Origin: Pseudanabaena cinerea FACHB-1277
GTDB lineage: Bacteria; Cyanobacteriota; Cyanobacteriia; Pseudanabaenales; Pseudanabaenaceae
Reading direction: 5' to 3'
Assembly (NCBI RefSeq): GCF_014696345.1
Contig: NZ_JACJPY010000047.1
Location: 1-34,830, forward strand
Length of the DNA stretch: 34,830 nucleotides
The notes under the pieces were generated by a model. That model ran no database searches. It was given only the letters and a program-made list of their open reading frames with translations, and had not been told where the DNA came from. The translations under genes were made by a program, and so were the position numbers. This document shows positions 1-34,830 of the stretch, one piece after another. The stretch's first letter is position 1; each line of letters starts with the position of its first letter.

Positions 1-168
1 ACGATCCAAATCTACACTTGCTTAATAGCGTATGTTTTATTAGAGCTAGTAGAGATACCAAAAGAGTTTGGCTGTAAGATGTTAGATAAACTGAGGTATT
101 TACAAGCATTCATGAGTGAGAATATCAGTTATGTACATTGGTTTAGGAAGATAGTGATATTAAGCTGA
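1..168 (+). pseudogene. 3' end of a DDE transposase (IS4-like), cut by window edge
   Basis: Frame 1 is open from the first base to a TGA at 166-168 and encodes 55 residues. The segment has the look of the C-terminus of IS4-type DDE transposases: a run like IQIYTCLIAYVLLEL followed by a basic/aromatic tail (KLRYLQAF, HWFRK). The N-terminal catalytic part lies outside the window, so whether the element is intact cannot be judged. The right end of the insertion sequence must lie between this stop and about base 240, where the neighbouring hsdS reading frame loses its family-like sequence. The family assignment comes from recognising the tail only; the transposase call is fairly sure, the IS4 label less so. 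Confidence 0.6.
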
Positions 169-224
169 AATCACGCTTTTTGCAGGAGTAGTGTGTCCAC
201 TTTTGGGATAACCTCATGTCTGAT

Positions 225-1310
225 TCAACACTTCTGCTTTAGTTGACTTGAATACAAATGCACCACTGTATCACCTTGAGCAATTTTTGCTATTTCAAAT
301 TTTTTGTGACTATTTAGGTAATAGCTCATAAAAACTCCGTTTTGATTGCAACGAATTACATTTATATCCCCACCTAAAGCTACACCATCTAATAAAAGAC
401 AAGATGCTGTTGCGATATCTAGCTTTGTTTCACCAGATGAAGGCATAAGCACATCATTATTACTGCCTATAAAAAGATCTGATATTGCTAAATTAGTTCT
501 TGAGACAATGCTATTAATTGTTTCTTGGTAATGTGTATAAAGTTCCCCATAACGAACGCATGGCAATACTCCATCATCATTAATATCTGACTTTGAAATA
601 CCTTTCCCTTTATAAAAAGATGCTATTTCTCCTAACTTTTTTTCTTCCCACTCTCCCGCATCCCAAAACTCAGGGAATCGCAACTTTGGCAGGGTTTCGC
701 CTTCTGCGGGGAAAAGCTGCTGCATTAGCCCTTTTTTGTGGGCTTTGAGGGTGTCGAGTTTTTGGGCTTCTAAGGTGATGCGATCGTCTATGGAAGAAAG
801 GCAGTCAGCGATTTTTTGTTGTTCGGGAAGGGTTGGCAATGAAACCTTAATTGTGGAAAAGTTCTCGTAAAAAAGATAATTACGTATTCCTCCTTCAACA
901 TTATTATTTACTGATTGATTAAAAATTTCCGTATCAAAAAAATGTTTCAGATACTTATCAATAACTACATCGGTGGATTTAAAGCACACATATAATGAAC
1001 TAACTATAATGTCGTCTAAATCTTCGCTATAACCGATAGATCCGACATTGATTCTTGCGGGATTGTATGCAAATGTTCTTTTGTTAATTATTTTATAGAG
1101 TGTGATGTCGTAGCCACGCTTGTTACTGTCAACACCTTCAAATTGTTCTGCCTGTGGCACAAAACCAACTTTATTGTTAATTGAGTAAATGGGATATTTT
1201 TTCCCTTCCTTATTCCTTTTATCAGTCTTGTATGTTACATCCCCAAGATTTTTCTCCTCCCACTCTCCCGCATCCCGAAACTCAGGAAAACGCAACTTAG
1301 GCACACTCAT
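225..1310 (-). CDS. hsdS: Type I restriction-modification specificity subunit HsdS, 3'-truncated beside an insertion sequence
   Basis: HsdS chooses the DNA target of a type I restriction-modification complex. Two target-recognition halves are visible. Each starts with the same module (PKLRFPEF.DAGEWEEK.LG), near residues 4 and 209, and the first half ends with the usual spacer helix (LPEQQKIADCLSSIDDRI...LDTLKAHKKGLMQQLFP). The second half breaks off at QGDTVVHLYSSQLK and ends after the foreign residues QKC. In the family a second LPEQQKIAD spacer helix should follow, so roughly 60 residues are missing. The transposase fragment lies directly downstream, so insertion-mediated truncation is the simple explanation. 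The start codon overlaps the stop of the upstream DUF559 gene in an ATGA, implying translational coupling. Loss of the second conserved helix would be expected to impair HsdM binding; that is inference. Confidence 0.85.
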   Translation of the reverse strand: MSVPKLRFPEFRDAGEWEEKNLGDVTYKTDKRNKEGKKYPIYSINNKVGFVPQAEQFEGVDSNKRGYDITLYKIINKRTFAYNPARINVGSIGYSEDLDDIIVSSLYVCFKSTDVVIDKYLKHFFDTEIFNQSVNNNVEGGIRNYLFYENFSTIKVSLPTLPEQQKIADCLSSIDDRITLEAQKLDTLKAHKKGLMQQLFPAEGETLPKLRFPEFWDAGEWEEKKLGEIASFYKGKGISKSDINDDGVLPCVRYGELYTHYQETINSIVSRTNLAISDLFIGSNNDVLMPSSGETKLDIATASCLLLDGVALGGDINVIRCNQNGVFMSYYLNSHKKFEIAKIAQGDTVVHLYSSQLKQKC

Positions 1311-1789
1311 AGCTCACCCCCATACGTTATAGAACCACCCCCTGCCCCCTCCAGAGGAGGGGAATTAAGCAATCCCAAATTCCCCTCCTCTGGAGGGGTG
1401 TCCCGAAGGGACGGGGTGGTAAAAACCTCATGACCGCGCAAAAAATCCATCACACCCGCCATATTATTTTTCACATCGCGATCGCGTAAATGAATCACCG
1501 TTAAGCCTAAGCCCATCAAAAAAGCATCCCGAATTGCATCATATTCCACCTTATCATCATGACTACTACCATCCACCTCAATCACCACCGACTTTTCCGC
1601 ACAATAAAAATCAACAATATAGTTACCGATGATTTTCTGGCGATCGAAATCCAACCCAAAAAACTGCTTCCGTTTAAGTTGATTCCACATCAACACCTCA
1701 GCCAAATTACCAGCACGCCGCAACTCCCGCGCCCGTTCTTTTAGGGCTGGGTTATAGGGGAGAGACATATAGTTTTTAGTGTCACGCAT
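1307..1789 (-). CDS. DUF559 (Vsr/PD-(D/E)XK-like) endonuclease-domain protein
   Basis: This 160-residue protein has a DUF559 core. An N-terminal helical part (YNPALKERARELRRAGNLAEVLMWNQLKRKQF) is followed by the nuclease-like strands (IGNYIVDFYC, VVIEVDGSSH, with conserved D and E/D residues) and the terminal HLRDRDV segment. DUF559 proteins resemble very-short-patch-repair nucleases and often sit beside restriction systems. The natural domain ends near FLRGHEV. The last 35 or so residues (Pro/Gly-rich, with PPLEGAGGG) are the translation of an interspersed palindromic repeat at 1334-1420. Translation then couples to hsdS by an ATGA overlap. An internal Met codon at 1766-1768 is a plausible alternative start; neither has a clear ribosome-binding site. 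Confidence 0.8.
   Translation of the reverse strand: MRDTKNYMSLPYNPALKERARELRRAGNLAEVLMWNQLKRKQFFGLDFDRQKIIGNYIVDFYCAEKSVVIEVDGSSHDDKVEYDAIRDAFLMGLGLTVIHLRDRDVKNNMAGVMDFLRGHEVFTTPSLRDTPPEEGNLGLLNSPPLEGAGGGSITYGGEL
1334..1420. repeat. Interspersed GC-rich palindromic repeat, copy A
   Basis: An imperfect palindrome bounded by ACCACCCC and GGGGTGGT. The inner arms are CCCCTCCAGAGGAGGGGAATT and its near complement, and a small hairpin (GTCCCGAAGGGAC) is inserted in one arm. Copy B lies 400 bases to the right. Copy A is inside the 3' coding end of the DUF559 gene, so the repeat contributes codons. Confidence 0.75.
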
Positions 1790-1822
1790 AGTATTGATTT
1801 CTTGGCTTCGTTTGTAAGTTTT

Positions 1823-1908
1823 ACCACCCCGTCAGGCTACGCCTGCCCCCCCTCCAGAGGATGGGAATTTTTCGGCTTATTCCCCTGCTCTGGAGGGGCA
1901 GGGGTGGT
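1823..1908. repeat. Interspersed GC-rich palindromic repeat, copy B
   Basis: Same architecture as the copy at 1334-1420: outer ACCACCCC/GGGGTGGT, inner CCCTCCAGAGGA and its complement, and a small nested hairpin (CAGGCTACGCCTG) in the left arm. It occupies the 135-base gap between the toxin gene and the DUF559 gene in the minus-strand operon, so its transcript could fold and attenuate or stabilise the mRNA (inference). Confidence 0.75.
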
Positions 1909-1924
1909 CTTATCACATCTCTCA

Positions 1925-2275
1925 TTAGCTATCCTCCGCAATCCAGACAGCAAGTTTTTGGCGAATCCGATACAATCGCCCATGACCGATCGCCCCCAAA
2001 CTGCCCATAAGTAACGAACTTTCTAAAACCGCAAGGCGAGATAATCTCAATACACTCGCCACTTTTAGCCCTGTAGCCGCAAAATCAGGATCACTAGTCA
2101 ACAAAATCTCATCAATTTGTTGATCAGCTTGCCGCAACTGCGAAGAAACCATACAAACGAGCCAATCATCAAACTGAACCGAGGCTTGGCGTAGCATCAG
2201 CACTGGGCGCAGTTTTGCGCCAGAAAGATCGGTAAAAGGAAAAGGTACAAGCACAATTTGCCCCGATTGTTTCAT
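1925..2275 (-). CDS. PemK/MazF-family toxin of a type II toxin-antitoxin pair
   Basis: This 116-residue protein begins MKQSGQIVLVPFPFTDLSGAKLRPVLML, the hallmark N-terminus of MazF/PemK endoribonucleases (the GDIVLV.FPFTD..G.K.RPALV pattern). The central segment DDWLVCMVSSQ matches the family's second conserved strand. MazF-type toxins cleave mRNA in the cytoplasm and are held inactive by a co-expressed antitoxin. The ATG at 2273-2275 overlaps the antitoxin stop in an ATGA, the classical arrangement; a TTG two codons upstream is less likely. The pair lies between hsdR and the hsdS part of the restriction operon. Confidence 0.85.
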   Translation of the reverse strand: MKQSGQIVLVPFPFTDLSGAKLRPVLMLRQASVQFDDWLVCMVSSQLRQADQQIDEILLTSDPDFAATGLKVASVLRLSRLAVLESSLLMGSLGAIGHGRLYRIRQKLAVWIAEDS

Positions 2276-2559
2276 TGCCAACGCTCCTCAAGATCATCGA
2301 GACTGTAGAGACAAGGTTCGTCTTCCATGCCACGCATTGCCTGAGCCATCGACATTTGCCTAAAATCTTCATCCAAGTCAACATCAGGCATCTCTAACAA
2401 CCACTGCGCCAAAGATTCACTCTTTAATTGGTTTGAGTTAGTCAGTATTTTTTGCCGCGCTCTTTCCTCTAAGTAAAGAACATAATTCAGTAACTCTGCC
2501 TGTGACGACAACGGCAAAGCAGCAGCATGATATTGAATCTGTTGCAAAATTATATTCAT
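2272..2559 (-). CDS. Antitoxin-like DUF2281-type small protein
   Basis: This 95-residue acidic protein is encoded just upstream of the MazF-like toxin, with a 4-base overlap. Its N-terminus (IILQQIQYHAAALPLSSQAELLNYVLYLEERA) resembles DUF2281-type antitoxins, in which a short helical segment precedes a disordered toxin-binding tail. The tail is rich in acidic residues (MPDVDLDEDF, MEDEPCLYSLDDLEERW), as expected for a region that neutralises the toxin. The ATG at 2557-2559 was chosen because AGGAG lies about 11 bases before it; a longer frame from 2589 has no such signal. The role follows mainly from position. Confidence 0.7.
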   Translation of the reverse strand: MNIILQQIQYHAAALPLSSQAELLNYVLYLEERARQKILTNSNQLKSESLAQWLLEMPDVDLDEDFRQMSMAQAMRGMEDEPCLYSLDDLEERWQ

Positions 2560-2604
2560 AGTCTTGCCAACTCCTGTGAAATCACCCAAGCACTAATCAA
2601 ATTA

Positions 2605-5574
2605 TCACTCATACGCCTTTAACCCCGAAATTTCTCGACCCTGTGCCAACCTGTGCAACAACGGAATTAAATCCGCCATCAAAGCCAACTCCTTTTTAGT
2701 CCGTGCTTTCCAGCCCAAATCTAAGGGAGCTAACAGATCATTAAGCTGCTCACCATCAAAAATCATGCGCCGCAAAATGCCATCCACAAAAGTTTGTAGC
2801 GCCGCAGCTTCTAAACCATGCTGAGAAGCGATCGCCGCCAACTCCCGCGCACTTTTTTCCGCCTTGAACTGCTCATAACCCTCACGAATTGCCTTTTCAT
2901 CAAACGCCTGACCCACAGGCAACGTATTGATATAACCAATCAAATCCTCATCAATGAATTTTGCATCAGCCTGAATCAAACCAATCAACTCAGCACGGGT
3001 CATTTTCTGCTTGTCGGGCTTGTCATAGGTAGACCGAGCGATTAGCCCCATGATGTAGTCATAGTCAATCACCGCCGAAGCAAACAACACAAACTCAAAA
3101 TCTAATTGTTCCACTTCTGGACTGGTATTACCTTTGCCCTGTTGCACCTTCAGCCTTTGAGCAGTATCCAGATAAACACCTCGAAAAGCTTGTAACTGCT
3201 CTTGGGGAATCACCTTAGCGATCGCCTCTGTGTTTTCAGTCGTCAGGTCAGTATATTGATCGATTTGAGTCTTTAGGCGTTGCACCTCCTTAAACAGATT
3301 CACAAACTGCCCCCTTGCTGCATCACCTTTGAGGTTCGGCACTGATTCGGGGGCATAGGTCAAGCCCTGCGACTGCATAAACTTATCGAGATTTTGAACC
3401 GCTACTTCGAGCTTGGCGATCGCCATAGGTGCAGGCTCAACCAACCAAATTTCCTGCGCCCGTTCCTTAAACTCTCCAGAGAATAGCTTGATCGCTTCAT
3501 CAACGGGATCTTGCTGCTGCCGAAAGTCGAGAATATTGCCATAGGGCTTCGTATCATTCAGTACGCGATTTGTCCGCGAAAAAGCTTGAATTAGCCCGTG
3601 ATACTTCAAATTTTTATCGACATAGAGAGTATTCAAATACTTTGAGTCAAAGCCAGTCAGCAGCATATCCACCACAATTGTGATGTCAATCTTTTGAGCA
3701 TGGGGCAAATCACTATTAGAGTATTGCTGATCTTTAATTCGCTTCTGCACATCCTGATAGTACAGATCGAAATTATTAATATCGTGATTGGTTCGGAATT
3801 GGGCATTGTAATCAGCAATAATCGCCTTCAGTGCTTCCTTTTTACCTTCTGGGTCAACTTGGTTGTCTGCCTTTTCCGTAAGTAGATCTTCTTGCAGTTG
3901 TTTTACATCCTTATTGCCCTCCGCAGGCGGCGAAAATACACAGGCAATATTTAAGGGCTGAAAGTCAGGATCGGCTATCTGCTTCTGTGCCTGAATTTGT
4001 TTAAACAACTCATGATAGGCGATCGCATCATTAATCGAGCTAGTCGCAAGAATCGCATTAAACTTACGCCCTGCCGTCGCCGCATGGTGCTTTGTCAAAA
4101 TCGCCTCAGCGATCGCCTCTTTCGGTATTGCCTCCCCTGACTTGGGTGGATTCTTGCCTTCAGGCTTGTAATAGTCAATATGAAAGCGCAAAACATTACG
4201 ATCCTCGATCGCATCAGTAATCGTATAAGCATGAAGCTGCTGCTGAAAAATCGATTCTGTAGTCTTATAAGAAGCTTGATTACCCTCAATTTGTTGCACA
4301 GTCGCATTTTTATCAAAAATGGGCGTACCCGTAAAACCAAATAACTGAGCATTCGGGAAAAATTCGACAATTGCCCGATGGTTCTCACCAAACTGTGAGC
4401 GATGGCACTCATCAAAAATAAACACAATCCGTTTATAGCGCAGTGGCTCTAGCCTTTCCTTATAGTTGCGCTTTTTGCCATTCTTACTATCATCATCCAG
4501 CGCTAGGCTCAATTTCTGGATTGTTGTCACAATTACCTTGTCTGCATAATTATTGGATAGCAAACGCTGTACTAGGGTTTCCGTATTGGTATTTTCTTCG
4601 ACACAACCCTCCTGAAACTTATTAAATTCTTCCCTCGTTTGGCGATCAAGATCCTTGCGATCGACTACAAACAGGCATTTTTCAATATCGGGATTATCTT
4701 TTAATAAAGTCGAAGCCTTAAAAGAAGTGAGAGTCTTGCCACTGCCCGTAGTATGCCAAATGTACCCATTGCCAGAGTTCTGATGAATGCACTCCACAAT
4801 CGACTTAACAGCATAAATCTGATAGGGACGCATCATCATTAGTTTCTGTTCACTCGCCACCAGCACCATATAGCGGCTGATCATCTGCCCTAGCGTACAT
4901 TTCGCCAAAAACTTTTCGGCAAAGGTATCAAGATGGGTAATTTTGCGATTATCTTCCCCAGCAAATTGATAGATCGGTAAAAAGCGCTCTTCAGCATCAA
5001 AACTAAAGTGGCGGTTATTGTTATTCGCGAAGTACCAAGTATCGCTACGATTACTCACGATGAACAGTTGCAAAAAACACAACAATGTTTTCGTGTAACC
5101 ATTGCCTACGTCGTTTTTGTAATCCACAATCTGCTGCATCGCTCGACGCGGCGTAATGCTTAAGTTCTTTAGTTCAATTTGTACCACTGGCACACCATTG
5201 ATTAGCAGCAGCACATCGTAGCGGTGATAGCTATTGTCTGTATTAATCCGAAGCTGGTTAATGACTTCAAAGGTGTTTTTGCACCAATCCTTAACATTTA
5301 CGAGAGTGTAAACAAGAGGTGTCCCATCGTCACGCTCAAAGCTATTGCGATCGCGCAAGTGTTGAGAAGCCGTAAACACATCAGGCGTAACAATCTGCTC
5401 TAACAGTCGCGAAAATTCGCCATCTGTGAGATGCACACGGTTAAGCGACTCGAACTTTTCACGAAAGTTTTTCTCTAGTGTTGTGCGATCGCGTATATCA
5501 GGACGATAACTGTATTTGAGATCGCCTAACTTTTCAATCAAGGCTTGTTCGATGGCTTGTTCGTTCAAGGTCAT
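2605..5574 (-). CDS. hsdR: Type I restriction endonuclease subunit HsdR
   Basis: HsdR is the ATP-driven translocase and nuclease of the type I restriction complex. This 989-residue protein has the full architecture. There is an N-terminal PD-(D/E)XK nuclease (YDVLLLINGVPVVQIELK, near residues 119-136). A superfamily 2 helicase follows, with Walker A TTGSGKT (about 280), a DECH box (FDECHRSQFG, about 390), motif III-like GFTGTPI, and motif VI QAFSRTNR. A helical C-terminal domain completes it. Length is normal for the family, with no frameshift. It is the first gene of the minus-strand operon; the antitoxin gene follows after about 45 bases. No hsdM is found anywhere in the window, so function would need an HsdM encoded beyond the left edge or elsewhere. 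Confidence 0.95.
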   Translation of the reverse strand: MTLNEQAIEQALIEKLGDLKYSYRPDIRDRTTLEKNFREKFESLNRVHLTDGEFSRLLEQIVTPDVFTASQHLRDRNSFERDDGTPLVYTLVNVKDWCKNTFEVINQLRINTDNSYHRYDVLLLINGVPVVQIELKNLSITPRRAMQQIVDYKNDVGNGYTKTLLCFLQLFIVSNRSDTWYFANNNNRHFSFDAEERFLPIYQFAGEDNRKITHLDTFAEKFLAKCTLGQMISRYMVLVASEQKLMMMRPYQIYAVKSIVECIHQNSGNGYIWHTTGSGKTLTSFKASTLLKDNPDIEKCLFVVDRKDLDRQTREEFNKFQEGCVEENTNTETLVQRLLSNNYADKVIVTTIQKLSLALDDDSKNGKKRNYKERLEPLRYKRIVFIFDECHRSQFGENHRAIVEFFPNAQLFGFTGTPIFDKNATVQQIEGNQASYKTTESIFQQQLHAYTITDAIEDRNVLRFHIDYYKPEGKNPPKSGEAIPKEAIAEAILTKHHAATAGRKFNAILATSSINDAIAYHELFKQIQAQKQIADPDFQPLNIACVFSPPAEGNKDVKQLQEDLLTEKADNQVDPEGKKEALKAIIADYNAQFRTNHDINNFDLYYQDVQKRIKDQQYSNSDLPHAQKIDITIVVDMLLTGFDSKYLNTLYVDKNLKYHGLIQAFSRTNRVLNDTKPYGNILDFRQQQDPVDEAIKLFSGEFKERAQEIWLVEPAPMAIAKLEVAVQNLDKFMQSQGLTYAPESVPNLKGDAARGQFVNLFKEVQRLKTQIDQYTDLTTENTEAIAKVIPQEQLQAFRGVYLDTAQRLKVQQGKGNTSPEVEQLDFEFVLFASAVIDYDYIMGLIARSTYDKPDKQKMTRAELIGLIQADAKFIDEDLIGYINTLPVGQAFDEKAIREGYEQFKAEKSARELAAIASQHGLEAAALQTFVDGILRRMIFDGEQLNDLLAPLDLGWKARTKKELALMADLIPLLHRLAQGREISGLKAYE

Positions 5575-5639
5575 GCTCAGCAGTATACAGGTAGGACAAA
5601 ACTAAATGAGGGTAGTATTTTTACAATCAGTTTACCACT

Positions 5640-6335
5640 ATGGAATCCGCAACGATGAATAATCGCATTCTACTGATTGAAGATGACCCCAAGTTATCGA
5701 AATTTATCGAAATGGAACTTGGTTTAGAAGGTTATCAAATAACTGTGGCAATGACAGGCTTAGATGGTTTGCAACTAGCCCGTAATACGCAGCCCGATCT
5801 GGTGATTTTAGATTGGATGTTACCCGAAATATCAGGATTAGATATTTGCACAAGGCTACGCAAAACGGGGGTACAAGTACCGATCATTATGCTGACGGCC
5901 AAGGATGAAATCAGCGATCGCGTCACAGGTTTAAATGCAGGAGCCGATGATTATCTCACTAAGCCCTTCAGTATTGAGGAATTACTCGCCAGAATCAATG
6001 CGAGAATGCGGCGAATGTATCCCGAAGCGATCGACAATTTGCAGTTTGAAGATATTACTTTGCGGCATACTAGCCACGAAGTCCATCGGGCGGGGCAGAG
6101 GGTCGATCTCACCGCTAAAGAGTTTGATTTACTAGAATTTATGCTGCGTCATCCCCAGCAGGTTTTAACCCGTGACCAGATCCTCGAATCGGTGTGGGGC
6201 TATGACTTCATGGGCGAGTCAAATATTATTGAGGTGTATATTCGGGCTTTACGCATCAAATTAGAAGTGCATAATCCGAAACGGTTACTGCATACAGTGC
6301 GCGGTGTGGGCTATGTCCTACGCAGTCAAGCATAG
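5640..6335 (+). CDS. OmpR/PhoB-family response regulator
   Basis: A DNA-binding two-component regulator of 231 residues. The receiver domain spans about residues 9-120, with the acidic pair in LLIEDD, phosphoacceptor Asp58 (LVILDWMLP) and the conserved Lys in DDYLTKPFS. The winged-helix output domain spans about 130-230 (LTAKEFDLLEFMLRHPQQVLTRDQIL...WGYDF, ending TVRGVGYVL). The motif DFMGESNIIEVYIRALR is typical of a cyanobacterial OmpR subgroup. No histidine kinase gene is adjacent, so the partner is unknown. It diverges from hsdR with only 65 bases between the start codons. A Met at codon 6 is a possible alternative start. Confidence 0.92.
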   Translation: MESATMNNRILLIEDDPKLSKFIEMELGLEGYQITVAMTGLDGLQLARNTQPDLVILDWMLPEISGLDICTRLRKTGVQVPIIMLTAKDEISDRVTGLNAGADDYLTKPFSIEELLARINARMRRMYPEAIDNLQFEDITLRHTSHEVHRAGQRVDLTAKEFDLLEFMLRHPQQVLTRDQILESVWGYDFMGESNIIEVYIRALRIKLEVHNPKRLLHTVRGVGYVLRSQA

Positions 6336-6493
6336 GCGCAAAGCTGTAGATCGAGCCTGACGACAAAGGGATACAGCAATTATGGCATTTATTTGGGGAG
6401 ATTTGGCAGTCAATCAGGTTAATCATATACCCTACAGACTCTCTATACTACCTATAGAACCCGTAGATCCCAATACATTCCCAATACATATTT

Positions 6494-7939
6494 ATGAGCT
6501 TCACCCCCGACTATTTGTCAAATCCGCAGCCAAATCAAAAACTTGTCCAAGCATCTAGTTTAGAAGGATGGCTAGTGATTGGCTTGTTTATTGCCATGAA
6601 TATAGTCTTATTAATCGCAGGCGGGATTGGCGCAAGGGTGCTGAGTATTGCTTTCCCCCTCGGCACATTTGTGGTGGCTTGGTTTCTCTATTTTCGCTAT
6701 CCAATACTCTATATCGGCTTTGTGTGGTGGATCATCTTTTTAGTAGCTTTTGTGAGAAGAATTGCTGATTTCCGTCTGGGGGCTTTTACCGACTCTAATC
6801 CAATTTTGCTGGCTCCTTACTTAGCAATTTTAGCTTCTGCAAATACCCTGTATCTCAACTTGCCCAAGGTTAAAGAAAGAGGAACTCTGCCCTTTTTGTT
6901 GGCTTTAGCTAGTGTGATGTATGCCTATGGGATTGCGCTTTTATATCCTGGCATGACGGTAATTAAAGCCACGCTTACCCTGCTTACTTGGATTACACCT
7001 ATACTTTGGGGCTTCTATACTTACATCAATTGGCAAAGATATCCAGAATATAGCAAGGTTACACGCCGAATATTTCTTTGGGGCGCTTTAGTTATGGGGC
7101 TTTATGGCATCTATCAATATGTGTCTCCTCCAGAATGGGAGAAAATGTGGTTGTTAGGATCGGGTATGGATGGTAGTTCTGGCAGTCCTGTGCCTTATGG
7201 GTTGAGGGTTTGGAGTACTTTAAATTCCTTTGGGGTTTATGCAGATGTGATTGCGACGGTGTTGCTGATTTTGCCTAGTTGTAGTAGTCCTTTGGTTTTG
7301 CCTGCGGCGATCGCTGGCGGATTATCCCTTCTATTTACCTCTGCGCGGACGGGTTGGATCGCTTGGTTTGCAGGTTTTTTATTTACAACATCCTTTTTAC
7401 CGACCAAACAAAAACTTCGCCTAATTGCGGGTTTATTAGTCATATCCCTAGTTATGATTCCTATTGCCTCAATGGAACCATTTTCCACCAACCTGTCTAA
7501 GCGCCTTAACAGTCTGTCTGATTTAGAAAACGATAATAGCGCTCAGGTTAGGAAAATGATTTACCAGGACTTTTTTCAATATCGAATTTATAACGTCTTG
7601 GGTGATGGCTTAGGGGTGCATGAAATTGTGGATAGTGGACCAATGTCTTTAATTGTAGATTTGGGATGGGTTGGTACAGTTCCCTACGTGGGTGGTTTAA
7701 TACTTTGCTTGATCAGCTTGTTTCAGAATTTAAAGAATTATTCGGATTTATTTATTAAGTCCTGTTGTGGTGTGCTGTTGAAATGTTTGGTGGTTTTCTT
7801 GGCTGCGAGGAGTACGGCTGGAACCCCAGGCATATTAATTTGGGGTTTTTTAGGGATTGCGATGGCGGGTCAAAAATATATCCAACATAGTCAAACTCAC
7901 AACTTAATTCAGGATTTGCGATCGCGACAGATACAATAA
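6494..7939 (+). CDS. O-antigen ligase/polymerase-like polytopic membrane protein
   Basis: This 481-residue inner-membrane protein has about ten to twelve hydrophobic segments, starting near residue 28 (GWLVIGLFIAMNIVLLIAG). The architecture resembles the Wzy/WaaL superfamily: many helices and one large polar loop in the C-terminal half (about 335-375). Such proteins polymerise polysaccharide repeat units or ligate them to a lipid carrier. The two genes that follow are glycosyltransferases on the same strand with short gaps (30 and 25 bases), so a surface polysaccharide role is likely. The substrate and the choice between polymerase and ligase cannot be read from sequence. Confidence 0.7.
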   Translation: MSFTPDYLSNPQPNQKLVQASSLEGWLVIGLFIAMNIVLLIAGGIGARVLSIAFPLGTFVVAWFLYFRYPILYIGFVWWIIFLVAFVRRIADFRLGAFTDSNPILLAPYLAILASANTLYLNLPKVKERGTLPFLLALASVMYAYGIALLYPGMTVIKATLTLLTWITPILWGFYTYINWQRYPEYSKVTRRIFLWGALVMGLYGIYQYVSPPEWEKMWLLGSGMDGSSGSPVPYGLRVWSTLNSFGVYADVIATVLLILPSCSSPLVLPAAIAGGLSLLFTSARTGWIAWFAGFLFTTSFLPTKQKLRLIAGLLVISLVMIPIASMEPFSTNLSKRLNSLSDLENDNSAQVRKMIYQDFFQYRIYNVLGDGLGVHEIVDSGPMSLIVDLGWVGTVPYVGGLILCLISLFQNLKNYSDLFIKSCCGVLLKCLVVFLAARSTAGTPGILIWGFLGIAMAGQKYIQHSQTHNLIQDLRSRQIQ

Positions 7940-7969
7940 TCTGTATATGAAGGCTCATAAAGGCTGTAT

Positions 7970-9106
7970 ATGAAAATTTGCATTGTTACGCATAACATTA
8001 TTAAGGGTGATGGTCAGGGACGCGCAAATTATGAAATTGTGCTGGAAGCTTTACGGCGTGGCCATCAGGTCACGTTGGTAGCGATGCGGGTTGCGCCAGA
8101 CCTGTTACACCATGATTCGTTAAAATGGGTCAAAATCTCCACAGAACGTTTCCCCACGGCTTTGTTAAGTAATTTTGTGTTTGCGTGGCAAAGCCAACAA
8201 TGGCTCAAACAAAATCATCGCGAGTTTGATCTTTTACAGATCTATGGTTGCGTGACTGATTTTGACTGCGATATTAATACGGTGCAGTTTGTGCATAGTG
8301 GCTGGTTGCGATCGCCTTTTCATACATCTAAGTTGCGCGGCGGTTGGTATGGTAAGTATCAATGGCTCTTTAGTGCTTTAAATGCGAGTTGGGAGAAGAA
8401 AGCATTCCAGAAATCGAAGTTGGTGATTGCCGTATCAGAGTGCATCAAGCAAGAGCTAATGGAAATCAATGTACCTGCGGCAAATATTCGCGTGATCCTC
8501 AATGGTGTGGATGTGGATGAATTTTTTCCAGGTAAGGGCGATCGCGCTAAGTTGGGGTTGCCAGAGTCAGTGCCACTAGCGATGTTTACAGGCGACATTC
8601 GCACCCCCCGCAAAAATTTGGATAGCGTTTTGAAGGCTTTGGTGAAAGTGCCTGATTTGCACCTTGCCGTTGTCGGTGCGACTGCCAGAAGCCCCTATCC
8701 TGACCTCTCCCAAGAGTTAGGTATAGCCGATCGCGTGCATTTCTTAGGATTTCGCCGCGATGTGCCAGAGATCATGAAGGCGGTGGATTTCTTTGTGTTT
8801 CCATCCCGCTATGAGGCCTGTACATTGGTATTGCTAGAGGCTTTGGGTACAGGCATTCCTGTGATTACGGCAGTAACAACAGGAGGAGCCGAGATTGTTA
8901 AGCCTGAATGTGGCATTTTGCTATCTAGCTCTGAGGATGTGGCGGCATTGGCGGATGGCATGGCAAGGTTGGCAGCCGATCGCGAGTTACGTTTACAAAT
9001 GGGCAGATCCGCCAGGGCGATCGCCGAGCAGCATACTTGGAAGAGCAAGGCTGAGGCTTACAACAACCTGTTTGAGGAATATTTAACCATGTCCGCTAAT
9101 AGCTAA
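7970..9106 (+). CDS. Glycosyltransferase family 4 (GT-B fold)
   Basis: A 378-residue cytoplasmic or membrane-associated GT-B enzyme that would transfer a sugar from a nucleotide donor to a growing polysaccharide. The N-terminal half carries the acceptor-side start (MKICIVTHNIIKGDGQGRANYEI). The C-terminal half has the donor-binding domain, with VILNGVDVDEFFPG at about 175-188, the RTPRKNLDSVLKAL segment, and the EX7E motif in RYEACTLVLLEALGTGIPVI. The gene lies between the ligase/polymerase-like gene and a GT2 gene in one operon-like run. Acceptor and sugar specificity are unknown. Confidence 0.9.
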   Translation: MKICIVTHNIIKGDGQGRANYEIVLEALRRGHQVTLVAMRVAPDLLHHDSLKWVKISTERFPTALLSNFVFAWQSQQWLKQNHREFDLLQIYGCVTDFDCDINTVQFVHSGWLRSPFHTSKLRGGWYGKYQWLFSALNASWEKKAFQKSKLVIAVSECIKQELMEINVPAANIRVILNGVDVDEFFPGKGDRAKLGLPESVPLAMFTGDIRTPRKNLDSVLKALVKVPDLHLAVVGATARSPYPDLSQELGIADRVHFLGFRRDVPEIMKAVDFFVFPSRYEACTLVLLEALGTGIPVITAVTTGGAEIVKPECGILLSSSEDVAALADGMARLAADRELRLQMGRSARAIAEQHTWKSKAEAYNNLFEEYLTMSANS

Positions 9107-9131
9107 AAGCCAAAATTCAACCAGAATAATC

Positions 9132-10097
9132 ATGAAAATTACCGTAGTCGTACCAACTTATCGCCGCACTAAGGATTTGCAGGTTTGTTTATTAGCTTTG
9201 AGTAAACAGGTGCGTCCAGTGGATGAATTATGGATCACTGTTAGAGACATTGATACCGAAACATGGCAATTTTTGGAGAATCTGAGTCCAGAAATTGCCG
9301 CTTTGCCAATGCAAACAATTACGGTCACGGTCACAGGCGTTGTGGCGGCGATGAATTTGGGGTTAGCGGCCGCCACTGGCGATATAGTCGCTTTTACTGA
9401 TGACGACTCTGGGGCGCATCCCCATTGGCTAGAGCAGATCGAGCAGGTTTTCTTGGCAGACCCTCAAGTTGGTGCTGTGGGTGGGCGCGATTGGGTTTAT
9501 CACGGCAAGGAGCTAGAAGCAGGCGCAAAAGAGCGCGTGGGCAAAGTGCAGTGGTTTGGACGGTTGGTTGGCAATCATCACATTGGTGTTGGTGGGGCGA
9601 GGGAGGTGGACTTTTTGAAAGGGGTAAATATGAGTTTTCGGCGCGAGGCGATCGCCGATCCGCGTTATGAACCGATGCGTTTTGATCCAAGGATGCGCGG
9701 CACTGGGGCGCAGGTAAATTTTGAGGTAATCTTCTGCCTAGAGCTAAAGCGCAGAGGCTGGAAATTAATTTATGATTCGGAAATTGGGGTGGATCATTTT
9801 CGTGGCGCTCGCTTTGACGAAGATAAACGGGACTCCTTTAACCCCCTAGCAGTGACCAACGCTGTGCATAATGAGTCTCTGGCAATTTTAGACTATTTAT
9901 CCGACTGGGAAAGATTTGTGTTTGGCATCTGGGCGATCGCTATTGGCACTAGAGACTCCTTCGGGCTATTGCAGTGCTTACGTTTTTTGCCAAAGCAGGG
10001 AAAGACAGCAATCCGCAGGTTATGGGCAAGTTGGCAAGGGCGCTGGCAGGGATGGCGGACTTGGCAAGCAGGGCGAGCTGCCAGCAATGGAGGTTAA
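9132..10097 (+). CDS. Glycosyltransferase family 2 (GT-A fold)
   Basis: A 321-residue GT-A glycosyltransferase. It opens with MKITVVVPTYRRTKDLQVCLLAL, carries the metal-binding acidic motif in AFTDDDSGAHPHWLE (about residues 86-100), and has the acceptor-side pattern FLKGVNMSFRREA. The C-terminus is rich in Trp, Arg and Gly (a near-repeated WQGRWQGW), which is unusual and probably a membrane- or partner-contacting tail. It is the third gene of the polysaccharide run and overlaps the following pseudouridine synthase gene by 11 bases. Confidence 0.9.
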   Translation: MKITVVVPTYRRTKDLQVCLLALSKQVRPVDELWITVRDIDTETWQFLENLSPEIAALPMQTITVTVTGVVAAMNLGLAAATGDIVAFTDDDSGAHPHWLEQIEQVFLADPQVGAVGGRDWVYHGKELEAGAKERVGKVQWFGRLVGNHHIGVGGAREVDFLKGVNMSFRREAIADPRYEPMRFDPRMRGTGAQVNFEVIFCLELKRRGWKLIYDSEIGVDHFRGARFDEDKRDSFNPLAVTNAVHNESLAILDYLSDWERFVFGIWAIAIGTRDSFGLLQCLRFLPKQGKTAIRRLWASWQGRWQGWRTWQAGRAASNGG

Positions 10098-11016
10098 CAA
10101 TTTGCACCTCATCGAAGTCTCAGCAGATTTAGCAGGGGAACGCATCGATCGTTTTTTAGCCTTACAGCTTGCAGATTTGTCGCGATCGCGCATTCAAACC
10201 CTAATTGACGAGGGCTATATTTCCGTCAATGATCTGCCCTGTGGCAATAAAAAAGACTTGATTAAAGCTGGCGACCGCATCTGTGTGATTACTCCCGATG
10301 CCCAGCCCCTCGACTTAGTGGCGCAGTCCATAGAATTAGATATTCTCTATGAAGACCAAGAATTAATCGTGATTAATAAACCCGCAGGGATGGTCGTGCA
10401 TCCTGCGGCAGGACATCGTGATGGCACATTAGTAAATGCGCTATTGGCACATTGCAACGAGCTTTCAGGGATCAATGGCACACAGCGCCCAGGCATTGTG
10501 CATCGTCTCGATAAGGATACAAGCGGCGTGATGGTGGTGGCAAAGACCGATCGCGCCCATCAGTCTCTGCAAGGGCAAATTCAAGCCAAAACCGCAAGGC
10601 GCGAATATTTGGGGATCGTGCGCGGTGTACCTAAATCGGAGACAGGCACAATTGATGCGGCGATCGCCCGTCACAAAAGCGATCGTAAAAAAATGGCAAT
10701 CAGCACCGATGGTCGCCGCGCCGTCACCCATTGGCAAATCCAAGAGCGTCTGGGCAATTACACCCTCGTTAAGTTTGAGCTAGAAACAGGACGCACCCAC
10801 CAAATTCGCGTCCATGCAGCGCATATGGGTTGGGCGATCGCCTGCGATCCTGTCTATGGTCATCCCCAAAAAGAATTTGCTCAATATCTTTCAGGGCAAG
10901 CCCTCCACGCATGGCGGCTCACCTTTGTCCATCCTCTATCAGGGCAGGTCGTTGAAAATACAGCCCCAATTCCCCAAGGATTTGCCAAATTATTAGCCAT
11001 ACTGCGCCGCCGCTAG
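10087..11016 (+). CDS. RluA-family 23S rRNA pseudouridine synthase
   Basis: This 309-residue protein converts specific uridines in structured RNA, most likely 23S rRNA as in RluC/RluD, to pseudouridine. It has an N-terminal S4 RNA-binding domain (ERIDRFLALQLADLSRSRIQTLIDEG, about 14-60) and the catalytic motif HRLDKDTSGVMVVAK with the essential Asp. It also has the later family motifs RREYLGIVRG and ETGRTHQIRVHAAHMG. The ATG at 10087 was chosen because the S4 domain begins right after it. The longer open frame from 9916 reads through the GT2 gene in another frame and adds 57 residues unlike the family. Its stop abuts the stop of the convergent znuA with no spacer. Confidence 0.93.
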   Translation: MEVNNLHLIEVSADLAGERIDRFLALQLADLSRSRIQTLIDEGYISVNDLPCGNKKDLIKAGDRICVITPDAQPLDLVAQSIELDILYEDQELIVINKPAGMVVHPAAGHRDGTLVNALLAHCNELSGINGTQRPGIVHRLDKDTSGVMVVAKTDRAHQSLQGQIQAKTARREYLGIVRGVPKSETGTIDAAIARHKSDRKKMAISTDGRRAVTHWQIQERLGNYTLVKFELETGRTHQIRVHAAHMGWAIACDPVYGHPQKEFAQYLSGQALHAWRLTFVHPLSGQVVENTAPIPQGFAKLLAILRRR

Positions 11017-12114
11017 CTATTTGCCTTGAAATGGGGTAAACTTGCCGCCCAAGCCTTCCACAATAGTCCTTGTATTGGCGATCAACATACCTGCATAGGT
11101 TTCCGCTTCACTCCCTTTTACTCCCAAACCATCAGCATAGAGTTCCCGTTCCGACACCTTGACATTTGCCTCCTTCGCAACGGTCGTAATCAACTTAGGA
11201 TTAATAGATACCTCAGCAAAAATAGTGGGAACTTGACTAGACTTAATAACATTCACTAGCTCCTTCACCCTTGTGGGGGTGGGCTGTTCATCGGTACTTA
11301 GTCCATTCAAAGCCCCCTCCACGGTAATTCCATAGGCCTGAGCATAGTAGCCAAGGGCATCATGGGTGGTGACTAGCTTCCTTGATGCTTCGGGAATGGT
11401 AGCAATTTGGGTCTTGATCCAAGCATCAATTTGTTCTAGTTCATTGACTAACTTAGTGGTGTTAGCGCTGTAGATTGCCGCTTGATCTGGACGTAATTCA
11501 CTCAGACTCTTGCTAATTGCTTGAGCAATTTTGATTCCATTTTGGGCGTTATTCCACACATGGGGATCGGCTTCTTTGGCATTTTCGTCAGCCTTTTTTT
11601 CTTCCTTGTCATGATCGTGATCGTGACCATGGCTATGACCATCGGCAGTCATGATGGGGCTAGGCACAGCTACTTCATTGATCGCAATTTTGGGAGCTTT
11701 GTTAGAACTTGCATTCACCAATTTGATCAGACTTGGCTCAAAGTCATAACCACCATAGAGGATCAGCTTGGCAGAGTCGATCGCTTTGCGATCTTCAGGA
11801 CTTGGCTGATACACATGAGGGTCAACACCCGCCTCCACTAGGCATTTGAGGTTAATGGTATCCCCTGCGATTTGGCTGGCTAGTCCACAGGAAACAGAAT
11901 TTGTCACTACAACTAGGGGCAAATCCGTAGTCTTTGCCGTAGTTGCTGGTGTTTGGGCAGTAGTTGTATTGGGCTGTTGTGCCGTGTTGCTGACCGAACA
12001 AGCGGCTAGGCTTGTGGCGATCGCAAGCACCATGCCTAAGGAATAGAGCTTTGTCCGATCATACTGATTTAATCGTGGATTTAAAGTTAGTTTATTGAGC
12101 TTATTGAACGACAT
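11017..12114 (-). CDS. znuA: Zinc ABC transporter substrate-binding lipoprotein ZnuA
   Basis: ZnuA captures zinc in the periplasm for the ZnuBC importer. The 365-residue protein has a lipoprotein signal with lipobox LAAC (residue about 39) and a Thr/Ala-rich linker. The cluster A-I/TroA fold shows the metal ligands: a His in VDPHVYQPSPEDRKAI, a His in DPHVWNN, a His in TTHDALGYYAQAYG, and an acidic ligand late in the chain. Between the first two ligands is a His/Asp-rich loop (HSHGHDHDHDKEEK) that typifies zinc rather than manganese members. A perfect Zur-type palindrome 22 bases before the ATG supports zinc control. The membrane and ATPase components are not in the window. Confidence 0.93.
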   Translation of the reverse strand: MSFNKLNKLTLNPRLNQYDRTKLYSLGMVLAIATSLAACSVSNTAQQPNTTTAQTPATTAKTTDLPLVVVTNSVSCGLASQIAGDTINLKCLVEAGVDPHVYQPSPEDRKAIDSAKLILYGGYDFEPSLIKLVNASSNKAPKIAINEVAVPSPIMTADGHSHGHDHDHDKEEKKADENAKEADPHVWNNAQNGIKIAQAISKSLSELRPDQAAIYSANTTKLVNELEQIDAWIKTQIATIPEASRKLVTTHDALGYYAQAYGITVEGALNGLSTDEQPTPTRVKELVNVIKSSQVPTIFAEVSINPKLITTVAKEANVKVSERELYADGLGVKGSEAETYAGMLIANTRTIVEGLGGKFTPFQGK

Positions 12115-12136
12115 ATTTAGCCTTTATTGCAAGTAA

Positions 12137-12151
12137 TGATAATCATTATCA
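12137..12151. promoter_or_regulatory. Zur-type operator (7-1-7 palindrome)
   Basis: The sequence TGATAATCATTATCA is a perfect inverted repeat with a single central base. It matches the known cyanobacterial Zur box pattern (TGATAATNATTATCA). It lies 22 bases upstream of the znuA start codon, so repression of znuA by zinc-loaded Zur is the natural reading. Fur boxes are similar, but the neighbour is a zinc gene. Confidence 0.8.
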
Positions 12152-12280
12152 TAACACTTTAAGCTTGAATACTTTCGAGCAGCACGACGTAGCCATTTCT
12201 TAATTTTGGTATGATTTAGTGGCATAAAAGTATTGCTCAATCAGATTGCCCAGACCTATTATTTGCAAGTAACAATCCCG

Positions 12281-12559
12281 ATGACCAAAGAAACCATATT
12301 TGGGCTGTCCCTATTTCCCTATCTCGCCTTCCTATGGTTTGCGACTAAATCACAACAATTTCCCAAATTAAGTTTATGGGGATTTTATGGAACCTTGATA
12401 TTTGTGGCGATTACCATTCCCGCAGGTATCTATGCTCAAGTTCAATATAATGATGTCCTAGCTAATGTGGATTGGCTGCATGGGAGCGCTGAATCTTTTT
12501 TAACGATTACGAATATTTTGTTGGTTTTAGGCTTCAAATCTGCCCTTGAAAATGAATAA
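12281..12559 (+). CDS. DUF3593 small membrane protein
   Basis: A 92-residue protein with three hydrophobic segments and the family-like phrases FGLSLFPYLAFLWFATKS, ITIPAGIYAQVQYNDVLANVDWLHGSAESFLT and LVLGFKSAL. I recognise it as DUF3593, a family of cyanobacteria and plastids with no established function. The ATG at 12281 fits the family N-terminus better than a TTG at 12233. Two bases separate its stop from the start of the DevC-like gene, so the two are probably co-transcribed. It diverges from znuA. Confidence 0.8.
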   Translation: MTKETIFGLSLFPYLAFLWFATKSQQFPKLSLWGFYGTLIFVAITIPAGIYAQVQYNDVLANVDWLHGSAESFLTITNILLVLGFKSALENE

Positions 12560-12561
12560 TT

Positions 12562-13947
12562 ATGATTCTTGCTGTTCCCCTAGCTTGGCTGCAACTTACC
12601 TACGAAAAAAGCCGACTACTCGCCGCGATCGCGGGCATTACCTTTGCCGTTGTCTTAATATTTTTGCAACTGGGGTTTCGTGATGCTCTATTCAGTAGTG
12701 CCATTCGCTTACAGAGCAACCTGATCGGCGATCTCGTAATCATTAGCCCGCAATCTACTAATTTAGTGGGAATGCGAAATTTCTCACAGCGCCGCCTCTA
12801 TCAAAGCCTTGGCATTGATGGTGTAAAGTCTGTTAATCCTGTCTATATCGGTCTTGGTGCATGGAAAATTAAGGAAGATCCTGCGGGGCAAACCCGCAAT
12901 ATTTTGGTGGTGGGTGCAGATCCTGATACTGAAGTATTTAAGGTGGTGGGCGCATCGACAAATATTGATCGGACTAAGGTGCAAGATGTGGTGTTGTTTG
13001 ATCGCGCTTCCCGTGCTGAGTTTGGTCCGATCGTCAGTGAGTGTGGGGCGATCGCCCTCAAAGCGAAATTTACCGATGAGGCATTTGCCTGTAACAGCTT
13101 TGTCACCCGCGAAGTGGAAAACCGTAAATTAACTATCGGTGGTCTGTTTGAGTTGGGGGCATCCTTTGCCGCCGATGGCGCATTAATTACTAGCGATACT
13201 AATTTTTTAAGGATATTTAACAATCGCCGTGCAGGGTTGATCAATATCGGCTTGATTAATTTAGAGGCTAAAGTTTCCCCCTATGCTGTCATGCTCAAGT
13301 TTATTCAGGATATGCCTGAGCATATGGTGATATTACCCCGCGAAAAGCTAGAGCCAGATGGCAAGAGAATTCTGGTTCTCTATCAAGAGCAGGTGGATGC
13401 TAATGGGAAGGTTGTGCGGGAAGAGAATAAAAATAAGGTGGCGATCGCCCAATCAGATCTCACGATCGCTGATTTAGAAAAAACCCAAGATGCGGCGATC
13501 GATGATGCCCGCATCATGACCATACAGGGATATATCGATTTTGAGAAAGGTTACTGGCAAAGAAGTACAGCGATCGGTTTTATTTTCACCCTTGGCACAG
13601 TCATGGGCTTTATCGTTGGTATCGTGATCGTCTATCAGATTTTATATACCGATGTCTCTGACCATATGGCAGAATATGCCACCCTCAAGGCTATGGGCTA
13701 TGGCAATTTCTATCTCGCAAGAGTCGTAATTCAGGAAGCTTTTTTATTATCAATTTTAGGATTTATTCCAGGCTTAGGAATTTCCTTCTTCCTATACAAC
13801 TTGACCAAAAATGCAACCTTACTACCTCTCTATATCTGGGATAAGGCAATCCCTGTACTGATGCTGACCATGATTATGTGCGTAATTTCTGGCACAATCT
13901 CCTTACGCAAAGTCCAATCTGCCGATCCTGCGGAAATTTTTGGGTAA
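12562..13947 (+). CDS. devC: DevC-like ABC transporter permease
   Basis: DevC is the permease of the DevBCA (MacB/FtsX-type) exporter, known in heterocyst glycolipid export and widespread in cyanobacteria. The start (LAWLQLTYEKSRLLAAIAGITFAVVLIF) and the C-terminal three-helix block (GYIDFEKGYWQRSTAIGFIF, EYATLKAMGYGNFYLARVVIQEA, SADPAEIFG) are diagnostic. The periplasmic domain is expanded. Family members are near 385-400 residues, but this one is 461. It carries an extra hydrophilic stretch at about residues 258-318, and a smaller one near 160-180 with two Cys. No devB or devA is adjacent, so it is an orphan permease by position. Confidence 0.88.
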   Translation: MILAVPLAWLQLTYEKSRLLAAIAGITFAVVLIFLQLGFRDALFSSAIRLQSNLIGDLVIISPQSTNLVGMRNFSQRRLYQSLGIDGVKSVNPVYIGLGAWKIKEDPAGQTRNILVVGADPDTEVFKVVGASTNIDRTKVQDVVLFDRASRAEFGPIVSECGAIALKAKFTDEAFACNSFVTREVENRKLTIGGLFELGASFAADGALITSDTNFLRIFNNRRAGLINIGLINLEAKVSPYAVMLKFIQDMPEHMVILPREKLEPDGKRILVLYQEQVDANGKVVREENKNKVAIAQSDLTIADLEKTQDAAIDDARIMTIQGYIDFEKGYWQRSTAIGFIFTLGTVMGFIVGIVIVYQILYTDVSDHMAEYATLKAMGYGNFYLARVVIQEAFLLSILGFIPGLGISFFLYNLTKNATLLPLYIWDKAIPVLMLTMIMCVISGTISLRKVQSADPAEIFG

Positions 13948-13950
13948 TAA

Positions 13951-13985
13951 AATTAAAAAGCGCGGCGTAGCCGCGCTTTTTAATT
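13951..13985. terminator. Bidirectional intrinsic terminator
   Basis: A perfect 16-bp inverted repeat around a 3-base GTA loop: AATTAAAAAGCGCGGC, GTA, then its exact complement. The GC core is flanked by A and T runs, so it can terminate both the devC-like transcript and the convergent porin transcript. It lies 4 bases after the devC-like stop. Confidence 0.92.
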
Positions 13986-13998
13986 TTCTGATTAGTAA

Positions 13999-15933
13999 CT
14001 AGAATCTAAACTGTGTACGGAGATTGCCGACAAATACAGTTGGGTTAGTTGAGAAGCTATTGGGATTGAAAATGGCATAAACCGCAGGCACGATCGCGAT
14101 GTTATTGCTAATTGGATAGTAATAAGAAAGCTCTAGATCATACTGAGTTGCACCATTGCCGCCACCAGATAACAAGAAGTTGCGTCCACTGCTATACATA
14201 TGGGGAATAACAAAAGAAAGCACGCCAAGGGAGCCTTCTTTAAACAAATCAGGGAATGCCATGCCGAACTGCACAGAATGAGCCGCAATGTCGCCACCTT
14301 GGACAATAGCACTCACTGGCGAAATCTTGGTGTTACCGTAGGAATAACGTCCAAACAGCCCAAAATTCTTAGAAAGCAACCAATCAAAGTTAAAAACAAT
14401 TGTGTCAGCTGTCGCTGTTTTGATCGCGCCGCCTTGACCATCATCAGCTATACCATAGGGCAATGGCTCGCCTGTAGCTCCCCCGATAAATTGTTGGGTA
14501 GCTCCACTGCTAGGCAGAATATTGGATCGGGTATACATTAAACGGATATTGGCATCACGGCTTGGAGAATAGACCAACTCAGTACTAATCGTATTCGTAC
14601 CTCCAAATAGACCCTGCAAAGGATTACTGGAGGTATTAACATTGGGGTTAGTAGCAGGATTTAGGAATTCAGTGTTTTCACCGAGATAGGCGGTTGTCCA
14701 CCTAAACTGAGGGCTAAGCGTCCAAGTCACAACTGCGCCCGAACCACGGTCAACGGAATTAGACAAGGTGCTACCATTGGAGTTGAAACTGGTCGCGCCT
14801 GTTAAGAAGTTAGTGAAACGGTTGCCATCAAAGTAGCGATAGAAGTTAATCCTTGGACCAACGGCAATATTCACGCTATCAGTGAGCGGGAAGCTATAGA
14901 ACAACTCGCGAACATTAAATTGATTAGCGGTTGGTACGCCTGTTTGATCTAGAAATGGCGTTCCCCAAGAGTTGGTAAAGCCTGCGGATACAAAGTTGTT
15001 AGCGGGGGAGTTGCCGTTGCCAGTTACCAATTGAGTAACTAAAGCATCTTTACCCGTAAAAGAGGTAGTTAGCGTTAAGAATAGGTAGTAACTAAAAGTA
15101 ACATTAGGGTTAGTCCTTTGAACGGTAGAAGGGACTCCGCCAACTCCACGCACAGGAGCGGCAAAAACACTACCACTAGGACCGCGCTCTGCGGTTACAG
15201 AACCACCTGCGGTTGCGCCTGTGAGGTTAAAGAAAGCGAGACCACTGAGCTTGGTTGTAGGGGAAAATTGTTGAGCTTCGAGGGTGGCAACCTTCTTATC
15301 AAGGGCATCAACCCTTCCGCGCAGGGTGGTGAGTTCGGCGGCAAATTCTTCTTGCAGCTTTTGTAATGCCGCTAGATCTTCCTTAGATACCTTATCAGCT
15401 AAACCTGCGGCAATAATCTCATTGATTTTATCTAGACAAGCATTCAAACCAGCCGCAAACTCGTAACGGGATAGAGCCTTGCCGCCACGAAAGGTGCTGT
15501 CAGGATAGCCAGCAATGCAGCCGTAACGCTCGACTAGAGATTGCAAAGCTGTAAAAGCCCAATCGGTGGGGCGCACATCGGATAGCTGAGAAACCGATGT
15601 TACCGAGGCAACTTCGGCGGTTTCTGCTAATTGATCCACAGCTAAACCGCTAATTGGGGAGTTGGCGGCTGGGTTAAGCTGAAGATTGACGGCATTTTCT
15701 TGACGATTAATCAGATCGGCGATCGCGGTATCCTTTGTTTCCGCAATTTTTACGTCCTTCGCATCTGCGATTTTAGGCTCTATGATCGCCATATTTGCAG
15801 GATCTTTTACCTCGGCGATCGCTGCATCTTTAGCTACAGGATCTGGCGCTGCCTGGGCAGAATTTGCAGCTACACTCGATAGAGCCGCGATCGCCACTAG
15901 GTAAGATATAGAATTCTTGAAAGCCTTTGACAT
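13999..15933 (-). CDS. Cyanobacterial SLH/OprB-type porin (iron uptake porin family)
   Basis: An outer-membrane channel of 644 residues. It has a signal peptide (SYLVAIAALSSVAANSAQA) and a low-complexity Ala/Lys/Asp linker. An SLH domain (LSDVRPTDWAFTALQSLVERYGCIAGYPD..., about 115-175) anchors to the cell wall. A coiled coil (about 180-222) is followed by an OprB-like beta-barrel ending in the outer-membrane signature NLRTQFRF. This layout matches the SomA/iron-uptake porin group of cyanobacteria. The start is supported by GGAG a few bases upstream. Two palindromic sites lie in the 5' region. Confidence 0.9.
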   Translation of the reverse strand: MSKAFKNSISYLVAIAALSSVAANSAQAAPDPVAKDAAIAEVKDPANMAIIEPKIADAKDVKIAETKDTAIADLINRQENAVNLQLNPAANSPISGLAVDQLAETAEVASVTSVSQLSDVRPTDWAFTALQSLVERYGCIAGYPDSTFRGGKALSRYEFAAGLNACLDKINEIIAAGLADKVSKEDLAALQKLQEEFAAELTTLRGRVDALDKKVATLEAQQFSPTTKLSGLAFFNLTGATAGGSVTAERGPSGSVFAAPVRGVGGVPSTVQRTNPNVTFSYYLFLTLTTSFTGKDALVTQLVTGNGNSPANNFVSAGFTNSWGTPFLDQTGVPTANQFNVRELFYSFPLTDSVNIAVGPRINFYRYFDGNRFTNFLTGATSFNSNGSTLSNSVDRGSGAVVTWTLSPQFRWTTAYLGENTEFLNPATNPNVNTSSNPLQGLFGGTNTISTELVYSPSRDANIRLMYTRSNILPSSGATQQFIGGATGEPLPYGIADDGQGGAIKTATADTIVFNFDWLLSKNFGLFGRYSYGNTKISPVSAIVQGGDIAAHSVQFGMAFPDLFKEGSLGVLSFVIPHMYSSGRNFLLSGGGNGATQYDLELSYYYPISNNIAIVPAVYAIFNPNSFSTNPTVFVGNLRTQFRF

Positions 15934-15964
15934 AACTCCTCAAACCAATGGATAGATCAATGAC

Positions 15965-15984
15965 GGATACTGTATACAGTATCC
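15965..15984. promoter_or_regulatory. 20-bp perfect palindrome upstream of porin gene
   Basis: GGATACTGTATACAGTATCC is an uninterrupted perfect palindrome 31 bases before the porin start codon. It shares the core CTGTA...TACAG with a second site at 16022-16036. The pair looks like operators for a dimeric regulator. No regulator can be named from sequence. Confidence 0.55.
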
Positions 15985-16021
15985 ATACGTGCTTTAATCT
16001 AACTTTAAATTTATGATTGGT

Positions 16022-16036
16022 TTCTGTATTACAGAA
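16022..16036. promoter_or_regulatory. 7-1-7 palindrome related to the site at 15965
   Basis: TTCTGTATTACAGAA is a perfect 7-1-7 inverted repeat. It contains the CTGTA/TACAG half-sites found in the longer palindrome, whose centre lies about 54 bases away, close to five helical turns. It is located between the porin and carA, upstream of both. Confidence 0.5.
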
Positions 16037-16169
16037 TACTAAGCCTTCGATCCAAAGTCTCTACTACTGCTAATTTTTACAATCTTGTGACTTAGATAAC
16101 GTTTAGAATGAGCGCTAATGTCCACAATAATTATTCGACAGGACATAATAACGAGCAGTTTTAGAAGAT

Positions 16170-17330
16170 ATGGCAACAAAGCAAGCGGCGATTTTGGTCT
16201 TAGCAGATGGTACTTGTTACAACGGCTATGCCTTTGGTGCTTCTGGCACAGCGATCGGTGAAGTGGTCTTTAATACGGGCATGACGGGATATCAAGAGGT
16301 CATTACCGATCCTAGCTATCGCGGGCAAATTGTTACTTTCACCTGTCCCGAACTAGGCAATACGGGCGTAAACCCCGAAGATGAAGAGTCCGATCGCCCA
16401 CAGGTACGCGGTGTCATTGCCAGAAATATTACAGTTCTGCCTAGCAACTGGCGATCGCGCCAAACCTTACCCGACTACCTCAAGGCGCATAACGTAGTCG
16501 GCATTTCAGGAATTGACACCCGCGCCCTCACCCGCAAGCTGCGATCGCTAGGGGCAATGAATGGCGGCATTTCCACCGAAATCCTCGATCCGCAAGCATT
16601 ATTGGCTAAGGTTAATGCTGCCCCCTCTATGCAAGGACTAAACCTCGCCCAAGAAGCCTCCACCGATCGCATTTATGAATGGACAGAAAAAACCCTCACA
16701 GAGTGGGAATTTGTCGAACCCGCCCATTTATCAGGTGATACGCTCACGGTGGTAGCGATCGATTTTGGGGTCAAGAAAAATATTTTGCGTCGTCTTGCCA
16801 GCTATGGTTGCCGCGTGATTGTTGTCCCCGCTAATACACCTGCCGAAACCATTCTCGCTTACAACCCCGATGGCATCTTCCTCTCCAATGGACCTGGCGA
16901 TCCTGCGGCGGTCACAGAGGGCATTGCTACCGCCAAAGTTTTGCTAGAGGCAAATAAACCCATGTTTGGTATTTGTCTGGGGCATCAAATTCTAGGCTTA
17001 TCCATGGGCGGCGACACCTTTAAGCTCAAATTTGGACATCGCGGACTCAATCAACCCGCCCAAAATCAGGCCGAAAACGCCGATCGCCGCGTGGAAATTA
17101 CTAGTCAAAATCACGGCTTTGCCCTCACAGGTGAGTCCTTTGAAACCTCCCCAGCCATGCTCACCCACATCAACCTCAACGATCGCACCGTTGCAGGACT
17201 AGAGCATAAAACCTTGCCGATTTTCTCCGTGCAGTATCACCCTGAAGCAAGCCCAGGTCCCCACGATGCCGACTATTTGTTTGAGCGCTTTGTAATGGCA
17301 ATGCGCGAACATAAAAAAGCCGTCGCCTAG
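16170..17330 (+). CDS. carA: Carbamoyl-phosphate synthase small (glutaminase) subunit
   Basis: CarA releases ammonia from glutamine for carbamoyl phosphate synthesis, which feeds the arginine and pyrimidine pathways, acting in complex with CarB. The 386-residue protein has the CPSase small-chain N-terminal domain ([35 protein letters not shown]). Its class I glutamine amidotransferase domain has the nucleophile Cys269 ([10 protein letters not shown]) and the His/Glu pair in [17 protein letters not shown]. Length is standard. carB is not adjacent, as is common in cyanobacteria. Four bases after the stop begins a MITE-like repeat. Confidence 0.97.
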
Positions 17331-17334
17331 AGCT

Positions 17335-17462
17335 TGCTTGAAAAGTCTCGACATTCGCTAAAAAAAACGATTGATCCCCCCCAGCCCCCCTTATGAAGGG
17401 GTGAGGGTTTTCTTCTTCCCCCTTCACAAGGGGGATTGAGGGGGATCAACGCTTTTAAATGC
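17335..17462. mobile_element. MITE-like element, copy 1 (degenerate right end)
   Basis: Non-coding palindromic element. Its left end, TGCTTGAAAAGTCT followed by GACATTCGCTAAAAA and GATTGATCCCCCC, matches the reverse complement of the right end of the element at 32905-33035 over about 65 bases. The core has GGGG-rich inverted arms (GATCCCCCC... / ...GGGGGATCAA). The right end is degenerate, near CTTTTAAATGC. It starts 4 bases after carA and could form the carA terminator. Confidence 0.7.
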
Positions 17463-17492
17463 TTACTTTTAAATGCTTACTTAAATGCTTAC
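17453..17492 (+). repeat. Short tandem repeat, three units
   Basis: Two identical 14-base units TTTTAAATGCTTAC are followed by a 12-base third unit TTAAATGCTTAC. The first unit overlaps the degenerate end of the MITE-like element, which suggests the array grew from that end. It lies 61 bases before the raf1 start codon. Confidence 0.8.
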
Positions 17493-17553
17493 TTGATTTG
17501 GGTTTGAGCGCAAAGCGCTGTAAAATCCTTTAATACCCAGTACCTGTAAGATC

Positions 17554-18645
17554 ATGCCCGTTCCTGTTGAAAATTTTCCTGCCGATTCCGAAAGCCTATT
17601 GAAGCTATTGCGCCACAAACAAGGAACTTGGGTACAGTGGGGGCAGGCTTGCCAAGCTCTGCAAAAAATGGGTGAAACCTCCCTAGCAATTTTTGAGAAT
17701 ACAGGTTTTGAACCCATTCAACAAAATCAGATCGTGGTGGCATCACAGGTATATGCCAGCCTCGAAGCAGGCAGTGCCGATGCCCATGTGCTACATCATT
17801 TCCAGCAAAAAGGTAGTGATATTCTCCACGAGTTGCGCGTACTCACCCAATCCGAACGGGTGACGATGGCAACCTTTGCCCTTGAGAAGAATTTAGATGT
17901 TTTAGAAGCTAAGGATGTCGTTAAGGCAATCAAAGAAGCGGCGAATATGGCAAATCTACCCGAAGGCTTCACCCGTCATCCTGGGGATGCGGTGGTACTG
18001 CAAGTTCTCAAATCTGCACAGGGTAAAGTCGATCCGCAGGAAAAAACGCGATTAATTGCTAGAGGTTTGCGCTTTGCCCATAGCCCCAAGGCAAGGTTAG
18101 CGATCGAGCAGCTATTGCTAGACATGGCAAACCCCAATCCCAAAAAAGCGCCCAATCTGCCCAACTTTCGCTATGACGGCGAAGATAATATTCCGCGCAT
18201 TTTGCCTGTGGTGGGCAATCTGCCCCTATCCATTGAGCAGTTTCTCAAGGTGGCACAGGTTCAAGAAACTGCGCCCTTTGGCATTGTCCATGCTCAAGCC
18301 GAGACAACTTGGGTGACGCTGCCAGGGTGGTTGGTGGTGCATCAAGCTGAGGATGGCGTGGTGGTTGCTTGCAATACAGATACTTTGCAACCAGTAATTA
18401 ATCAAGATGTATTGAGTTCTGTACGCGATCGCGCCGAAGATGTATTGATATTAATTGATCGCGCCCAAAGGGAATGGGATGAAAATAGTTATTTTGCGAT
18501 CGCTGGTGCGGATGGCAATCTCAATTTTGCATGGTTTGACAGCGCCCCCAATGTCGAACTCTTCGGTAAAATCACCCTCACCCTGCGCCCTAAGCGTTTC
18601 TTCGATGAAGAAGCCTCAAAGGAGCGCTGGCAGTTTGAAGAGTAA
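17554..18645 (+). CDS. raf1: Rubisco accumulation factor 1 (RAF1)
   Basis: RAF1 is an assembly chaperone that binds and stabilises dimers of the Rubisco large subunit in the cytoplasm (carboxysome/CO2 fixation pathway). The 363-residue length fits. The N-terminal helical domain (LLKLLRHKQGTWVQWGQACQALQKMG, FENTGFEPIQQNQIVVASQVYASL) and the block ILHELRVLTQSERV...PEGFTRHPGDAVVLQVLKSA are characteristic. A proline-rich linker (NPKKAPNLPNFRYD) then leads to the beta-rich dimerisation domain (about 205-345). No Rubisco genes are adjacent. Confidence 0.93.
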   Translation: MPVPVENFPADSESLLKLLRHKQGTWVQWGQACQALQKMGETSLAIFENTGFEPIQQNQIVVASQVYASLEAGSADAHVLHHFQQKGSDILHELRVLTQSERVTMATFALEKNLDVLEAKDVVKAIKEAANMANLPEGFTRHPGDAVVLQVLKSAQGKVDPQEKTRLIARGLRFAHSPKARLAIEQLLLDMANPNPKKAPNLPNFRYDGEDNIPRILPVVGNLPLSIEQFLKVAQVQETAPFGIVHAQAETTWVTLPGWLVVHQAEDGVVVACNTDTLQPVINQDVLSSVRDRAEDVLILIDRAQREWDENSYFAIAGADGNLNFAWFDSAPNVELFGKITLTLRPKRFFDEEASKERWQFEE

Positions 18646-18690
18646 GCATTAACAGTAAAATTAATGGTTAACTCCTAGCGATAAGCAAAC

Positions 18691-18898
18691 ATGAAAATCA
18701 AGAGTCTCCATATTCAAAACTTGCGTGGAATTAAAGATCTATTCATTTGGAAATAGAAGAGATTAACAAAAAGTCAATCTCATATCGACATTGGATTTTA
18801 TCAACACTGATGCAGGGATTGTTGCAGAATTGCGGCAAACCTATGGCAAAGACAGCAATCGTATTTTAGAAGAGGATATAAATCTTTGGGATGCTTAA
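18691..18898 (+). pseudogene. Remnants of a RecF/OLD-like AAA ATPase gene
   Basis: Two pieces of one gene type survive in different frames. Bases 18691-18756 encode MKIKSLHIQNLRGIKDLFIWK then a stop, the typical N-terminus of AAA_15/RecF-like ATPases. Bases 18785-18898 encode a C-terminal-type segment (FINTDAGIVAELRQTYGKDSNRILEED) resembling the end part of such ATPases. The whole ATPase core is missing between them, so this is a deleted, decayed gene. The rest of the 424-base stretch 18646-19069 shows nothing else that I can identify. Confidence 0.55.
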
Positions 18899-19069
18899 TC
18901 AAGTTGGTTGGCGAAGTCACTATGTAGCAAGTCATTTTGCTGCGAAGATGATGACTCAACGCAAACAAGTAAATAGCTTTTCAAGTACCTTTGCATATAG
19001 CAAGCGATCGCCTAAGCCATCCATTACAATATAAAAAGTCGATAAGTTAACCCAATTGAGAAGAAAGCC

Positions 19070-19546
19070 ATGACAGAAGCAGTTGCTGAAAATGTTAAGG
19101 ACATTAGGGCGCGATCGCTCTATGAGCAAGACATTTTGCTATGGGTCGAAGATACTGTGGCAAAGCTCAAGGCTGGAGATTTTCAAAATTTAGATCTTAT
19201 TAACTTAATTGAGGAGGTGGAGTCTTTGGGGCTTTCGCAAAAAAAGGAGCTATTGAGTCGTCTGGTGACATTGCTAGAGCATATTCTCAAACGGATGTAT
19301 GTAGATATTCCCAATGATTATAACGGATGGGAGCGCACAATTCGTAATCAGCGCGTTGAATTAGAACTTTTATTAAAGCAAGTACCAAGCTTAAAAAATA
19401 GATGGGATGATAGTTTTGTTGAGGCATGGCGAGTTGCTTTAAAAACAGTACGGAAGGAATATCGTCAGATAAATTTTCCCAATCGCTGGCAATATCCCCA
19501 AGACATTGAGACTATGCTCGATCGCGATTTTTGGGAGGATGTTTAG
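19070..19546 (+). CDS. DUF29 family protein
   Basis: A 158-residue protein with the DUF29 signature: SLYEQDILLWVEDTVAKLKAGDFQNLDLINLIEEVESLGLSQKKELLSRL, then LLEHILKRMYV and a C-terminal YPQDIETMLDRDFW. DUF29 is an all-helical family of unknown function, very abundant in cyanobacteria and often found in defence-like or mobile neighbourhoods. The stop lies 59 bases before the start of the DGR target gene on the same strand, so co-transcription is possible. Whether it belongs to the retroelement or is a chance neighbour cannot be decided here. Confidence 0.85.
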   Translation: MTEAVAENVKDIRARSLYEQDILLWVEDTVAKLKAGDFQNLDLINLIEEVESLGLSQKKELLSRLVTLLEHILKRMYVDIPNDYNGWERTIRNQRVELELLLKQVPSLKNRWDDSFVEAWRVALKTVRKEYRQINFPNRWQYPQDIETMLDRDFWEDV

Positions 19547-19605
19547 TTTGCTTGAGTTTTGCGTATGATAGTATTCATTAAATAATCGCTTAAAATCTGC
19601 TGAAT

Positions 19606-21546
19606 ATGACAAATAACAATGACGGCAAGCGCGAGATTAAGATCTACAAGAAAACCTATCGGCTGCCAGCACTATCGGGGGGCAAGCTAGATGATCTGCA
19701 ACAGCAAATCCGCCAGCGCAATGAACATTTGAGTAAAGGGCGATTGATTGTCAAGAATGAGTCAGTCATTGTGCCAGAAGAAAAAATTGTCATCGAAGAA
19801 GAAAAACGGGGTTTATTCGGGAATAAGGTTATTAGGCGCGAAAAAAAGGTCATTGAACAAGTACGTAAACTTGTTAAGCGAGAGAAGCGGGAGCCTCTTA
19901 ATTTTGAAGAACGCTATCGAGAGCTAAATGCGATCGTGCAGAACTATGACGAAATGGTGCAGGTACTCAAGCATCATCAGTACGATTATCAAAAATTCTT
20001 TCAGGAATTAGCAAAAGAAATCAAGGAAACCATTGGCGAAAACTGTAAGGCGATTGCTGAGAAAGAAACTAAGCGTTTGCAAAAGGAACAGCAAGAGCTA
20101 CAAAAAGCTAATCCTAACTCGCAAGTACTAGCGATGCTGGGTAATATGCGATCGCAATTGTTTGATATTGCCAAATCAACGGGATATGCGGCAGTGCTAA
20201 TGCTCAAAAAATTGGACTTGATGAGTGAGAGTCTTAAACGTATTGCCAGCGATCAGGATTCGCAAAAGCAGTTATTGGCGCAAGTGCTAGAAGAAATTCG
20301 ATCGCAAAAGGATCTCTACGAGTTGCAATTAGAAATTAATGCGTTGCAAGCCAAGACTGCTGAATTTGTAGATATTGCTCTCAATTTTGAGGAATATATG
20401 AAGCCTTTTATGGGCAGTTTTCAGGACCTGCTAACCAATGTCTCTAAAGTGGACAAAGAGCTATCAAAGGCAATGAATGAGATTCAGAATATTGCGAATT
20501 TGCTAGAAGCCCAGCAATTTCAAAGTATTGAATCAGATCGCGAATCTCAGCGCATTGCTGACTTTTTGGTGACTGGCGAAATGAAAAAAGATCGGTTACA
20601 GGATGCGTTAGACCGTATGAATAGCGTCCAGTCACAAGCTGATTTTGATGCTCAGTTGATGGGTGCTGGTAAGGGGGTAACTATTTCTGATTGTTTGGCA
20701 AATATTCGCGAGTTTCTGGATCTAAAACTGGAGAAGGTTACAGAAATTGATATACCTGCGATCACAGTGGATGAAAACATATCTGCTGACCTTGGATTGC
20801 CGCATATTTCTCTAAATCTAACCAATTACTCTGAAGATGACCTGACCCTCGACCTCAGTAAGGGCATCACCCTAGAACTAGTGCGTGTTTCTGGTGGTAG
20901 CTTTATGATGGGATCGCCTGATGGTCAAGGCGACAATGATGAACGTCCACAGCATCGGGTGACATTACAGGAATTTCTAATTGGCAAATATGCAGTCACT
21001 AATTCCCAATGGGAAGCGGTGATGAAAACTAAAGGATCAGCAAATTGCGATCCAAAATTTCAAGGTGCAGATCAGCCTGTGGTTGGAATTTCGTGGCATG
21101 ATGCTAAGAAGTTTTGTGAAGAACTCTCTCAAAGAGTCAAAAGGAATGTTAGATTAGCTAGTGAAGCTGAATGGGAATATGCCGCTAAAGGAGGCAATCA
21201 AAGTAGAGGCTTTATCTACTCAGGCAGTAATGACCTGAATGATGTCGGCTGGTATGGCAGCAATAGCGGTTCCGTAACTCATACAGTGGGTGAAAAAACA
21301 GCTAATGAACTTGGCATTTATGACATGAGTGGCAATGTTTGGGAATGGTGTGAAGATGTCTGGCATGAAAATTATAATGGTGCGCCCAGCGATGGCTCTG
21401 CGTGGCTGACTGGCGGCGAACAAAATAGACGCGCCCTGCGTGGTGGCTCGTGGTACTTCAATGCGCTCGATTGTCGTTCGGCAATTCGCGTCAGGGACAA
21501 TGCAGGCTATAGGTACTACGGCATCGGTTTTCGGGTTGTCTTGTGA
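19606..21546 (+). CDS. DGR target protein: coiled-coil region fused to a variable FGE-sulfatase (C-type-lectin fold) domain
   Basis: This 646-residue protein is the diversified target of the retroelement. There is no signal peptide, so a cytoplasmic location is likely. Residues about 45-350 are highly charged and helical, with coiled-coil character. A linker leads to an FGE/SUMF1-type domain from about residue 425 (VSGGSFMMGSPDGQGDNDERP, YAVTNSQWEAVM, RLASEAEWEYAAKGG, YDMSGNVWEWCED), ending ALRGGSW...CRSAIRVRD...GIGFRVVL. The last 38 residues are encoded by the variable repeat. Compared with the template-encoded version, 12 residues between 617 and 639 differ, mostly Asn changed to Tyr, Asp, Gly, Phe, Ile or Val. 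FGE domains in DGR targets act as ligand-binding scaffolds, not as sulfatase-modifying enzymes. The ligand is unknown. Confidence 0.9.
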   Translation: MTNNNDGKREIKIYKKTYRLPALSGGKLDDLQQQIRQRNEHLSKGRLIVKNESVIVPEEKIVIEEEKRGLFGNKVIRREKKVIEQVRKLVKREKREPLNFEERYRELNAIVQNYDEMVQVLKHHQYDYQKFFQELAKEIKETIGENCKAIAEKETKRLQKEQQELQKANPNSQVLAMLGNMRSQLFDIAKSTGYAAVLMLKKLDLMSESLKRIASDQDSQKQLLAQVLEEIRSQKDLYELQLEINALQAKTAEFVDIALNFEEYMKPFMGSFQDLLTNVSKVDKELSKAMNEIQNIANLLEAQQFQSIESDRESQRIADFLVTGEMKKDRLQDALDRMNSVQSQADFDAQLMGAGKGVTISDCLANIREFLDLKLEKVTEIDIPAITVDENISADLGLPHISLNLTNYSEDDLTLDLSKGITLELVRVSGGSFMMGSPDGQGDNDERPQHRVTLQEFLIGKYAVTNSQWEAVMKTKGSANCDPKFQGADQPVVGISWHDAKKFCEELSQRVKRNVRLASEAEWEYAAKGGNQSRGFIYSGSNDLNDVGWYGSNSGSVTHTVGEKTANELGIYDMSGNVWEWCEDVWHENYNGAPSDGSAWLTGGEQNRRALRGGSWYFNALDCRSAIRVRDNAGYRYYGIGFRVVL

Positions 21547-21569
21547 GTTTGCCTTTTCGCGTGAGGACT
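21431..21569 (+). repeat. DGR variable repeat (VR)
   Basis: This 139-base segment is co-linear with the template repeat at 23172-23310. There are 15 mismatches, all between 21454 and 21521, and every one corresponds to an adenine in the template (8 A to T, 6 A to G, 1 A to C). The first 23 and last 48 bases are identical. Identity runs 23 bases past the stop codon at 21544-21546. The identical 3' block is the expected place for the site where mutagenic homing starts (IMH). Confidence 0.95.
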
Positions 21570-21625
21570 TTTTCTTTATACTTTTTCCCTTTTTCCCTTT
21601 ACCCTCTTTCTTATATACTCTTCTT

Positions 21626-21647
21626 AGCGCCTGTGGCGCTTTTTTTT
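21626..21647 (+). terminator. Hairpin plus T-run downstream of VR
   Basis: AGCGCC-TGT-GGCGCT is a perfect 6-bp stem with a 3-base loop, followed by seven or more T residues. By shape it is an intrinsic terminator between the target gene and avd. DGRs commonly carry a hairpin/cruciform shortly after VR that aids target recognition, and this stem, 57 bases after VR, could do that as well (inference). Confidence 0.7.
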
Positions 21648-21676
21648 ATTTTTTAGAAGTCAAATATGAAATAAAG

Positions 21677-22030
21677 ATGAGTACACAACCAGTTGATTTG
21701 CCAGTTATCCAAAAAACTTACGATCTGATTAAATGGTATATTCCCATTATTAACAGAATGCCCAAGCATCATAAATTTGGACTAGGCGATAGAATTACCA
21801 ACTATCTCTATGATATCATGGAATCATTAATTATTGCCAGATATACAAAAGATAAAATATCAATTTTAGAAACTCTCAATGCTAAGCTAGATATACTCAG
21901 GCATCAATCAAGGCTATTACTAGATTTTCATCAAATTGAAGAAGAAAGATACGTTTATATTAACACCCAATTACAGGAAATAGGCAATGAAATTGGTGGT
22001 TGGCTAAAATATCAAAAAAACAAAAAATAA
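21677..22030 (+). CDS. avd: DGR accessory protein Avd
   Basis: A 117-residue helical protein. Sequence and position identify it as the accessory variability determinant, which forms a pentameric four-helix-bundle barrel that binds the DGR reverse transcriptase and template RNA. Family-like features are IQKTYDLIKWYIPIINRMPKHHKFGLGDRI, YDIMESLIIARYTKD and LDILRHQSRLLLDF followed by a basic C-terminus (KYQKNKK). The start at 21677 was chosen because the open frame upstream reads through VR and the terminator in a low-complexity Phe-rich stretch. The reverse transcriptase starts 62 bases downstream. Confidence 0.92.
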   Translation: MSTQPVDLPVIQKTYDLIKWYIPIINRMPKHHKFGLGDRITNYLYDIMESLIIARYTKDKISILETLNAKLDILRHQSRLLLDFHQIEEERYVYINTQLQEIGNEIGGWLKYQKNKK

Positions 22031-22092
22031 TCAAAAAATAATTTTGATTGGTTTTAACAAAGTTAGATTATAAAATTAAATTGCAATGCTCT

Positions 22093-23172
22093 ATGAAACG
22101 AATTGGTAATCTTTGGGAAGAAATTATTAGCTATCAAAATATTATATTAGCCGCAAAAAAAGCCCAAAGAGGTAAGAGATTTCGCCCCAATGTTTTAGAG
22201 TTTAATTATAATTTAGAAAATGAAATAATCACCCTCAAACAAGAATTAGAAACCCAAACCTATATCCCCAGCGATTACAAAGTATTCCAAATCATCGATC
22301 CTAAACCCCGTCAGATTTCGGCTGCACCTTACAGAGATCGAGTAGTACATCACGCTCTCTGCAATGTTATTGCTCCCATATTTGAGAAATCTTTTATCAC
22401 CGATTCCTATGCTAACCGTAGAGGATTTGGTACGCACAAAGCCCTGCGCCGCTTTATCAAATTTGCTCAGGCTAGTCGCTACATTCTGCAATGCGATATC
22501 AAAAAATATTTCCCAACTATCGATCATGCAATTCTCAAACAAATCATTCGCCGCAAAATTAAATGCCCCAAAACCCTCTGGTTAATTGACCTAATTATTG
22601 ATCACAGCAATCCTCAAGAACCAGTCCAGTTATACTTTTCAGGTGACGATCTATTATCACCCCTAGCCCATCGCAAAGGCTTACCCCTTGGTAATCTCAC
22701 CAGTCAATTTTTCGCAAATATCTATCTCAATGAATTTGACCATTTTGTAAAAGAACGACTTCAAGCCAAACGATATGTGCGTTATGTCGATGATTTTGCC
22801 ATATTTTCCGACGATCTTGACTTTCTCAAATTCGCCAAGCTAGAGATAGAACTATATCTTGCAAAAATCAGATTGCAACTTCATTCGGGCAAAACTCAAA
22901 TTTTTGAAACCAAGTATGGTATAAATTTTGTGGGATTTCGGATTGTAAACAATCAGATTCGTGTGATATCTAAAAACATTAGACGAGGCAGAAAACGTCT
23001 TAACCGTCTATACAAGCAGGTAAGTTTAGGTGAAGCGAGTACAGACCAAATCCAAAGTTCAATCCAAGCATGGAGAGGACATCTGCAACATGGCAATACA
23101 TGGCAGTTGCAGCAACAGTTATTTAGTGGTCTTGGGTTCGCCCAAGATGCTAGAGAAGGTGCAAATCCATAG
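22093..23172 (+). CDS. DGR reverse transcriptase
   Basis: This 359-residue error-prone reverse transcriptase copies the template RNA with adenine mutagenesis. The ATG at 22093 gives the family start [29 protein letters not shown]; an upstream TTG at 22048 is less likely. Seen are first catalytic Asp135 in [13 protein letters not shown], the DGR-specific motif 4 LGNLTSQ (residues 199-205, the (I/V/L)GxxxSQ variant in place of QGxxxSP), and catalytic YVDD (231-234). Motif-5/6-like segments ([18 protein letters not shown]) and a basic thumb ([16 protein letters not shown]) follow. There is no endonuclease or maturase domain. The final G of the stop codon is the first base of the template repeat. 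Confidence 0.95.
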
Positions 23173-23310
23173 CGCCCTGCGTGGTGGCTCGTGGAACAAC
23201 AATGCGATCAATTGTCGTTCGGCAAATCGCAACAGGAACAATGCAGACAATAGGAACAACAACATCGGTTTTCGGGTTGTCTTGTGAGTTTGCCTTTTCG
23301 CGTGAGGACT
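23172..23310 (+). repeat. DGR template repeat (TR)
   Basis: Invariant donor copy for the variable repeat at 21431-21569. It starts on the last base of the reverse transcriptase stop codon and lies on the same strand. By eye, 31 adenines lie in the protein-coding equivalent part and 15 of them are altered in VR. Most adenines occur as AAC or AAT (Asn) codons in the frame of the target gene, so substitution at the first two positions cannot make a stop codon. The transcribed template RNA presumably starts within or upstream of the reverse transcriptase gene. Confidence 0.95.
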
Positions 23311-23599
23311 ACCAATAGTCAGAGTCATTGCATGGGAATGTAACGAGTGTACATGGTGGCAGTCCAGATTTGTGCCTGTGGTGTTGGTGACAGCATTCAA
23401 ATATAAACCTGAGTCAGTTATTTTAGTAGGGCAACCGAAAGATTAGCTGACTCTCTCCATTTAGCTCTCTCCATTTATATGATCGTGGTTTTCACCCTAG
23501 TACAGACAAGGTAGAAACCGAAGACAAAAAATAACGATACTTGGAGAGATTTTAGAGAACCAGATAAAACTGGATTTCATTGTCACCATGCCCACAAAT
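23311..23599. other. Intergenic stretch after the DGR template
   Basis: No gene is supported here. The only notable feature is a short direct duplication (CTCTCTCCATTTA twice, near 23451-23477). It may hold the 3' part of the DGR template RNA, which usually extends beyond TR, but no clear structure or terminator could be assigned. Confidence 0.4.
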
Positions 23600-25750
23600 T
23601 CAAACAGCTTTATTTTTCTTGTCAAATAGAACTAAAACTGTTTGCACAATTAGTTTAAGGTCATACCAAATACTCCAATTCTTACGATATTCGATATCAT
23701 AATTGACCACTTCAGCAAAGGTTCTGACACTAGAGCGACCATTAACCTGCCATACTCCCGTAATTCCTGGCTTCACATCAAGGCGATTCCATTCTGTATA
23801 ACGCTCATCATGATATTCCACTTGTAACTCATAGGAATTGATTTCGTTGTAGGTGGGGGGGCGCGTACCAACTAGGCTCATATCCCCAATCAATACATTC
23901 CAAAACTGCGGAAACTCATCAAGACTAGTTTTTCTGAGAAATTTACCGACCTTGGTGACACGAGGATCATTAGCATTCTTAAAGAATTTATCCCCAGCAC
24001 TATCGTCAGAATTGGATGGACTATCCTTTGATTGAGTATTTGCTTCGACTTGATTTTCGACCCTTGCCTTTAACTGTTCCGCATTCTTTACCATTGAGCG
24101 AAATTTCCAAATCCGAAATGGTTTGCTGAGTAAACCACAGCGAACCTGCCCAAATAATATGCCGCCTTTGCTTTCCATCATAATGGCGATCGCAATTGGG
24201 ATAAATAAAATTGAGGTAAAGCTCAAGCCAATTAATGCACCGATAATATCGATCAATCGCTTAATAGGACTGCGGACTGATGGGTGTACTGGCACACTAG
24301 GATCAATATCAATCCAAGGAAACAAAAATTTCAAAATCGGGTAAAAAATCCTTAAAATAGGAGTTTCAATTAGTAAAATATGCAGCCGAAACAGCAACAT
24401 ACCTGTTCTCGTAATATTTGCCACCTTTGTTCTTTGGATAGGATTAGAAAATCTAAAGGTATTACTTCTTTGATCAATTACAAATAAGTTACCTAGGGAA
24501 GATAATCCAATTAAAGCGCTTACTGCGTCACTGACGCTCCATAATGACAAATCCGTACCATTAGCTCTGGCTATACGCAGACAGTTAGTTAATGTGCCGA
24601 GTCCTGCGCTATCCATTACCGTTGTATGGCTCATATCAATGATAATTTTTTGATAGTTTTCATCGGGGTTACAAAGGGCTTGAAAGTCTTCGAGAAACTG
24701 CCTTGCGGTGGAGAATTCTAACTTTTCGGGGCTAAAAATAAAGGCAATGTCATCGAAAGTTACAATCGAAGCCTGCTTATAGTCTCTGTGCAATGAACCA
24801 GCAGTGCTATCATCCTTGTTGTCAATGGGAGCATACAAGGTTTGAGAGTATAAATCAGCGATCGCTTTACTTCTGACCACCAATAAATCTAGCACTCTTA
24901 ATTTCATTAATATCCAAGCAGGTAAACTAATGTCTTGGAAACGTGATTTGGATTCAATATAAACTACATGACTGCGAGCAAACCACTTTGCCACAATTAG
25001 ATAGGGGATTGAAAAGCTTGATCCCGTAGAAATCACTAAATTTGGCTTTTTTTTGGGAATATGTTTGAATGCCACTACAAAATTTTTGACAACATTTAAG
25101 AAATTATTCTTAATAGGCGTATATCCCCAGTAATGATTGGCTTCAATCTCCTGCTCAGTAATACTATTCTTGCCAGCAATCCAAAAGCGATCGTCAAACT
25201 TACCCCAAAAGTCAACTAGGCTTTGCATATATCGAAAAGCTCCCCCCGCCGCACAAACTAGCATTAATTTGGGAAATAGCTCTTGCGAATATTTTTGTTG
25301 TAGAAATTCGCACAATTTGGCTTCGTCGACTTTAGGAATTACTTCTGATGTTTGTTGAAGTTTGAGAAATTTAACAATATCGCCAGGGGAGCGGGCGATC
25401 GCAATCCCGCGATTCTCAAATTCATCAGCAACATCCATTTGATGATTGTCAGCATATTCGCCAAACCTCTGCAATCTTGGCACTAGGACATAGGGCGTAT
25501 CACGCTCCTCTAGCAACTGAGCGATGTTTTCATCACAATGGCTGATGATCAGACTGGCATTATCAACTAAACTTAGGAAATCAGCATCAGCTAAGTAGCG
25601 GTAAGCCCTTGCACCATCGGGAACATAGGAAGACGCTCCATATTGAACTATCACATCTTCATTGATAATTCGGTATTGTATTAATATTTCTATCCATTGC
25701 ATTAAAGCATTAAACTGATACTGCTCTTTACCAACTGTAACTAAAAACAT
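23600..25750 (-). CDS. Four-domain fusion: Alg13-like + Alg14-like glycosyltransferase, STAS domain, and priming polyprenyl-phosphate sugar transferase
   Basis: This 716-residue protein combines parts that are normally separate. Residues about 1-150 (FLVTVGKEQYQFNALMQWIE, VIVQYGASS, SLIISHCDENIAQLLEERDTPYVLVPR) resemble the Alg13/GT28 donor-binding half. Residues about 160-310 (LMLVCAAGGAFRYMQSLVDF, NLVISTGSSFSIPYLIVAKWF) resemble Alg14. Residues about 335-435 (IIIDMSHTTVMDSAGLGTLTNCLRIAR) form a STAS domain with the DSAG core. From about 480 there is a transmembrane segment and a WcaJ/WbaP-type sugar transferase (RCGLLSKPFRIWKFRSM, LRKTSLDEFPQFWNVLIGDMSLVGTRP, RLDVKPGITGVWQVNGRS). It would start and extend a lipid-linked exopolysaccharide unit at the inner membrane, with STAS as a possible regulatory input. 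It stands alone as a minus-strand gene. Confidence 0.85.
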   Translation of the reverse strand: MFLVTVGKEQYQFNALMQWIEILIQYRIINEDVIVQYGASSYVPDGARAYRYLADADFLSLVDNASLIISHCDENIAQLLEERDTPYVLVPRLQRFGEYADNHQMDVADEFENRGIAIARSPGDIVKFLKLQQTSEVIPKVDEAKLCEFLQQKYSQELFPKLMLVCAAGGAFRYMQSLVDFWGKFDDRFWIAGKNSITEQEIEANHYWGYTPIKNNFLNVVKNFVVAFKHIPKKKPNLVISTGSSFSIPYLIVAKWFARSHVVYIESKSRFQDISLPAWILMKLRVLDLLVVRSKAIADLYSQTLYAPIDNKDDSTAGSLHRDYKQASIVTFDDIAFIFSPEKLEFSTARQFLEDFQALCNPDENYQKIIIDMSHTTVMDSAGLGTLTNCLRIARANGTDLSLWSVSDAVSALIGLSSLGNLFVIDQRSNTFRFSNPIQRTKVANITRTGMLLFRLHILLIETPILRIFYPILKFLFPWIDIDPSVPVHPSVRSPIKRLIDIIGALIGLSFTSILFIPIAIAIMMESKGGILFGQVRCGLLSKPFRIWKFRSMVKNAEQLKARVENQVEANTQSKDSPSNSDDSAGDKFFKNANDPRVTKVGKFLRKTSLDEFPQFWNVLIGDMSLVGTRPPTYNEINSYELQVEYHDERYTEWNRLDVKPGITGVWQVNGRSSVRTFAEVVNYDIEYRKNWSIWYDLKLIVQTVLVLFDKKNKAV

Positions 25751-25999
25751 ATTTTAAGCCTTGCGCCATTTTACAATTGAGATTCAAGTTTGGGTTGAAG
25801 TTGAGTTGTTTTGCGTTGCAGGCTCTGGACAAGCAAACCTTACTAAACAGAGGAATAACTAAGAAAATGTTAATATACCCGTGACCTATATACTGTTTAA
25901 GCTTTGACAGATACTATACCAGACCATTGGTGACGAAACTGTTATCATGAATATACTAAATAAGCATAATATCTAGATAAATCAAGGGAAATTAGTCTG

Positions 26000-26284
26000 A
26001 TGTCAAAACAAGCTACTTGGAATGGGGTTGTTCTTGCGGAAAGCGATCGCTGTGAGGTTGTCGATGGGAATCAATACTTTCCCCCTGATGCTCTGAATAT
26101 GGAATACTTCAAGCCCAGCAGCACCCATACAACCTGTGGATGGAAAGGGGTAGCCAGTTATTACAGCATTGAGGTCAATGGCGAAAGGAATAATGACGCG
26201 GCTTGGTATTATCCAGAGCCTAAGGATGCAGCTAAGAACATCAAGGGCTATGTTGCCTTTTGGCGCGGTGTTAAGGTTGCCTAA
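26000..26284 (+). CDS. DUF427 family protein
   Basis: A 94-residue protein that is almost entirely one DUF427 domain: ATWNGVVLAESDRCEVVDGNQYFPPDAL, the TCGWKGVASYYSI core, and AAWYYPEPKDAAKNIKGYVAFW. The family adopts a small beta-tent-like fold and has no settled function. It stands alone on the plus strand, with a 249-base upstream gap in which I see no clear regulatory element. It is followed by three copies of the 9-mer TAAAGCTCC (the last one imperfect). Confidence 0.9.
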   Translation: MSKQATWNGVVLAESDRCEVVDGNQYFPPDALNMEYFKPSSTHTTCGWKGVASYYSIEVNGERNNDAAWYYPEPKDAAKNIKGYVAFWRGVKVA

Positions 26285-26306
26285 AGCTCCTAAAGCTCCT
26301 AAAGCT
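26283..26306 (+). repeat. 9-base tandem repeat after the DUF427 gene
   Basis: TAAAGCTCC occurs twice in tandem, followed by a partial third copy TAAAGCTAA. The first unit includes the DUF427 stop codon. It is probably simple replication slippage. Confidence 0.6.
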
Positions 26307-26321
26307 AAGTAAGATATGATT

Positions 26322-26341
26322 GGCGGTTGCTATGCGCCGCC
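26322..26341. terminator. Weak terminator-like hairpin between DUF427 and the GspE-like gene
   Basis: GGCGG and CCGCC form a 5-bp stem around a 10-base loop, followed by a T-rich stretch, between two convergent genes. The stem is short, so this is a tentative assignment. Confidence 0.3.
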
Positions 26342-26357
26342 TTTCTCTCCTTTGGTT

Positions 26358-28037
26358 TTAGACTGCTTTGATGTGGGTAGGACGCAATGGAGCGGAGCTA
26401 ATTCGATGTAAAGAGCTGCGCGGCAAAACTCGCAGTATCTCGTCACTGGTGGTGATCCCCGCGTTTAGTTTGGCGATCGCTGCTCTACGAAAGGAATCAA
26501 AATCTATCTCACTTAGATAACGATTAATCTGGGTAATCGTGCCTTCATAGATCAATTGCCTAAAAGTATCGTCAATATCAATTAGCTCCACTATTGCCTC
26601 CCGCCCAATATAGCCCGTGCCAAAACAGCGATCGCACCCCTTACCACGCCGCCATTGCCCAACAGCGACATCGCCCCAATCTAGCCGCAGAGACTGCAAC
26701 TCATTGGCTGTCGGTTGGTGAGTGGTCGTGCAGTATGGGCAGTTTTTGCGGACAAGGCGCTGTGCTACAACGCCAAGCAGGGCATCGCAGATCAGCCCAG
26801 GATCGGGTCCCAAATCTCTCAAGCGCGGAATTGCACTTGCTGCATCATTAGTATGCATCGTGGATAAGACCAAATGCCCTGTCAGCGCCGCTCTCACCAC
26901 TGTTTCCGCCGTTTCAGGATCACGCACTTCCCCCACCATCACAATATCTGGATCTTGGCGCAAGATCGCGCGTAGCCCTGCGGCAAAGGTCATGCCTGCG
27001 GGTTCACATACTTGCGTCTGGGTAATATTCGGCAGTACATATTCCACGGGATCTTCAACGGTGATTACATTGACGTGTTCTTGGGCGATCGCTTGCAGAC
27101 TAGTATAAAGAGTGCTGGTTTTCCCTGAACCCGTTGGGCCCGTCATAATAATTAGCCCCTGTGGTTGTCGTAGCCAACTGTCATAAACACTTAGGGCGCG
27201 ATCGCTAAATCCTAAACAATCTAGGCGATTGGAGAAGGGATTGTCGCGGGGTAAGAGTCGCACCACTGCCTTTTCACCACCAACACAGGGCAATGTACTC
27301 ACTCGCATATCCAGATTTAGCAGCAAGTTTTCGGTACTGGTATATTCTTTGCCAATGCGACCATCTTGGGGGCGGCGACTATCGGCAATATCCATATTAG
27401 ACATCACCTTCAGCGCCACAATAATTTTGCGACTAATTTCTAAGGGCAGGGTTTTGATATCGCGCAAAATACCATCAATGCGATAGCGTACTCGCAACCC
27501 CTTGGGTGTTGGCTCTAGGTGAATATCACTGGCGCGATGTTGCAGGGCAACAGAAATCAGCGCATTGATCCTGCGGGTTTGATCAAAGGCTTGCGATAAA
27601 TATAGGTCAGTTACTTCCCCAATATCCACCTGTTCCGATTCCCCTGTAAGCGGGTTGATCGATTGTGAAGAATGAATTTGATTGGGGCTAGGCAAATTTT
27701 GACGACGAAACCAAGCGCGATAACTATCGCTGCTAATCATTAGCGCCTTGACTTCGGTAAGGGTGCGATCGCCAACTAATTTAAGATGCATATCCGTAAG
27801 TGTCTGCGGACTGGCAATGTAAAAACAATTGCGCCACAACAGCAAAGGAATTAAGGGCGGTAAAATGCTGCGGTCTTCAAATTCCCGAAAAAACCGATAA
27901 TTTAGATCCTGATCGAGCCAATCAATATGCAGATTGCCAAGGGGATCAACCAAAAGTTTTAAAGCCTCTTCACAGGTGGCAATATCGCCGTTGCGAAGGC
28001 GTTTCCAAACCGACTCGACCCTTGATGCGTTCTCCAT
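26358..28037 (-). CDS. GspE/PilB-type secretion or pilus-assembly ATPase
   Basis: A hexameric cytoplasmic ATPase that powers pilin polymerisation or type II secretion. The 559-residue protein has a GspE N-terminal region (about 1-140). The N2 domain (ALISVALQHRASDIHLEPTPKGLRVRYRIDG) is followed by Walker A (MTGPTGSGKTSTLY, about 308), the Asp box (NVITVEDPVEYVLP), Walker B (ILRQDPDIVMVGEVRDPETAE) and the His box (GHLVLSTMHTNDAASAIPRL). A four-Cys zinc motif (CPYC...CDRCFGTGYIGREA) completes it. It is shorter than the main cyanobacterial PilB (about 670), so it may be the second, PilB2-like paralogue. No other pilus genes are adjacent. It follows a PCP_red gene by 5 bases. Confidence 0.92.
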   Translation of the reverse strand: MENASRVESVWKRLRNGDIATCEEALKLLVDPLGNLHIDWLDQDLNYRFFREFEDRSILPPLIPLLLWRNCFYIASPQTLTDMHLKLVGDRTLTEVKALMISSDSYRAWFRRQNLPSPNQIHSSQSINPLTGESEQVDIGEVTDLYLSQAFDQTRRINALISVALQHRASDIHLEPTPKGLRVRYRIDGILRDIKTLPLEISRKIIVALKVMSNMDIADSRRPQDGRIGKEYTSTENLLLNLDMRVSTLPCVGGEKAVVRLLPRDNPFSNRLDCLGFSDRALSVYDSWLRQPQGLIIMTGPTGSGKTSTLYTSLQAIAQEHVNVITVEDPVEYVLPNITQTQVCEPAGMTFAAGLRAILRQDPDIVMVGEVRDPETAETVVRAALTGHLVLSTMHTNDAASAIPRLRDLGPDPGLICDALLGVVAQRLVRKNCPYCTTTHQPTANELQSLRLDWGDVAVGQWRRGKGCDRCFGTGYIGREAIVELIDIDDTFRQLIYEGTITQINRYLSEIDFDSFRRAAIAKLNAGITTSDEILRVLPRSSLHRISSAPLRPTHIKAV

Positions 28038-28042
28038 ATTGT

Positions 28043-28222
28043 TCAGTCATATTTCTTGTTAAATTGTTTTTTTGCCTCTTCATAAACCTCAAGGGTTATC
28101 TGTGGATAATTACGATCTTGGGCATATTTTTCAATTTTTTTGAAGGCGAAGGGTCTAACAAAAAATGGAATGTCCTTGAGTTTAGCCTCTGCTTCAGCAG
28201 TCCATGATATTTTTTCGCTCAT
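28043..28222 (-). CDS. Small PCP_red-domain protein (light-independent protochlorophyllide reductase C-terminal-like domain)
   Basis: A 59-residue protein beginning MSEKISWTAEAEAKLKDIPFF. It continues with VRPFAFKKIEKYAQDR and ends with ITLEVYEEAKKQF. This matches the PCP_red domain found at the C-terminus of the ChlB subunit of dark-operative protochlorophyllide reductase and also as free small proteins in cyanobacteria. Free versions have no clear role. The gene ends 5 bases before the GspE/PilB-like start on the same strand, so the two form a transcription unit. No strong Shine-Dalgarno sequence precedes the ATG. Confidence 0.8.
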   Translation of the reverse strand: MSEKISWTAEAEAKLKDIPFFVRPFAFKKIEKYAQDRNYPQITLEVYEEAKKQFNKKYD

Positions 28223-28294
28223 CGTTTTATGTAAAGGATTTTAGATTTCACTGTACATACAAGTTATAGCGCTTTTCAGTTGAGTGTGACGCAC

Positions 28295-28333
28295 AAAATG
28301 TAGTGGCAATCCATTAAATTACCACTACATTTT
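28295..28333. terminator. Long-stem inverted repeat, probable terminator
   Basis: AAAATGTAGTGG and its exact complement CCACTACATTTT flank a 15-base loop, giving a 12-bp perfect stem with A/T runs at its feet. It lies between the stop of the DUF7219 gene and the PCP_red gene, both on the minus strand, so it would end the former transcript. Confidence 0.6.
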
Positions 28334-28382
28334 TCAGGCTTTCTTGCATAGCAAACATTTGCAAACCGTATCAGCTATATCG

Positions 28383-28604
28383 CTAGTTGCCAAGGATCTC
28401 TCGGTGCGATCGCGCTAATTGCTGCCATAGCTCCTCTATTTGGGTGTAGGCTTCCGCCGATGAAATTTTGCCCCCTGTCTCAAGGGCGCAAATAATACTG
28501 ATGCGATGGGAAAATTCTTGTAAATTAGAATTAAACATGAGATTTTCTGGTGTAAATTTCCCGTAATAACGGGATTGAGGAAACATAAGTTTGGTGGCGA
28601 GCAT
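28383..28604 (-). CDS. DUF7219-type small cyanobacterial protein
   Basis: A 73-residue protein with the conserved phrase RYYGKFTPENLMFNSNLQEFSHRISIICALETGGKIS followed by AYTQIEELWQQLARS. I recognise this as a small, widespread cyanobacterial family (DUF7219), predicted helical, of unknown function. A strong Shine-Dalgarno sequence (AGGAGGAA, 28611-28618 read on the minus strand) with a short spacer fixes the start. Directly upstream are four Pho-box-like direct repeats. Confidence 0.75.
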   Translation of the reverse strand: MLATKLMFPQSRYYGKFTPENLMFNSNLQEFSHRISIICALETGGKISSAEAYTQIEELWQQLARSHREILGN

Positions 28605-28620
28605 AGCCTTTTCCTCCTAG

Positions 28621-28661
28621 ATTAACTTTAGGTTAACTTAATCTTAACCCAAACTTAACTT
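28621..28661 (+). promoter_or_regulatory. Pho-box-like array of four 11-bp-spaced direct repeats
   Basis: Four octamers, ATTAACTT, GTTAACTT, CTTAACCC and CTTAACTT, are each separated by exactly 3 bases (TAG, AAT, AAA), giving an 11-bp period. This matches the cyanobacterial Pho box bound by SphR/PhoB: tandem (C/T)TTAA(C/T)(C/T)-type repeats with 3-bp spacers. It lies just upstream of the Shine-Dalgarno of the DUF7219 gene, but the repeats read on the opposite strand, which weakens the assignment. Confidence 0.5.
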
Positions 28662-28723
28662 TAGTTGATCAGCTCCTTAAAGACAATTAATGTAATACAG
28701 TACTTTGCGCCATTGGTATAAAA

Positions 28724-30130
28724 CTAATCTATATGGGCGATCGCCTGATCTCGCCCGCATTTCTTGGCTTTGTAAAGAGCATTATCAGCATTGCTAATCA
28801 ATACTTCTAAACTTTGACCAACCGAGGGGATCATACTCGCTACTCCTAAACTTAAGGTAACACGATCGCTGACCATTGAATTTTGATGGGGAATGGCAAG
28901 ATCGGCGATCGCCTGCTTGATAGATTCTGCAATAATCAACGCACCTTCAGTATCTGTATTCGGTAAAATTACTGCAAATTCTTCACCGCCATATCTTGCG
29001 ACCAAATCAACAACTCGTTGAGGTACTTTGGCGATCGCCTGTGCAACCTGAATTAAGCAATCATCACCACCTTGATGCCCATAGGAGTCATTATAAAGCT
29101 TGAAGTAATCGATATCAATGAGAATTAGTGACAGCATTTTTTGTTCCCGTTGATGATGTTGCCAATGGAACAATAAGTAATCATTAAAACGACGACGGTT
29201 GGCAATTTGGGTTAATCCATCTAAATTAGCAAGTAATTCCAATTTACGGTTCGCTTCTTGTAAGGCAAGTTCTGTTTGCTTGCGTGAAGTGATATCTCGC
29301 ACTGTTACCGCAAATCCATCGCCCAATTTGACAGCAACATAGTGATACCAGCTAGAGTCAGAATCATCTAGGGGATAATAAAAATCTTCGTCTAAGGGGT
29401 CGCCAGACTCAACAACTTCCACAAAACGCGCAAATAAATGGGGATCAATATGTTCGATAAACCTACGAAAGACTAATTTACCAATCAGATCATCACGGTT
29501 ACGTCCCAACATTTTGGAGATAATGGGATTGACAACGAGACAACGGAAGTCTTCGATCTCGCCTGTGGCTGGATCGCGAACTGCTTGCATTGCGGCAATT
29601 CCATCTAAGGCACTATTTAAAATACTCGAAAGCAGCGATCGCGATTGATATAAAACCTCCTCAATTTCCTTGCGCTTAGCAATTTCATCCTGCAAACTGC
29701 GCTGTTGTTTCTGAATGATTAATTGAGCTTCCAAACGAGCGAGGACTTCCTTAACTTGATAAGGCTTAGTAATATAATCTACGCCGCCAACTTCAAATCC
29801 TTTCAATTTATCGACTGTATCCCCCAAAGCGCTAATAAAAATGATGGGAATATCGCACAGATCAGGATCGGCTTTGAAGGCTTGACAAACTTGGTAGCCA
29901 TTCATCTCTGGCATCAGTACATCCAAAAACATCACATCTGGACGTTTTGCCTTAGCAGTTTTGATCGCCCTAGCACCACTAGTAACGCTGCGAGCAGTGT
30001 AGCCATATTTAGAAAGTAAATCGCTCAATAATTTTAAGTTTTCAGGTAGGTCGTCCACCAACAAAATATTGCCTTTTGAGTCAGGCTGGGAATTTGTATT
30101 CGTCAAAGCTTCGTTAATTAGATTATACAT
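28724..30130 (-). CDS. Response regulator with PAS and GGDEF domains (diguanylate cyclase)
   Basis: This 468-residue protein would make cyclic di-GMP under phosphorelay control. The receiver domain (about 20-140) has Asp70 in VMFLDVLMPEMNG and Lys in DYITKPYQ. A coiled linker leads to a PAS domain (about 162-288), then a GGDEF domain (about 298-465) with an intact GGEEF active site (381-385). The inhibitory I-site RVVD (372-375) lies at the correct five-residue spacing, so product feedback is expected. It is downstream of the hybrid histidine kinase on the same strand with an 82-base gap, and is the likely output of that kinase. Confidence 0.93.
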   Translation of the reverse strand: MYNLINEALTNTNSQPDSKGNILLVDDLPENLKLLSDLLSKYGYTARSVTSGARAIKTAKAKRPDVMFLDVLMPEMNGYQVCQAFKADPDLCDIPIIFISALGDTVDKLKGFEVGGVDYITKPYQVKEVLARLEAQLIIQKQQRSLQDEIAKRKEIEEVLYQSRSLLSSILNSALDGIAAMQAVRDPATGEIEDFRCLVVNPIISKMLGRNRDDLIGKLVFRRFIEHIDPHLFARFVEVVESGDPLDEDFYYPLDDSDSSWYHYVAVKLGDGFAVTVRDITSRKQTELALQEANRKLELLANLDGLTQIANRRRFNDYLLFHWQHHQREQKMLSLILIDIDYFKLYNDSYGHQGGDDCLIQVAQAIAKVPQRVVDLVARYGGEEFAVILPNTDTEGALIIAESIKQAIADLAIPHQNSMVSDRVTLSLGVASMIPSVGQSLEVLISNADNALYKAKKCGRDQAIAHID

Positions 30131-30212
30131 ATTGATCTTGTTGATCTTAATTGATTCAGATTTACCGACTAATTTTTGAGACTAGTAGGATTTACGGGAT
30201 TTGTAATTGAGT

Positions 30213-32852
30213 TTAAGTCTTAACTAATTCTACAATTTCGTCAAAGTCAAATTGACGAGCTAGATTTTCTAGAAATTTCGCTGTGTGGGATTCTGTTGGG
30301 GGGATTTTTTGTAGCAACTCCATAATGTAATTACCATCAGCTTCGATTGCGGCTACATACAATTGAGATCGCCATTCTTCTCCCATGATTGCTAAATTTA
30401 TTGAATTTGTTTTGTGGCAAGACTCGTCAACAGACTTTTCAGCCTCTTCATCTTCATACATAAATTGTACGCCTAAATGCTTGTGCAAAGCATCAAAAAT
30501 AGTCTGCTCTCTAAATGGCTTGCGTAAAAAGTCATCGCAACCTGCGGACAACACGATCGCTTTTTCTTCTTCTAGCACACTTGCTGTCAGGGCGATCACT
30601 GCTGTGGCATTGCCTTTAGTGGTGGCTTTAATATATTTCGTAGCCTCATAGCCATCCATTACAGGCATTCGCATATCCATCCAAATTAAGTGCGGTTCCC
30701 ATTGATCCCAAACCGCGATCGCCTCTTGTCCATTGGCAGCTTCTTTTAATTCAAAACCTAGAGGACTGAGCAGTTTTACCAACAATTGGCGATTAATTTC
30801 TTTATCATCAACGATCAAGATTTTATAGGTAGACTGATGGGGCGCTAGAGCAATGACATGGCGTTTATGGGGTTCATTTTCTAGACTATTGGCGATCGCA
30901 TTGTTAATGGCTTGAGCTTGAATATCAAAATAGAATGTCGTACCTCTGCCAAGTTCACTTTCTACGGAAATATTACCACCCATTAACTGAACAAATTGCC
31001 GACAGATCGCAAGACCTAGCCCCGTACCTTCTTGCATTTCCCGCCCTGCCTCTGCCTGCACAAAGGCTTCAAAAATATTAGCTAATTCTTCCTTCGCTAT
31101 GCCCACACCAGAATCACTCACACTTATATAGAGCTTTAGGTCATCAGATCCTTGTTCTTCATGGAATATCTTGAGAATCACGCTCCCTTGTTCGGTGAAT
31201 TTGATGGCATTGCTGAGGAGATTGATGATAACTTGGCGCAGTTTTAATTCATCGGTGTAAATGTAACGCGGCAGCGATGGTTGCCTTTCAAAGAATAATT
31301 CCAAGCCTGCTGACTCTGCTTTGAGATGCAGCATATCCTCTAGATCATCCAGTAAGCGATAGAGATCGAAGTTATGGGGATTGAGGGTAGCTTTCCCCGC
31401 TTCAATTTTGGATAAATCGAGAATGTTGTTGATCAAGGTTAAGAGAAATTCGCCACTGCGATGGATAATGCCCACATTTTCGTACTGCTCTGGGGAGAGT
31501 CCTTTAGCGCGTAACATCAATTGTGAGAAGCCAATTACAGCATTTAAAGGCGATCGCAATTCATGGCTCATATTGGCGATAAACGTACTTTTGGCTTGAT
31601 TGGCAACTTCTGCTTTTTCCTTGGCAATTACTAACTCCGATGTACGCTGCTGTACACGGATTTCTAGATTTACAAATGAGTTCTGTAACTGTTCTGCCAT
31701 GTTATTAAAAGAGGCGGCAAGTTGGGCAATTTCATCGTTAGCACTGGAGCTTACCCTTACATCAAGATTACCTGCGGTAAATTGAGAGACAATTTTGGTC
31801 AGATGAATAATTGGTTTAGTAAGAAGTTGGGCGATCGCTAGGGCAATCATAGTTACGATGATGGCGATCATTGCGAATAGAAACATGGCATCACGAATTT
31901 GGCGCTCTAGGGGCGCAAGGGCAACGGCGACAGGACGGGCAAACAGTACCGACCAAGGCTTATATTGCAAATTAGCGATCGCCACTAGATCCTTTTGGTT
32001 GTCGGCACTTAAATTAGCTACTAGGTAAGATTGTTTACTGTCTAATGCTTGTTGGAGGATGGGTTGATTGATGGCTAATTCCGCCGATGGCAATTTGGGT
32101 AAGCGCCCTGCATTTTGTAATTGCGTCACCACGCGATCGGGTAAGGGAACGATGGATTTGAATAGCAATTTAGGATCGTTGCTATGGGCGAGGTGGATAT
32201 AGTTCTCATCGAGAAGAATTGCCAAGGATTTTTCGCCCGCCTGCTCGGTTTGCCTTGTCACTAGTTGTTGCACAACCGCAGCATTGTACGTAACCCGCAA
32301 TATTCCTAAAATTTGTCCCCGCGCATTGCGAACAGGACTACTAAATACCAAGATTACCAAGTCTGGAATAGTCGGCGATCGCTGCATACTAGAAACAAAA
32401 GCTAACTGCGATCGTAATGGTTCTTGAAAATAATCCTGCGATGACTCATCTTTACCAAGATCAGGAGTATTGGTATCTAATACATTCTTACCATTGAGGT
32501 CAAGCAAGGCATAGGATAGAACATTCAGCATATCCTTTCGGCTCAACCGAATCAAAGTTTCCATCGCCAACCTTGATTCTGGGCTATTCTCACGATTGGC
32601 TGCTGGCAAACTTAGGTAAGTGGATAATCCTGGTAAAATTGCCTCCACGCGCACCGCATTGAGGTTGCCATCAATAAAAGCATCAACGCGATTAGCAGTA
32701 GCATTCGCCGCCGCCGATAGAGATTGTCTAGCATTTTCGGTCAAGGTGCTTTCTGTCGATTGCTTATTGATTGCCCCCAATAACAACATCGGAATCAGTG
32801 CCACAATCAAAAAAGCAAAAATTAATTTCTGGCGGATACTACTAAAACGCAT
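30213..32852 (-). CDS. Hybrid sensor histidine kinase with Cache, HAMP and receiver domains
   Basis: An 879-residue membrane kinase. A transmembrane segment (about 8-28) and a second (about 322-345) flank a periplasmic double-Cache-like sensor. HAMP follows (about 345-398), then HisKA with the phospho-His in [19 protein letters not shown] (about residue 430). The ATPase domain has N box [13 protein letters not shown]1 [12 protein letters not shown] and G2 [21 protein letters not shown]-terminal receiver ([36 protein letters not shown]) is followed by a conserved roughly 60-residue tail ([17 protein letters not shown]...). It lies downstream of a substrate-binding lipoprotein, an arrangement in which the lipoprotein may act as its ligand receptor (inference). 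A MITE-like element separates the two. Confidence 0.94.
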
Positions 32853-32904
32853 ATTCTTGATACTTTGGATTTAATGATTTAGATTTTGAGAGCCACTTAG
32901 AGCC

Positions 32905-33035
32905 TGTTTGAAAAGTTTTGATCCCCCTAAATCCCCCTTTCTAAGGGGGACTTTTTTAATCTTTTCCCCCCTTTCGTAAGGGGGGCTAGGGGGGATCAAT
33001 CAGTATTTTTAGCGAGTGTCCAGACTTTTCAAACA
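32905..33035. mobile_element. MITE-like element, copy 2 (intact terminal inverted repeats)
   Basis: A 131-base non-coding element with perfect 12-base terminal inverted repeats, TGTTTGAAAAGT at 32905-32916 and ACTTTTCAAACA at 33024-33035. Its core has two GGGG/CCCC-rich inverted arms. It is the reverse-oriented relative of the copy at 17335. It lies between the substrate-binding protein gene and the histidine kinase gene and could fold in their transcript. Confidence 0.8.
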
Positions 33036-33069
33036 ATCTCTTAAATCAACTTAAGAATCAATTTAAGAG

Positions 33070-34047
33070 TCAGTTTAAAAAGGAGGAATTGAACAGAGAC
33101 TTGAGTTCAGGAATCCGCGTCACGTTGCCAGAACGAATGAAAAAGTCGGCATAGATTTTGGCAGTATTATAGATAGAATTAGGATTATCGGAACCAAAAA
33201 ATTGCTGGTTTTCTTGCAGATTAGTGAGATTTACCCCATCTAAGGAAATTGTCTCAATGGGAATTTTGAGGGCTTTAGTGATAATTTCATTGCCATCTTT
33301 AAGATTCTGTTCCCAAAAATTTATGGCTTGCAGCCAACCGCGCACAAAAGCCCTAACATCTTCGGGGCGATCGCGAATGGTTTCATTGCGAAAAGCCACC
33401 AAATCCAAAATTAAACCTGGGGTTTGCTTGCTTGTAAATAGGGTAACTGCTCCTTGCTTAAGTGCTTCTGATACAAAAGGTTCCCAAGTATGCCCTGCTT
33501 GAATATCATTATTCTTTAGCCTTTGCGGGATTTCCAGCGCATCAAACTTGACCAGATTCACATCATCGGTAGTTAAGTTAGAGAGTCTCAACATCTCCGT
33601 GACAAATACTTCACTAAAGCCACCGAGATTTGAGCCAATTTTTTTGCCCCGCAAATCCTCAATGGTTTTAATTTCAGGCTGAGCAACAACCACATCGGCT
33701 CCATTGGTCTCATCCACAACCAATACGCTTTGCATATTGGGATTATTCGCGCTCAAAATAATGAAATCACCCAAGGTCAAGCCAATCCCGTCATACTTCC
33801 CTGCACTAAAGTCAGCCTGCTGTAACTGGGCAAAATCCACATAACTCAGTTCCACATCTACACCCTGGGCTTTAAAAAAGCCCTTTTCTTGGGCAATAAT
33901 GGCGGGGCGATAACCAACAAAAGTGATACAGGCTAATTTCAATGGCGATCGCTTGACAGAAGCAGGAGGATTTTGACAGCCCCACAATAGGCAGACGAGC
34001 AAGCAGCAAATTATCGAAATAACTAATGGCGATCGGACTTTGATCAT
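33070..34047 (-). CDS. NMT1/SsuA-like ABC transporter substrate-binding lipoprotein
   Basis: A 325-residue periplasmic binding protein. The N-terminal hydrophobic stretch ends in a lipobox (LLWGC, Cys about 23), so it is lipid-anchored. The fold is NMT1/TauA/SsuA-like: KLACITFVGYRPAIIAQEKGFFKAQGVDVELSYVDF, VVAQPEIKTIEDLRGKKIGSNLGGFSEVFVTEML, and AGHTWEPFVSEALKQGA. Members bind aliphatic sulfonates, taurine, nitrate, pyrimidine precursors or similar small molecules; the ligand here cannot be told. No permease or ATPase gene is nearby. It is flanked by signalling genes, which favours a sensory role. Confidence 0.88.
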   Translation of the reverse strand: MIKVRSPLVISIICCLLVCLLWGCQNPPASVKRSPLKLACITFVGYRPAIIAQEKGFFKAQGVDVELSYVDFAQLQQADFSAGKYDGIGLTLGDFIILSANNPNMQSVLVVDETNGADVVVAQPEIKTIEDLRGKKIGSNLGGFSEVFVTEMLRLSNLTTDDVNLVKFDALEIPQRLKNNDIQAGHTWEPFVSEALKQGAVTLFTSKQTPGLILDLVAFRNETIRDRPEDVRAFVRGWLQAINFWEQNLKDGNEIITKALKIPIETISLDGVNLTNLQENQQFFGSDNPNSIYNTAKIYADFFIRSGNVTRIPELKSLFNSSFLN

Positions 34048-34103
34048 ATGTTAATAAATATTAAATGAAAATTTGCACTGCCTAAAGTCTCTATAGGCTG
34101 AAA

Positions 34104-34742
34104 CTACGATAGAAATTCTAACATTTCATCAAATGCAAATTGATGAATGAATTTTTCAAATGTTTTGACTAAACTTGATTCTTGGTTGGGTATTTCTTGA
34201 ACTAGTGTGATAACGCGATTGCGATCGCCCTCGATCGCCGCTTCAAATAACTGCGATCGCCACTCGTCAGACATTGTGGTTAATATTGATAGATCTATAG
34301 ATCCGATCGCGGGATTATAGCCTTCATGGATTGAGTGATCATCTGCCGACTGCTCATAAATATATTGCACACCCAAATGTTTTGTTAGTGCATCAAAAAT
34401 CACCTGCTCCTTAAAAGGTTTACGCAGAAAATCATCACAACCTGCGGACGAAACAATCGCTTTTTCTTCTTCTAAAACACTTGCAGTCAAGGCAATTACT
34501 GCCGTGGCATTGCCTTTGGTGGTGGCTTTAATATATTTAGTCGCTTCATAACCATCCATAATCGGCATTCGCATATCCATAAAGATTAAATGCGGTTCCC
34601 ATTCTTCCCAAATAGCGATCGCTTCTTGTCCATTACTGGCTTCTTTGACTTCAAAGCCGAAAGGCTCAAGAAGCTTAACTAATAACTGTCTATTCACACT
34701 TTTATCATCCACAGTCAAAATCTTATAGAGGGAGCATCCCAA
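34104..34742 (-). pseudogene. Receiver-domain fragment, paralogue of the hybrid kinase C-terminus
   Basis: The open frame encodes 212 residues. A receiver domain ([58 protein letters not shown]) is followed by the same roughly 60-residue tail as the kinase at 30213-32852 (SDEWRSQLFEAAIEGDRN, FAFDEMLEFLS). Similarity to the kinase starts at YKIL, five residues into this frame, and no ATG precedes it; the start would be a TTG. Just upstream is GGGATGCTCCC followed by AT-rich non-coding sequence. It therefore looks like the 3' part of a hybrid kinase gene whose front was lost or displaced. It could still be expressed as a stand-alone receiver. Confidence 0.65.
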
Positions 34743-34830
34743 GTTTGCGGTAAGTAAATATACTTATGTACAAGCAAGGAAGAAATAGGAAGAATAAAGA
34801 GGAATAAAAATAGTAACAAGAAAATGCAGT

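Follow-up and report, generated by a model that had tools for sequence, protein, structure and literature searches.

The locus at 19606-23453 on the plus strand of the window (the whole stretch of 34,830 nt from Pseudanabaena cinerea FACHB-1277 that was analysed) can be assigned with great confidence to the cellular diversity-generating retroelements (DGRs) of cyanobacterial type, because it combines a template repeat (TR) and a variable repeat (VR) that differ only at adenines, a reverse transcriptase (RT), Avd, a target of the FGE/CLec type, a hairpin 3' of the VR and a covarying RNA 3' of the TR. The element itself is one further DGR in a DGR-rich phylum. Its relatives show how DGRs change target genes, since a single genus presents the same target gene in three states (no adjacent DGR, a DGR of one lineage, a DGR of a second lineage), and they show that the template RNA module, which was detected by an RNA covariance model with or without a nearby RT, also occurs without the enzyme.

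Layout of the element and the TR/VR pair

The gene order target–VR–avd–RT–TR is found on a single strand (+). The original prediction of a complete DGR at 19606-23310 was right in placing all core parts on one strand, but not in ending the element at 23310, since it extends to 23453 by a structured RNA 3' of the TR. The target gene (646 aa, 19606-21546, plus strand) carries at its 3' end the VR (21431-21569, plus strand), which comprises the last 37 codons, the stop codon and 23 nt further. The TR (23172-23310, plus strand) contains 34 A and, in the target frame, 12 AAY codons, and it overlaps the RT stop codon by one base, the last of that codon. The predicted 15 mismatches in 139 positions, all at template adenines, were reproduced in a recomputed ungapped alignment with zero non-adenine mismatches, the probability of all 15 random mismatches landing on A being 3.8e-11. 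The homology breaks off at both ends of this alignment, and the pair was the top repeat family in a repeat search of the window.

A difference between the 3' ends of TR and VR (IMH versus IMH*) is a feature of BPP-1 and is not treated here as defining for a DGR; distinct ends were looked for in the window and were absent, both being GAGGACT. Among 57 loci compared, this VR-type end was found on the TR only in the window and two sister cassettes, and the TR and VR ends differed at most other loci. The VR is followed by a pyrimidine tract and then a GC hairpin (21570-21640, plus strand; hairpin at 21626-21640), a candidate target-site hairpin/cruciform of the kind by which DGRs are recognised, for which a terminator reading also fits. 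A similar element was present 3' of 56 of the 83 VRs examined, with about 3 expected. The hairpin lies 57 nt 3' of the VR and has a 3-nt loop, in contrast to the 4-34 bp and 4-nt GRNA loops given for phage DGRs.

The avd gene (21677-22030, plus strand), encoding an accessory protein of 117 aa, was confirmed by NF033474 at 130.6 bits (NCBI's curated cut-off, 80) and also matched PF22296 and PHROG 3206; a longer GTG ORF begins at 21440, within the VR. The DGR RT gene (22093-23172, plus strand) encodes 359 aa when counted from ATG, and its open frame reaches upstream to a TTG at 22048. The upstream neighbour, a gene for a DUF29 protein identified by Pfam (19070-19546, plus strand), probably lies outside the element. 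Neither of two candidates tried as VRs written from the window TR fitted it: C158, tried as a second VR, mismatched at 18 A and 18 non-A positions, and the solo copy C143 at 13 A and 10 non-A positions over 81 nt. A second DGR in this genome, on contig C137, has its own TR.

Activity of the cassette

The original prediction that the element is active or was recently active gained indirect support from two comparisons of sequence, and the element in this strain is intact and probably working. Against the sister cassette, dN/dS was 0.13 for RT and 0.07 for Avd, and both genes are under purifying selection. Two sister cassettes, in the relatives G005 and G006, differ from each other at 25 of 139 VR positions, 3 of 139 TR positions and 27 of 1859 other positions (1.5% elsewhere), and the VR/TR mismatches within each fall at A in 17 of 17 and 17 of 18 cases, respectively. 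The VR divergence, being far above that of the rest of the cassette, indicates that the cassette family of the window diversifies. A DGR with a complete sequence but no activity, its VR being a fixed and selected variant left from a period when the element was active, is the less probable alternative, although it retains some weight: as related in PMC12691664, cultured Trichodesmium showed TR RNA without mutation. It is opposed by the low dN/dS values, by the lack of any non-A TR/VR mismatch and by the diversification of the sister cassette between two genomes so similar over the rest of the cassette. The same paper (PMC12691664) also describes a cyanobacterium in culture with adenine-specific mutation and abundant TR RNA, which accords with the activity suggested for the element in the window.

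Structured RNA 3' of the TR and its RT-less copies

The TR is continued by a spacer of 152 nt (23302-23453, plus strand), the structured 3' part of the template transcript, which scored 143.9 bits with covariance model R1, the training set of which included the window sequence; homology to the sister cassettes stops exactly at 23453. Two-sided changes were found at 24 of 38 pairs in a MAFFT alignment of 12 sequences, the spacers having been obtained by TR-anchored extraction, and the single-sequence fold of the window RNA was only moderately better than that of shuffled sequences (z -1.83); the predicted structure includes a stem at 23415-23453. R1 matched 30 of 34 cyanobacterial RT loci, including 11 training loci, and none of 5 other RT loci searched, which were taken from 29 others. 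In Rfam, no match was obtained in the window at gathering level; a permissive scan gave RF02921 RT-14 over its full length at 23309-23453 (43.6 bits, E 3.8e-5; cut-off 48.1), Tolypothrix locus L035 reached 46.8 bits, likewise under the cut-off, and none of 12 cyanobacterial DGR loci matched RT-14 at the cut-off. We regard the 152-nt RNA as the probable equivalent of the spacer RNA in BPP-1. Conservation of the region for some other reason, as an antisense gene, a terminator or a DNA site outside the template RNA, is quite unlikely; a 93-aa ORF on the minus strand does overlap it, but gives no account of the two-sided changes, and the RNA begins at the TR end even where the TR lies upstream of the RT (L061 and C137).

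By analogy with the BPP-1 model, TR and the 23302-23453 RNA would be carried in one transcript and bound by an RT-Avd complex, which would prime inside the RNA and copy the TR, inserting bases at random opposite A. This cDNA would then take the place of the VR, with the shared 3' end and the hairpin as presumptive guides. Up to 19 sense codons of the target tail could be rewritten, and repeated rounds would be possible, as the TR copy would not be consumed.

Copies of the RNA were surveyed across 242 genomes of the class, with both strands of the flanks scanned. In the flanks examined, the 90 copies from outside the genus were accompanied by an RT of at least 700 bp (40 copies), an RT fragment (9), avd only (1) or neither (40); opposite-strand RTs accompany the copies at L300, L323 and L329, and L321 has an RT fragment. 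Of the 40 RT-less loci, 9 retain a VR/TR pair in which no less than 75% of the mismatches fall at A, and 6 of these 9 look like recent losses (or draft gaps), since no DGR RT was found in their genomes. The remaining RT-less loci consist of 12 solo copies, 7 decayed pairs and 12 other forms, and one pair (G112; 9 of 13 mismatches at A) falls under the 75% line owing to edge and end-motif mismatches; G112 is a genome in one contig, with its RT 1.4 Mb from this locus. Most RT-less loci look like losses, and a few may be served in trans.

The best candidate for self-templating is a solo gene shared by G005 and G006, in which the VR runs straight into the RNA: its two copies differ by 2 changes in 1725 nt before the VR and by 16 in 100 nt of the VR, and a search of the G006 genome, a single contig, turned up no other TR that fits the solo VR. 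This gene is explained equally well by two independent VR x TR deletions that followed diversification. It is tentatively suggested, as a reading somewhat doubtful at present, that TR plus structured 3' RNA forms a separable, non-autonomous unit, in which case an RT acting in trans would work from the TR of each RT-less locus, and solo genes may self-template. If RT-less modules served in trans, cyanobacteria would hold more hypervariable genes than RT-based surveys show; and if the units are separable, DGR surveys started from the RT overlook diversified genes that are detectable by the RNA model. Dispersed template-RNA copies were known earlier: the report on Nodularia spumigena CCY9414 describes 70 near-identical presumed DGR template RNA copies dispersed in the genome (PMC3610870), a precedent for template modules located apart from an RT. 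The RT-less loci found here, unlike those copies, lie at FGE genes and differ among themselves. A further likeness in that description is a strong transcription start near the TR of Nodularia DGR1.

Reverse transcriptase, target gene and relation to known systems

The RT, predicted to be of DGR type from its LGNLTSQ and YVDD motifs, fell, in a tree of 58 rows, into a cyanobacterial DGR clade (support 96/98) made up of 38 rows, some of them duplicates (e.g. L049 and G018). Six of the seven non-DGR RTs fell apart from this clade; L120, the seventh, with a branch of 7.86, is placed unreliably. The best PDB sequence match was 8ub7 (E 2.6e-48), titled 'Reverse transcriptase', which we take to be the BPP-1 DGR RT. 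That TR and VR are an ordinary duplicated gene tail beside an unrelated group II or defence RT can be practically dismissed. Group II (140 bits) and DRT models do hit the RT, each under its cut-off, as do many PADLOC RT models, but this reading is refuted by the mismatches at A only and the RT tree, with Avd passing its cut-off and the same anatomy repeated at many related loci. RTs with 56-63% identity to that of the window sit on plasmids of other cyanobacteria and more distant ones occur in 169 phage records, so transfer is possible; a prophage or plasmid origin of the window copy was rejected, phage and plasmid genes being absent from the scanned ORFs.

The system type was correctly predicted as known in cyanobacteria, where DGRs with FGE/CLec targets are well documented (PMC7517822, PMC10907252, PMC12691664). 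The DGRs of Vallota-Eastman et al. (2020, PMC7517822) share with the window the RT clade and a C-terminal CLec-type target whose 3' end carries the VR; further likenesses are target modules fused to varied N-terminal domains, remote targets and, in some genomes, more than one DGR. Unlike these, the window target has an N-terminus without a Pfam family and without a kinase, caspase or TIR domain, and both parental forms of a chimera are seen in relatives. The Thiohalocapsa PB-PSB1 DGRs (Dore et al. 2024, PMC10907252) are alike in that some targets are served in trans and loci have lost RT or TR, and differ in the STAND or VMAP conflict genes that belong to those systems, none of which was seen among the 22 scanned ORFs of the window. 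Bordetella phage BPP-1 (NC_005357) resembles the window in having VR, avd, RT and TR, adenine-specific differences, a hairpin 3' of the VR and a structured spacer 3' of the TR (PMC3240598 and PMC12875486), but its order is avd-TR-RT rather than avd-RT-TR, and its target is a phage tail protein, whereas that of the window is a cellular FGE-domain protein.

The predicted FGE/C-type-lectin-fold target with a 3' VR was upheld by sequence matches: residues 424-645 form an FGE-sulfatase domain (C-type-lectin fold family; PF03781, E 2.1e-52), and the protein matches 2y3c, a Treponema denticola variable protein (7.9e-29), which places the VR in a putative C-type-lectin-fold target, as is characteristic of DGRs. 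As to the suggestion that this architecture may be undescribed, the N-terminal 420 aa lack a Pfam family, but the gene is also present in relatives, some of which have a DGR at it and others none. The same gene occurs in four relatives with no adjacent DGR RT and, in relative G007, under a different DGR; the G007 target and G007:C450 are probably one locus, since the two contig ends have about 43 nt in common and the G007 VR fits the C450 TR (mismatches at 10 A and 1 non-A positions). The window's own cassette sits behind a caspase-FGE gene in two relatives. BLAST boundaries and codon-window identities located a junction at 21313-21368 (plus strand), 5' of which the target resembles its orthologues and 3' of which it resembles the caspase-FGE gene that is the DGR target in two sister genomes. 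Judged by these alignments, the target is a chimera of two FGE genes, both parental forms of which are present in relatives. The cassette, made up of the final ~78 codons of an FGE gene followed by avd, RT, TR and RNA, would have recombined onto another FGE gene, with the conserved GNVWEWC motif as the putative site.

From the relatives with caspase fusions we infer that the target may serve as the diversified sensor of a conflict or signalling protein. Of the 25 window ORFs with 130 aa or more, 22 were scanned with Pfam (all except 12843-13244, 16170-17330 and 27800-28207), and among these no conflict-system genes were found, nor any for the MoxR ATPase, vWA and VMAP proteins that mark a VMAP ternary conflict system. 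Target residues 1-420, for which a Pfam search matched no family, look coiled-coil by eye.

The retroelement and its sister cassettes

The window carries a real, complete diversity-generating retroelement (DGR). The target gene (19606-21546, + strand) encodes 646 aa with an FGE-sulfatase domain at residues 424-645 (2.1e-52), and PvdO and a Treponema denticola variable protein were among its sequence relatives in PDB; the remainder of the target matched no Pfam family at E 0.1 and, by eye, may be a coiled-coil. Judging from related targets, the protein might act as a sensor with the FGE face as its ligand site. Avd (21677-22030, + strand) matched NCBIfam NF033474 with 130.6 bits (cut-off 80), and the reverse transcriptase (RT) gene (22093-23172, + strand) had as its best PDB sequence match 8ub7, which we take to be the BPP-1 DGR RT.

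The original prediction that the two repeats differ only at template adenines was confirmed by ungapped alignment of 21431-21569 with 23172-23310, in which all 15 mismatches over 139 positions fell on A (p = 3.8e-11 for this by chance); both borders of the 139-nt repeat were sharp. Because the A residues (34 in total) lie in the downstream copy, 23172-23310 was assigned as the template repeat (TR) and the 3' end of the target as the variable repeat (VR). Read in the target frame, 12 codons were changed between TR and VR, and TR contains 12 AAY codons and A in 20 codons, including the stop codon. The proposed DGR-type RT likewise stood in a 58-row tree with weak support at deeper forks, falling inside a clade of 38 cyanobacterial rows (support 96/98). 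Its nearest relatives (100/100) were the RTs of genome G006 and of Pseudanabaena sp. M53BS1SP1A06MG (locus L034, by coordinates the same place as G005:C94). Six of the seven non-DGR RTs of the genus formed a separate long-branched group, and the seventh (L120) was unplaced, on a branch of 7.86.

Neighbours of the DGR include Raf1, DUF29, and a STAS-bearing sugar transferase, and 16170-17330 looks by eye like a carbamoyl-phosphate synthase small subunit; of the 25 ORFs in the window that reach 130 aa, 22 were scanned, and none was a MoxR, vWA, VMAP, or caspase gene. At 228-5574 (minus strand) lie the R and S subunits of a type I restriction-modification system with a DUF559 protein between them.

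A 90% identical copy of 21313-23453 (the cassette: FGE gene tail with VR, avd, RT, TR, and 3' RNA) was present in G005 (L034) and in G006, and dN/dS between the window and L034 was 0.13 for RT and 0.07 for Avd. The G005 and G006 cassettes differed at 55 of 2137 positions, comprising 25 in VR (139 nt), 3 in TR (139 nt), and 27 in the remaining 1859; both TRs have A at 23 of the 25 changed VR positions, and the other 2 are sites where the TRs differ too. Within each sister cassette, 17/17 and 17/18 VR/TR mismatches, respectively, were at A. By BLAST, the two genomes were 98.9% identical across 6.3 kb of cassette and downstream side, and 90.7% across 3.9 kb upstream. This pattern marks the cassette family as recently diversified; it is no proof that the DGR of the window strain itself, which probably works, is active. 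What goes beyond an ordinary DGR is that the target has visibly changed, that the RNA could be modelled, and that modules without RT occur.

Chimeric target

Orthologues of the window target (78-86% aa identity, N-terminal part) were found in G005, G006, G007, G012, and G022. In G005 and G006 the RT is located away from the orthologue, and a caspase-domain FGE-like gene (Peptidase_C14 in L034) precedes the cassette; neither G012 nor G022 gave an RT match. In codon windows compared without G012, the window target was nearest to the G005/G006 orthologue until approximately 21345, where the final window of this kind gave 45/60, and from there on to the caspase-FGE targets (55/60, then 54/60 and 52/60). 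The switch lies within the conserved GNVWEWC motif. On the right, the shared DNA stops at 23453, where the structured RNA after TR also ends; identity to the sister is 136/143 from TR to this point and 38/100 beyond. As read from these alignments, the window target is a chimera. Adjoining the caspase-FGE DGR target, L034 2682-3065 encodes a small protein with no Pfam match that looks like an effector-associated adaptor and resembles EACC1. Recombination of DGR tails onto new N-terminal parts is described for Thiohalocapsa (PMC10907252), and PMC7517822 discusses it for cyanobacteria; as a principle, it is therefore not new.

For the orthologue tails of G005, G006, G012, and G022, none of six TRs tried fitted (at least 14 non-A mismatches in long alignments). 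The G007 orthologue lies near a contig end, and its VR showed 10 A and 1 non-A mismatches to the TR of G007:C450; since this TR fits and approximately 43 nt are common to both contig ends, this orthologue serves a different DGR as its target, the RT of which is 59% identical to that of the window. The G007 TR (L170 198-330) lacks several A present in the G001 TR, with the same letters at the same places as its own VR; mismatches of this VR at A numbered 10 against the G007 TR and 20 against the G001 TR, and the G007 TR looks partly overwritten by VR.

Elements downstream of TR and VR

RNAalifold on a 161-column alignment of 12 cyanobacterial sequences 3' of TR gave 38 pairs, with two-sided changes in 24 and a covariation term of -9.57; the window RNA alone (23302-23453) folded moderately better than shuffles (z -1.83). 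The covariance model R1, for which the window RNA was a training sequence, matched 30/34 cyanobacterial RT loci (11 of them training loci; untrained, 19/23), the exceptions being L051, L063, L074, and L094, and 0/5 of the other RT loci searched (5 of 29 non-cyanobacterial loci). Rfam RT-14 matched the window stretch at full length with 43.6 bits, below its cut-off of 48.1, and L035 with 46.8 bits, none of the 12 cyanobacterial loci reaching the cut-off; no paper in the literature searched names RT-14 together with DGR. By analogy, the window RNA may function as the BPP-1 spacer after TR, which folds and recruits RT-Avd (PMC12875486).

Counting VRs that had 75% or more of their mismatches at A, a pyrimidine tract and GC hairpin (loop 3-4 nt) followed 56/83 at a median distance of 57 nt, against 3.2 expected from dinucleotide shuffles and 5/83 in a control stretch 400 nt further; the tract was at the median 75% C/T vs 45% in the control. 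BPP-1 requires such a hairpin (PMC3240598). The VR 3' end was GGACT in 44/74 (unreadable or other, 23) and the TR 3' end GCACT or GTACT at 47/57 loci; three TRs ended in GGACT, namely the one in the window and those of the two sister cassettes. The window lineage lacks the polarity mark by which TR and VR usually differ. The window TR (23172-23310) ends in the VR-type GAGGACT, from which 54/57 compared loci differ.

RNA modules without RT

Of 18 R1 matches in the genus, spread over 12/26 genomes, 12 had a DGR RT next to them (in one case a fragment) and 6 had none. Across the class (242 genomes), stricter filters, which cost weak matches, left 108 listed matches in 70 genomes, and the 90 outside the genus were scanned on both strands over flanks of approximately 4.5 kb per side (shorter at contig ends). 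RT of at least 700 bp was present at 40, RT fragments at 9, avd only at 1, and neither at 40; the last comprised 12 solo copies (FGE gene running into RNA), 9 satellites (with a VR/TR pair of their own in which A accounts for at least 75% of the mismatches), 7 decayed pairs, and 12 others. Satellites were compared with other TRs in genomes having RT elsewhere. Those of G031, G104, and G207 (the last on an 8.9-kb contig, with RT possibly just beyond it) showed 1, 3, and 2 or 0 non-A mismatches to their own TR, respectively, and 6-25 over shorter stretches to other same-genome TRs tried, the own TR fitting far better; the counts were 4 vs 15 in G112 and 17 vs 21-22 in the decayed G139 pair. No RT match at E 1e-20 was obtained in 23/40 genomes searched, and the 17 matches included two that are not DGR evidence alone (G165, 31% identical; G194, 86 aa). 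From these results, losses probably account for many of the RT-less loci, and a few may possibly be served in trans. Earlier work describes diversification in trans for Thiohalocapsa (PMC10907252) and, for Nodularia, 70 copies of the template RNA (PMC3610870). At L159 and L160, which have neither TR nor RT, the RNA lies behind tandem-repeat arrays adjoining caspase-FGE genes; the arrays resemble those that replaced DGR parts in Thiohalocapsa.

Four solo copies in the genus (G006:3693720, G005:C4:19421, G025:1409992, and C143 of the window's genome) have the RNA directly 3' of the FGE gene, with avd and RT absent from the stretch. The simplest origin is VR x TR recombination, which would have deleted avd-RT and left a single hybrid repeat behind, much as a solo LTR arises. 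End motifs of 16 solo loci were TR-type GTACT/GCACT in 8, VR-type in 3, and other in 5. Over the 1725 nt before VR, the G005 and G006 solo genes differed at 2 positions, against 16 within the 100 nt that follow and 3 within a further 255 nt. This would be explained either by two deletions that arose independently after diversification or by mutation of the solo from its own transcript with the remote RT. When G006 was searched for another TR to fit the solo VR, none turned up; the best were the cassette TR (74%) and cassette VR (72%).

A second DGR in the window's genome (G000:C137, L099, minus strand) has a 657-aa FGE target, followed by TR with its RNA, avd, and RT (63% identical). A second TR-like copy after this RT has neither an R1 match nor a matching VR that could be found, and is probably dead. 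At G000:C158:23217-23345 (L100 4583-4825), an 80-aa ORF resembles an FGE tail that has been truncated and that ends in an old VR-like stretch; against the window TR this stretch has 18 mismatches at A and 18 at other bases, which makes it a fossil target.
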